This document shows, piece by piece, positions 1 to 48,247 of a DNA stretch of 48,247 nt (within the stretch, counting starts at the first letter, position 1; the number at the start of each line of letters is the position of its first letter). The DNA is from Anaerobranca gottschalkii DSM 13577. GTDB taxonomy: Bacteria > Bacillota > Proteinivoracia > Proteinivoracales > Proteinivoracaceae. A program made the translations under genes and the position numbers. The stretch is from contig NZ_FOIF01000011.1 of assembly GCF_900111575.1 (NCBI RefSeq), positions 1 through 48,247 on the forward strand, given 5' to 3'. The notes beneath the pieces are model-generated. The model ran no database searches. It saw only the letters and a list, made by a program, of their open reading frames with translations, and was not told the DNA's origin.

Positions 1-290
1 TCTGCTCTACCTTCAAAGAAATTTTTATATGCTAGGCAGGCATCCTTAATAGCTTGTTTGGTTATATTGTTTGAATAGTCTTTAAGCCAAGCATATTTTT
101 CTTGTTTCTTTAACTCTGTTAATCTTTTTCTAAGTTCTCCATCATTTAAAAACTTACCACCGTTATTATAATTCTCTTGTTCTGTAGCTAAAGCCCAATT
201 ATATGCCCATCTTGCAACCCCTGCACATTCCTTTAGTTTAGTTTTTTGTTTGTTGTTAGGTAGAAGCATTACTTTGTAAGTCTTTATCAT
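1..290 (-). CDS. tnpB: TnpB (OrfB) of an IS607-type element, N-terminal part, cut by the window edge
   Basis: The translation starts MIKTYKVMLLPNN and continues with WAYNWALATEQENY and NNITKQAIKDACLAYKNFF. This is the N-terminal helix-turn-helix-like region typical of TnpB proteins of IS607 and related IS605 elements. About 96 residues are visible and the rest lies beyond position 1, so the RuvC nuclease residues cannot be assessed. TnpB proteins are RNA-guided DNA nucleases that help retain the transposon. The start codon lies inside the 3' end of the tnpA remnant, the usual tnpA/tnpB overlap of IS607. The family call rests on motif recognition. Confidence 0.85.
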   Translation of the reverse strand, partial: MIKTYKVMLLPNNKQKTKLKECAGVARWAYNWALATEQENYNNGGKFLNDGELRKRLTELKKQEKYAWLKDYSNNITKQAIKDACLAYKNFFEGRA

Positions 291-418
291 CTTCTACCAA
301 CTCCTTAATCATTTTCTTTACTTTATTTACCCTTTTACCATTTTTATCCCATTCTCTCAATGTTTTGAGGATTTTTACCTATAAGTTTTGCTAACTCTCC
401 TATAGAATAATATTTCAT
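256..418 (-). pseudogene. tnpA: IS607-type serine recombinase tnpA, internally deleted and frameshifted remnant
   Basis: From the ATG at 418 the frame reads MKYYSIGELAKLIGKNPQ, the MerR-like DNA-binding N-terminus of IS607 TnpA. It then breaks at a TAA at 344-346. Removing one T from the run at 363-366 restores the family sequence TLREWDKNGK, which joins directly to a typical C-terminal tail (VKKMIKELVEDD) ending at 256. The whole catalytic serine-recombinase domain is missing; a full protein has roughly 190-220 residues. The remnant therefore carries a large in-frame deletion plus a one-base insertion. A -10-like TATAAT is present at 439-444 on the same strand. The element cannot supply its own transposase. 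Confidence 0.8.
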
Positions 419-578
419 TTTTATCATCTCTTGAATTTATTATAACACAAACATTATATAAAACAAAAAATTTTGTAAATAGTTCTATAATATTTTGTTA
501 GCTGTTAAATTCCTCCCTTTTATATTTTCATATATTTTTTCTCCATTATGATTTTATTCAAGCTGGAGAAATTTAAAA

Positions 579-2723
579 CTAATTTACTCCTTTTAAACTT
601 AAAGATATCCTCCGTTTTACCGGATCTACTCCTATTACTTTGGCACTAACTACATCCCCCACCTTGACTACTTCTAAGGGATGTTTGACAAACTTTTCCG
701 ATAACTCGGAAATATGGATTAACCCTGCTTCTTTTACCCCAATATCTACAAAGGCTCCAAAGTCTAAAACATTTCTAATTGTTCCTTTAACAATCATCCC
801 TTCTTTTAAGTCCTCTAGTTTTAATACCCCTGAAAGGAATAAAGGCTTAGGTAAATCTTCCCTGGGGTCAAGACCTGGCTTTTCCAATGAGTTTAATATA
901 TCAATCAATGTTGGTACACCAATGCCTAATCTTTCTGCTAGCTCCCTTTGCTCTTCTTCCTTTACCTTTCCCCTTATACCAGGCAAACCTCCCCTTTTAG
1001 CTAAGTCGTCTTTACAGTATCCTAATATCTCTAAAAGTTTTTCTGCCGCTTGGTAACTTTCTGGATGTACAGAAGTAGAATCTAGAGGTTCAATTCCACC
1101 TTTGATCCTCAAAAACCCGGCACATTGCTGATAAGCAGCAGGTCCTAATCTAGGTACTTTTAATAATTCTTCCCTTGACTTAAAGGCTCCCTGTTCTTCC
1201 CTATACTTAACTATTCCTTTAGCAATGGCTGGTTTAATCCCGGCAATGTAACTTAATAAGGAGGGGCTGGCGGTATTTAAATCAGCTCCTACATTATTTA
1301 CACAATCTTCTACTACCCCACCTAAGAGGGCTGCTAATCTCTTTTGATCCACATCATGTTGATACTGCCCTACACCTATAGATTGGGGAGGTATTTTCAC
1401 TAGTTCTGCCAATGGATCTTGCAATCTCCGGGCAATGGAAATGGCACTTCTTTCTGCTACATCTAAGTCAGGAAATTCCTCTTTAGCCAGTGGCGAGGCA
1501 GAATAAACACTTGCCCCTGCTTCATCTACTATAGTGTAGCTTAGACCTGGTCGCTCATTGATAAACTCTGCGACAAATTCGGCACTTTCCCTACTAGCTG
1601 TTCCATTGCCAATGGCAATAACAGTTACATTGTATTTATCTACCAGTTCTAGTATTTTCTTTTTTCCTTCTTCTACTTTGTTATGGGGTGGTGTAGGATA
1701 AATTACAGCTATATCTAAAACTTTACCTGTTGGGTCTACAACAGCTAACTTACAACCGGTTCTATAGGCAGGGTCATAACCTAGTACAGTAACACCTTTA
1801 GTAGGTGGTTGAAGTAATAAGGATTTTAAATTGGCAGTAAAAACTTTACATGCTTTTTCATGGGCTGTTTCTGTTAAACCTCTACGGATATCCCTTTCCA
1901 CTGCTGGAAGTAATAATCGACTAATTCCGTCTTCCAATGCCTCTCTAATAACTTCTCTATTTACTTTAGGTGTTTCTTGGAAATTTCTCTTCCACAATTC
2001 TTCAGTCAATTCTTCTTTATCAAATACTATACTTACTTTTAAAAACTTTTCCTTTTCTCCCCGATCAATAGCCATAATTCTGTGGGGAGGCAGTTTTTTT
2101 ACCCCTTCTGAATATTCATAGTACATTTCATAGGGTGATTGCAAATTTTTATCAACAGCAACAACTTCCATTACAGCCCGTTCAAAGACAAATTTCCTAG
2201 CAAATTCCCGGTTTTCCCCTTTATCTGCCATTCCTTCTGCAATGATATCTTTAGCCCCTTGTAATGCCTTTTGAATATCTTCAACTTTATCGTTGACAAA
2301 GGGTTGTGCCAGATCCTGCCAAGGAATATCCTTTGTTAAAATTTCTTCAGCTAAAGGTTCCAACCCTAGATCCTTTGCTATACTTGCCCGGGTATTTCTT
2401 TTTGGCCTAAAGGGTCTATAAATATCTTCTAATTGTTGTAGCTTTACAGCATTTTTAATTCCTTCGGCAATTTCTTCAGTCATTTTCCCTTGTTCTTCGA
2501 TTAACCGATAGACTTCTTCTTTTCTAGTCTTTAAGTTTTGTTGATACTGATAAGTTTCATCTACCAGGCGGATTTCTTCCTCTGTAAGCCCCCCTGTCAT
2601 CTCTTTACGATAACGGGCTATAAAAGGGACAGTATTTCCTTCTTGTAATAATTCGATGGTATTTTTAACTTTCTTTTCATCGATTTTCGTTTGAAGTGCT
2701 ACTATCTTTAATATTTCCACCAT
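579..2723 (-). CDS. tex: Tex family RNA-binding protein (YdcI-like)
   Basis: This 714-residue protein matches Tex along its whole length. It has the N-terminal Tex helical region (NTVPFIARYRKEMTGGLTEEE), a YqgF/RNase H-like domain (VLGYDPAYRTGCKLAVVD), helix-hairpin-helix segments (IAGIKPAIAKGIVKYREE) and a C-terminal S1 RNA-binding domain (EGMIVKGTIRNVLDFGAFVD). Tex is a cytoplasmic nucleic-acid-binding protein associated with transcription elongation; its exact role is not settled. The ATG follows a GAAAGGAAT-like ribosome site. It starts 16 bp after the stop of the upstream DUF362 gene, so the two are probably co-transcribed. No clear terminator was seen between 419 and 578. Confidence 0.95.
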   Translation of the reverse strand: MVEILKIVALQTKIDEKKVKNTIELLQEGNTVPFIARYRKEMTGGLTEEEIRLVDETYQYQQNLKTRKEEVYRLIEEQGKMTEEIAEGIKNAVKLQQLEDIYRPFRPKRNTRASIAKDLGLEPLAEEILTKDIPWQDLAQPFVNDKVEDIQKALQGAKDIIAEGMADKGENREFARKFVFERAVMEVVAVDKNLQSPYEMYYEYSEGVKKLPPHRIMAIDRGEKEKFLKVSIVFDKEELTEELWKRNFQETPKVNREVIREALEDGISRLLLPAVERDIRRGLTETAHEKACKVFTANLKSLLLQPPTKGVTVLGYDPAYRTGCKLAVVDPTGKVLDIAVIYPTPPHNKVEEGKKKILELVDKYNVTVIAIGNGTASRESAEFVAEFINERPGLSYTIVDEAGASVYSASPLAKEEFPDLDVAERSAISIARRLQDPLAELVKIPPQSIGVGQYQHDVDQKRLAALLGGVVEDCVNNVGADLNTASPSLLSYIAGIKPAIAKGIVKYREEQGAFKSREELLKVPRLGPAAYQQCAGFLRIKGGIEPLDSTSVHPESYQAAEKLLEILGYCKDDLAKRGGLPGIRGKVKEEEQRELAERLGIGVPTLIDILNSLEKPGLDPREDLPKPLFLSGVLKLEDLKEGMIVKGTIRNVLDFGAFVDIGVKEAGLIHISELSEKFVKHPLEVVKVGDVVSAKVIGVDPVKRRISLSLKGVN

Positions 2724-2739
2724 ATCATTCCTTTCAATA

Positions 2740-3894
2740 TTATAATCTCCTATTTAATAACTTAGCTATAACTTTTCCTAATTTATTGGCATGTTTAAGT
2801 TCTATAGTCTTTTTAGGGCATAGTTCATGACAACAGTAACAGCTGATACACTTAGCATAATCAATAACCGCTTTATTATCCCTCAAGACCATGGCGTCTA
2901 CTGGACAACTATTTACACAAAACTTACAACCTATACATTCTTTCTGTATTTCTGGAACAACTTTCATCAAGTTAACCACAAGGCTGGTCATAAACCCAGG
3001 AAGTCTAGATACAAATTTGGTATTAGGTAATTTAAATGGGGTTATCCCTAATTCATGGATTTTAGAGCCTAAAACTTGGATATTTTTAATATCCCCTTCC
3101 CCTAAACCCAGATGATGCCCCCAATAAGTAGTTAAGACATCTTCAAATTTACAGGGAAGGATTTCCCCTAGTACCCTATCGGCACTTATAGCATCTGGCG
3201 ATATCACTAAAATCCCACATTTTTTAGTATTCCCAGCTGATGGTCCGTTCCCTTCCATAGCTTCGATACCGTCAATAACAGTAAGGTGGGGTTTTACTTC
3301 CCGGTAAAGCTCTAAAAGGCCTAAACAAAATTGTTCCACTGTCTGAGCCTCTTTATGGTAATTAGCCTTTGCTCTGCCCGGAACGACCCCAAACATATTT
3401 TTTACTCCCCCAGTCAAAAGGGTAAGGCCGTGGGTTTTAAATTTAGCCATAGATATAACAACATCAGCTTCAAAAAGGGGTTTTGCAATATATAGTTCTT
3501 TAAAGACTTTGCCCCCTTTACGGATTTCAATACCTGTGGTATCAAAGTTAAGAAGCTTTGCTCCCTTTTTTTCTACTATCTCTGCAATTTTGCTTACCTT
3601 TAGGGCCCTTCCAGTGGGATTTCCCTCTTCCATGTTCCCCCCTGCACTGTCACCTACCCACACTTGGCATCCTACTTCATGTAAAAGGTCGATCATACAT
3701 CCTACTACTTGGGGATGGGTCGTAACGTTTTGTTCTGGGGGTTTGGCACTTAATGCATTAACTTTAAGTAAAACCTTCTGCCCCGGTTTAACAAAGAATT
3801 GGATTCCACCTAATAAATTAAACCCTTCTTCTAACCCTCTTTTTACTTCCCCTTCATTATATGTATAAGCTCTGGTAATAGCTACTTTAGACAC
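2740..3894 (-). CDS. DUF362 protein with C-terminal 2[4Fe-4S] ferredoxin domain
   Basis: This 384-residue protein has an N-terminal DUF362 domain (VLLKVNALSAKPPE, VWVGDSAGG, KTHGLTLLTGGVKNMFG, VIDGIEAMEGNGPSAG). A C-terminal domain follows with two cluster motifs, CIGCKFCVNSCP and CISCYCCHELCP, each giving CxxCxxCxxxCP. Such proteins are presumed electron-transfer or iron-sulfur proteins of anaerobes, with no assigned reaction. Translation begins at GTG after a strong GGAGGTGG site. A second, differently arranged DUF362/ferredoxin protein lies at 43372-44394. The domain call is firm; the function is unknown. Confidence 0.9.
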   Translation of the reverse strand: MSKVAITRAYTYNEGEVKRGLEEGFNLLGGIQFFVKPGQKVLLKVNALSAKPPEQNVTTHPQVVGCMIDLLHEVGCQVWVGDSAGGNMEEGNPTGRALKVSKIAEIVEKKGAKLLNFDTTGIEIRKGGKVFKELYIAKPLFEADVVISMAKFKTHGLTLLTGGVKNMFGVVPGRAKANYHKEAQTVEQFCLGLLELYREVKPHLTVIDGIEAMEGNGPSAGNTKKCGILVISPDAISADRVLGEILPCKFEDVLTTYWGHHLGLGEGDIKNIQVLGSKIHELGITPFKLPNTKFVSRLPGFMTSLVVNLMKVVPEIQKECIGCKFCVNSCPVDAMVLRDNKAVIDYAKCISCYCCHELCPKKTIELKHANKLGKVIAKLLNRRL

Positions 3895-3928
3895 TTAACC
3901 ACCTCCGATTAACCGGTCATTCCATAAT

Positions 3929-3937
3929 ATTATACCA
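3929..3937 (-). promoter_or_regulatory. Extended -10 promoter for DUF362-tex
   Basis: On the minus strand this reads TGGTATAAT, an extended -10 element, about 35 bp upstream of the GTG start at 3894. No good -35 box was found, which is normal for extended -10 promoters. It lies downstream of the fabG-like gene's terminator, so it can drive DUF362 and tex independently. Confidence 0.5.
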
Positions 3938-3982
3938 TTTATTGTTAGGAGATACTAGTTAGATAAAACATTTATGAAGTGT

Positions 3983-4011
3983 AAAAAAAAAAGACTGCCA
4001 ATGGGCAGCCT
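3983..4011 (-). terminator. Rho-independent terminator of the sigma-54 operon
   Basis: On the minus strand an 8-bp stem (AGGCTGCC with GGCAGTCT, one G-T pair) encloses a CATT loop and is followed by an unbroken T run. It lies 16 bp after the stop of the SDR gene at 4028 and closes the CoA-transferase/GntP/SDR operon. Confidence 0.85.
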
Positions 4012-4027
4012 TTTTAAATTCAATATT

Positions 4028-4768
4028 CTATAATACTACTCCACCATCTACACTTAGCACTGTACCGGTTACAAACCTGGCTTCATCGGAAGCTAAGTAT
4101 AGATAAGCGTTGGCAATGTCTTCTGGATAACCTAAAGTTTTAAGAGGTGATTTTTCTTTCATCATATCTAATACCTTTTCAGGCATTTTAGCAGTCATTG
4201 GTGTTACGATAAATCCTGGAGCTACAGCATTTACACGGATACCTTTTTTACCAAGCTCTTTAGCCCAAGTTTTAGTCATACCAATAACTCCCCATTTAGT
4301 AGCAGCATAGTTGGTTTGACCAAAGTTACCGTAAAGACCAACTACTGAAGTTGCGTTTAAGATAACTCCACTTCCTTTTTCAGCCATAACTTTAGCAGCA
4401 GCTTGACCGCAGTGGAATACACCAGTTAAGTTAACATTGATAACCCGGTCCCACTCTTCTTGAGTCATTTTTAGAAGAGTATTATCTGCAGTAATACCAG
4501 CATTGTTTACAAGGATATCTAATCCACCAAAATGTTCTAAAGTATCAGCTACCATTTTATCTACTTGCTCTCTGTCAGTTACATTGACAATCATTCCGAT
4601 AGCTTGACCGCCCTCAGCTTTAATCTCTTCTACAACTTTATTTACATCAGCTTCATTTAAGTCAGCTACAACTACTTTAGCACCTTCTTGGGCAAATCTC
4701 TTAGCTGTGAATTCACCAATACCTCTACCGGCACCGGTAATAATAGCCACTTTGTCCTTTAACCTCAT
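4028..4768 (-). CDS. Short-chain dehydrogenase/reductase, FabG/PhaB-like (probable 3-hydroxyacyl-CoA dehydrogenase)
   Basis: This 246-residue classical SDR has the cofactor motif TGAGRGIG, then VNNAGIT, the catalytic Ser in NATSVVG and the YxxxK pair in YAATK. Family members interconvert 3-oxoacyl and 3-hydroxyacyl thioesters. It is the last gene of an operon with a GntP permease and a 3-oxoacid-type CoA-transferase under a sigma-54 promoter. That context favours (R)-3-hydroxybutyryl-CoA/acetoacetyl-CoA interconversion over fatty-acid synthesis, which is inference. FabG of lipid synthesis remains possible, but no fab genes are nearby. The start has AGGAGGG 7 bp upstream. Confidence 0.85.
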   Translation of the reverse strand: MRLKDKVAIITGAGRGIGEFTAKRFAQEGAKVVVADLNEADVNKVVEEIKAEGGQAIGMIVNVTDREQVDKMVADTLEHFGGLDILVNNAGITADNTLLKMTQEEWDRVINVNLTGVFHCGQAAAKVMAEKGSGVILNATSVVGLYGNFGQTNYAATKWGVIGMTKTWAKELGKKGIRVNAVAPGFIVTPMTAKMPEKVLDMMKEKSPLKTLGYPEDIANAYLYLASDEARFVTGTVLSVDGGVVL

Positions 4769-4819
4769 TACAAATCCCTCCTATATTTTTAAATCAAATT
4801 TCTGTCTATATATAATTTA

Positions 4820-6115
4820 CTACACAAGTCCTAAACTTGCAAATATTATAGCAACAACTACAGAAGCAATTGGAATCAGTGAACCTACTACGAAAATATC
4901 GATATATGAATCTTTATGGGTTAGTCCTGTTATAGCTAACAATGTTAATACAGCACCATTGTGAGGTAATGTGTCTAAACCACCTGATGAAATAGATGCT
5001 ACTCTGTGGAAAGCTTCTAAACTCATTCCAGCAGCATTAGCTAACTCTACATATTTTTCTCCTAGTGCTTCTAAAGCTATACCCATACCACCAGATGCTG
5101 AACCTGTAGCACCAGCTAAAAGGTTAACTGCTAAGGCTTGAGAAATAAGTGGATTACCTTTAATACCCAATACCATATCAGTTAATGTTTGGAAACCTGG
5201 AACTGCTCTAACAACACTACCAAAACCTACTGCAGCACTGGTGTTGATAATAGCGATAACAGATCCAGAAGCACCAGCATTGATAGTTTTGATTAGTCTT
5301 TCCATAAAAGAAGTTTTAAAGTAATTGAAGTTTAATATGATAGTTAAAATGATACCTGTAAAAAGTGCAACAATTATATGCCATTCTAAAAGATTTAACG
5401 TAACGATTACAGAAACTAAAGGCAAGCATGAAAGGATTGGATTAGGTAGATTACCATTACCGTTTTCTTGATAGTTACTTGGCTCAGTAAACACTTCACC
5501 AGCAGCTGTCAATTTTCTTTCTTTCCAAGTCAAGTATAAGTAACCACCTACAGCCATTACTAACGCTGCGGCAATACCCATGATAGGTGCAGCTGCTGCA
5601 GTTGTACCATAATATTTAGTTGGAATTAAGTTTTGAATTTGAGGAGTTCCTGGAACAGCAGTCATAGTAAATGTAAAGGAACCTAAGGCAATAGCACCTG
5701 GAATAAGTTTTCTAGAAATATTAGCTTCTCTAAAAACTGCCACTGCTAATGGATACATTGCGAAAACAACTACGAATAAGCTAACTCCACCATAAGTTAA
5801 TACAGCGCAACCAACTACAACCGCTAAAATAGCTCTTTTCTTTCCAATAAGTTTAGTTATACCTGCTGCAACTGACTTAGCAGCTCCGGTATCTTCCATT
5901 AGTTTACCGAAAATTGCTCCAAGCATAAACACAGGGAACCAACTTTTTGTAAATCCAACAAACCCTGTCATATAAGTATCAGTATAAGCGGGGAGTAACT
6001 CTAATCCTCCAGATAAAGCAACTAATAATGCACAGATAGGTGCAATCCAGATAATTGACATTCCCCTATAGGCAAGAACCATTAAAAGAACTAATCCTAT
6101 AATAATACCTAACAT
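4820..6115 (-). CDS. GntP family permease
   Basis: This 431-residue, very hydrophobic protein has about 12 membrane segments. Family-type stretches include FTKSWFPVFMLGAIFGKLMEDTG near the N-terminus, and GATGSASGGMGIALEALGEKY and ASISSGGLDTLPHNGAVLTLLAITGLTHK near the C-terminus. GntP transporters are proton-coupled carriers of gluconate and other small organic acids. It sits between the CoA-transferase and the SDR, so a short-chain hydroxy- or keto-acid such as 3-hydroxybutyrate or acetoacetate is the likely substrate. That is an inference from neighbours only. A GGGAGG site precedes the ATG. Confidence 0.85.
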   Translation of the reverse strand: MLGIIIGLVLLMVLAYRGMSIIWIAPICALLVALSGGLELLPAYTDTYMTGFVGFTKSWFPVFMLGAIFGKLMEDTGAAKSVAAGITKLIGKKRAILAVVVGCAVLTYGGVSLFVVVFAMYPLAVAVFREANISRKLIPGAIALGSFTFTMTAVPGTPQIQNLIPTKYYGTTAAAAPIMGIAAALVMAVGGYLYLTWKERKLTAAGEVFTEPSNYQENGNGNLPNPILSCLPLVSVIVTLNLLEWHIIVALFTGIILTIILNFNYFKTSFMERLIKTINAGASGSVIAIINTSAAVGFGSVVRAVPGFQTLTDMVLGIKGNPLISQALAVNLLAGATGSASGGMGIALEALGEKYVELANAAGMSLEAFHRVASISSGGLDTLPHNGAVLTLLAITGLTHKDSYIDIFVVGSLIPIASVVVAIIFASLGLV

Positions 6116-6145
6116 GTTTTATCCTCCCTTTTTTTTCTTTTTTAA

Positions 6146-7705
6146 TTAAAATGATAAACCCATTTTTTCTTCTCTGAAAATTCTTTCATCCATTACCTTT
6201 AGATCTTCGGCGATGATTGGCTTAAACTCCATTTGATCTAAAATATCTTTTTGCAAATCAACACCAGGAGCAATTTCAATAAGAACTAAACCTTCTTTAC
6301 TTAACTTAAATACTGCCCTTTCAGTGATATAAAGAACTGGTTGACCTACATCATTAGCATATTCACCACTGAAGGTAATTTGCTCTACATGTTTAATGAA
6401 CTTTTTATTTTTGCCTTCGTTAACAATTACTAATTTACCGTCTTCTACTTTAAGTTGGAGATCCCCAGCAGTAAAGGTTCCACAGAAAATAAGTTTTTTA
6501 GCATTTTGAGTAATATTGATAAATCCACCGCAACCAGCAACTTTAGGACCAAATTTACTTACATTGACGTTTCCTGTTTGGTCACATTGAGCTAAACCTA
6601 AGAATGCAACATCTAATCCACCGCCATCATAGAAGTCAAATTGATAAGGTTGGTCTAAAATTGCATCAGGGTTAATAGCTGCTCCGAAACTTAAACCACC
6701 TGCTGGTACTCCTCCTACTGGACCAGACTCAATTGTTAACTTCATTTCACCTCCAATTCCTTCTTCATTTGCTACCATTGCTACACCTTCAGGCATACCT
6801 ATACCTAAGTTAGTTACAGCATTAGGTATTAACTCCATAGCTGCCCTTCTAGCAATGATTTTTCTTTCATTTAATTCTAGTGGTTTTAATGATTGAACTG
6901 GCACTTTTATTTCACCACAATATGCTGGATTATATTGTTCAGCAAAGGTTTGCATATGATTTTGTGGTTCAGCTACTACGATTGCATCAACTAAAATACC
7001 TGGGATTTTAACTAATCTAGGATCTAAAGTACCATTAGCTACAACTTTCTCTACTTGTAAAATTACAATACCACCAGAGTTTTTAGCAGCTTGAGCAAGG
7101 GATAATGCTTCTAATGTTACTGCTTCTTTTTCCATAGTTGCATTACCGTTTTCATCGGCATATGTCGCTCTAATTAAGGCTACATCGATAGGGAACGCTT
7201 TATAGAATAGATATTCTTTACCATGGATATTGATAATTTCTACAACGTCTTCTTTAGTTACACTGTTAATTTTACCACCATCTACTCTAGGATCAACAAA
7301 GGTTTTTAATCCTACATGGGTAATAGTACCAGGTTTTCCAGCAGCTATATCCCTAAATAAGTGGGCAATAACACCTTGAGGTAAGTTATAAGCTTCAATT
7401 TTATTTTCATTAGCCAACTTACCTAATTTAGGTGCAAGACCCCAGTGGCCACCAATAACTCTTTTTACAAGGCCTTCATGTCCTAGATGGTTTAAACCTC
7501 TGGTTTTTCCATCTCCTTGACCTGCTGCGTAAACTAATGTGATATTTTGTGGTTTACCTTCTTCTAAAAATCTCTTTTCAATGGCTGAAGTTAACTCTTC
7601 AGGATGACAATTTCCGACAAATCCTCCACTTGCAACAGTGGCACCATCTTTAATTAAAGCCACTGCTTCCATAGCTGACATAACTTTTGACTTTTTTACA
7701 GCCAT
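6146..7705 (-). CDS. Acyl-CoA:acetate/3-ketoacid CoA-transferase (single-chain, YdiF/SCOT type)
   Basis: At 519 residues this is a fused alpha+beta family I CoA-transferase. The alpha part starts near residue 5 ([22 protein letters not shown]). The beta part contains the catalytic glutamate motif [17 protein letters not shown] and the downstream [16 protein letters not shown] and [13 protein letters not shown] segments. The enzyme moves CoA between short acids such as acetate, acetoacetate and 3-hydroxybutyrate through a glutamyl-CoA intermediate. It is the first gene of its operon: AGGAGG precedes the ATG, and a sigma-54 promoter lies about 60 bp upstream. It would activate the acid imported by the adjacent GntP permease. 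Confidence 0.92.
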
Positions 7706-7762
7706 AAATTTTACCTCCTATTTTCTTAATAACTTTATGCATATTTATGCTCTTTTTATTTC

Positions 7763-7778
7763 AGCAAAAATCATGCCA
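7763..7778 (-). promoter_or_regulatory. Sigma-54 (-24/-12) promoter of the CoA-transferase operon
   Basis: On the minus strand the sequence is TGGCATGATTTTTGCT. The GG and GC dinucleotides are separated by exactly 10 bp, matching the TGGCAC-N5-TTGC consensus. The predicted start near 7752 leaves a leader of about 47 nt before the ATG at 7705. The neighbouring gene at 8031-10091 encodes a sigma-54 activator. Confidence 0.85.
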
Positions 7779-7874
7779 ATGTTAAATAACGGGAAAAATC
7801 ATCTATTTTTTAGAAAAATTTTTATAGTTAACCTTTTTGTGTCTTTAATTGCAGACACCAATATGCAAAAAGCA

Positions 7875-7947
7875 AAAACCTGTCCGGCAATAAATACACC
7901 AACTTTGAATCTTAAAGTTTTGGTGTGTTATATTCCAGACAGGTTTT
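7875..7947 (-). promoter_or_regulatory. Large nested inverted repeat: terminator and/or enhancer site for the sigma-54 activator
   Basis: The outer arms at 7875-7887 and 7935-7947 are inverted repeats matching at 12 of 13 bases (core CCTGTC/GACAGG). An inner pair, near 7895-7906 and 7914-7927, repeats TACACCAACTTT with a 2-base bulge. On the minus strand the hairpin is followed by TTTTTGCTTTTT, so it could terminate the regulator gene ending at 8031. It also lies 100-170 bp upstream of the sigma-54 promoter, the normal place for activator binding. The rest of the 325-bp gap 7706-8030 is AT-rich and shows nothing else except the sigma-54 promoter. Confidence 0.6.
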
Positions 7948-8030
7948 ATAGGAAACTTACTTATGTCCGTAATTCCAAACAATTTTTATTTAATTATTAA
8001 AAATTTTTGTTCAATTTTTAGACACTTTTA

Positions 8031-10091
8031 TTAGAGGTTATACTTACCCATTTTTTCATATAGACTTGATCTACTAATTTTCAGTAATCTTGCTGCCTCA
8101 GATCTATTATTATTACAAGCTCTTAGTGCGTCGATTATACCTTGTCTCTCAGCTTCTTCTATAATTTCATTTAAAGATTTTATCTTTTTTAGAGGAATCT
8201 GACCTGTTATTTTTTCAGGAAGGTGAATGACTTGGATAGTGGTATCACGCTCTATTAAGTTGATTGCCCGTTCTAAAACATTTTCTAATTCCCTTACATT
8301 ACCTGGCCAACTATATTTTTTAAGATATTCCATAGCTTCAGGTGATATTTTATCAACATATTTTCCTAGTTTATTGCTGAGTTTATCTATCATATGAATA
8401 ACTAGATCCTCTATATCTTCAGGCCTTTCTCTAAGGGGGGGTATGTTTAATGTCAAAACATTAAGTCGATAATAAAGGTCACCTCTAAATTTTCCTTCCT
8501 TAACCATTACCTCTAAATTTTGATTAGTTGCTGCAATAATCCTAGTATCTATTTTTTTAGCTCCTATAGCCCCTATTCTTTCTACTTCTTTTTCTTGTAA
8601 TACCCGGAGTAATTTGGCTTGCATTTGTAGAGGCATGTCCCCTATTTCATCGAGGAAAATTGTACCTCCATCTGCCAATTCAAATTTACCTATTTTCCCA
8701 CCTTTTTTAGCACCGGTAAATGAGCCTTCTTCGTAACCAAAAAGCTCTGATTCTAACAATTCATTGGGAATAGCTGCACAATTGACCTTTACGAAGGGAA
8801 AATCCGATCTGGAACTAGCATTGTGAATAGCATGGGCAAATAATTCCTTCCCTGTTCCACTTTCACCAATAATTAATACATTAGAATCAGTTAAACTTGC
8901 TTTTTTGGCAAACCCCCTCACTTCCTCTAAAGCATTGCTTTTACCAACAATACAATTAAAAGAGTATTTACTAGTATTTAACATCTTTAACTGCCCTTTA
9001 TAGTGTTCTAGTTGTTTTTCCATTTTACTTACTTTTTTATAGAGGGTATCTAGTTCCTTTACATTTCTGAAGATTACTTTTCCTACCGCCCCGACCGATT
9101 CTCCATTTTTGATTATAGGGATTCTGGTAGCTATCATATAGTTTCCTTTAATTTTTTGTAAATCAGCTACTTCAGGAACTCCAGTTTGGGCGACAATATG
9201 CATTCTAGTATTTTCAATAACTTCAGTTACATGTTTACCTATCACTTCATCTTTATTAACCCCTAAAAATTTAGAATAAGCATCACTAATCATTGTTATA
9301 TGCCCTTGTTTATCTACTACTAAAATCCCATCATAGGCCAGTTCCATTACTGTATTTAAAACATCAGTTATATTCTTTTGCTTATCTAATTCTAATAAGA
9401 CATTTTCATAATCGGTAATGTCTTGAAAAACGGAAACTGCCCCTATTATTTTGTCCCCTAATTTTATTGGAGTTCTGTTAGCAATTACAGTATAATCATT
9501 AATTTTAAGGGTTTTTCCAATCTCTGCTTCCCCAGATTCTACCACTGCTGGAAGTCTTGTTTGAGGGAGTATTTCCCTAATATCTTTACCTAAGACTTCA
9601 CTTTTACTTTTCCCAACAATTTTTTCTGCCGATCTATTAAAATAAGTTATTTTATATTCTAAGTCGATAGCAATTATGCTATTACTAGCAGATTCTAACA
9701 TAGCATTAAGATTTGTAGTGGTATATTTCAATTTCTCATAATATACCCTTAGTAAATCTTTTTTTGTCAGTATCCCTACCAAATTATTTTCATCATCTAC
9801 CACTAAAAACTTATCTTCTGCCCTGTCAAAGATAATACTGGTATTATCTTCTCCATTAACAGTACTAAAGTCCCTTTCCATAATTTCTACTACTGTAGTA
9901 CTAATAGGTTTCCCTTCAGCTATGGCATTTAAAAAAGTATTTTTAGAAAATATCCCTACTGGTTTACCCCTTTTATTAATCACGGGAACACTATCAATTT
10001 TGTATTTTCCCAAAATATCGGCAGCTTGTTGAAGGGTATCTTCCTCTAATAAAGTGACAGGTTTAGGGCTCATAACCTCTTTTATTTTCAT
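8031..10091 (-). CDS. Sigma-54-dependent activator with CBS pair, two PAS domains, AAA+ and Fis-type HTH
   Basis: About 686 residues. In order: two CBS motifs (residues ~1-120; VMSPKPVTLLEEDTLQQAADIL), PAS 1 (~120-225; IAIDLEYKITYFNRSAEKIVG), PAS 2 (~240-350; VVDKQGHITMISDAYSKFLG), an AAA+ domain (~380-620) and a C-terminal HTH (RSEAARLLKISRSSLYEKM). The AAA+ part has Walker A GESGTGKE and Walker B GGTIFLDEIGDM. The sigma-54 contact loop reads GSFTGA, a known variant of GAFTGA. I start at the ATG at 10091, behind AGAAGGTGG, not at the in-frame GTG 9 bp upstream. The CBS pair suggests adenine-nucleotide sensing and PAS a second ligand. Likely targets are the two sigma-54 promoters here. Confidence 0.93.
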   Translation of the reverse strand: MKIKEVMSPKPVTLLEEDTLQQAADILGKYKIDSVPVINKRGKPVGIFSKNTFLNAIAEGKPISTTVVEIMERDFSTVNGEDNTSIIFDRAEDKFLVVDDENNLVGILTKKDLLRVYYEKLKYTTTNLNAMLESASNSIIAIDLEYKITYFNRSAEKIVGKSKSEVLGKDIREILPQTRLPAVVESGEAEIGKTLKINDYTVIANRTPIKLGDKIIGAVSVFQDITDYENVLLELDKQKNITDVLNTVMELAYDGILVVDKQGHITMISDAYSKFLGVNKDEVIGKHVTEVIENTRMHIVAQTGVPEVADLQKIKGNYMIATRIPIIKNGESVGAVGKVIFRNVKELDTLYKKVSKMEKQLEHYKGQLKMLNTSKYSFNCIVGKSNALEEVRGFAKKASLTDSNVLIIGESGTGKELFAHAIHNASSRSDFPFVKVNCAAIPNELLESELFGYEEGSFTGAKKGGKIGKFELADGGTIFLDEIGDMPLQMQAKLLRVLQEKEVERIGAIGAKKIDTRIIAATNQNLEVMVKEGKFRGDLYYRLNVLTLNIPPLRERPEDIEDLVIHMIDKLSNKLGKYVDKISPEAMEYLKKYSWPGNVRELENVLERAINLIERDTTIQVIHLPEKITGQIPLKKIKSLNEIIEEAERQGIIDALRACNNNRSEAARLLKISRSSLYEKMGKYNL

Positions 10092-10173
10092 CTTAACCAC
10101 CTTCTGTTTAAATATTACCTATAACCATTCTAAAGCTACATTCCTTTATTTGCAATAGTAAATATCGCTATAA

Positions 10174-10207
10174 ATATAAAAGAGGTATCCAAATACGGAT
10201 ACCTCTT
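10174..10207 (-). terminator. Terminator after the thiolase gene
   Basis: A perfect 11-bp stem (AAGAGGTATCC with GGATACCTCTT) has a 6-base loop. On the minus strand it is followed by TTTATATTTATAG, a short, imperfect U-tract. It lies just after the thiolase stop at 10216 and before the sigma-54 activator gene. Confidence 0.75.
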
Positions 10208-10215
10208 AAACGTTA

Positions 10216-11394
10216 TTATCTTTCAACAATCATAGCAATTCCTTGGCCGCCACCAATACACAATGTAGCTAAACCAGTTTTTGCATCTCTTTTAATCATC
10301 TCATAAATTAATGTAGTTAAAACTCTAGCACCAGAAGCGCCGATAGGATGACCTAATGCAATAGCTCCACCATTTACATTTAATTTTTCTGGGTTAATAT
10401 TCAAATCTTTACCTACTGCTAAAGATTGAGCAGCAAAAGCTTCATTAGCTTCAACTAAGTCAATATCTTCTATAGTTAAATTAGCTTTTTCAAGGGCTTT
10501 TTTAGTTGCTGGCACTGGACCATATCCCATAATCTTTGGATCTAAAGCTGCAATTGCATGGGCTTTAATAGTTACTAAAGGTTTGATTCCAAGTTCTTCA
10601 GCTTTTTCTTTAGCCATTACTACTAACATTGCAGCACCATCGTTAATTCCAGAGGCGTTACCGGCAGTTACAGTACCATCTTTTTTGAAGGCTGGTTTAA
10701 GTTTAGCTAAAGTTTCAATAGTCATACCGTGTTTAGGATACTCATCGGTATCAACAACTGTTACTTGACCTTTTCTACCAGGAACTTCTACAGGTACTAT
10801 TTCATCTTTAAAACGGCCTTCTTTCTGAGCTTTCTCGGCTTTCAATTGGCTTTGTAATGCAAATTGATCTTGTTCTTCTCTAGTTAATCCCCATTGCTCA
10901 GCGATATTTTCAGCGGTAATTCCCATATGATAGTTATTGAAAGCATCAGTTAGACCGTCATGAATCATAGAGTCAAGAACTTTAGCTTCACCCATTTTAT
11001 AACCCCATCTTGCATTAGGTAAAAGATATGGAGCATTACTCATACTTTCAGTACCACCAGCTAAAATAACATCAGCATCTCCAGCTGCAATAAATTGAGC
11101 AGCCATTGCTACAGATCTTAATCCAGAACCACATAAGTGGTTTATAGTTAATGCTGGTACATTCTCAGGTACTCCTGCTTTAATTGCCACTTGTCTTGCA
11201 ACATTTTGTCCTAATCCAGCAGATAATATGTTACCTACAATTACATCATCGATAATTTCAGGGGAAATATTAGCTCTTTTAATTGCTTCTTTAGCAGCAA
11301 CAACTCCTAAGTCCACAGCGGATAAGCTTGACAAACTACCTCCAAAACTTCCAATAGGAGTTCTGGCAGCACTTACAATAACAACATCTCTCAT
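10216..11394 (-). CDS. atoB: Acetyl-CoA C-acetyltransferase (thiolase II)
   Basis: This 392-residue biosynthetic-type thiolase begins [19 protein letters not shown]. It has the acylatable Cys in [10 protein letters not shown], the GGTESMS segment, [17 protein letters not shown] with the catalytic His, and the second active Cys in [10 protein letters not shown]. It joins two acetyl-CoA or cleaves acetoacetyl-CoA. I start at the ATG at 11394, which has AGGAGG 9 bp upstream; a longer in-frame reading to 11442 would include the promoter. It has its own sigma-54 promoter at 11438-11453. With the CoA-transferase and SDR it would complete 3-hydroxybutyrate breakdown to acetyl-CoA; the reverse direction toward C4 products is also possible. 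Confidence 0.95.
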
Positions 11395-11437
11395 TTTTAC
11401 AAACCTCCTAAAATTTATTTTGCACCCTATTTTTATA

Positions 11438-11453
11438 TGCAATTTTTATGCCA
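11438..11453 (-). promoter_or_regulatory. Sigma-54 (-24/-12) promoter of the thiolase gene
   Basis: The minus strand reads TGGCATAAAAATTGCA, with GG and GC 10 bp apart and a near-consensus TTGCA -12 box. It overlaps the last codons of the asparaginase gene. The predicted start near 11426 leaves a leader of about 32 nt with the ribosome site at 11401-11408. It closely resembles the promoter at 7763-7778, so one activator probably serves both. I found no copy of the 7875-7947 repeat near it. Confidence 0.85.
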
Positions 11454-12459
11454 ATACCCCTTTGAGGGTAAATTTAGGAATTATCATTCCACATAAATCT
11501 TTTCGGTGATTTCTATTTTCTGGATAGTGATACTTCTTCAGTATAGCTAAATCTTCATCACTTAATGCCCCTAATTGTTTTAGTACTTCTATAACTACAG
11601 GTTCCCTGCCCCTAGGAGAACCGTCTTCCATTTTTATAGCAATACCTAATTTTTGATCTTTTATCCCTATACAGTATACCCCTTCAGCTCCTGCTTTGGC
11701 AATTAAATTACCTTTCCCTACCTTCATTAAATCAGTACACAACCTATCAGTTCCACCAACCATCTCTGGAAACTGGGTCATGGCATCAGTGATAATCTTT
11801 ACTGTTTTCCCCCTTTGTCCTTCCAAAATAAAAGGATCTGCTAAATAGGCATAAGCTAAAGCCCAATTGTATATAGGTAGACCATAAACAGGGACGCCAC
11901 ACCCATCGATACCAATTATTATTTTTTCCTTTGGGTAATTACAAAATTCCTTTACCAACTCTAACAACTCTTGCTGAAGGGGGTGTTCTATCCTTGTATA
12001 GTCATCTAATGGATATTTTTTTTGCTGACAAACAACTAACATTCCTGCATGTTTACCAGAACAATTACAGTGCAAGTTACTTGGAGTAAGTCCTTTTTCC
12101 CACAGTTTAACCTCTGCCCCTTTATTATACGGCAAATGACTACCACAACGGAGCTCTTCTGGGTTAAGATTGATTTTCTTTAAGACCTCTAAAACTCCTT
12201 CTACATGGAAATCTTCACCACTGTGGGAAGCACAAAACAGAGCAAGTTCCTTTAAAGTGATCCCATACCTTTCCATAGCCCCCGATTCCACCACGGGAAT
12301 AGCTTGTATTGGCTTTGCAGAAGAGCGCCAGTAACTAATATGATAAGGATCACCCACTGAGTATACCAATTCCCCTTGACTGTTGACCACCGCTACATAG
12401 CCCCGATGACAACTTTCCACCAATTCTCCCCTTATTACTTCAACTAATACCTCAGACAC
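11446..12459 (-). CDS. L-asparaginase II family protein
   Basis: This 337-residue protein belongs to the asparaginase_II family (PF06089 type), not the classic E. coli AnsA/AnsB fold. Recognisable segments are ESCHRGYVAVVNSQGELVYSVGD, YWRSSAKPIQAIPVVESGA, FCASHSGEDFHV, HCNCSGKHAGML and IIGIDGCGVPVYGLP. It would hydrolyse L-asparagine to aspartate and ammonia in the cytoplasm. GTG is the start codon, with GGGAGG upstream. It follows the C26 hydrolase gene by 13 bp, so the two form an amide-nitrogen operon. The thiolase promoter lies across its 3' end. Confidence 0.9.
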   Translation of the reverse strand: MSEVLVEVIRGELVESCHRGYVAVVNSQGELVYSVGDPYHISYWRSSAKPIQAIPVVESGAMERYGITLKELALFCASHSGEDFHVEGVLEVLKKINLNPEELRCGSHLPYNKGAEVKLWEKGLTPSNLHCNCSGKHAGMLVVCQQKKYPLDDYTRIEHPLQQELLELVKEFCNYPKEKIIIGIDGCGVPVYGLPIYNWALAYAYLADPFILEGQRGKTVKIITDAMTQFPEMVGGTDRLCTDLMKVGKGNLIAKAGAEGVYCIGIKDQKLGIAIKMEDGSPRGREPVVIEVLKQLGALSDEDLAILKKYHYPENRNHRKDLCGMIIPKFTLKGVLA

Positions 12460-12472
12460 AATATTTCCTCCC

Positions 12473-13180
12473 TTATTTTGATTTATCTACTAACCACTTA
12501 AATAGCTTAATATTCTCATCGGTATATCTCCACAAATTCTCTGGATGCCACTGTACAGCTAAAATATTACCACATTTACTTTCTATTCCCTCAATAATCC
12601 CATCGGAACTTTTACAATTTATTAAAAGATTATCACCTAAAACTCCTATACATTGATGATGGAAAGAATTAACTAAAAGCTCTTCTTTTCCAATAACATC
12701 AGCTAAGAGGGTATTTTTTTCAATGTATACTTGATGACTTAAATAATACCTAGGGCCTTTTTGTCTATGTCCTATAACCTTTTCTTTTTGAGAAAATATA
12801 TCTTGGATAACTGTCCCACCTAATGCTATATTTAATACCTGTAACCCCCTACAAATCCCTAAAATAGGTTTCTTTTTCTCTATGGCAGTTTTAACTAAAT
12901 GAATTTCTAGAACATCCCTAAGGGGGTCTACATCTCCCAAATTAGGATGGGGCTCTTCTCCATATATCAAAGGATTTACATCATCACCACCTGAGAGTAA
13001 TAATCCATCAATTTTAGATATAAGTTCAGGAATGTTTTCTACCCTGATATTGGACGGTATGATTAACGGGATTCCCCCTCCTTCTACCACTGCAGTTACA
13101 TAATCATCTCCCAACATATTCCTATTTAACTTGTAATTAAACATGGCAGTAATTCCTATTAATGGCTTCAAATTCCCCAC
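12473..13180 (-). CDS. Class I glutamine amidotransferase-like hydrolase (peptidase C26, PuuD-type)
   Basis: About 235 residues. It has the conserved YVTAVVEGGGIPLIIP and LLLSGGDDVNPLIYGE segments, the nucleophile Cys in PILGICRGLQVLN, and the His/Glu partners in AVQWHPENLW. Relatives hydrolyse gamma-glutamyl amides such as gamma-glutamyl-GABA. Pairing with an asparaginase supports a role in nitrogen recovery, but the true substrate is unknown. The start is uncertain: GTG at 13180 is used here, but a TTG at 13171 lies about 9 bp behind a GGGGTGGGG ribosome-site-like run and may be the real one. Confidence 0.88.
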   Translation of the reverse strand: MGNLKPLIGITAMFNYKLNRNMLGDDYVTAVVEGGGIPLIIPSNIRVENIPELISKIDGLLLSGGDDVNPLIYGEEPHPNLGDVDPLRDVLEIHLVKTAIEKKKPILGICRGLQVLNIALGGTVIQDIFSQKEKVIGHRQKGPRYYLSHQVYIEKNTLLADVIGKEELLVNSFHHQCIGVLGDNLLINCKSSDGIIEGIESKCGNILAVQWHPENLWRYTDENIKLFKWLVDKSK

Positions 13181-13291
13181 CCCACTACTATTTTTTTGTA
13201 CCTTTAAATAATTATTTCTCCCCCGTTATTTAGATTCCTTTTTGGTTTTCTTTTTACATATTTAAAGTATTCCTTTACTAATAATTTAACT

Positions 13292-13331
13292 AAAAAAAGC
13301 GAAAAAGACGGTTTTACATCTCCCGTCTTTT
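13292..13331 (-). terminator. Rho-independent terminator after ndoA
   Basis: On the minus strand the stem AAAAGACGG pairs with CCGTCTTTT around an 11-base loop. It is followed by TCGCTTTTTTT. The stem begins at the ndoA stop codon itself. Confidence 0.8.
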
Positions 13332-13680
13332 AGAAATCTATTAAACCTAAACTAATTAAAAGGGCTTCATTGATTTTTCCCATTTTTTCCTCTCCAATAT
13401 GGGCCACCTTTTCATTAAGTCTTTGTTTATCTATGGTTCGAATTTGCTCTAATAAAATTACTGAATCCTTTTCTAAACCATATTTTTCAGCTTCTACTTC
13501 TACATGGGTAGGAAGTTTTGCCTTTTGAATTTGGGAAGTAATTGCTGCCACAATTACTGTGGGACTAAATTTATTGCCTACATCATTTTGAATGACCAAT
13601 ACTGGTCTAATACCCCCCTGTTCAGAGCCCACTACAGGGCTTAAATCGGCATAGTATACATCCCCTCTTTTAACAGACAT
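13330..13680 (-). CDS. ndoA: Type II toxin EndoA/NdoA (MazF/PemK endoribonuclease)
   Basis: This 116-residue MazF-family mRNA interferase begins [23 protein letters not shown], then has RPVLVIQND, the VAAITSQ segment and the conserved C-terminal [15 protein letters not shown]. The start is taken at the ATG at 13680, with GGAG about 9 bp upstream; an in-frame ATG at 13698 would overlap the antitoxin gene. EndoA cuts RNA at a short U-rich site and is held in check by the antitoxin encoded just upstream. The order alr-ndoAI-ndoA is that of B. subtilis, so this is a core chromosomal module. Confidence 0.95.
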
Positions 13681-13685
13681 GGTAA

Positions 13686-13970
13686 TCACGCTCCACAAAC
13701 CATCTGTTCTGTCACTGAAGCAGCCTCGTTTTCAGCACTAATAGCTTCATTGGCAAGGGTTAAATTTATTTCTGCCATTTCCATATAGCCTCTTTGCATC
13801 CATTCTCTATTTAATATCCTTTGTTGATTTTTATACCTCTCTCCAAGATACAATTTTACCGCCTCCCGTATAAGTTGGCTACGATTTAGTTTATCACTTT
13901 TAACAATTCTATCTAATTCCTGTAAAAGATTATCAGGAACTGTAATCATTACCCGTCTTGTCTGAGCCAT
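13686..13970 (-). CDS. ndoAI: Antitoxin EndoAI/NdoAI (ribbon-helix-helix)
   Basis: About 94 residues. The N-terminal ribbon-helix-helix fold is visible in [19 protein letters not shown] and [17 protein letters not shown], followed by a longer C-terminal tail that would bind the toxin. The ATG at 13970 is preferred because AGGAGG sits 9 bp upstream; the GTG at 13979 overlaps that site. The stop is 5 bp from the toxin start, consistent with translational coupling. A good sigma-A promoter lies at 14020-14048. Confidence 0.92.
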
Positions 13971-14019
13971 AGAGGGCACCTCCTGTCAATACTTTCCCTT
14001 AACGAAGAGCATATTAAAT

Positions 14020-14048
14020 ATTATACCGTGACTAGTATTTTTATGCAA
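14020..14048 (-). promoter_or_regulatory. Sigma-A promoter for ndoAI-ndoA
   Basis: On the minus strand TTGCAT (14043-14048) and TATAAT (14020-14025) are separated by exactly 17 bp. It lies between the alr stop (14053) and the antitoxin start (13970), so the toxin-antitoxin pair can be transcribed apart from alr. Confidence 0.7.
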
Positions 14049-14052
14049 TCTT

Positions 14053-15156
14053 TTAGCCTTCTAATCCTCTGTAAATTCTTGGAACACGCTTAGATATAGC
14101 ACATACCAGTTCATAGTTTATAGTATCTATTAAAGGTGCTAAATTATCAACGGTATTTTCTCCTTCTAAGGCATAAATCAGTACTTCATCTCCTAATTTG
14201 ACTGGTATCCCCGTTACATCTACCATAATATAATCCATACATACTCTACCTACAACGGGGGCTTTTTTCCCTTTAATTGTGACAAATCCTTTATTGGAAA
14301 AATCTCTAAAATAGCCATCGGCATAGCCTATGGGGATAGTTGCTATAGTTGCAGGACCAGATGTTTTATAGGTCATAGAGTAGCTTATAGGAGCACCTTT
14401 TTCCACTTCTTTTAAATAAGCTATTTCACTCTTTAATTCTAAAGCAGGTTTCAAGAAAACTTTTCCTTTTTGTTTTTGGGAGGGGTATAAACCATACATA
14501 GCAATACCTAAACGGACCATGTTGAAGGATTGATCTGTTAAATTTTCCATAGCCCCTGCACTGTTAGCTATGTGTTTTAAGGGGATTTGGTAAGGTAGAT
14601 TAGCTAAAATTTCTTTAAATTTTAGAAACTGTTTTACAGTATGGGGATTTTCCCTTTCTTCCCCTGCGGCATAGTGGGTAAAAATTCCTTCTACTTCTAT
14701 ATTATCCAATTTTGTTAATTCTAATAAAAAAGAGTTGATATTTCTTGGCAAAACCCCTAATCTACCCATTCCTGTATCTACCTTGACATGAACTTTTATT
14801 TTATTAGTCAATTTTGAGTTTAAGGCTTTAGCTAAATCTAAATCATAAAGGGTCGGGGTTATATTGTATCTTACTAAATCATCGGCACTTTGGGGAGGAG
14901 TATAACCTAAAACTAAAATAGGGGTATCTGTAATACCATTTTCTCTAAGGACAACTGCCTCTTCCACCAATGCCACTGCCAGATATTCTGCCCCACCTTT
15001 AATGGCTGCTTTTGAAACTTCTACACTGCCATGGCCATAGCCATCAGCTTTAACTACAGCCATGATTTTTACATCTTTAGGCAACCTTTCTGTCAAAACT
15101 CCGATATTATGAATTATATTGTCTAAGTGAATTTCTGCAAAGGTTTTTCGGTACAT
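14053..15156 (-). CDS. alr: Alanine racemase
   Basis: This 367-residue PLP enzyme interconverts L- and D-alanine for peptidoglycan. The PLP lysine motif MAVVKADGYGHG is near residue 35. The PLP-phosphate and substrate region HIANSAGAM and the C-terminal beta domain with RVCMDYIMVDVT are present. The catalytic tyrosine is in the ISYSMTYKT region. The ATG at 15156 is preferred over the TTG one codon upstream; GGAGAGGGGGG precedes it. It lies between the lipoprotein gene and ndoAI as in B. subtilis. Confidence 0.96.
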   Translation of the reverse strand: MYRKTFAEIHLDNIIHNIGVLTERLPKDVKIMAVVKADGYGHGSVEVSKAAIKGGAEYLAVALVEEAVVLRENGITDTPILVLGYTPPQSADDLVRYNITPTLYDLDLAKALNSKLTNKIKVHVKVDTGMGRLGVLPRNINSFLLELTKLDNIEVEGIFTHYAAGEERENPHTVKQFLKFKEILANLPYQIPLKHIANSAGAMENLTDQSFNMVRLGIAMYGLYPSQKQKGKVFLKPALELKSEIAYLKEVEKGAPISYSMTYKTSGPATIATIPIGYADGYFRDFSNKGFVTIKGKKAPVVGRVCMDYIMVDVTGIPVKLGDEVLIYALEGENTVDNLAPLIDTINYELVCAISKRVPRIYRGLEG

Positions 15157-15199
15157 CAAAAATTCCCCCCTCTCCTAGATATATTTCGACAAGAAAATT

Positions 15200-15712
15200 T
15201 TAATTCCTTTTATTTATTTCAATATTTTCATATTTTACTAATAATTCGCTTCCCCCCAAAATTAACTTTACTTCTTTTATTTGATTATCTTGATGATATA
15301 TTACCATTTCCCCACCATTTACTTCTATTTGATTTGGTGAAATAATTTTAATGTTATCTTTATTTTTAATAACCTCTTCTAAAAGACCGATCAAGGCAAA
15401 AGAAGGGAGTTTAAAGTTTTCCCTTTTCCCCTCTACTACTCCTGGATAATGATGATTTTTTAACTTTACTTTATCCCCTTCTAAAATTATTTCTTGCCGG
15501 TATTTATCTGACCAAATCAAAATCCAATGGTACTGTCCTTTATTTTGGTAAATTTCCTCTACTTGGAATTCATTATCATCCATTAAAATCCTATAGTTTG
15601 CTTGATAACCAATGATAGAATTGTACTGTTTTTCTAAGGAATTTACAAAACCACTAAAACCACAAGCTGTAAACAACAGGGTAGGTAATAGTAAAATCAA
15701 GATTTTTTTCAA
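15200..15712 (-). CDS. YdcC/LolA-like lipoprotein
   Basis: About 170 residues. A lipoprotein signal peptide is visible (MKKILILLLPTLLFTAC, lipobox FTAC), so the mature protein is tethered to the outer membrane face. The body consists of beta strands with repeated Tyr/Glu-rich patterns, consistent with a LolA-like fold, but the sequence is divergent. Position supports the call: B. subtilis has ydcC between acpS and alr. The start codon is TTG with AGGAGG 11 bp upstream, and the CBS gene stops 4 bp earlier. Function is not known. Confidence 0.75.
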   Translation of the reverse strand: MKKILILLLPTLLFTACGFSGFVNSLEKQYNSIIGYQANYRILMDDNEFQVEEIYQNKGQYHWILIWSDKYRQEIILEGDKVKLKNHHYPGVVEGKRENFKLPSFALIGLLEEVIKNKDNIKIISPNQIEVNGGEMVIYHQDNQIKEVKLILGGSELLVKYENIEINKRN

Positions 15713-15716
15713 GAAA

Positions 15717-16172
15717 TCATTCCTCCTTTTTTACTATTGCTTTTAATAGATCATGACGGGTTATAATTCCCACTAGTTTGCCGTCTTGTTCCACTGGAAT
15801 TCGATTAAATCCCTTTCTCACCATAAATTCTAAGGGAATATCAATCTCATCTTCTAAAGTTACTGAATATACAGGAGTTGACATTAAATCTTCTATTTTT
15901 ACCGCTAAAGATTTTTTTAGTTCTTCATTAGCCCTTCCAGGATCTTCTAAGTACAAAAAGACCCCTAAAACATCGATATATGGTAGTGGCATTATTTTTT
16001 TGTGGCGGGAAAGGATATCTTTTTCTGTAACCATTCCCACTAAGGAATTTTCATTATCTACAACGGGAAGTCCTCCAACGTTATGTTCTATCATTAACTG
16101 TGTTGCTTCCTCTACAGTCTGATCCTTGTTTATACTGATTACCTCTTTATTATAAAACTCTTTTACCAACAT
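15717..16172 (-). CDS. CBS-pair protein
   Basis: This 151-residue protein is made only of two CBS motifs. The first is VISINKDQTVEEATQLMIEHNVGGLPVVD (residues ~13-60), the second LMSTPVYSVTLEDEIDIPLEFMVRKGFNRIPV (~95-150). Stand-alone CBS pairs usually bind adenine nucleotides and regulate partners. A charged linker with a DPGRANEELKK stretch separates the two motifs. It lies between nnr and the lipoprotein gene in a tight operon. No catalytic domain is present and its target cannot be inferred. Confidence 0.9.
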   Translation of the reverse strand: MLVKEFYNKEVISINKDQTVEEATQLMIEHNVGGLPVVDNENSLVGMVTEKDILSRHKKIMPLPYIDVLGVFLYLEDPGRANEELKKSLAVKIEDLMSTPVYSVTLEDEIDIPLEFMVRKGFNRIPVEQDGKLVGIITRHDLLKAIVKKEE

Positions 16173-16186
16173 CTTGCCACACTCCT

Positions 16187-17683
16187 TTAATATAATTTTT
16201 TAAATGCTAAAGCCAAAGCCTCTGGCAAATCCCTAGGTAATAAACTGAAATACCCCTTTTCTTCAGCTATAATATCTGCAGCTAACCCATGTAAATATAC
16301 ACCAAGCTGAGCTCCTTCTTCCACCGATAGACCTTGGGCTAATAACCCTAAGATAATTCCTCCTAATACATCGCCACTTCCACCGGTAGCTAAACCGTTA
16401 TTGCCAGTGGTATTTAAAAAAACTTCCCCATTTTTTGTACCAATACAGGTAGTACTTCCTTTTAATACTATAGTACATCGGTATTTTTTACTATATTCCC
16501 TTACAATATTTATGGAGTCTTTAAGGATTTCTTCTACAGTAAGTCCAATAATCCTGCTCATTTCTTTAGGATGGGGTGTCAATATGTGGTTTTCCCTAAT
16601 AAGGGAATAATCTTGTATTTTTGCTAAAAGGTTTAAACCATCGCCATCGATAATAATTTTTCCAGGGAAATTATTTAAAATATAAATAAATAATTCTTCC
16701 CTATTATTTGTAGAAAAACCCGGTCCTATAAGTAGACTTTGGGCCTTTGCTAGATAATTTACCAAAATAGGTTTAAATTTTTCTAGATCTTCTTCCATTT
16801 CCAGGGTAATAGATTCATAACTTGAGGTTTCAATTGTATTAACCAGTTCTCTATCAACTAAGGTGTAGAGGAGACCTATCCCCGCCCTTAGGGCAGCATG
16901 GGCAGCTAAAATAACTGCACCGGACATCCCTTTACTTCCCCCTACAATAATGCCAGTTCCGTAACTCCCTTTATGGCTGTCTTGACTTCTCTTAGGTAAG
17001 AGCTTTTTAACGATATCCTCTGTCAACCAATAGGTATCAGTTTTGTATTGATTTATTAGCTCAGGGGGAATGCCGATATCTTTTACCACCAGTTCTCCAG
17101 CATAGACCCTTCCCTTGGAAAGAAGTAAATTTTCCTTTGGTAATCCTAAAGTTACTGTTTTATCACCTTTGACAATTTCCCTATTTTCCATTGGTCCGTC
17201 CCCTGCTAATCCTGAGGGAATGTCAATACAAAGGACGTATTTACCAGAAGAATTAATTTTTTGTACTATTTCCTTAGCAATTCCTCCAATTGTCCCTTTA
17301 AACCCAACACCAAATAATCCATCTATAATTACATCGGTTTCTTCTAAAATCCTATCCAATGAAGGAAGGTCTCTAAACAACGGGATAGGGAGGGATTTAA
17401 CTATTTCTAGATTAATTTTTGCATCACCTTGGAGGTTTTCTTCTGTTAGAAAAACTTTAACGGAAAATCCTTTAAGATGTAAAAGTCTTGCTACTACTAA
17501 TCCGTCTCCTCCATTATTCCCTTTCCCTACAATAACGGTAAACTTAGTGTGTCCGGGATAATGTTGAATTTCTTCTACCACCTTTAAACCACTGTGCTCC
17601 ATCAGTAAAAGGGTGGGTATTTTATACTTTTCCTGGCACAATAGATCAATTTTTTTAACATCACTGCCTTTAAGCGCTTTCAC
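16187..17683 (-). CDS. nnr: Bifunctional NAD(P)HX epimerase / ADP-dependent NAD(P)HX dehydratase
   Basis: This 498-residue protein fuses two repair enzymes. The N-terminal YjeF epimerase domain (~1-215) carries VIVGKGNNGGDGLVVARLL and DVIIDGLFGVGF. The C-terminal ribokinase-like dehydratase domain (~230-498) carries GTGIIVGGSKGMSGA, ILTPHPKEMSRI and the nucleotide-binding NNGLATGGSGDVLGGII. Together they convert damaged hydrated NADH/NADPH back to the active cofactor, using ADP. The start is GTG with GGGGAGGG upstream, directly after acpS. The acpS-nnr pairing is common in Firmicutes. Confidence 0.95.
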   Translation of the reverse strand: MKALKGSDVKKIDLLCQEKYKIPTLLLMEHSGLKVVEEIQHYPGHTKFTVIVGKGNNGGDGLVVARLLHLKGFSVKVFLTEENLQGDAKINLEIVKSLPIPLFRDLPSLDRILEETDVIIDGLFGVGFKGTIGGIAKEIVQKINSSGKYVLCIDIPSGLAGDGPMENREIVKGDKTVTLGLPKENLLLSKGRVYAGELVVKDIGIPPELINQYKTDTYWLTEDIVKKLLPKRSQDSHKGSYGTGIIVGGSKGMSGAVILAAHAALRAGIGLLYTLVDRELVNTIETSSYESITLEMEEDLEKFKPILVNYLAKAQSLLIGPGFSTNNREELFIYILNNFPGKIIIDGDGLNLLAKIQDYSLIRENHILTPHPKEMSRIIGLTVEEILKDSINIVREYSKKYRCTIVLKGSTTCIGTKNGEVFLNTTGNNGLATGGSGDVLGGIILGLLAQGLSVEEGAQLGVYLHGLAADIIAEEKGYFSLLPRDLPEALALAFKKLY

Positions 17684-17685
17684 CT

Positions 17686-18051
17686 TTAACCCTCCCCGAT
17701 AACATAGGCAACTGCCTGGGTTTTAGAATGGCTAATAGATAGATGTACCCTTGCTATTCCTAAGACCTTTGCCCGTTTTAATGCCCTACCGGTTAGCCTT
17801 ACTTTAGGTTTTCCCAAATTATCTTTGATTATTTCAATTTCCTGCCAACTAATCAAACCTATTCCCACTCCCAAAGCCTTCGCCACTGCTTCTTTCGCTG
17901 CAAAACGGCCTGCAACGGTAGCAGGTTTTAATGACATCAATTCTAATTCTTTTTTTGTAAATATCCGCTGTAAAAACTTCTCCCCCCTCCCTTCTAAAAC
18001 TTTAGTTATTCTGGGGATATCAACTATATCTACCCCTACACCGATAATCAT
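17686..18051 (-). CDS. acpS: Holo-[acyl-carrier-protein] synthase
   Basis: This 121-residue protein begins MIIGVGVDIVDIPRI, the AcpS start with its metal-binding Asp. It contains GRFAAKEAVAKALG with the catalytic Glu/Lys and the C-terminal VHLSISHSKTQAVAYV. It transfers 4'-phosphopantetheine from CoA to apo-ACP. It is the first gene of the minus-strand operon through to ndoA; the ATG follows GGGAGG. A possible promoter (TATGAT, with TTGAAA about 19 bp before it) lies in the divergent gap before the small gene at 18153. Confidence 0.95.
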   Translation of the reverse strand: MIIGVGVDIVDIPRITKVLEGRGEKFLQRIFTKKELELMSLKPATVAGRFAAKEAVAKALGVGIGLISWQEIEIIKDNLGKPKVRLTGRALKRAKVLGIARVHLSISHSKTQAVAYVIGEG

Positions 18052-18152
18052 CAGCTATCCTCCCTCACTTGTATTTTGTATATATATCATACCATAAAAA
18101 TTGCACTAATTTTCAACCTTTCCATAAAATAGATTGAGGGGAGGTGTAATTT

Positions 18153-18371
18153 ATGGGAATTAAAAATTGTTGTTGCAGTTGCTTAGATTTAACAGAGGAT
18201 TTTAAAATAGGTGATAAGGTAAAAATTAAGACTGTTGCTAATTCAATTGAAGGAGAAATCGAAGAAATAAGGGAAAATACCATTGTTTTAGATGGAATTG
18301 TAATCTGTTGTGCCCACATCGTAAGTATAGAGCCTTTAATATATGGTAATGGCAATGGAGAAGAACCATAA
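18153..18371 (+). CDS. Small Cys-rich protein with N-terminal CCCSC motif
   Basis: This 72-residue protein has a strong GGGGAGGTG site upstream. The N-terminus carries CCCSC at residues 6-10 and a further CC pair near residue 52. The middle (FKIGDKVKIKTVANSIEGEIEEIRENTIVLDG) looks like a short SH3/KOW-type beta barrel. The five clustered cysteines suggest metal binding or disulfides, which is inference. A TTGCAC (18101-18106) and TAAAAT (18125-18130) could be its promoter. It is monocistronic between acpS and a convergent terminator. I do not recognise a named family; an overlapping minus-strand reading lacks support. Confidence 0.7.
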   Translation: MGIKNCCCSCLDLTEDFKIGDKVKIKTVANSIEGEIEEIRENTIVLDGIVICCAHIVSIEPLIYGNGNGEEP

Positions 18372-18379
18372 AATACTTT

Positions 18380-18400
18380 AAAGAGCCCTTTTAGGGCTCT
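18380..18400. terminator. Bidirectional terminator between convergent genes
   Basis: A perfect 8-bp AAGAGCCC/GGGCTCTT stem with a short loop lies between the stop at 18371 (+) and the stop at 18400 (-). The U-tracts are weak on both sides, but it sits where a shared terminator is expected. Confidence 0.7.
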
Positions 18401-19383
18401 TATAACTTTGTTTTTGTAAGGTAATAGGCATATTCCATTGGTCTTAAATAGAGGTTATTATATAGTTCTGGACTTTGAAGCCTTTTGGCTAAAGTTTTCA
18501 TTGGTTTTCCATTAACCTCGATTATATATATTTTATCATTTAATCCTAGGGAGTAGTCCACCGCCAATTCTCCTAATAAGCCAAACTTCCCTTCTAATAT
18601 ATTGGCAACCTGTAAACTGGTATATGTTAAATTTTCTATAATTTCAAATACCACTCTTTCAGAATATAACTCTTGGAGGGGAATGGTATAGTCCACCACT
18701 TTTTTTACTATGTTTGTAATAAAACTTTTGTTTACTGCTATCCTGCTAATTCCACCGGTTATTTGCCATCTACCCCAAATGTTTTTTTGTACATAAATTC
18801 TAATATCGAAAAAATTTGTTCCTAGCCTTTTATTTTCTACAAACTTTTGGATTAAGTAGCCTTTGGTAAGTATGGATATATAGTGGATAATTTCATCAAT
18901 ATGGGAAAATTTCACCGGATTATTGAAAGCTTTATCTATAAGATAATAGCCATCTTCTTTTTTCTCTAGTAAAATTACTCCTTCCCCTTTACTACCTATC
19001 TTGGGTTTTAAAATAATTTTATCTTCTATTTCAGAAAAATATTTTAAATTAGCAGAGGTAAACTCTAAGGTTTTAGGTAAAAGAATTTCCTTTGTTGGGA
19101 GTAATAAATTGTAAATTTCCCATTTGTCAAATTTGGTTATTCTGTTAAAAACCCTATTTTTCCCGACTATCTTTTCAACTTCTTTAATTATTTTATCAGT
19201 ATTATTATAACAGAGATTATAGATCCCTTGGGGAAGAGCAAAGGATCTTTTTTTTAGGTTTTCTTTAGTAATAGGTAGTAATACAATTTGATCAGGTAAT
19301 TTATTGCAAGCATTTTGATATTTTAAATAAAGATCTTTATCTAACTCTCCGGAATATAATAAACCGATTATCCTTTTTTTCAT
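18400..19383 (-). CDS. YheC/YheD-like ATP-grasp protein
   Basis: About 327 residues. Visible ATP-grasp features are IILKPKIGSKGEGVILLEKK in the centre, RIYVQKNIWGRWQITGGISRI, and GLLGELAVDYSLGLNDKIYIIEVNGKP with the metal-binding Glu/Asn near the C-terminus. This matches the YheC/YheD family, linked in Bacillus to endospores, but the reaction is unknown. The start is set at the ATG at 19383, behind AAGGTGGT; a GTG three codons earlier overlaps the ribosome site. It is compatible with a spore-forming organism but does not prove one. Confidence 0.8.
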   Translation of the reverse strand: MKKRIIGLLYSGELDKDLYLKYQNACNKLPDQIVLLPITKENLKKRSFALPQGIYNLCYNNTDKIIKEVEKIVGKNRVFNRITKFDKWEIYNLLLPTKEILLPKTLEFTSANLKYFSEIEDKIILKPKIGSKGEGVILLEKKEDGYYLIDKAFNNPVKFSHIDEIIHYISILTKGYLIQKFVENKRLGTNFFDIRIYVQKNIWGRWQITGGISRIAVNKSFITNIVKKVVDYTIPLQELYSERVVFEIIENLTYTSLQVANILEGKFGLLGELAVDYSLGLNDKIYIIEVNGKPMKTLAKRLQSPELYNNLYLRPMEYAYYLTKTKL

Positions 19384-19465
19384 AGGGACCACCTTATTTC
19401 TATCTATTTATTCAGTTTATGATTTCCCCTATGAATGATTGATAATAATTTAGACTTTACTAAAC

Positions 19466-19714
19466 CTATTTTTTATATTTATTAAAAACTTCTACAATAT
19501 CTGGATAACAACATCTTCCTTTAGGGTTGTTAACAGCACAATTACTATTTTTCATGGCTCCAGTCATTTCAATAACTTCCTTAACAGTATTACAACCATT
19601 ATCTATTGCATTGACAATATCTTTTTCCGTCACTTTATTACAATAACAAACATACTCACCAATTACTGGCTGGACAGACTTATTACTTCCTCGGCAACAA
19701 TTACAATTACCCAT
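19466..19714 (-). CDS. BFD-like [2Fe-2S] protein with extra cysteines
   Basis: This 82-residue protein contains the BFD-like fer2 pattern: VCYCNKVTEKDIVNAI, then CNTVKEVIEMTGA and a final SNCAVNNPKGRCCYPDI. The canonical cluster cysteines are CYC near residues 23-25 and the later Cys pair. The N-terminus MGNCNCCRGS adds three more cysteines. Such proteins are small redox or metal-delivery domains. It stands between the ATP-grasp gene and the methyltransferase. The N-terminal cluster echoes the CCCSC protein at 18153, but I see no sequence relation. Partner unknown. Confidence 0.75.
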   Translation of the reverse strand: MGNCNCCRGSNKSVQPVIGEYVCYCNKVTEKDIVNAIDNGCNTVKEVIEMTGAMKNSNCAVNNPKGRCCYPDIVEVFNKYKK

Positions 19715-19746
19715 TGAAATCCTCTCCTTTCAAATATTTAAAATAG

Positions 19747-20922
19747 TTATCTATCTAAAACTTGAAAGATACCAAATTTTAAATATAGAGATTCATCGGC
19801 GTTTAGCACTATTGGATGATCCTTTGACTGTGTTCGAAATTCCACTTGACGCAAAATCTTTTTAGCATCTGCTGCGGCATCTTTAATTACTTCCATAAAA
19901 AGCTCTGGGGTCATATAGTGGGAACAAGATGCTGTAACTAAAAATCCACCATTTTTAGTAATTTTCATTCCCCTTAAGTTTATGTCCTTATATCCCCTAA
20001 TAGCACCCTTTAAGGCTTTTTTTGATTTAGCAAAGGCTGGAGGGTCGAGGATAGTTACATCAAATTTTTCCCCTTCCCTTTGTAAATCCCTCAATATATC
20101 AAAGGCATTTCCTAAACGATAGTCTACTTTTTCCTCAAATCCATTTAAGGCGACATTTTCTTTAATAGTTTCTATAGCATGTTCAGAGATATCAACTGCA
20201 GTGACCTGTTTAGCACCAAATTGACAGGCATGGAGAGTAAAGGAACCGGTGTGGCTAAAACAATCTAAAACTTTACTGTCTTTTACAAAGGGGGCAATTG
20301 CTAGACGATTTTCCTTTTGATCCAAGAAGTATCCAGTTTTCTGCCCATTTTCTATATCTACCCACATTTTAATCCCATTTTCTATAATTTGAACTTTTGT
20401 AGGAAAATTACCTTTTAAGTAACCCTTCCTTTGATCAAGGCCTTCTAATTCCCTCACTTGAACATCATTTCTTTCATATATACCTTTAGGCTTGATAATT
20501 TCATCTAATAGCTCCACAATAGTGGATTTGTGGATATCGATACCCAAAGCCAAAGTTTGAATAACTAAGTAATCTCCAAATTTATCTACAATTAAACCAG
20601 GCAAAAAATCCGCTTCTCCAAATATAACCCGGCAACAGTTTGTATCCATAATCCTTTGTCGATATTGCCACGCTTCTTCTATTTTTGTTTTAAAGAACTC
20701 CCTGTTTATTTCTTCTTGTTTATAGGTAAAGAGCCTTACTGTGATTTTTGATTTGGGGTTTATGTAACCTCTCCCTATAAACCGGCTTTTAAAGTCATAA
20801 ACATCAACTATATCCCCCGGCTCATATCCTCCTTCTATTTTTTCGATTTCATTAGAATATATCCAACGATGACCATTTACTATTCTTTTTTGTTCTCCTG
20901 ACTTTAGATAAACCTTTGTCAT
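19747..20922 (-). CDS. RlmI-like SAM-dependent rRNA methyltransferase with PUA domain
   Basis: This 391-residue protein has an N-terminal PUA domain (residues ~1-75; RIVNGHRWIYSNEIEKIEGGYEPGD). A Rossmann methyltransferase domain follows: the RlmI-type GQKTGYFLDQKENR, the SAM motif VLDCFSHTGSFTLHACQFGA, the catalytic ILDPPAFAKSK and the Cys in TASCSHYM. RlmI methylates a cytosine in 23S rRNA; the precise target here is inferred. It is divergent from nrfA. A TATAAT-type -10 (20958-20963, minus) lies about 40 bp upstream of the start. Confidence 0.88.
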   Translation of the reverse strand: MTKVYLKSGEQKRIVNGHRWIYSNEIEKIEGGYEPGDIVDVYDFKSRFIGRGYINPKSKITVRLFTYKQEEINREFFKTKIEEAWQYRQRIMDTNCCRVIFGEADFLPGLIVDKFGDYLVIQTLALGIDIHKSTIVELLDEIIKPKGIYERNDVQVRELEGLDQRKGYLKGNFPTKVQIIENGIKMWVDIENGQKTGYFLDQKENRLAIAPFVKDSKVLDCFSHTGSFTLHACQFGAKQVTAVDISEHAIETIKENVALNGFEEKVDYRLGNAFDILRDLQREGEKFDVTILDPPAFAKSKKALKGAIRGYKDINLRGMKITKNGGFLVTASCSHYMTPELFMEVIKDAAADAKKILRQVEFRTQSKDHPIVLNADESLYLKFGIFQVLDR

Positions 20923-20988
20923 GTCTTAAACTCCTTCCACTGATTATTATTACCATTATTATATCACGTTTTAAAAGATATATATATA

Positions 20989-21031
20989 TGTGATGTAGAT
21001 CACAGATTTTTTTTTGTGGTTGTTATATAAT
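20989..21031 (+). promoter_or_regulatory. Crp/Fnr-type site plus -10 box: class II promoter of nrfA
   Basis: TGTGATGTAGATCACA at 20989-21004 is a perfect TGTGA-N6-TCACA palindrome, the Crp/Fnr-family half-site layout. A TATAAT -10 box lies at 21026-21031, giving a start near 21038. The palindrome centre is then at about -41.5, the class II activator position, and no -35 box is needed. The site also lies about 45 bp upstream of the divergent rlmI-like promoter. Which family member binds is not known. Confidence 0.75.
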
Positions 21032-21057
21032 TCACGATACAGAAAGGGGGTGAGTTA

Positions 21058-22248
21058 ATGAAGAGTATATTCTTTATTCTCGTGGTTGTGTTATTTTTCA
21101 CAGGCTGTTCATCTCAAAATACGCTACCAGAAATGCCTCAAGGGGTTGTTCCTGCTGAGTACTGGGCGGATAAGTATCCAGATCAATACAATACTTACTT
21201 AAAAAATGCTGAAATGGAAGCCACAACTTTTGGTGGTTCAATTCCCGTTGATTATCTGGAAAAGTACCCAGACTTAAAAGTCCTTTATGCAGGTATGGGG
21301 TTTAGTAAAGACTATTTAAAGGCTAGAGGACATGTCTATTCCCTCGAAGATGCCATAAATACTGCTAGACCTAAACCAGGTGCCAGTTGTTTAACCTGTA
21401 AAACAGCGGATTACTTAGATATGGTAAATGAATATGGCAAAGATTTCTATGCTATGGATTTTACTGAAATGGCAGCTAAGGCAGTTAACCCCATTAGTTG
21501 CTATGACTGTCATCTAAGTACTCCAGGTGAAGCTGTCATCACTAGAAACCACTTAAAAGAAGCCTTAGAACTTCTAGATACCCAATTTAAAATGGGTGAT
21601 TTAACCTGTGCCCAATGCCACGTAGAATATTATCTTGACCCTGTAACTAAAGAAGTTGTTTTACCTTGGGAATATGGAATAACAGTCGATGGAATGGAAA
21701 AATATTTCGATGAACGGGGTTATTATGATTGGATTCATCCTACGACTGGAACTCCACTATTAAAGGTACAGCATCCAGAATTTGAAACATATTACGGCAG
21801 TGTACATAGCAAATTTGGCTTAAGCTGTATCGATTGTCATATGCCTAAAGTCGAAAATGATGATGGAGATTTGTTTAGATCCCATCACTGGACAAGTCCT
21901 TTAAAGTATATAGAAGCTTCCTGTATGGGTTGCCATACCGGAGATGCAGAGGACTTGATCGCCCGTGTTGAAGAAATTCAGTTAGGTGTATATACCAAAA
22001 CCAATGAAGTAAGTGCTCTAATAGTTCAGCTAATCCAGGAGTTAACAGAGGCGGTAGAAAGCGGCAAATACTCAGAAGAATTTTTAAATGAAGTTAGGAG
22101 TTATCACAGAAAAGCTCAATGGAGATGGGATTTTGTTTTCGTTGAAAATAGTACAGGATTCCATAACTCCAAGTTAGCCCACGAAACTTTAGATGCCGCC
22201 CGTTACTATGCGGAAAAAGGGCTGGAGTTGTTGAGAAATCAAAGATAA
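21058..22248 (+). CDS. nrfA: Pentahaem cytochrome c nitrite reductase (ammonia-forming), lipoprotein form
   Basis: This 396-residue protein has a lipoprotein signal (LFFTGC). Five haem motifs follow in NrfA order: the active-site CLTCK at 111-115, then CYDCH 148-152, CAQCH 184-188, CIDCH 257-261 and CMGCH 289-293. RGHVY (from residue 90) supplies the active-site Arg. VEYY at 189-192 and KVQH at 236-239 match the calcium-site Glu/Tyr/Lys/Gln and the active-site His. It reduces nitrite to ammonium with six electrons on the outer membrane face. No NrfH quinol dehydrogenase lies beside it, so the electron donor is unknown. ResB/ResC follow directly. Confidence 0.96.
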   Translation: MKSIFFILVVVLFFTGCSSQNTLPEMPQGVVPAEYWADKYPDQYNTYLKNAEMEATTFGGSIPVDYLEKYPDLKVLYAGMGFSKDYLKARGHVYSLEDAINTARPKPGASCLTCKTADYLDMVNEYGKDFYAMDFTEMAAKAVNPISCYDCHLSTPGEAVITRNHLKEALELLDTQFKMGDLTCAQCHVEYYLDPVTKEVVLPWEYGITVDGMEKYFDERGYYDWIHPTTGTPLLKVQHPEFETYYGSVHSKFGLSCIDCHMPKVENDDGDLFRSHHWTSPLKYIEASCMGCHTGDAEDLIARVEEIQLGVYTKTNEVSALIVQLIQELTEAVESGKYSEEFLNEVRSYHRKAQWRWDFVFVENSTGFHNSKLAHETLDAARYYAEKGLELLRNQR

Positions 22249-22280
22249 TCTAACTTAATATTTAATAAAAGATCTAATAT

Positions 22281-22303
22281 AAATGGGGCTTTATGCCCCA
22301 TTT
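22281..22303 (+). repeat. Hairpin between nrfA and resB
   Basis: A perfect 9-bp stem (AAATGGGGC with GCCCCATTT) encloses a 5-base loop, and no T run follows. It may stabilise the nrfA 3' end or attenuate transcription so that NrfA is made in excess of the maturation proteins. It is a weak terminator at best. Confidence 0.55.
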
Positions 22304-22341
22304 ACACAGGTTTTATAAAAAGAAAAAGGAGAGTAAAAGTA

Positions 22342-23634
22342 ATGAAAGAAGATAATATTTTAAAAGAAATTTGGAAAGCCCTTCATTCCATGAGGTTTGG
22401 AATAATTCTTTTACTCATTATTGGCATTTCTTCTATAGCAGGAACTGTAATTCCCCAAAAAAATCCCTTAATTTTTTATCAACGGGAATATAGTTCTTTT
22501 ATGTATACTATTATAACCACATTAAATTTACACGATGTTTATAATTCTTGGTGGTTTATTACTATGATGGTATTACTGGCTGTTAATTTAGTATTATGTA
22601 GTATCATCAGGCTACCTAAAATTATCAAAAGAATGGTAAATGTCCCTTCTTTAGATAAAGAATTAAATAGAAAAGATTTTTTAGTTAAAAAAGTAATATC
22701 TAATAGTGAAGTAAATATTGAAAAACTATTTAGGAAAGGAAAATTTAATAGGGTAAAGAAAATAGAAACTTCTAAAGGCACTTATTTTTTCGCCCATAAA
22801 AATAGGCTAGGTTATTTAGGCTCTTGGTTATCCCATGTAGGGTTATTGATAATAATACTATCTTATATGTTTGGGCAAATTACTGGTTTTGAAACATATA
22901 TCTATGGAGTTCCTGGGATTTCTGAAAGGGTAGAAGGTACTCCATATGAAATACAAATAGATGATTTTCGTATTGAGTTTAGAGATGACCTAACAGTCAA
23001 TCAATATATAAGTAATATTACAGTTAAAGACTTTAATAGCAAAAAAGCTATTAAAGCAGGAGAACTTTCTGTTAACAACCCCTTTAGGGCTGAGAAATTT
23101 AGTGTATATCAAAACGGTACCGGTTGGGCAGTTGATATGAAGTTAAAGCGAAATGGTGAAGAAATTGCCAATCGAATCCTTTATCAAGGCGAAATCCACG
23201 TAGATGATAATCAAAGGATTGCTTTACAATTTGTTAATTTTTATCCCCATTTTGATAACTCCTCTGGAAGACCCCGTACCATTAGCCCATTCCCAGATAA
23301 TCCAAAGCTCCTTTATACTATTTTTTATGAGGGGCGGAGAGTTGATATGAATGTCATCGGAATGGGTGAAGAACTAAATTGGGAAGAATATACCTTTATC
23401 ATAGATAACCCTAGACACTTTACTCTCCTGCAAATTACCAGTGATCCAGGAATACCTGGTGCTAAGTTGGGAAGTTTATTGTTACTCCATGGACTTATGT
23501 TTGCATTTTACTTCTTCCCTAAACAACTTAAAGCCTTGAAAATGAAAGATGGAAAAGTGATTATTTGGGGAGATACCGATAAAAACAAAGAAAATTTTAA
23601 AGAAGAAATTGAAAGATTATTAAATATTTATTAG
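22342..23634 (+). CDS. resB: ResB/Ccs1 cytochrome c biogenesis protein
   Basis: This 430-residue membrane protein starts in the ResB style (LHSMRFGIILLLIIGISSIAGTVIPQ). There is a second membrane segment near residue 70, a third at about 165-185 (GSWLSHVGLLIIILSYMFG) with a likely haem-ligand His, a large extracytoplasmic domain and a last membrane segment near 385. With ResC it forms the system II haem lyase that attaches haem to CxxCH motifs. It follows nrfA and precedes resC by 12 bp, so the operon supplies its own maturation. GGAGAG precedes the ATG. Confidence 0.93.
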   Translation: MKEDNILKEIWKALHSMRFGIILLLIIGISSIAGTVIPQKNPLIFYQREYSSFMYTIITTLNLHDVYNSWWFITMMVLLAVNLVLCSIIRLPKIIKRMVNVPSLDKELNRKDFLVKKVISNSEVNIEKLFRKGKFNRVKKIETSKGTYFFAHKNRLGYLGSWLSHVGLLIIILSYMFGQITGFETYIYGVPGISERVEGTPYEIQIDDFRIEFRDDLTVNQYISNITVKDFNSKKAIKAGELSVNNPFRAEKFSVYQNGTGWAVDMKLKRNGEEIANRILYQGEIHVDDNQRIALQFVNFYPHFDNSSGRPRTISPFPDNPKLLYTIFYEGRRVDMNVIGMGEELNWEEYTFIIDNPRHFTLLQITSDPGIPGAKLGSLLLLHGLMFAFYFFPKQLKALKMKDGKVIIWGDTDKNKENFKEEIERLLNIY

Positions 23635-23646
23635 AGGAGGAGAGTT

Positions 23647-24477
23647 ATGGAACTTCAGAGATTTCTTCAGATAGAAAACAGTTTTTTTAATATAGCCATC
23701 ACCTCGTATATTGTTTCTATGGTCCTATATTTTCTCTTTTTTGTTATTAAAAAAGAGAGCTATGGTAAATACGGATCCTTTTTTGTTAAAATTGCTTTAG
23801 TTTTCCATACTGTAGCTATAATTGCTAGGGGATTTGGAGCAAACAGAATCCCTTTAACTAATCAATACGAATTTGCCACAAGTTTTGCTTGGGGTATTGC
23901 CTTATGTTTTATAATCTTTGAACAAAAATATGGGTACAAAGCTATGGGTACTTTTGTAACCCCTATAATCTTTATTATTATTGGTTATGCAGCTATGCAA
24001 TCAAAGGATGTCCGTCCTTTAATGCCTGCTTTACAAAGTTATTGGTTAGTTTTCCACGTATCTACAGCGGTAATAGGCTATGGATCCTTTGGTGTTGCCT
24101 GTGGAGTATCTTGTATGTATTTATTAAAAAACAAGTTCCCAAAGGACAATTTTCTCAATAAACACATGCCATCTTTAGAAACCCTGGATTTAATTAGTTA
24201 TCGGGCCATAGCTTTAGGGTTCATCTTCCTAACTTTGTGTATAGTAACTGGTGCCATTTGGGCTGAACAGGCTTGGGGTAGGTATTGGGCTTGGGATCCT
24301 AAAGAAACATGGTCCTTCATTACCTGGATAATTTATTCTGTTTACCTCCATGTCCGAATAACCAAAGGTTTAAAAGGTAAAAAAGCAGCAATACTAAGTG
24401 TTATAGGATTTTTATGTGTATTATTTACCTATATCGGTGTTAATACCCTACTACCTAGTTTGCATAGTTATGCTTAA
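23647..24477 (+). CDS. resC: ResC/CcsA cytochrome c biogenesis protein
   Basis: This 276-residue integral membrane protein has about eight membrane segments. The Trp-rich haem-handling signature WGRYWAWDPKETWSFITW lies near residue 215. Conserved histidines are seen in ALVFHT, WLVFHVSTA and near the C-terminus (LPSLHSY). It is the haem export/ligation partner of ResB in system II. AGAGGAGGAG precedes the ATG. NrfA-type CxxCK haem attachment often needs a dedicated lyase; here this ResBC pair is the only candidate in view. Confidence 0.94.
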   Translation: MELQRFLQIENSFFNIAITSYIVSMVLYFLFFVIKKESYGKYGSFFVKIALVFHTVAIIARGFGANRIPLTNQYEFATSFAWGIALCFIIFEQKYGYKAMGTFVTPIIFIIIGYAAMQSKDVRPLMPALQSYWLVFHVSTAVIGYGSFGVACGVSCMYLLKNKFPKDNFLNKHMPSLETLDLISYRAIALGFIFLTLCIVTGAIWAEQAWGRYWAWDPKETWSFITWIIYSVYLHVRITKGLKGKKAAILSVIGFLCVLFTYIGVNTLLPSLHSYA

Positions 24478-24489
24478 GGGGTGTTTTAA

Positions 24490-25299
24490 ATGGATTGGTC
24501 TAAGGAAGCTGAGGAAAGGATAAAAAAAGCTCCCTTTTTCATTAGAAACTTTGCAAAGAAAAAGGCAGAAGAAGTAGCTAAGTTAAGGGGTAAAGAAATT
24601 GTTGATATAGAAGATGTTGAGTTGGCAAAAAGAAATAAAGATTTAGAGGATTTAACTAAATTAGATTTAACTATTGAAGGTATCGAAAATACAAAGTATA
24701 AAGAAATTGCCCTTTGTGGAGGTTTAAAGGGATGTCCCCTAACTTTATTTAACGATGAAGAAGTAGCTTTATTATTAGATAGGATTATTAAAAAGTTACA
24801 CTTAGAAGAAAAAATCGGTAAAAAAATTCAAGGCCCAATCCTATATCACCACAAATTTAAAGCTGCCATTAGCGGTTGTCCTAATAACTGTTCACAACCT
24901 CAGATCAAAGATATAGGGGTTATTGGTTATGTAAAACCAAAAATTATTTCTGGCTTTTGCATACAATGTAATAGATGTATCAGTTCTTGCCCTGAGAAAT
25001 TAATAACCCTATCCCAAGACCCTATAATCGATTATAGCCAATGCTTGGATTGTGGACTATGCATTAGGGCCTGCCCTACTAAATCCATCACTGAAGGGGA
25101 AAAGGGATATAGAGTAATAATAGGGGGAAGATTGGGGAGAAAACCCCACCTAGCCCAACATTTGGTCAATGTAACTACTTTAGAAGAATTAGAAGATATT
25201 TTAACTAAAATATTATTGTTTTATATCAAAACTCTAGAAGAAAATAAAAATTTTAGTCGTATGATAGAGTGTTTAGGGATAGAGGGATTAAATCTATGA
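24490..25299 (+). CDS. Sirohaem reductase-like protein: PCP_red domain, sirohaem domain and 2[4Fe-4S] ferredoxin
   Basis: This 269-residue protein has an N-terminal PCP_red-like segment (residues ~1-48; EERIKKAPFFIRNFAKKKAEE). A sirohaem/[4Fe-4S] site follows, with CGGLKGC at 76-82 (CX5C) and CPNNC at 130-134 (CX3C). Two ferredoxin motifs come last, at 157-167 and 185-195. This is the compact layout of small sulfite/nitrite reductases of anaerobes; no signal peptide, so cytoplasmic. It is the fourth gene after nrfA, with 12 bp to resC. Sulfite, nitrite or another small oxyanion could be the substrate. The sequence shows cofactor binding, not specificity. Confidence 0.85.
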   Translation: MDWSKEAEERIKKAPFFIRNFAKKKAEEVAKLRGKEIVDIEDVELAKRNKDLEDLTKLDLTIEGIENTKYKEIALCGGLKGCPLTLFNDEEVALLLDRIIKKLHLEEKIGKKIQGPILYHHKFKAAISGCPNNCSQPQIKDIGVIGYVKPKIISGFCIQCNRCISSCPEKLITLSQDPIIDYSQCLDCGLCIRACPTKSITEGEKGYRVIIGGRLGRKPHLAQHLVNVTTLEELEDILTKILLFYIKTLEENKNFSRMIECLGIEGLNL

Positions 25300-25820
25300 A
25301 AGATTTTCAGATAAAAGAATTAGTTTTTATCTCCATTGTGGTTGCTACTATTTTAGCAGGGGGATATCTTTTACTCCCCCTTATGCAGATACTACCAATC
25401 CCTGCCTTTAGGGGCATAATAGTGGCTCCTATTTACGGTGCAGGGATAACTTTAGTTACTTTAAAAATAAAAAAATTTGGGGTAATTACCCTATTTTCCT
25501 TAGTTATTGGTGGTGTGTTGAGCATATTTTTTATCTGGATGTCTATAATTACCTTGTTAGGGGGAATTTTAACAGAAGTTTTTTGTGCCCTAATTTTTAA
25601 AACATATGCTAACCAATACAGTATAGCCTTTGCCTCCGGTTTTTTCCCTGCAATTCAAATCCTTTTAACATTGTTTGTAATTACTTTCATTTTAGCTTGG
25701 TTTCCCATAAATTTATTGACTAACCCTTTAATAATTTTCCTCCCTTTTTTAATTACCTTTATATTAGGTTACGGCACTTCTTGGACCCTTTTAAAAATAT
25801 TAACTAAACGAAAGATTTAA
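25296..25820 (+). CDS. Membrane protein, possibly an ECF-type S component
   Basis: About 174 residues with five to six membrane segments and few charged residues. The preferred ATG overlaps the TGA of the sirohaem gene (ATGA), and GAGGGA lies 7 bp upstream. The translation MKDFQIKELVFISIVVATI with the following PAFRGIIVAPIYGAGITLV resembles substrate-binding S components or similar small multi-pass proteins. No family motif is certain. As the last gene of the nrf operon it could import a precursor for haem or sirohaem, or be unrelated. A terminator follows at once. Confidence 0.7.
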   Translation: MKDFQIKELVFISIVVATILAGGYLLLPLMQILPIPAFRGIIVAPIYGAGITLVTLKIKKFGVITLFSLVIGGVLSIFFIWMSIITLLGGILTEVFCALIFKTYANQYSIAFASGFFPAIQILLTLFVITFILAWFPINLLTNPLIIFLPFLITFILGYGTSWTLLKILTKRKI

Positions 25821-25854
25821 GCCACCTTAATTTTACTTAAGGTGGCTATTTTAC
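25820..25854 (+). terminator. Rho-independent terminator of the nrfA operon
   Basis: A perfect 10-bp stem (GCCACCTTAA with TTAAGGTGGC) with a 6-base loop is followed by TATTTTACT. It begins at the stop codon of the membrane protein gene. Confidence 0.85.
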
Positions 25855-25914
25855 TAGAAAATGGGCTAATTTTATGGTAAAATTCAGTTAACTTAAGTAT
25901 AGGGAGGTGTTTTC

Positions 25915-26592
25915 ATGAAAGTTAGAGCTTGGTTAATTCTATTCTTTTTTATCGGTCTTATTTTTTATTTATCCTCGATACCAGGTTTGCAAGTTTTGCC
26001 TGTCCTTAGATATATCCATTCCCTTTTAGAAAATATCCTTAGCAAATTCGATATGTCCTTGGTCCGTTTTTCTAATTGGCTTGGTAATTCCCTGCCCTTT
26101 GATATTAGTGACCTAAGACCCTTTAAAGTTGCCGGTCGGGATTTTATAGAGTATACCAGCGATAACCCTAGGATTGTAGAATTTATTCTACGAAAAATTG
26201 CCCATGTAGTTATGTTTTTCTTTATAACCTTAGCTTTTTTCCTACTAGCCAGCCATTATGTCAAAAAGGTAAGGTCCGCTATCCTTTTGGCTTTTTTAGG
26301 TGGAACTATTATTGCCATCCTTGACGAGTATAGACAAAGTTTTGTGCCGACAAGGGTTGCCAGTTTAACCGATGTATTTATCAATTTAGTAGGTGTTACT
26401 TTAGCTATCTTTTTCATCTGGTTTGCCCTTTTTATTACAAAAGGGGTAAGGATGAAGGAATATTATAAAAAGATATCTACAGAAGAAATACAACAGGAGC
26501 TACCACAATCTGCCCCTTCCCTTGATGAGCAGCAGACAAAAATTTATGATAAGTCTTTTAAGGAAAAATTAAGTAATAATGGGAAACAATAA
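25915..26592 (+). CDS. VanZ-like membrane protein
   Basis: This 225-residue protein has an N-terminal membrane segment and a VanZ-family core: ILRKIAHVVMFFFITLAFFLL, then ILDEYRQSFVPTRVASLTDVFINLVG with the conserved DE..Q and R..S..D residues. About 40 hydrophilic residues follow at the C-terminus. VanZ itself gives low-level teicoplanin resistance; most relatives have no known role, so resistance should not be inferred. It has its own GGGAGGTG site and is separated from the nrf operon by a terminator. It ends 8 bp from the convergent thiE. Confidence 0.85.
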   Translation: MKVRAWLILFFFIGLIFYLSSIPGLQVLPVLRYIHSLLENILSKFDMSLVRFSNWLGNSLPFDISDLRPFKVAGRDFIEYTSDNPRIVEFILRKIAHVVMFFFITLAFFLLASHYVKKVRSAILLAFLGGTIIAILDEYRQSFVPTRVASLTDVFINLVGVTLAIFFIWFALFITKGVRMKEYYKKISTEEIQQELPQSAPSLDEQQTKIYDKSFKEKLSNNGKQ

Positions 26593-26600
26593 GTTATATT

Positions 26601-27230
26601 TTATCCTTTCCAAAAACTCTCTACAAGTTCTAAGGTTTCCCTTTTTATATTATCGGATTTAAATATTGCTGAGGCTACAGCTACGCCATCTACATTTCCT
26701 TTAATTTCACCTAAATTCCTCTTATTTATCCCACCAATAGCTATTACTGGTATTTTTACTCTTTCTTTAATTCTTTTTATCATTTCTACAGTCACTTTTC
26801 TAGTATCCTTTTTCGTATCGGTAAAAAACAGACAACCAACCCCAAGGTAATCTGCTCCTGCCCTTTCTCCTTTTAAACTTTCTTCTAAATTACTTGCAGA
26901 AAGCCCTATAATTTTATCATCCCCTAGTATTTCTCTAGCAACTTGGACAGGCAAATCTTTTTGTCCTAAGTGAACCCCATCTGCATCTACTGCAATAGCT
27001 ATATCAAGTCTATCATTGATTATCAATGGAATCCTATATTTTTCAGTAATTTTTTTTATTTTTAAGGCCCTTTTGTATAAGGTATGGGTATCAGATTCTT
27101 TATCCCGTATTTGAATAGCATCAATACCACTTTCTAGGATAGTTTCTAAAATATATTCAAAGGGGCTATCTTTAATAATCCCAAAGTCTGCTATCACGTA
27201 AATCCCTTTTATCTTTGTTTTACCCTTCAT
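26601..27230 (-). CDS. thiE: Thiamine-phosphate synthase
   Basis: This 209-residue TIM-barrel enzyme joins the pyrimidine and thiazole moieties to form thiamine phosphate. Motifs are IDAIQIRDKE, LIINDRLDIAIAVDADGVHLGQ, the YLGVGCLFFTDTK region and VIAIGGINKRN. It is the last gene of the thi operon and its start overlaps the thiM stop by 11 bp, so translation is coupled. The TDTK segment replaces the more usual TxTK pyrophosphate loop without loss of key residues. Confidence 0.95.
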   Translation of the reverse strand: MKGKTKIKGIYVIADFGIIKDSPFEYILETILESGIDAIQIRDKESDTHTLYKRALKIKKITEKYRIPLIINDRLDIAIAVDADGVHLGQKDLPVQVAREILGDDKIIGLSASNLEESLKGERAGADYLGVGCLFFTDTKKDTRKVTVEMIKRIKERVKIPVIAIGGINKRNLGEIKGNVDGVAVASAIFKSDNIKRETLELVESFWKG

Positions 27231-28038
27231 AAATTCTCCCCCTAGCTAAATCTTCTTTAGAAAAATTATTTATAGCATCAAATAACTTCACTTTAAATGT
27301 ACCAATATCTATCCCATCTCTACCATTACAAGCTTTTTCCCCTGAAATTCCCATTATCAAAATAGCTAAAGTACTGGCTAATAAATAATCGTTAGTCACA
27401 CCACAACAAGTGCTAATTATAGAGCCTATCATACAACCAGTACCGGTTATTTGTGTTAATTTAGGTGTACCATTTTTTACTTTATAAATTTTTTTACCAT
27501 CGGTAATTATATCTATTTCTCCTGTAACTACTACTACACATGTAAATTTAATAGCCAACCTTTTAGCTAATTCTACTTTTTCTTCGTAAGAAAAATTACT
27601 ATTAGCTGAATCCACCCCTTTACCCTTTTCCTTTAATCCATAAATGTTTTTGATTTCAGTGAGGTTACCTTTTATAACACTTACTTTTACTTCTTTTAAT
27701 ATTTTTTCTACCATTTTTCTTCTAAACTCACTTGCCCCCACCCCTACAGGATCCATAATTACTGGTATATTTAATATATTAGCTTTTTTCCCTGCAATAA
27801 TCATAGATTGAACAGCCTTCTCCGTCAACGTCCCTAAATTTAAAAGGAGGGCCGACGCTTCAGAGACGATTTCTTCAATTTCTTCAATACTTTCAGCCAT
27901 TACTGGACTTCCCCCTAATGCTAAAACTATATTAGCACAATCATTGGCAGTTACATAATTTGTAATATGGTGAACAAGGGGCTTTTGTTTTTTTATCTCC
28001 AATAGGATATTATCTAATTTATAAAGTTCTTTTATCAT
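27220..28038 (-). CDS. thiM: Hydroxyethylthiazole kinase
   Basis: This 272-residue ribokinase-like enzyme phosphorylates salvaged thiazole alcohol. It has VHHITNYVTANDCAN near the N-terminus, ALGGSPVMAES, VIMDPVGVGASEFR, VIKGNLTEI and the catalytic TQITGTGCMIGSI loop. Together with ThiW uptake it forms the thiazole salvage route. Confidence 0.96.
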   Translation of the reverse strand: MIKELYKLDNILLEIKKQKPLVHHITNYVTANDCANIVLALGGSPVMAESIEEIEEIVSEASALLLNLGTLTEKAVQSMIIAGKKANILNIPVIMDPVGVGASEFRRKMVEKILKEVKVSVIKGNLTEIKNIYGLKEKGKGVDSANSNFSYEEKVELAKRLAIKFTCVVVVTGEIDIITDGKKIYKVKNGTPKLTQITGTGCMIGSIISTCCGVTNDYLLASTLAILIMGISGEKACNGRDGIDIGTFKVKLFDAINNFSKEDLARGRIYEG

Positions 28039-28054
28039 GATTCTTCCCTCCTAT

Positions 28055-28837
28055 CTACCACCAAGAATAAAAGTGATGAACAGGTCCAACTCCTTTTCCT
28101 AACGGAAAAGATTTACTTATAGCTGAGGTGATATAATCCTTTGCCTTTTCAACGGCCTTATCTACTGAAAACCCCTTTGCTAAATATACCCCAATAGCAG
28201 AAGATAACGTGCAACCGGTGCCATGGGTGTTTTTTGTTTCAATCCTTACAGCCCTATAATAATTAAATTTTTCACCATTATATAAAATATCAATAGGTTC
28301 ATGGGATAAATGTCCTCCTTTAACTAATACATATTGGGGGCCTAGTCCATAAATTTTTTTAGCTGCCTTTTCCATATCTTTAATATCTTTTATCTCTATT
28401 CCTGTAATTACTTCTGCCTCAAAAATATTAGGAGTAACTATTTTAGCAATAGGAATAAGTTTTTCAATTAAAGATTTTTTTGCTTCTGATTTCAATAAAT
28501 GATACCCACTTTTAGATACCATTACAGGATCAACTACAATATTTTTAGCTTTAAATTTCTTTAAAGCATTTACAATTGTTTCAATAGTATTGCTTTTAGA
28601 GACCATCCCAATCTTTACTGCATCTACATCTATATCAGTGAAAATAGCCTCGATTTGCTTATAAATAATTTCTTCTTCTACATCTTGAACTCCAAATACT
28701 CCTTGGGTATTTTGAGCTGTAATTGCTGTAATTACACTCATTCCATATGTACCTAATGCGGAAAAAGTTTTTAAATCAGCTTGAATTCCTGCGCCGCCAG
28801 AACTATCTGATCCTGCAATAGTTAATAATTTCTCCAT
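28055..28837 (-). CDS. thiD: Hydroxymethylpyrimidine/phosphomethylpyrimidine kinase
   Basis: This 260-residue kinase begins MEKLLTIAGSDSSGGAGIQADLKTF after re-reading, the ThiD N-terminus. It continues with IVVDPVMVSKSG, IVTPNIFEAEVITG and the active-site NTHGTGCTLSSAI. It makes HMP pyrophosphate for ThiE. It starts 2 bp after the thiW stop and ends 16 bp before thiM. No thiC is present in the window, so the pyrimidine must come from salvage or from a distant gene. Confidence 0.96.
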   Translation of the reverse strand: MEKLLTIAGSDSSGGAGIQADLKTFSALGTYGMSVITAITAQNTQGVFGVQDVEEEIIYKQIEAIFTDIDVDAVKIGMVSKSNTIETIVNALKKFKAKNIVVDPVMVSKSGYHLLKSEAKKSLIEKLIPIAKIVTPNIFEAEVITGIEIKDIKDMEKAAKKIYGLGPQYVLVKGGHLSHEPIDILYNGEKFNYYRAVRIETKNTHGTGCTLSSAIGVYLAKGFSVDKAVEKAKDYITSAISKSFPLGKGVGPVHHFYSWW

Positions 28838-28839
28838 TA

Positions 28840-29331
28840 CTATTCAACTCCTTTATTTAAAATTACATTTTTGACTAAAGTAAAGATTATATAACCTATC
28901 ATTACCCCAAAAAAAGAGCTAATTGTAAATGGGATAACAAAAAAGAAAATAGCCACTTCTCTACCTAAAACATATCTTGCCAGTGGATATGCTAAAATTG
29001 CACCAAAAACCCCTGTACCTATTAATTCACCTAAAAATGCGAAAAATACTTTCCTTGTTTTTTTGTACAAGATCCCTGCCAAAAAAGCACCTATCATACT
29101 CCCTGGAAAAGCTAATAAGGTTCCAGTACCTAAGATATTCCGGAGAATAGAAATAGTGAAGGGAATATACAGGGTATAGCTTAAAGGGAAAAAAAGGGCT
29201 GTAAGTAAATTTAAACAGTGTTGTATTGGAAAAACTTTAGCTACCCCAATCGGTATATACAGATGAGAAGATAAAACTCCAATAGCAATGAAAATTGCAG
29301 CTGTAGCCAATCTTTTTGTTTCTTTATTCAT
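28840..29331 (-). CDS. thiW: ThiW, ECF transporter S component for thiazole
   Basis: This 163-residue protein has about five membrane segments. The ThiW pattern is visible in LATAAIFIAIGVLSSHLYIPIG, VFPIQHCLNLLTALFFPLSY and LAFPGSMIGAFLAGILYKKT. It binds the thiamine thiazole precursor and works with a shared ECF energising module encoded elsewhere. It is the first gene after the TPP riboswitch, which supports the assignment. The ATG has AGGAGGGAT upstream. Confidence 0.92.
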   Translation of the reverse strand: MNKETKRLATAAIFIAIGVLSSHLYIPIGVAKVFPIQHCLNLLTALFFPLSYTLYIPFTISILRNILGTGTLLAFPGSMIGAFLAGILYKKTRKVFFAFLGELIGTGVFGAILAYPLARYVLGREVAIFFFVIPFTISSFFGVMIGYIIFTLVKNVILNKGVE

Positions 29332-29365
29332 TTTATCCCTCCTAAAATTTATTTTTTAAAATCTA

Positions 29366-29399
29366 TAAAAAAAGAAGCACACACCTGTAGGTATGTGCT
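29366..29399 (-). terminator. Riboswitch-controlled terminator
   Basis: On the minus strand a 10-bp stem (AGCACATACC with GGTGTGTGCT, one G-T pair, 4-base loop) is followed by TCTTTTTTTAT. It lies between the TPP aptamer and thiW. Its 5' arm (AGCACA) resembles the aptamer end AGTGCTA in reverse, so an antiterminator pairing with the closing helix is plausible. Confidence 0.85.
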
Positions 29400-29445
29400 A
29401 ATTAATCATATATAAATAAAAGATTTTATTTTATATATAATTTTA

Positions 29446-29548
29446 TAGCACTTCCCTACGCTGGTATAACCCAGATCAGGTACTAAGGATCAAAGACTTT
29501 ATCGGGTCTTTTTCTCAGCTGGCCTCTCCAGCTCTCCTAGTGCCTTAT
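29446..29548 (-). ncRNA. TPP riboswitch (THI element) upstream of thiWDME
   Basis: On the minus strand the hallmark segments occur in order: the closing helix strand GGCACTAGGAG, the CTGAGA box after GCCAG, the ACCTGATCTGGGTTATACCAGCG core and GTAGGGAAGTGC closing P1. Helix P3 includes the AAAGACCCGATAAAGTCTTT arm. Binding of thiamine pyrophosphate should favour the downstream terminator and shut off salvage. Confidence 0.95.
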
Positions 29549-29568
29549 ATTTTATTTTTCTATTATAT

Positions 29569-29596
29569 ATTTTATCATAAAAATTTCGAGTGTAAA
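29569..29596 (-). promoter_or_regulatory. Promoter of the TPP riboswitch/thi operon
   Basis: On the minus strand TTTACA (29591-29596) and TAAAAT (29569-29574) are 16 bp apart. The predicted start near 29562 is a few bases before the aptamer. Confidence 0.5.
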
Positions 29597-29603
29597 TAAA
29601 AAA

Positions 29604-32225
29604 TCATCCCATTACTTTTATAAAAACATCTACTATCTTTGGATCAAATTGTGTTCCGGCACATCTTTTTAATTCTGCCAAAGCTTCCTCCTTTGTTCTA
29701 GTTTTTTGATAACTCCTTTTAGCAGTCATTGCCTCATAGGCATCGGCTACAGAGATTATCCTCCCTTCTAAGGGTATTTCTTCTCCTTTTAATCCCCTGG
29801 GGTATCCTTTACCATCCCACCGTTCGTGATGACAGAGGACAAATTCCGCCATAAGCCGATATTCATCTATAGAGCGGAGTATTTGGTAACCTATTTCTGG
29901 ATGCCTTTTTACCTCCTCGTATTCTTCAGGGGTTAACTTAGAACTCTTATTTAATATCTCCGGTGAAACCGTTATTTTACCTATGTCGTGCAATGCCCCT
30001 GCACCTTTTAAAATTACAATTTCCTTTTCTGTTAAATTTAAAGCCTTACCTATAGCTTCACAATATTGGGAAACCCTTTCAGAATGGATTTGTTCTTGAA
30101 GATACTGACTGTTTATTGTCTTTAATACATTTTCTACTATTTCTCCACCAATTGATTTCCCTCTTTTTAATTTATCTTTATACATATTATGATCTGCCAA
30201 TTTATAGATTTCCCCTAAACTTTCAACTATCTCTTTTTTAATAGCATAGCCAATAGCGAAGGATACAACTACTGATTCTAATTTACTTTGGGCTCCTTTT
30301 CCTTTAATCTTTTCTATTAGTTCTTCCACTATTGTTTCATTTGTGTTAGGGAGTAAAATGACAAATTCATCTCCCCCCATCCGACCAATGATACTTTGGG
30401 GTGGACAACACTGGGTTAATATATTTGCCACTAATTTTATTAGTCTATCCCCTGTATCATGGCCAAAAGCATCATTGGTTATTTTTAGTCCATTTATGTC
30501 TATTACAATTATACCTAAAGGAAGACTATATTCATTGTCTAGTCTTTTTAACTGTTCTACTATATAACGGCGATTATATAGTTCTGTTAATTCATCGTAA
30601 TAACTTAAGAACTCTATTTTTTTCTGTCTTTCTATTTTTTCTGTACAATCTCTAAATACAGTAATTTCACCTATTACCTCTCCTTTTTGATCTTTGATAG
30701 GTGATTTATTTTTTTCTATATAAATGATCTTCTTATCTTTTCTCTCAATTTTAATAGCATTTTCTTCCCTAGCTATAACCTTGATTATTTCATAAAATTT
30801 CTTCCCTAGTGCTTCTTCCCTTTTCCATCCCGTTATTTTTTCAGCCCCAGGATTGAACAAGTTTATGTAGCCCCATTTATCGGTAGATATAACTCCTTCT
30901 CCTATCCCCAGTAATGTCGTACGAAGATACTCTTTTTCGAAATGGAGGATATCTTCCATCTTTTTTCTTTCTGTCATATCTTCAACTATCCCCATACCAC
31001 CAGTAATCTCCCCACCATCTGTAAAAATAGGGGCAAATTTAGAAAATACATAAATTGTTTTACCACTGGTTTTAGAAGTATATAATCCTTCATAATAGGC
31101 ATTTTTTCCTTCTAACGCCTCCCTAGTACCCCTTACTACCCCTACATTATCAAGACTGAAAATATCAGTACCTAATATTTTTTCCTTTGTTGAACCTAAA
31201 ATTTCAATAAAGGCCCCATTACAGTCAGTAATTACTCCACTGCTGTTAAAATAAAAAATCCCTACTGGAGAATGATTAAAAATATTCCGATATTTACTTT
31301 CACTTTCCCTTAAAGCCCTTTCTATCGCTATCTTTTCTTTTTCTTTTTGCTGCCTTTCTAGCAATAACCCTAACTGATTAGCAAATATTTCTGCTACAGT
31401 TTCGTTCCTAAATTTTGTTCCTTTAGGCATAATTATGGTAAAATCTCCAAACATCCTTTCCCCTTCCATTATCTTGACCACTGCAACTTCACCAATACTA
31501 AACATATTTTGTAAAGTTGTTACAATACCCTTTGGTATAACATCCCCTGTTAAATCTTCTAATTTTGGAAAAATAGTGGTTACCTGATTTTTTATTTTTT
31601 CTGCCCTAATTTTATCATGTTGCCACTCTTTCCCCTCTAAGGTAAATCCTAAGATTTTCACAGCTTTAGTTAAAATCTCACCCTTAACTGAGATAGCTTT
31701 TGTTACAAAAGTTTTGCCATCATCCCCATATATATTAAGGGCTACCGCCAAAGAATTAACGATACTAGCAAAATCATCGGTTATTTTTTTGTAATTTATT
31801 TCTTTATTATTGTACTGAATAAAATCATTATAATATTTTAAAATTAATTTTAAAGCTTGTCCTTCTTCATAATATGAAGTTATATCCCGGGAAGTTAAAA
31901 ATATCCCCTTTTCTTTATCACCACTAATGATTTGTGCTATAGTTTCTAACCAAATATAACTATTATCCCCTTTTCTATAACGAAAAACTACCCTTGTTTT
32001 TTCAATTTCACCACTAACTAACCTATCGAATTCACCCTTTATTAGGGGAAGGTCTTGGGGATGGATTAGACTTAAAGCGTTTTTCCCCATTAATTCTTTT
32101 ACTTCATAACCTAAAACCTCATGGTATTTACCTAACCACTTAAAATTTCCAGTAAAATCGAGAATTGCAACTATTTCTGAAATCTTTTCCGTTAGATGTT
32201 TAAAATGTGCTTCCTTTTCTTTCAT
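29604..32225 (-). CDS. Multi-sensor GGDEF/HD-GYP cyclic-di-GMP protein
   Basis: About 873 residues, no membrane segments. In order: PAS (~5-120), a GAF-like region (~145-295), two more PAS domains (~300-420 and ~430-530), GGDEF (~540-690) and HD-GYP (~700-873). The synthase motif is intact (GRMGGDEFVILL) and so are the phosphodiesterase motifs (ALHDIGK, HHERWDGKGYPRGL). The usual RxxD inhibitory site is absent before GGDEF: the residues there are CPPQSII. Both activities may therefore occur in one protein, with the direction set by the sensors. I start at the ATG at 32225 behind AGAAGG, not at the GTG 9 bp before. It ends 8 bp from the riboswitch promoter region. Confidence 0.93.
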   Translation of the reverse strand: MKEKEAHFKHLTEKISEIVAILDFTGNFKWLGKYHEVLGYEVKELMGKNALSLIHPQDLPLIKGEFDRLVSGEIEKTRVVFRYRKGDNSYIWLETIAQIISGDKEKGIFLTSRDITSYYEEGQALKLILKYYNDFIQYNNKEINYKKITDDFASIVNSLAVALNIYGDDGKTFVTKAISVKGEILTKAVKILGFTLEGKEWQHDKIRAEKIKNQVTTIFPKLEDLTGDVIPKGIVTTLQNMFSIGEVAVVKIMEGERMFGDFTIIMPKGTKFRNETVAEIFANQLGLLLERQQKEKEKIAIERALRESESKYRNIFNHSPVGIFYFNSSGVITDCNGAFIEILGSTKEKILGTDIFSLDNVGVVRGTREALEGKNAYYEGLYTSKTSGKTIYVFSKFAPIFTDGGEITGGMGIVEDMTERKKMEDILHFEKEYLRTTLLGIGEGVISTDKWGYINLFNPGAEKITGWKREEALGKKFYEIIKVIAREENAIKIERKDKKIIYIEKNKSPIKDQKGEVIGEITVFRDCTEKIERQKKIEFLSYYDELTELYNRRYIVEQLKRLDNEYSLPLGIIVIDINGLKITNDAFGHDTGDRLIKLVANILTQCCPPQSIIGRMGGDEFVILLPNTNETIVEELIEKIKGKGAQSKLESVVVSFAIGYAIKKEIVESLGEIYKLADHNMYKDKLKRGKSIGGEIVENVLKTINSQYLQEQIHSERVSQYCEAIGKALNLTEKEIVILKGAGALHDIGKITVSPEILNKSSKLTPEEYEEVKRHPEIGYQILRSIDEYRLMAEFVLCHHERWDGKGYPRGLKGEEIPLEGRIISVADAYEAMTAKRSYQKTRTKEEALAELKRCAGTQFDPKIVDVFIKVMG

Positions 32226-32256
32226 TACATTCACCCTTCTTAACCATAAACTAATT

Positions 32257-32406
32257 TTACTTTAACTCCATAACAAAATATAAATAATCTGGTTTCCAAT
32301 CAAACCAAGTTTCAAAACCTAAGCCAATTAACTTATCTTTAATCTCTAACTCCTCTTCCAACAATGTAGTACAGGGAATTTGTCTAATAAAAATCAAATT
32401 TTTCAT
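32257..32406 (-). CDS. Possible small protein, 49 residues
   Basis: A 49-codon frame begins MKNLIFIRQIPCTTLLEEELE and ends in WFDWKPDYLYFVMELK. The composition looks coding, with an amphipathic centre, but no ribosome site precedes the ATG. It lies between the decarboxylase terminator and the HD-GYP gene, with an ATG-proximal AT-rich region. It may be a leaderless small gene or the end of a decayed one. I do not recognise it. Confidence 0.35.
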   Translation of the reverse strand: MKNLIFIRQIPCTTLLEEELEIKDKLIGLGFETWFDWKPDYLYFVMELK

Positions 32407-32441
32407 TAATTATATCATTATTTAACTGTTTTGTGATGAAT

Positions 32442-32478
32442 AAAAAAGCAAATCACTTAAAATATTTAAGTAATTTGC
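32442..32478 (-). terminator. Rho-independent terminator after the decarboxylase
   Basis: On the minus strand a 13-bp stem (GCAAATTACTTAA with TTAAGTGATTTGC, one T-G pair) is followed by TTTTTTATTC. It lies about 30 bp after the stop at 32505. Confidence 0.88.
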
Positions 32479-32504
32479 CTTTAATAGTTGTGTTCATTAA
32501 ATTT

Positions 32505-33983
32505 CTATTTACCAAAACCGTTGGTATTTAACCCTAGTACCTTTATATATTCTATATAGGGATCTTCTGTACCTTGAAGAAGGGTTTCCTCTTCTTTTAA
32601 CAATTTAATATATTCAATCATTTCTTTAGTAATCCTCTCCCCTGGGGCAACAACGGGTATTCCAGGAGGATATGCCATAATTGACTCACCACTGATTTCT
32701 CCTACTGCATCATCTAATTTAACCACCCTTTTACTACTGTAATATGCATCCCGGGGTGAAACAATAACAGCAGGGTTTTTTAAGACATTGGTGATCATCT
32801 TAATTTCTTCATCTTTTCTATATCTAAAAGCAATATCCTTTAGAGCATTAACTAAAGCATTTAATGATTGTTCTGTATCTCCTAAACTAACTATAGCCAT
32901 AATATTATAATAATCTGCTAATTCCACCTGAATTTTATAATCATCCCTCAAGATATCATAAACTTCGAAACCAGTTAATCCTAACTTCCTGACATTTACA
33001 CCAAGCTTTGATTCATCAAAATCATATACCCCTGGATTACCTACTAATTCTTTACCAAAGGCATATAATCCATCGATTTTATTTATTTCCTCTCTAGCTT
33101 TTCTTACCAATTTTAATACCCTATCTAATAATTCTTGACCTTGGGTAGCCAGCTGTTTACGGGCCACATCTAAACTAGACATTAGTAAATAGGATGCACT
33201 GGTAGTTTGGGTCAAGTTAAGGTTTGCTTTAACTGTGAAGGGATCTATTATCCCTTTTTTTAATAATAAAAGGGAACTTTGTGTTAATGAACCTCCAGTT
33301 TTATGAAGACTTACTGCACTCATATCTGCCCCCAATTCCATGGCAGAAGGGGGAAATTCTTCATGGAATCCCATATGGGCTCCATGGGCTTCATCTACTA
33401 GTACCGCCATAGAATGTTGATGGGCTATTTCTACAATTTCTTTGATATTTGATGTTGCTCCATAATATGTGGGATTTATAAGAAAAATAGCTTTAGCATC
33501 TGGGTGTGCTTTGATCGTTTTCTTCACCCGTTCCACAGTCACTCCCATGGCTATACCTAAATTCTCATCTATTTCCGGTTGAATATAAATTGGTATTGCT
33601 CCACTTAAAATAATGCCAGATATAGCTGACTTATGAGCGTTTCTAGGGATTATGATTTTATCCCCTGGTTTGCAAGCACTCATAATCATTGTCTGGACCC
33701 CAGAAGTGGTACCATTGACCAGGAAGAAACTGTGATCTGCACCAAAGGCTTGAGCTGCCAAGTCCTCTGCTTCCTTGATTACTCCAATAGGATTACAAAT
33801 ATTATCAAGGCATTTTACAGAATTAACATCTAACTCCATAAGGGTAGTTCCTACATATTCAGTAAATTCCTTTATTCCCTTACCTTGCTTATGACCTGGT
33901 ACATCGAAGGGCACTATACCACTTTTACTATATTCTTTTAATGCTGTAAAAAGAGGTGTTTGATTTTGTCCTTTATTTTTCAA
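32505..33983 (-). CDS. Orn/Lys/Arg decarboxylase (aspartate aminotransferase-fold, SpeA/YaaO type)
   Basis: This 492-residue PLP enzyme has the family start VPFDVPGHKQGKG. FLVNGTTSGVQTMIMSACKPGDK follows, then LVDEAHGAHMGFH with the PLP-binding Asp, and SVSLHKTGGSLTQSS with the Schiff-base Lys. The C-terminal domain contains ESIMAYPPGIPVVAPGE. It decarboxylates arginine, lysine or ornithine for polyamine synthesis or acid tolerance. SpeA (arginine) is common for the Gram-positive form, but the substrate cannot be read from sequence here. It is monocistronic with a strong terminator. Confidence 0.93.
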   Translation of the reverse strand: MKNKGQNQTPLFTALKEYSKSGIVPFDVPGHKQGKGIKEFTEYVGTTLMELDVNSVKCLDNICNPIGVIKEAEDLAAQAFGADHSFFLVNGTTSGVQTMIMSACKPGDKIIIPRNAHKSAISGIILSGAIPIYIQPEIDENLGIAMGVTVERVKKTIKAHPDAKAIFLINPTYYGATSNIKEIVEIAHQHSMAVLVDEAHGAHMGFHEEFPPSAMELGADMSAVSLHKTGGSLTQSSLLLLKKGIIDPFTVKANLNLTQTTSASYLLMSSLDVARKQLATQGQELLDRVLKLVRKAREEINKIDGLYAFGKELVGNPGVYDFDESKLGVNVRKLGLTGFEVYDILRDDYKIQVELADYYNIMAIVSLGDTEQSLNALVNALKDIAFRYRKDEEIKMITNVLKNPAVIVSPRDAYYSSKRVVKLDDAVGEISGESIMAYPPGIPVVAPGERITKEMIEYIKLLKEEETLLQGTEDPYIEYIKVLGLNTNGFGK

Positions 33984-34124
33984 CTTTAATTACTCCCTTA
34001 TAAGTTTATTTTTAATATTTTTACCACTGCTTTAATCAAATACACAAGATGAATTTTAGCAAAAAAACTCTTTTTTTAAAAGGGATTTTTGTTAAATTTA
34101 TATCTAATAATTTTAACTTTAATT

Positions 34125-35720
34125 CTATCTTTGATAAATTATTTCTCCATTAACCATCGTCATTTGTACTTTAATATCCTTTATCTCTTCTTCTGGGATT
34201 TTAAAAATATCTTTATCTAATAAGATTAAATCCCCTACATATCCCGGCTTTAACCTTCCCTTTACCCTTTCTTTATGCTCATTAAATGCACTACCTAATG
34301 TATAAACATCAATGGCATCTTCTAATTTCATCTTCTCACCTAAGTTAAATCCACCCCTCGTTACAGCAAAATACAAATTGATAAAGGGATTGCAATTTTC
34401 TACAGGTCCATCAGTACCAAAACTTATTGGTGCTCCCAGTTTATATAAAGTATTGAAGGCATATGAAGTATTGGCTAAATCTTCTCCTACCCGTTCCTTC
34501 ACAATTTTCCTGTCATAATCTAAAAAAATTGGCTGATACATGACAGGAATCTTTAATTTAGCAATCTTTTTTAACTGTTCCCTTGTAGTTATTTGGCAAT
34601 GGATAATACCATGGCGAAGATAATTGTCTTTATTCCCCCATTTTTCAATACTATCTTTATAGACATTGATAACCCTTTGAACAGCTCCATTACCAATGGC
34701 ATGGATTACTACTCTGATTTTATTTTCAGTTGCCAATTTTACAAAATTAGACAGCTCCCTTTCAGTTAATACCTCTACTCCTTTGTTACCCGGTGCATCT
34801 TTATAATCTTCTAGCATCAATGCAGTCCTTGCCCCTAAAGAACCATCACAAAAAAGTTTTAGACCTCCCTTTGATAAATAGATATCATCATACCCTTCTG
34901 ATTTTAATTCTCCATCTATATACCGATGAAAATCTTCTATCCTTTGATAGTTAAATTGATGGCTATAGCGGATTTTTAATTTCTTTTCCTTATAAAGCCC
35001 TTTGATAATATTAAACATACATTCTGATTCCCGATTTGTAGAATCTACTACTACATCACAGGATTGAACAGACGTAACCCCTAAACTTAATAAATAATCT
35101 TGAGCTTTTAAAAATTCCATCTCCCTATCTTTATAACTTTTAGGAGGTATCAGAGAATAAAGTAAAGCCACAGCACTTTCAGTAAAAATACCATTGGGTT
35201 TTCCTTTTTCATCAAGCTCTATTGTTCCTCCATTGACAATGGTATTTGAATTTACCCCAAGGAGTTCTAATGCTCTAGTATTTCCAACTGAAAGATGACC
35301 ACATACTCTATCAAAAATTATTGGAATTTCTCTGGAAATTCTATCTAAATCTTCCTTAATTAGTAACCTCTTTTCCCCAAAGATAAAATAATCCTGGTTC
35401 CAACCTCTACCATAAAGGACCTGGAGATTAGGGTTTTCCCTTAAAAAATTAATACCCCTTTGGATGACTTCTTCAATAGAATTTGTTCCCATTAAATTAC
35501 AATTAAACATAGCTGCACCTATACCAGACAAATGTAAATGACTGTCGTTAAAGCCAGGAAGTACTGTTTTCCCTTGAAGATCTATAACTTTATCTCCTTT
35601 TAATTTTCCTATTTGGTCATTAGAACCAATTTCTTTAATTATACCCTTTTCAATCAATAACCCTTCACAAAATCTATTTTTCTCTACATAAATTTTACCG
35701 TTTATCAATATTACCCTCAC
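34125..35720 (-). CDS. YtcJ-like metal-dependent amidohydrolase
   Basis: About 531 residues. Features are the early VIDLQGKTVLPGFNDSHLHLSG (metal-binding HxH), GRGWNQD, a KLFCDGSLGARTA segment, VIHAIGNGAVQRVI and FGTDGPVENCNPF with the late Asp. This is the amidohydrolase_3 (YtcJ) family; substrates are mostly unknown. The GTG at 35720 is preferred because GAGGGGTGG lies just upstream; an earlier in-frame GTG at 35735 lies within that site. It follows a divergently spaced small hairpin at 35762-35776 (CAGGT/ACCTG). No partner gene suggests a substrate. Confidence 0.88.
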   Translation of the reverse strand: MRVILINGKIYVEKNRFCEGLLIEKGIIKEIGSNDQIGKLKGDKVIDLQGKTVLPGFNDSHLHLSGIGAAMFNCNLMGTNSIEEVIQRGINFLRENPNLQVLYGRGWNQDYFIFGEKRLLIKEDLDRISREIPIIFDRVCGHLSVGNTRALELLGVNSNTIVNGGTIELDEKGKPNGIFTESAVALLYSLIPPKSYKDREMEFLKAQDYLLSLGVTSVQSCDVVVDSTNRESECMFNIIKGLYKEKKLKIRYSHQFNYQRIEDFHRYIDGELKSEGYDDIYLSKGGLKLFCDGSLGARTALMLEDYKDAPGNKGVEVLTERELSNFVKLATENKIRVVIHAIGNGAVQRVINVYKDSIEKWGNKDNYLRHGIIHCQITTREQLKKIAKLKIPVMYQPIFLDYDRKIVKERVGEDLANTSYAFNTLYKLGAPISFGTDGPVENCNPFINLYFAVTRGGFNLGEKMKLEDAIDVYTLGSAFNEHKERVKGRLKPGYVGDLILLDKDIFKIPEEEIKDIKVQMTMVNGEIIYQR

Positions 35721-35783
35721 ACTTCCACCCCTCACCTTATCTTTATTTAAAAAAATAATATCAGGTTAAATACCTGTAATCAA

Positions 35784-35811
35784 GAAAAAAAACGGGGTAT
35801 GTTGACCCCAT
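35784..35811 (-). terminator. Terminator after the ABC exporter genes
   Basis: On the minus strand a 7-bp stem (ATGGGGT with ACCCCGT, one T-G pair) and a 6-base loop are followed by eight T. It lies 19 bp after the permease stop. Confidence 0.85.
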
Positions 35812-35829
35812 GTTTATTGATTACATTTT

Positions 35830-37431
35830 TTATAATTTTAAGTCCCTTTTATTGAAGGCAGCTAAACCTTTAAGTGCTAAAAGTCCACTTATTATAATTA
35901 AAATTAACAGATTACTTAACTTCACATCTTGAGGAAAAGTTGCTATATGGGTAAAGGGGGAAATTTTTTGCACACTTTCTGGCAAATTCAATAGAGGACC
36001 AAAGAAGGGACCTAAAAAGATACTGGCAAATACAGCAATCCAAGATAAAGCTTTACTAACTTTAGGAAACAAACCGTATACAGCAGTGGAAAACCCTATA
36101 ACAACTATAATACCTGTACTCTGATAAAGCCCCCCTTTTATAAACTGGCTAAGACTTTGTGAGGAGACCCCAGCTGCTAAGGCAACACTGGTAGAAAAAG
36201 CTATCATTATAATTATAGAGCTTAGTACCGTTAAAATAAGTTGGCTCAATGCCCAAGTAGTTCGACTAACAGCGGTAGCTAAAACTCCTTCAGCATAACC
36301 TTCCCTTTCCTCTGAATACATCCTCATAACTCCAGTTTTAGCGTATATTAGTAATATACTAGCCATCAATCCGATAAAGACATAGAGAAAATTTTCACTA
36401 TTGATTATCATGTTTTCAAAACCTTCCATATTTTCCATGAAATCCCCAAATTCTGTGCTTGAACCTCCCATTATAGCTCCAAAGATTATCATTGGGATTG
36501 CCCAACCTAAAATCCCTTTCCTTTGTAGTTTCCATCCTAGACCTAAGGGATTTAACATCCATTGGGCAGCCTTTTCAGGTCCTTTTTTAGCGGGAATTAT
36601 TCCACTTCCAATATCTCTGATATCGATCAAAGAAAAGGCCCCTTTAACTAAAATCAGAAACAAGATGATAAATAACGGTAAAATCCAAAAATTGTTTTTA
36701 CTAAAGGGGTGGATTTGCTGGACCCAACCTACAGGGGAAACCCAGGTAAAAGAAGCACTTTGAAAACCTAATCCCCCTTGATTTAACTGGCCAAATACAT
36801 TACTTAAGGAACTTATTAAAATTAAAAAGGCTTTTATTAAAAAAGCTAGACTAGATCCATCTCTACTCCTTGAACTTAATTGGGCTGTAATCCCTGCTAT
36901 TCCAGCAAAAACTAGCCCAATACCTCCAAAGGATGTTCCAGCTGCCAAAGAACCTAATAATGGTAAACCATTGACAACAAATCCTAAGGTTATAAATACC
37001 GATAGCAAGATATTAGTTATTACTGCCACTGTTAGTGCTGCAGATAATAGGGCATACCTTCCTACTTCCATTGAAGCTAACATCTCTGTACAACCAGTAT
37101 CTTCGTTATTTCTTGTATGCCTGATAATTAGTTGAATGTTCATTATTCCAATGAGAACAGTAATTATCAATGACATCCTAACTAAAAAGAAAGTGCCTAA
37201 TCCATCAACATATTCGGGAAAAGCAGGGGCCATTAACAAACGCATTCCCGGAGAAGGGGAGGCCATAATAATCATTTCCGCCATATCCTGTGGGGTGAAT
37301 TCCCCGTATACTGCAGTAATAAGTGTTATTAGGAAAAAAATACCTATTATCCATAAAGGTAATATTATTCTATCTCTCCTAAGGGCTAATTTTACTAAGG
37401 TCTTTGTTCCTTGAAAATCAGTATTTTTCAC
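35830..37431 (-). CDS. ABC-2 type exporter permease
   Basis: About 533 residues with roughly 12 membrane segments, a double-length ABC-2 permease of the kind paired with antibiotic-type exporters. I start at the GTG at 37431, preceded by AGGAGGAGG in the end of the ATPase gene. A longer in-frame ATG at 37455 would overlap the ATPase gene by 23 bp. Recognisable parts are LALRRDRIILPLWIIGIFF, NEDTGCTEMLASMEVGRYALL and SEEREGYAEGVLATAVSR. It forms the membrane channel for the ATPase encoded upstream. The substrate is unknown. Confidence 0.85.
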   Translation of the reverse strand: MKNTDFQGTKTLVKLALRRDRIILPLWIIGIFFLITLITAVYGEFTPQDMAEMIIMASPSPGMRLLMAPAFPEYVDGLGTFFLVRMSLIITVLIGIMNIQLIIRHTRNNEDTGCTEMLASMEVGRYALLSAALTVAVITNILLSVFITLGFVVNGLPLLGSLAAGTSFGGIGLVFAGIAGITAQLSSRSRDGSSLAFLIKAFLILISSLSNVFGQLNQGGLGFQSASFTWVSPVGWVQQIHPFSKNNFWILPLFIILFLILVKGAFSLIDIRDIGSGIIPAKKGPEKAAQWMLNPLGLGWKLQRKGILGWAIPMIIFGAIMGGSSTEFGDFMENMEGFENMIINSENFLYVFIGLMASILLIYAKTGVMRMYSEEREGYAEGVLATAVSRTTWALSQLILTVLSSIIIMIAFSTSVALAAGVSSQSLSQFIKGGLYQSTGIIVVIGFSTAVYGLFPKVSKALSWIAVFASIFLGPFFGPLLNLPESVQKISPFTHIATFPQDVKLSNLLILIIISGLLALKGLAAFNKRDLKL

Positions 37432-37432
37432 T

Positions 37433-38350
37433 CTAAATCCCTCCTCCTTTTCCATTTTTTAATAAAGCTATATCTTCACCATAATAGCTCATAAACAATT
37501 CCTCTAAAGTAGGGGGAGTACTAACCATAGATTTTATGTTAAACTTCGTCAAGTATTGAAGGATTTCATTAATTCTATTGTGATCTACTTGAAAAATCAT
37601 TTTGTTATCAACTACTTTTAAATTATAAATCCATTCAAAGTTTTTTAATTCCGTTGGTTGGACCTCAGTTTCTACTTCCATGGTTATTCTAGTCATATGC
37701 CGTAAATCTTTTAAGGTACCGGTTTCTACAATCTCTCCCCGGCGAATAATTGTTACTGTATCACACAATTTTTCTACATCTGCTAAAATATGGCTTGACA
37801 TTAAAATTGTTTTTCCTCTTTCCTTTAATTCCTTAACACATTCTTGAAAGATACAGGTCATTAAAGGATCTAATCCGGAAGTTGGTTCATCGAGAATATA
37901 TAGATCAACATCGGAAGAAAAGGCTGCGATTAAAGCAACTTTTTGTCTATTTCCCTTAGAATATGTGCCACATTTTTTGGTAGGGTCTAAATCAAATCGT
38001 TGGATAAGCCCCTTTTTAGTTTTCTGATCTAACCCACCCCTTAACTGGCAAAATAAATCAATAACTTCTCCACCGGTTAAATTAGGCCAAAGATGAACAT
38101 CACCGGGAACATAAGCTAAGCGCCGGTGGATATCCACTGAATCTTTCCAAACATCTTTACCAAAGATTTTGGCAATACCACTGCTTTTTTTTAACATTCC
38201 CAACAATATCCTAATTGTTGTGGTTTTACCAGCACCGTTGGGACCTAGAAAACCTAGTACTTCACCTTTCTTTACATTTAAATTGATTTGATTTAAAGCG
38301 CGGAAATCGCCATAGTATTTTGTTAGCCCTTTAATTTCAATTACATTCAT
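37433..38350 (-). CDS. ABC transporter ATP-binding protein (drug-exporter type)
   Basis: This 305-residue ATPase has Walker A GPNGAGKTTT, signature YSKGNRQKVALI (a variant of LSGGQ), Walker B LYILDEPTSGLDPL and switch His in ILMSSHIL. The C-terminal 80 residues are the accessory domain common to ABC-2 exporter ATPases. It is followed directly by its permease. The divergent MalT-like regulator gene starts about 155 bp upstream, so joint control is plausible. GGAGGTG precedes the ATG. Confidence 0.93.
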   Translation of the reverse strand: MNVIEIKGLTKYYGDFRALNQINLNVKKGEVLGFLGPNGAGKTTTIRILLGMLKKSSGIAKIFGKDVWKDSVDIHRRLAYVPGDVHLWPNLTGGEVIDLFCQLRGGLDQKTKKGLIQRFDLDPTKKCGTYSKGNRQKVALIAAFSSDVDLYILDEPTSGLDPLMTCIFQECVKELKERGKTILMSSHILADVEKLCDTVTIIRRGEIVETGTLKDLRHMTRITMEVETEVQPTELKNFEWIYNLKVVDNKMIFQVDHNRINEILQYLTKFNIKSMVSTPPTLEELFMSYYGEDIALLKNGKGGGI

Positions 38351-38452
38351 GATAACACCTCCAAATTTTTTCTAGTTTAATTTTAACTTGTTCAACTTTT
38401 TTTCTGACCTGCCAAAAGTTAGACTTTTTTAAAATAATTCCTTACTAAAAGC

Positions 38453-38468
38453 AGGAATAATTGTTCCT
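38453..38468. promoter_or_regulatory. Candidate operator in the divergent region
   Basis: AGGAATAATTGTTCCT is a near-perfect 16-bp palindrome (one mismatched pair) midway between the ABC exporter genes and the LuxR-like regulator. It could bind a regulator of either unit. This is pattern only. Confidence 0.3.
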
Positions 38469-38505
38469 ATGTTGAAAATAATTATAAACTCCTTAAGGAT
38501 GGGAG

Positions 38506-41105
38506 ATGAAATTTATGCAGGAATTTCTAAAAACTAAAGTTATTGTTCCCCCATTAAACACAAAGGTGGTACCCCGTTATGAACTTGTAAACAAATTAAA
38601 TGATAATTTACAAGTTGGAAAAATGTTTTGTCGTAAATTAACCCTTTTTTGTGCCCCTGCCGGCTATGGCAAAACTACATTAACAAGGATATGGTTGGAA
38701 AAAGAAAAAGAAAGTACAGCTTGGGTATCCTTAGATGAACATGATAATAGCCCTTCACTGTTTTGGGGCTATATAATAACTGCTCTACAAAAATTCGACA
38801 GGAATTTAGGGAAAAATATCCTTCACTTTCTTAATTCCAATAATTATTTTACTGAGTGGTCATCTAAAAGCATTATAGTCCCATTATTAAATGAGTTAAT
38901 GGAAAGGGAAGGGATAATGTATTTAGTCCTTGATGACTATCATTTGATAACAAACTCTGAAATTCATCAAGGAATGGCTTATTTTATTGAAAACCTACCT
39001 CCAAACCTTCATCTAGTTGTTACTACCCGTTCTCTACCACCTTGGCCACTTGCCAAGTGGAGAGCTAAAGAAAAGCTTTTAGAGGTTGGAGTTAATCAAT
39101 TAAAGTTTACAATAGAAGAAATTTCTACAATGCTGAAACTATACGATAACTTGTTATTAAAAGATGAAGAAATAGAAATTTTATTAACAAAAACTGCAGG
39201 TTGGGTTACCGGCTTAAAACTAGCTATATCTTCCCTCTTATCAACGAAAGATGTGGAAGGTTTTATTAAAAAGTTTTCGGGAAATCACTGTTCTATTTTA
39301 CATTTTCTAACTGAAGAAGTATTTAATAACCAAGAAAAAGAAATTAGAGATTTCCTTTTAGAAACCTCTATTTTCCAAAGATTTAATTCTACCCTTTGTG
39401 ATCAAATTACTGAACGGTCCAATAGTGAAAAAATATTAGCTAAACTGGATAGAGATAACCTCTTTTTAATACCCTTAGATGAGAAAAAAAGTTGGTTTAC
39501 ATACCACCCTCTTTTTTCTCAAATATTATTATCAATGCTAAAAAAACATTATTACGAAAAATTTATCCACTTAAATCAAAGGGCATTTGACTATTTTCTT
39601 CAATCTAACGAACCTAGTACTGCCCTTTATCATAGCTATATAATCAATGACTTTGATAAAACCGCCTTTGTACTCCATCATTTTCCTATCGAACAATTAT
39701 TTAATTTAAACCATTTGCAATTAATCCATAAATATTTCCAAAACTTCTCTTTAGATATTTTAAAAAAATATCCCCGTTTGATTTTATATAAGGCATTTAT
39801 AATGCTGATATTAGGTGATATGAAAAAAGTCGAATATTACCTAAATTTAGCCAGTGAAGTTAATTCTTCAGATGAAGGTTATTTAGGTATTTTAACGACT
39901 ATCCAGGTTTATTATAAAATTTATGCTGGCAAAGTTTGTTTGACAGATGTTTTAGAAACTAGTAAAAAGGCATTAAATTTATTGCCCCAAGGGGATTTCT
40001 TTTGGTCTATGGCAACAACGGTTGTCTGTGGCGATGCTTTGTTTTTTTCCGGTGAATTTAAAAAAGCCCATCATTATTACTTAAAAGCTTATTCTATCAT
40101 ACTGATAATCAAAATCCCTATTTCATTTTATCTACCGGAACAAAGGTCGCTATTACATTATTTAAACTTGGAAAATTAAAAGAAACGGAAGAATTAATAC
40201 AAAAGTTAATTCAATTAATTAGGGAGCATGGTTTTTCTTTTATCAGTCGGGTAGGGGGTATTTGGGCTTTAAAAGGTGCAGTGGAAATGGAAAAAGGAAA
40301 TATAGAAGGAGCAGAACATTATATAGAAAAAGGGCTATATTTAAGTAAACCTGAAAAACCATATTATATTTGGAACTCATTTTATAAAGTAGCTTTATTG
40401 AATTACCAGAAAAAATATCACCAAGCTTTAGAGTTAATAAATGAAATTAACTTTAACAGCTCAGAAACTCTTTCATCAGTCTTCCTTTACATTTCAGCCC
40501 TCTGGGAAAGTCGTATTAACTTAAAATTAGGAAATAAGTTTAAAGCTAAAGAAATTTTATCCTCTCTGGGGATTAAGGAAAATAGCCTCGTCCAGTATGG
40601 TCTAGAAGAAGGATATTTAATATTATTTAATATCCTATTAGAAGAAGAAAAAATTTCCGCAGCTATAGGTAAACAGTTGAAAATAATTGAAGAAAATGCC
40701 CAGTTAAAAGGTGATAAAAAGCTATATATTGAAACTTTGCTTTTATCCTCCCGTTTAGAAAAAAAATTAGGAAATAGAGAAAGGGCAGAAAAAATCTTAG
40801 AAAAGGCTAAAAAAGTGGCCGAAGATTCCGGTTATTATCAAATTATTAAAGAAGAAAAAATAAATATCCCTATACAAGTAAACAGCTCCCAAAATTCCTA
40901 TGATTTAGTAGAAGATTTAACTACTAGGGAATTAGAAATTCTACAATTACTAGGTTTAGGGTTTAGTAACCAACAGATCGCCGATAAGTTGTTCCTAACG
41001 GTAGGAACAGTTAAATGGTATACCAGCAATATTTATGGAAAATTAGGGGTTAAAAGCAGAACCCAAGCTGTAGCAATGGGTAGAAAGTTAAAGCTATTTG
41101 ACTAA
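38506..41105 (+). pseudogene. MalT-like LuxR-family regulator interrupted by one frameshift
   Basis: The N-terminal part (38506-40179, 557 codons) has a STAND-type ATPase with Walker A APAGYGKTTL and Walker B LVLDDYH, then helical repeats. The C-terminal part is in another frame up to 41105. It has further TPR-like repeats and a LuxR HTH (LTTRELEILQLLGLGFSNQQIADKL and TVKWYTSNIYGKLG). The first frame turns to nonsense around 40095-40100. There the downstream frame reads TDNQNPYFILSTGTKVA, so one base appears missing near 40098; a repaired gene would give about 866 residues. It could be a recent real mutation or a sequencing error. It would otherwise be a ligand-sensing activator, maybe of the divergent exporter. 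Confidence 0.85.
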
Positions 41106-41124
41106 AGTTTAAGGAGGATTTATT

Positions 41125-41673
41125 ATGTTTACAGGAAAAAAAGTAAGATTAAGGGAATATCGGAAAGAAGATTTGAATACTGCTTTAACATATATTAATG
41201 ATCCAGATATTAAACGACTCATTAACCCAGGCATCCCCTACCTGTACACTTTGGAAGATGAAGAAAGGTGGATGGCAAATAATAGTGCTACTAAAGACTG
41301 CTATTCTTTTGCTATTGAAACTTTAGAAGAAAGTAAATATATCGGTGGTTGTGGTATCAATAAAATCGATTGGAAAAATAGTTGGGCAGAAATTGGCATT
41401 TTCATAGGTGATAAAAATTATCAAAGTAAAGGTTATGGAACCGATGCCCTCCATGTTTTAATCAAATTTATATTTGAGCAACTAAATATAAATAAAATTA
41501 AACTCAATACCTTTTCTTTTAATAAGCGGGGAATAAAGGCTTTTGAAAAGGTAGGCTTTAAAGTAGAAGGAATTTTGAGAGAAGAACTTTATAGAGATGG
41601 CCAATACCATGATATATATGTAATGGCTTTGTTTAAAGGAGAAAATATGGACAACCTATCAAAGGGGCTTTAA
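41125..41673 (+). CDS. GNAT family N-acetyltransferase (RimJ/RimL-like)
   Basis: This 182-residue protein has the GNAT fold. KVRLREYRKEDLNTAL comes at the N-terminus, then YIGGCGINKIDWKNSWAEIGIFIG, the acetyl-CoA loop KNYQSKGYGTDAL, and NKRGIKAFEKVGFKVEGILRE. It probably acetylates an N-terminus or a small amine, but the substrate is unknown. AAGGAGG precedes the ATG, 19 bp after the regulator's stop. A shared transcript with the frameshifted regulator is likely. Confidence 0.9.
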   Translation: MFTGKKVRLREYRKEDLNTALTYINDPDIKRLINPGIPYLYTLEDEERWMANNSATKDCYSFAIETLEESKYIGGCGINKIDWKNSWAEIGIFIGDKNYQSKGYGTDALHVLIKFIFEQLNINKIKLNTFSFNKRGIKAFEKVGFKVEGILREELYRDGQYHDIYVMALFKGENMDNLSKGL

Positions 41674-41702
41674 AGAACAAATAAGGACTCATTTCATTAA
41701 AT

Positions 41703-41734
41703 AAGACACCTTCTTTTAGAGGGTGTCTTGTTTT
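41703..41734. terminator. Terminator between convergent units
   Basis: AAGACACC pairs with GGTGTCTT around an 11-base loop. The plus-strand tail GTTTT is modest. It serves the GNAT gene (+) and may also serve the small membrane gene (-) ending at 41747. Confidence 0.75.
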
Positions 41735-41746
41735 GTGTAATGGGGG

Positions 41747-41959
41747 TTATTTTGTTAATCTCTTGTAATTCCTACGAATTATAAAGTAAGAGACTAGTAT
41801 GCCAATCAGAGGTATAATTATTTTTGAAACCACATTAGGTTCACCGAAAATTTTTTCCAATACATTGGCTAAAAAAGCATCTAAACCTAAAAATCCAACA
41901 AAGAAAATGCAAACAATTATAGTCAAAATGGTTTCTATTACAAATCTTGTTTTACTCAT
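41747..41959 (-). CDS. Small two-helix membrane protein, possible immunity partner
   Basis: 70 residues with two membrane helices: residues ~8-28 (ETILTIIVCIFFVGFLGLDAF) and ~44-62 (SKIIIPLIGILVSYFII). A basic C-terminus (RRNYKRLTK) follows, probably in the cytoplasm. It starts 10 bp after the stop of the secreted peptide gene, and its AAGGAG site overlaps that stop, so the two are translated together. Size and topology fit immunity proteins of peptide toxins, but I know no named family. The role is inferred from pairing only. Confidence 0.75.
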   Translation of the reverse strand: MSKTRFVIETILTIIVCIFFVGFLGLDAFLANVLEKIFGEPNVVSKIIIPLIGILVSYFIIRRNYKRLTK

Positions 41960-41969
41960 TTTTTTCTCC

Positions 41970-42446
41970 TTAGTAAGGACATATCCAAGTCATTCCTCTA
42001 TCATAACTAACACAGCCATTTCCATTATATCCCACGAAGTAATCCCAAGTAAACCACCATCTTACTAGTTCTACAGCTCCACTCCCAACCCATCTGAGAG
42101 CATCAGCAGACCACTCCATAGATATCGCAACCCATTCCTCAGCACTTTTACCTGTAGAGTAAATAATCGTACCCCCAATAATAATCGCTACTATTATTTC
42201 ATTAATTTTTACTGTAATGTTGCCATTTGAGAGTATTTGCATCTCCTCTTCTGTTAATGAATCAAAATCCATTCCATAATAAAAACAACCATTCATAGGA
42301 TCGTACTTTTCCTCAACTTTAGCATTTAAGATTGATTGAATTGTATCTTGTGAAGATAGAACCTCTTCCGCTTTCGCAACTCTCCCTCCTAAAAAGCTAA
42401 TACCAAGAATACAAATCAAAGCACTGCTTATTATTTTTTTGAACAT
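41970..42446 (-). CDS. Secreted Trp-rich peptide precursor, possible antimicrobial
   Basis: 158 residues. A Sec signal peptide runs to about residue 26 (ALICILGISFLGGRVAKA, cut after AKA). An acidic stretch follows, with C54 in NGCFYYG, then a hydrophobic segment at 83-97 (NEIIVAIIIGGTIIY). The C-terminal third has seven Trp in residues 105-154, and C145 and C156 could form a disulfide across GNGCVSYDRGMTWICPY. GGAGGAG precedes the ATG. The plan of signal, anionic pro-part and membrane-active C-terminus recalls exported toxin precursors of the SdpC type, but there is no clear homology. It may equally be another exported protein. Confidence 0.75.
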   Translation of the reverse strand: MFKKIISSALICILGISFLGGRVAKAEEVLSSQDTIQSILNAKVEEKYDPMNGCFYYGMDFDSLTEEEMQILSNGNITVKINEIIVAIIIGGTIIYSTGKSAEEWVAISMEWSADALRWVGSGAVELVRWWFTWDYFVGYNGNGCVSYDRGMTWICPY

Positions 42447-42643
42447 TTTTCTCCTCCTTTTTTTGTAAACCCCATTAAATATATTATTCTACCAAATTAA
42501 TAAATACCCTTTTTTAAAAAAATATTATTATTTTTATATTTTTAATTTCCACTAAATTTCAGCCTCTATCAAGCCTAGTATAAAAAATACAAAATCTTTA
42601 GGAAAAAGAAAACTGTTTAGATATTAATATTTAGGGAAAGAAT

Positions 42644-42673
42644 AAAAGGTGATGGGTAACAACATCACCTTTT
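42644..42673. terminator. Orphan terminator-like hairpin in a 329-bp gap
   Basis: A perfect 11-bp stem (AAAAGGTGATG with CATCACCTTTT, 8-base loop) runs into TATATATTTTATTTTT. It lies in the gap 42447-42775, about 100 bp before the plus-strand gene. No gene ends nearby on either strand. It could end an untranslated RNA, or mark a leftover terminator. The rest of the gap is AT-rich; the minus-strand side near 42480 has TAGAAT, a possible -10 for the peptide gene. Confidence 0.55.
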
Positions 42674-42775
42674 ATATATTTTATTTTTACATTAACTTAA
42701 CCTTATTGAAATCTTTTAATAATATTGATATGATAAATTGAACTTACAAAGTCGAAATACCGAGGAGATGAATAA

Positions 42776-43360
42776 ATGCTTGTAAATACCCATGTTTTGA
42801 TCGGTAATAAAGTCTATAACTATCTAAAAAGACAAGGTTTCTTTAACCTACGAAAAAACTCCTTTATTTACGGTAATATCAAACCAGATTTGTTATTACC
42901 TCTATTTTCAAGGGGCCATAACTTCAAAGAGTCCTTCAATTTCGTTTTAGAGGAAGGGGAAAAATTATCATCTTTAGAAGAAATAGAGAAGTTTTCTGTT
43001 TCCCTCGGGGTAATTAACCACTTTTTAGCAGATTTTTTCTGTGCACCCCACTATTCCAAAGAAAAATTTAATTTATCTAACCATATGAAATATGAATTTG
43101 CCCTCCACAATACTTTTAGAAAATTAGATAAGAATAAGCTGCTAACTGCAGAAAATCTGCAAATTAACAGCTTACTAGGGGGCAATATAAAGGATACTAT
43201 TACTGCTTTAGAGAAGGAGTATAGAAAAAAATCTCCAAGTATCGAAAATGATATATTCTTTGCCCTAAGGGCAACTACTATCTCTAGTTACTATATCCTT
43301 AATAAATCCCCTTTTACTTTACCTTCTACCCTGGAACTTGCCGATATTTCCCACGGTTAA
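42776..43360 (+). CDS. Zinc-dependent phospholipase C-like protein
   Basis: This 194-residue protein matches the Zn_dep_PLPC family seen in Clostridia. It starts MLVNTHVLIGNKVYNYL with an early His, then FIYGNIKPDLL, a HNFKESF His, SLGVINHFLADFFCAPHY with two His and an Asp, and a later EFALHN. These supply the metal ligands. There is no signal peptide, which differs from secreted alpha-toxin-type phospholipases, so an intracellular or membrane-surface hydrolase is likelier. The substrate is unknown. GAGGAGATG precedes the start. Confidence 0.82.
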   Translation: MLVNTHVLIGNKVYNYLKRQGFFNLRKNSFIYGNIKPDLLLPLFSRGHNFKESFNFVLEEGEKLSSLEEIEKFSVSLGVINHFLADFFCAPHYSKEKFNLSNHMKYEFALHNTFRKLDKNKLLTAENLQINSLLGGNIKDTITALEKEYRKKSPSIENDIFFALRATTISSYYILNKSPFTLPSTLELADISHG

Positions 43361-43371
43361 ACTATAATGAT

Positions 43372-44394
43372 TTAATCAATTTCAATTAACTGATAATCCA
43401 TCCTTCCTAAGCCAATTTTTTCAGCATGGTGTAAAGTAGCCCGGCCCTTTTCAAAGAGCTTTTCTCCACTGGATTTTTGAACTAAATCTAAACAGGCTGT
43501 ATCTAAAGCAACGGGATCTTTTCCTGCCAAAATACCGATATTTTCGGCAATCAATTCCATGGCTGTACCAACACAATCACAGTCTTTGGTGATGTTGTGA
43601 ACAAAGGAAATATAAATTATATCTTTATCCTTTGCCGCTCCGTAGGCATATTCTGCCAGTTTTTCAAAAAAATTAGATCCTCCCCAGGTGTTTTTAATTG
43701 CCCCTTCAGGACAAACGGCTATACATCCAGCACAACCTACACATTTTTCTCCATCAATTATTGCTTTAGGAGCGATTTGAATTGCTTCAAAATCGCATTT
43801 ATCTACACAAAGGCCACAACTAATACATTTATCTCCATTGACTATCGGTGCTATCCCTGAGTGTTGTTCTAATTTACCCCCTCTGGAGGCAAAGCCCATA
43901 GCCAATTGTTTTAGGGCTCCTCCGAACCCTGCACCACCATGGCCTTTAAAATGGCTCATTACTATAAATTGAGGGAACTTACTAAATTCCTTCCCGATTT
44001 TACACTTCTTAATATATTCTTTGTCAATTGGAACTTCATAGTAGTCTGTACCGATATCTCCATCTGCTATTATTATCGGGATTTGGGTAAAACCATGTTT
44101 TTTTGCAGTTTCTATGTGTTGTTCCTTAGTAGTTCTCGCACCTCTATATAAAACATTGGTTTCGATATAGTAGGGAGATACCCCAGTTTCTTTTAGGTAG
44201 TGAATAATCTCATCATAGCAAATTGCCGGTATAAAGGTTTTATTGCCCTTTTCTCCAAAGTGAACTTTTATAGGAACTTCTTTTGTGAATTGATGTTTGG
44301 TTTCCCTTATGACTTCCTTTAATAACCTCAGAGCATCTCGCCCTAGCTGCTGATAATCTGTTCCAGTATTTTTTATATAATAGACTTTATTCAT
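43372..44394 (-). CDS. DUF362 protein with internal 2[4Fe-4S] ferredoxin domain
   Basis: This 340-residue protein has an N-terminal DUF362 part (VPIKVHFGEKGNKTF, VMSHFKGHGGAGFGGALKQLAMGFASRGGK). A ferredoxin insert lies in the second half (CISCGLCVDKCDFEAI, CVGCAGCIAVCPEGAI) and DUF362 sequence continues after it (GKDPVALDTACLDLV). The first cluster lacks the usual final Pro: CxxCxxCxxxCD. It differs from the copy at 2740-3894, where the ferredoxin is C-terminal. Probably an iron-sulfur protein of unknown reaction. The ATG is preceded by AGGAGGT. Confidence 0.88.
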   Translation of the reverse strand: MNKVYYIKNTGTDYQQLGRDALRLLKEVIRETKHQFTKEVPIKVHFGEKGNKTFIPAICYDEIIHYLKETGVSPYYIETNVLYRGARTTKEQHIETAKKHGFTQIPIIIADGDIGTDYYEVPIDKEYIKKCKIGKEFSKFPQFIVMSHFKGHGGAGFGGALKQLAMGFASRGGKLEQHSGIAPIVNGDKCISCGLCVDKCDFEAIQIAPKAIIDGEKCVGCAGCIAVCPEGAIKNTWGGSNFFEKLAEYAYGAAKDKDIIYISFVHNITKDCDCVGTAMELIAENIGILAGKDPVALDTACLDLVQKSSGEKLFEKGRATLHHAEKIGLGRMDYQLIEID

Positions 44395-44428
44395 AAAAAA
44401 TTACCTCCTAAGTTATTATTTTAATAAT

Positions 44429-44456
44429 ACCCCACTTAGTATTTACCAAGTGGGGT
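44429..44456 (-). terminator. Terminator after the chemoreceptor fusion gene
   Basis: A perfect 9-bp stem (ACCCCACTT with AAGTGGGGT) encloses a 10-base loop. On the minus strand only ATTATT follows, so it is weak there; the T run is on the plus strand. It separates the fusion gene (stop at 44468) from the DUF362 gene start at 44394. Confidence 0.65.
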
Positions 44457-44467
44457 TTTTCCTATTG

Positions 44468-46912
44468 TTATCCCTTAATAATATTATCAAATTTAATCAT
44501 AGCTATATTAGATAAATTTACATTAAGGACATCTTCTCCGGTGATGATTCCGTTGTGGGGATGATACAAAGGGATACATGGGACATCTTCAGAGAGTATT
44601 TGTTGAATTTCCTTATAATATTCCAACCTTCTCATGGGATTAGTCGTTTCTTTAGCCAGTTTTAGCAACTTATCTAAATAATCATTTTCATAACCACATA
44701 AATTTGAAGTACTTCCTGTGACAAATAGTGGCTCAATAAATGAAGAAGGTTCCATAGCATCTGCATACCAACCATAAAAGAAAATATCATAACCCTTTTG
44801 TAGTTTTGTGGATCTATATTCTTCATTTGATACATTAGTGTATTTACATGTTAAGCCTAGTGCCTTTAGATCTTCTTCGATAAATTTTAGTACAGGATGG
44901 GTCTTCGGTCCACAAAGGATATTAACAGGTCTACTTAAATTCACCTTTTCTTTCCTTAAAATTTCTTTAGCTTTTTCAGGATTATATTCATAACCTCTAA
45001 CATGGTCAGTAGGAATTAACCCGGAAGGAACTACACATTTTGCTATAGAGCCTAACCCACCTGTCAATTCATCAATTATCCTCTTTTTGTTAATTGCATA
45101 ATTAAAGGCTTTCCTTACTGCTTTTTTAGTAAAAGGAGAGTCGGTATTTTTAATTTTAAAACCAATAAAGATAGTTCCTAAAAGTTCATAACTTTTAAGT
45201 CTATTGTAATATGGTGTTTCTTTGATTTCTTCTAACTCTTTTTTGTTAGATACTATGAAGAAATCATATTTTTTATTTTTAAAACTTTCTAAGGGATTAT
45301 CATCTTTTTTTACTACATTTATGTAATCACAATAGGGTTTTCCACCAAAATAATTATCAAAGGCTTTAAGTTTATAACCTTGTTCATTGACCTCTTCTAT
45401 CATATAAGCTCCACAGCCTATGAATCTTCCCCGTTCTACTTCTTCAGGATCCATCACAGCAAAACAAGGTTGGGATAAAAACAGCAAAAATCCACTAAAA
45501 GGAAAAGAAAGCTTAATTGATAAACTGTAATCCCCTAGTACCTTAATTCCCTTAACTTCCTGAGCTTTTCCTTCCATGAATTCTTTAGCACCTTCTATGT
45601 AATCAATAAACCAGGTGTTAGGGGAGTTGAGCTTTGGTGATAATACCCTTTCTAAAGAGTATTTGATGTGCTTTGCATAGATTTTTTTCCCATTATGGAA
45701 AGTAGCATTATTTCTAATATTAAATACCCAAGTTAAATTATCATCTTCAACATACCAGTTTTTAGCTAAAGCGGGTAATACATCTCCACTTTCACTGGTT
45801 GTAAGTAAACCGGCATGAATATTTGATAAAAATCTTACATCTTCTATACTGTTATTAATAGCTGGATCTAAACTAGGCAAAGAACCTCCAAAGTAAAATG
45901 TCAGGTTAATAGGTTCTTTTTCAACATCGGCAGTTTCTTTAATTAATTCCTTTGTCATTCCGTCTAATAAAAGAGCAACTTGACCTAAAGCCGTTAATGC
46001 TGCTTTAGTAAACTGGGTATTCATTAAAGCACTTTCCACCATTGACATTGCCTTTTCGGAGATCTTTGTCATATTATCTGTTGACATTAGTATTGCCTCT
46101 AGGCCACTGCTTTGCTCATTAATCGAACTATTTATTTCTTTCATACTGGCAATTAACTGATTTATAGATGATTGAATTTTGTTAAAAGATGTATTGGATT
46201 TTTCCGCTATCTGTGAACCCTCAATTATTTTTTCGTTACTCTTTTCAATAGCAGCAACTGTCTTTGTTACATTTAAATTGATATTCTCAATAATTTTTGA
46301 AATATCATCGGCAGATTTTGCACTTCTATCGGCTAAGACTTTAACCTCTTTAGCAACTACGGCAAATCCTAACCCAGCTTCTCCAGCTCTAGCTGCTTCT
46401 ATCGCTGCATTTAATGATAATAAATTGGTTTGATCGGCAATCCCTTTTATTATACCTAAAATACTATCAATTTGTGCAGCGGCAGATTTTAATTCTGTTA
46501 TTTCATTCATAACAGAAGTTATTGATTTTTTAATTTCTTCCATAGCTTCTAAAGTATTATGGACAGCTTTACTACCTTCTTCTATGACATCTAAGGTATC
46601 TTTCGCTGTTTGATAGGATGTGTCGGAACTGGCAGCCAATTCCTCTGCCATGGCAGAGTAGTTGGTTATTTCATCAACAACGTGGTTAATATACTTTACT
46701 TGTTCTTCTACCCTCTTGGAAATGGCTTCAATGATACTAATTAAATTTTCCGTTTGGTTTTGGGAGTCTTTAATTCTAACATCCAAATTATGTAAAAGAT
46801 TTTCTTCATTTTGTTTAAGCTTTACTAATTTTTCTTGTCCTTTAATGTGTTCTTCAGTATTTATCCGGGCTAACTCTTCATCCTTTCTTTTTTTCATCCA
46901 TAATTTAAACAC
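44468..46912 (-). CDS. Soluble methyl-accepting chemotaxis protein fused to an SBP_bac_5 substrate-binding domain
   Basis: 814 residues with no signal peptide or membrane helix. Residues ~1-330 are coiled-coil chemoreceptor: the signalling tip at 159-195 reads [19 protein letters not shown] and [15 protein letters not shown], the CheA/CheW contact. Residues ~336-814 are a family 5 oligopeptide-binding domain ([62 protein letters not shown]). In normal proteins this domain is outside the cell; here it is C-terminal and cytoplasmic, like the sensor part of SgrR. Likely a cytoplasmic receptor for a small ligand such as a peptide. The GTG start has AAGGAGAGGGG upstream. No che genes lie nearby. 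Confidence 0.9.
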
Positions 46913-46979
46913 GGAACCATCCCCTCTCCTTATAAAAAATATTTTGATGAATCAATAATTTAAAAAATTATACCATATT

Positions 46980-47714
46980 TTATATTACTAATCCACCGTT
47001 AGGACTGATAATTTGGCCTGTAATAAAATTTGCTTTATCTGATGCAAGGAATAATACCAGTTCACCTACATCCCTTGGTGAACCGATTACCCCTAAAGGT
47101 GTTTCCCTTTTCAGTTCTTCCATTATTGATTCATCTATGTGGGAGATCATGTCTGTTTGAATAATCCCTGGACAAACACAATTAACTTGAATGTTAGATG
47201 GTCCAACTTCTTTAGCCAGTGCCTTGGTAAAACCAATTACTGCTGCCTTTGCAGCAGAGTAGTGTACTTCACAGGAAGCACCGGTTATTCCCCAGATTGA
47301 TGATATGTTAATAATCTTACCCTGTTTATTAGATATCATTTTAGGTAAAACACTTTGGCAGCAGTTGAATATCCCTTTAACATTGACATCAAAGATCCAA
47401 TCCCAATCCTCTTCAGATATATCAGTAAATAGTTTTTCTTGAGCAACACCGGCATTGTTTACTAAAACATCTATGTTGCCAAAGTAATTATATATAGTGG
47501 TAACCATTTTATCTACTTCTTTCCTGTCTCTGACATCAGCCTTTACTTTTATTGCACTGTAGTTATTATTAATTAGTTCCCGAAATAAACTTTCAGCAGC
47601 TTCTTCCCCCTGATAGTAGTTAATGGCTACATTGTAATTATTCTGTGCAAATAATTTAGCTGTTTCCCTTCCAATACCCCGGGATGCCCCTGTGATTAAG
47701 ACAGTTTTTTTCAT
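46980..47714 (-). CDS. ymfI: YmfI-like SDR, probable EF-P 5-aminopentanone reductase
   Basis: This 244-residue SDR has TGASRGIG, VLVNNAG, and the stretch INISSIWGITGASCEVHYS with the catalytic Ser and Tyr. The SSIWG-TGASCEV-YS signature matches B. subtilis YmfI, which finishes the 5-aminopentanol modification on elongation factor P. It differs from the SDR at 4028, which lacks that stretch. No efp gene is in view, so the assignment is from the signature. General FabG-like activity is the alternative. The ATG follows AAGAAGGGAT. Confidence 0.8.
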   Translation of the reverse strand: MKKTVLITGASRGIGRETAKLFAQNNYNVAINYYQGEEAAESLFRELINNNYSAIKVKADVRDRKEVDKMVTTIYNYFGNIDVLVNNAGVAQEKLFTDISEEDWDWIFDVNVKGIFNCCQSVLPKMISNKQGKIINISSIWGITGASCEVHYSAAKAAVIGFTKALAKEVGPSNIQVNCVCPGIIQTDMISHIDESIMEELKRETPLGVIGSPRDVGELVLFLASDKANFITGQIISPNGGLVI

Positions 47715-47840
47715 ATGCTGATCCCTTCTTTTTTGTTTTTTTTATTTTACTTTTTCTTGTTTTCATCTCATTTTTTACCTTTATTTATAATTTAATAATT
47801 AGCTAGTTTCATGAACTAATAGGACAGTTTACCAGGTTAT

Positions 47841-47887
47841 TAATTTTATTAAAATCGATAAAAATATTAAATATTTTAATAAAATTA
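47841..47887. repeat. Perfect 15-bp AT-only inverted repeat
   Basis: Arms at 47841-47855 and 47873-47887 are exact inverse complements (TAATTTTATTAAAAT), with a 17-bp spacer. It lies between ymfI and the TnpB fragment, beside the hairpin at 47898-47917. It may belong to the right end of the insertion element, but the all-AT sequence makes chance more likely than for mixed sequence. Confidence 0.55.
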
Positions 47888-47897
47888 TTTATCAGTC

Positions 47898-47917
47898 AAC
47901 ACAGCTTAAGCTATGTT
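47898..47917 (-). repeat. Hairpin at the 3' end of the right-hand tnpB
   Basis: On the minus strand AACATAGCTT pairs with AAGCTGTGTT (one T-G pair) with essentially no spacer. The tnpB stop codon is in its middle (47906-47908). IS605-type elements carry such subterminal palindromes, and tnpB guide RNAs overlap this 3' end. Confidence 0.6.
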
Positions 47918-48247
47918 TACTCTGATTGGGTATAACCCCACACCCTCTATCCCCTCCGAAAATACATTGGGGAATACTTTTTTCATTATTTGATATGCTC
48001 CATTTAAATCTGCATTTATTAAAGTGCCATTATTACTCCTAAATAGACCTCTATGGATTCGTCTTGATTTGTTGTAGTTTTCTTTTATAGGCAATTCATT
48101 ATCTAAAAATGATGTTCCACTTGTATAACTCTCATCTACAAGTATTACTTTTATTCCCACATTTTCTGCTTTATACATTACCTTTTTTATAAATTCTTGA
48201 TGTGGTATTCCTACAAATGATTGATTAACTTTTTTATTCATTTTACT
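47906..48247 (-). CDS. tnpB: TnpB (OrfB) of an IS605-type element, C-terminal part, cut by the window edge
   Basis: About 111-113 residues at the right edge. FVGIPHQEFIKKVMYKAENVG leads to DESYTSGTSFLD, then NKSRRIHRGLFRSNNG and INADLNGAYQIMKK, the last carrying the third RuvC Asp. The zinc ribbon has no CxxC pairs, as in one TnpB branch. It ends at 47906 in a palindrome. The frame stays open to the edge, so the ATG at 48241 is probably internal. It is not the same gene as the fragment at 1-290: family features differ. Confidence 0.85.
   Translation of the reverse strand, partial: SKMNKKVNQSFVGIPHQEFIKKVMYKAENVGIKVILVDESYTSGTSFLDNELPIKENYNKSRRIHRGLFRSNNGTLINADLNGAYQIMKKVFPNVFSEGIEGVGLYPIRVNIA

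Follow-up and report, generated by a model that had tools for sequence, protein, structure and literature searches.

The window analysed here, a stretch of 48,247 nucleotides from Anaerobranca gottschalkii DSM 13577, carries a gene (44468..46912, minus strand) in which a chemoreceptor (MCP) module is followed by a C-terminal family-5 solute-binding domain (SBP). By ORF analysis the reading frame is unbroken from a GTG start to the stop codon and encodes 814 residues, and both parts are matched in Pfam: MCPsignal over residues 103-284 (7.5e-44, 150 bits against a cut-off of 34.6) and SBP_bac_5 over residues 378-734 (4.5e-66, 224 bits, far above the cut-off). The Pfam scan returned no third domain at 0.001 on the 814-residue chain, with HAMP, PAS and HTH absent. 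Sequence searches of the PDB matched MCP fragments at about residues 50-315 and peptide-binding proteins at about residues 337-810. The first-pass annotation of this DNA had proposed an MCP tip and a full SBP_bac_5 domain in a single 814-residue chain, and this is what the uninterrupted frame and the two Pfam matches bear out. A ribosome-binding-site-like AAGGAGAGGGG (46921..46931, minus strand) lies upstream of the GTG start, a start Met homologous to that GTG is retained in relatives, and a genus relative carries a full-length ortholog at 91% identity.

The gene is flanked upstream by an SDR reductase and downstream by a DUF362 ferredoxin-type protein. Just past the stop codon a hairpin, CCCCACTTGGT..ACTAAGTGGGG (44430..44455, minus strand), can be read directly from the sequence and is probably a transcription terminator separating the DUF362 gene; the terminator scan did not call the hairpin at these positions, and the promoter scan gave a result no better than shuffles. 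Neighbours of the fusion differ between families, and the DUF362 ferredoxin gene alone follows it in both genus members. The SDR gene and the fusion are adjacent in the window (46912-46980), and a riboflavin-synthesis cluster lies between them in the genus relative (L087 4210-8107). There are no transporter genes beside the fusion at the locus and no conserved neighbour ties it to a peptide transporter. An operon with a transporter was considered and rejected, given that the neighbours vary between families and that a terminator-like hairpin precedes the DUF362 gene in the window. The sole free OppA-like protein in the genome that matches this SBP better than 1e-25 sits in its own transporter operon. 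Elsewhere in the window, a MalT-like LuxR regulator is present as two ORFs in different frames (38506-41105; 557 and 274 aa) and is apparently broken, and a cytochrome c552-type nitrite reductase gene is followed by what read as putative cytochrome c biogenesis genes (21058-25299).

The fusion gene is an orphan, located away from the che cluster. The genome holds che genes: CheA, CheW, CheC and CheD (the latter two assigned from reading the sequence) lie inside a flagellar gene cluster, CheR lies elsewhere, and the CheA in that cluster is the only one in the genome. CheA was also found in all 13 fusion-bearing genomes tested.

An AlphaFold model built with 23 sequences (mean pLDDT 82.6, pTM 0.66) shows two long helices (residues 2-174 and 183-325) followed, after a short linker, by a two-lobed domain that spans 336-814 and is mostly at pLDDT 85-95. 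The prediction gives the expected hairpin and a confident SBP fold, and the SBP extent given in the first-pass annotation (about 336-814) was accurate, with the coiled-coil hairpin running from about residue 31 to 325. The N-terminal arm of the hairpin (about residues 31-174; 46391..46822, minus strand) is supported by BLAST, in which fusion residues 54-324 align with residues 422-695 of one of the genome's own MCPs at equal distance to the tip. The C-terminal arm (residues 183-325; 45938..46366, minus strand) aligns without gaps to the own MCPs as far as their C-terminal end, and is joined to the SBP domain by a ten-residue linker (326-335; 45908..45937, minus strand). The spacing between tip and SBP is constant in 25 fusions: in all of them, the SBP match starts 159-164 residues past the MCP tip, and the genome's own MCPs, except for one short protein of 283 residues, end 161-162 residues past about the same point. 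Because these distances agree, the SBP is attached where an ordinary MCP ends.

The signalling tip (residues 168-190, with a conserved motif at about 164-187; 46343..46411, minus strand) is the predicted contact for CheA and CheW. It was defined from alignment A2 and tip motifs, its dN/dS between the two genus members is 0.008, and the earlier claim of an intact tip at about residues 159-195 is upheld. Within the genus of the window, residue 181 of the tip is Leu (L181) in place of the R or K found in most MCPs. A methylation-site-like stretch (residues 86-95; 46628..46657, minus strand), identified by consensus match, is kept in place in seven of the eight nearest fusions (the exception is L007) and in all five f58-type fusions scanned, and is absent from the f21 type; this single consensus-like site is fewer than in most of the genome's own MCPs. 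Tandem fusion paralogs in f21 genomes (L024, L025, L033 and L036) have altered MCP tips, reading EAARYDEGHGF with a one-residue deletion in L024/L033 and QSAHAGQAGRGF in the partner, a pattern suggesting that kinase contact is changed or lost in these receptors.

By hydropathy, the fusion shows no sign of a membrane helix or a signal peptide, as the first-pass annotation had also claimed. Its maximum Kyte-Doolittle 19-residue mean is 1.48, compared with 2.06-3.24 in seven other MCPs of the genome, and other fusions reach up to 1.71. By this measure the protein is of the soluble chemoreceptor class, a classification with which peripheral tethering would still be compatible. At its N-terminus is a tag of 12 residues (46877..46912, minus strand), hydrophobic or aromatic and then basic, and this pattern, which was picked after viewing the sequences, occurs in 22 of 27 fusions and in 7 of 165 other genes. 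Relatives that are otherwise strongly divergent share such starts, for example MNWFKRK, and the soluble receptor HemAT of B. subtilis presumably begins in a similar way. As a peripheral tether, the tag could hold the sensory end against the membrane, an arrangement that would suit an arm length-matched to membrane receptors.

The fusion is not confined to the genus. The MCP-SBP architecture was found in at least 24 other intact copies in several Bacillota groups, at identities down to about 26%, including Tissierella pigra (64%), Clostridium sp. Cult3, Clostridium sp. OS1-26 and several Tissierellia/Firmicutes MAGs. In a single draw of 398 Bacillota genomes, from which the fusion frequencies come, two further families with the fusion (f21 and f58) were recovered and 13 genomes bore it, three extra matches being free SBPs. 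The fusion is present in 8 of 8 genomes of one order and 3 of 4 of another. A tblastn search of plasmids did not find the full-length fusion and gave partial matches only, mostly to the SBP side. Each of the 23 sequences in alignment A2 gives matches to both Pfam families and to no other domain.

The two halves tell the same phylogenetic story. When 43 SBP domains are placed in a tree, the 21 from fusions group as a single clade (97/85), separate from the free SBPs that the same genomes encode and from E. coli OppA, DppA, NikA, GsiB and SgrR. A single clade (100/98) likewise unites the MCP halves; its one row that does not come from an intact fusion is a broken copy (L069 in G332) with its MCP and SBP parts in different frames. 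On these phylogenies, both halves derive from one ancestral, old fusion. Comparison of the two genus members gives dN/dS values of 0.053 (MCP arms) and 0.047 (SBP domain); at about 0.05 in each domain, both are under purifying selection. Two interrupted orthologs were also seen, in Tissierella sp. P1 (L006 3545-6005) and Clostridium sp. OS1-26 (L005 6001-8432); one is split into three ORFs, and the open frame of the other stops about 59 residues before the aligned end.

What the receptor might sense can be approached through its SBP domain (residues 336-814; 44471..45907, minus strand), assigned to family 5 by Pfam, PDB sequence matches, AlphaFold and Foldseek. Foldseek gives MppA (3.4e-36), DppE, OppA and a Mesorhizobium peptide-binding protein as the nearest solved folds, at E-values of about 1e-36 to 1e-34 and with TM-scores by target that lie mostly in the range 0.73-0.85; the match list also holds nickel, glutathione and signalling-molecule binders, family 5 being broad in its ligands. 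Alignment to E. coli OppA, DppA, GsiB, SgrR and NikA places Asp718 (44759..44761, minus strand) at the position of OppA Asp419 and DppA Asp408, a numbering verified on the E. coli sequences. These residues hold the peptide by the alpha-amine of its N-terminus. Of 25 fusions, 23 have Asp at this position, and its retention extends across families that are about 26-30% identical. In the pocket, the alpha-amine Asp is kept, and the carboxylate-binding arginines of OppA (R404/R413) and DppA (R355) are not, with T702 and F712 at the OppA positions and a gap at R355. The OppA arginines matter for certain peptide lengths only. Since the arginines that hold the C-terminal carboxylate in OppA and DppA are not conserved, the exact ligand may be something other than a plain peptide. 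In one adjacent pair of fusions (L037 and L045, G111:C54), Gly replaces the peptide Asp, and these may possibly have a different ligand.

A soluble chemoreceptor of the same design might instead use its SBP, in the manner of SgrR, to sense a non-peptide internal metabolite such as a sugar, a sugar phosphate or an amino-acid derivative. The unconserved arginines and the diverse ligands of family 5 are consistent with this idea, as is the response of the cytosolic SBP_bac_5 domains of SgrR and DsvR to carbon-source signals (PMC13060122). However, SgrR matches the SBP domain weakly (35 bits, compared with 162 for Opp4A) and sits on a very long separate branch in the tree, and SgrR, NikA and GsiB all lack the Asp718 equivalent that the fusions conserve. 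We consider a non-peptide ligand unlikely, albeit deserving of serious weight. The first-pass annotation had left the choice at a peptide or sugar-phosphate-like ligand; because Asp718 is conserved and the fold neighbours are MppA, DppE and OppA, a peptide with a free N-terminus is favoured and the sugar-phosphate option loses ground, such that a cytosolic peptide sensor appears likelier than a sugar-phosphate sensor.

Our preferred reading, which we hold with somewhat better than even confidence, is that the gene encodes a cytoplasmic chemoreceptor that has captured an oligopeptide-binding protein as its ligand-binding domain. We infer a peptide ligand from the fold together with Asp718, and kinase control from the tip together with the chemotaxis genes present. 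A dimer of the fusion would form a four-helix hairpin of the usual type, its tip on CheW and CheA and its SBP head opposite the tip, at the sensory end, connected to the last hairpin helix through the ten-residue linker. The two lobes would close around Asp718 on binding a peptide, or a molecule resembling one, whose N-terminus is free and which was imported or released in the cell; closure would shift the C-terminal helix and alter CheA activity, with the consequence that swimming would track the internal peptide supply. The short aromatic/basic tag may anchor the sensory end at the membrane, where the membrane receptors, with arms of the same length, would be its neighbours. The proposal that a soluble receptor reports an internal ligand to the chemotaxis kinase, also put forward in the first-pass annotation, is the best-supported reading and is partly borne out, in that solubility, tip, che genes and arm length all agree with it. 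Points that weigh against the preferred reading are L181 at the tip, the single methylation-like site (missing at that place from the f21 group), the lack of a conserved neighbour tied to a peptide transporter, and the unconserved carboxylate arginines.

Two further explanations would retain the protein and change its role. The SBP domain could be a rigid structural head that binds no ligand, with the receptor signalling something else or only modulating the array. That parts of this family can degenerate is evident from the f21/f58 tandem paralogs, in which tips are altered (L024/L033) or the Asp is lost (L037/L045), but the SBP domain of the fusion evolves under a dN/dS as low as that of the MCP arms, its pocket Asp persists across families of deep divergence, and its model confidence is high, all of which make a passive head improbable. 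Slightly less probable again is an MCP-like protein with a non-flagellar output, through another CheA-linked pathway or a CheA-independent one. Its orphan location outside the che cluster, L181 at the tip and the degenerate tips of some relatives would fit such a role; the one CheA of the genome, however, lies in the flagellar cluster, the arms of the fusion are as long as those of the other MCPs in the genome, and the tip is otherwise canonical and highly constrained. An artefact in which a chemoreceptor gene and a neighbouring oppA were merged by a frameshift or assembly join at residues 320-340 can be dismissed, since the identical junction recurs in the at least 24 other intact and independent ORFs from many genomes and assemblies, and the SBP and MCP halves each give a single-clade phylogeny.

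In the textbook view, family 5 peptide-binding proteins work outside the cell together with transporters and receptors. A conserved family with such a domain on a soluble chemoreceptor raises the prospect that internal peptides could direct movement, and sensing of this kind would link nutrient uptake or protein turnover to taxis. A peptide sensor would suit the lifestyle of a proteolytic anaerobe. We propose more tentatively, and with confidence a little short of even, that the fusions constitute a distinct, old family of soluble receptors through which Bacillota that use peptides steer according to the oligopeptides in their cytosol. A domesticated peptide-binding protein would then be the receptor head inside the cell, and the aromatic/basic tag would keep it beneath the membrane, allowing it to join the ordinary receptor array. 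In practical terms, ligand, lobe closure and kinase control can be addressed together in one soluble chain, and the fusion may offer a membrane-free peptide receptor for structural work.

The preferred reading, a cytoplasmic receptor with a captured peptide-binding domain, can be set beside several known systems. With the periplasmic proteins OppA, DppA, MppA and DppE the fusion has in common the fold, the SBP_bac_5 family and the alpha-amine-binding Asp; unlike them, it has no signal peptide or lipobox, it is mounted on a cytoplasmic signalling module, and it does not keep the carboxylate arginines of OppA and DppA. In dipeptide chemotaxis of E. coli, a family-5 peptide-binding protein, DppA, already feeds the chemotaxis kinase, through Tap. 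There, two separate proteins meet in the periplasm, whereas the fusion is one cytosolic chain. For an SBP_bac_5 domain that serves a signalling protein as its sensor within the cell, the counterparts are SgrR and DsvR, in which it belongs to a transcription factor (PMC13060122). The output in those proteins is DNA binding, the SgrR SBP is distantly related and without the peptide Asp, and the SgrR-type N-terminal HTH is absent from the fusion. More broadly, a survey has reported that SBP profiles also match cytosolic proteins and sensor domains (PMC9602780).

Among chemoreceptors, no experimental study of this MCP-SBP fusion was found in the freely accessible papers searched, and McpK was the sole like case among them. 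Myxococcus xanthus McpK (MXAN_6456) is listed as a protein of 1048 residues with an MCP signal domain at 246-463 and a bacterial extracellular solute-binding domain (PMC3945109, Table 1). As far as that table entry goes, the remaining chain length suggests an SBP after the MCP, as in the fusion; the entry gives no SBP family, three predicted transmembrane segments, class 44H and no assigned function. The earlier statement that no characterised example exists thus stands for this exact protein in the searchable literature, and gives way for the wider design, for which McpK (PMC3945109, as tabulated) and TlpD (PMC12871147) are precedents. Soluble MCPs that carry their sensor at the C-terminus form a known class, and in one of them, Helicobacter pylori TlpD, the domain at that end regulates the receptor (PMC12871147). 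TlpD resembles the fusion in lacking a membrane helix and in the order of MCP hairpin and C-terminal ligand-binding domain, yet its sensor is a zinc-binding CZB domain, where the fusion carries a large two-lobed peptide-binding-protein fold and no detected N-terminal PAS domain. Judged by its predicted architecture, the fusion is a new, uncharacterised form of soluble C-terminal-sensor chemoreceptor.
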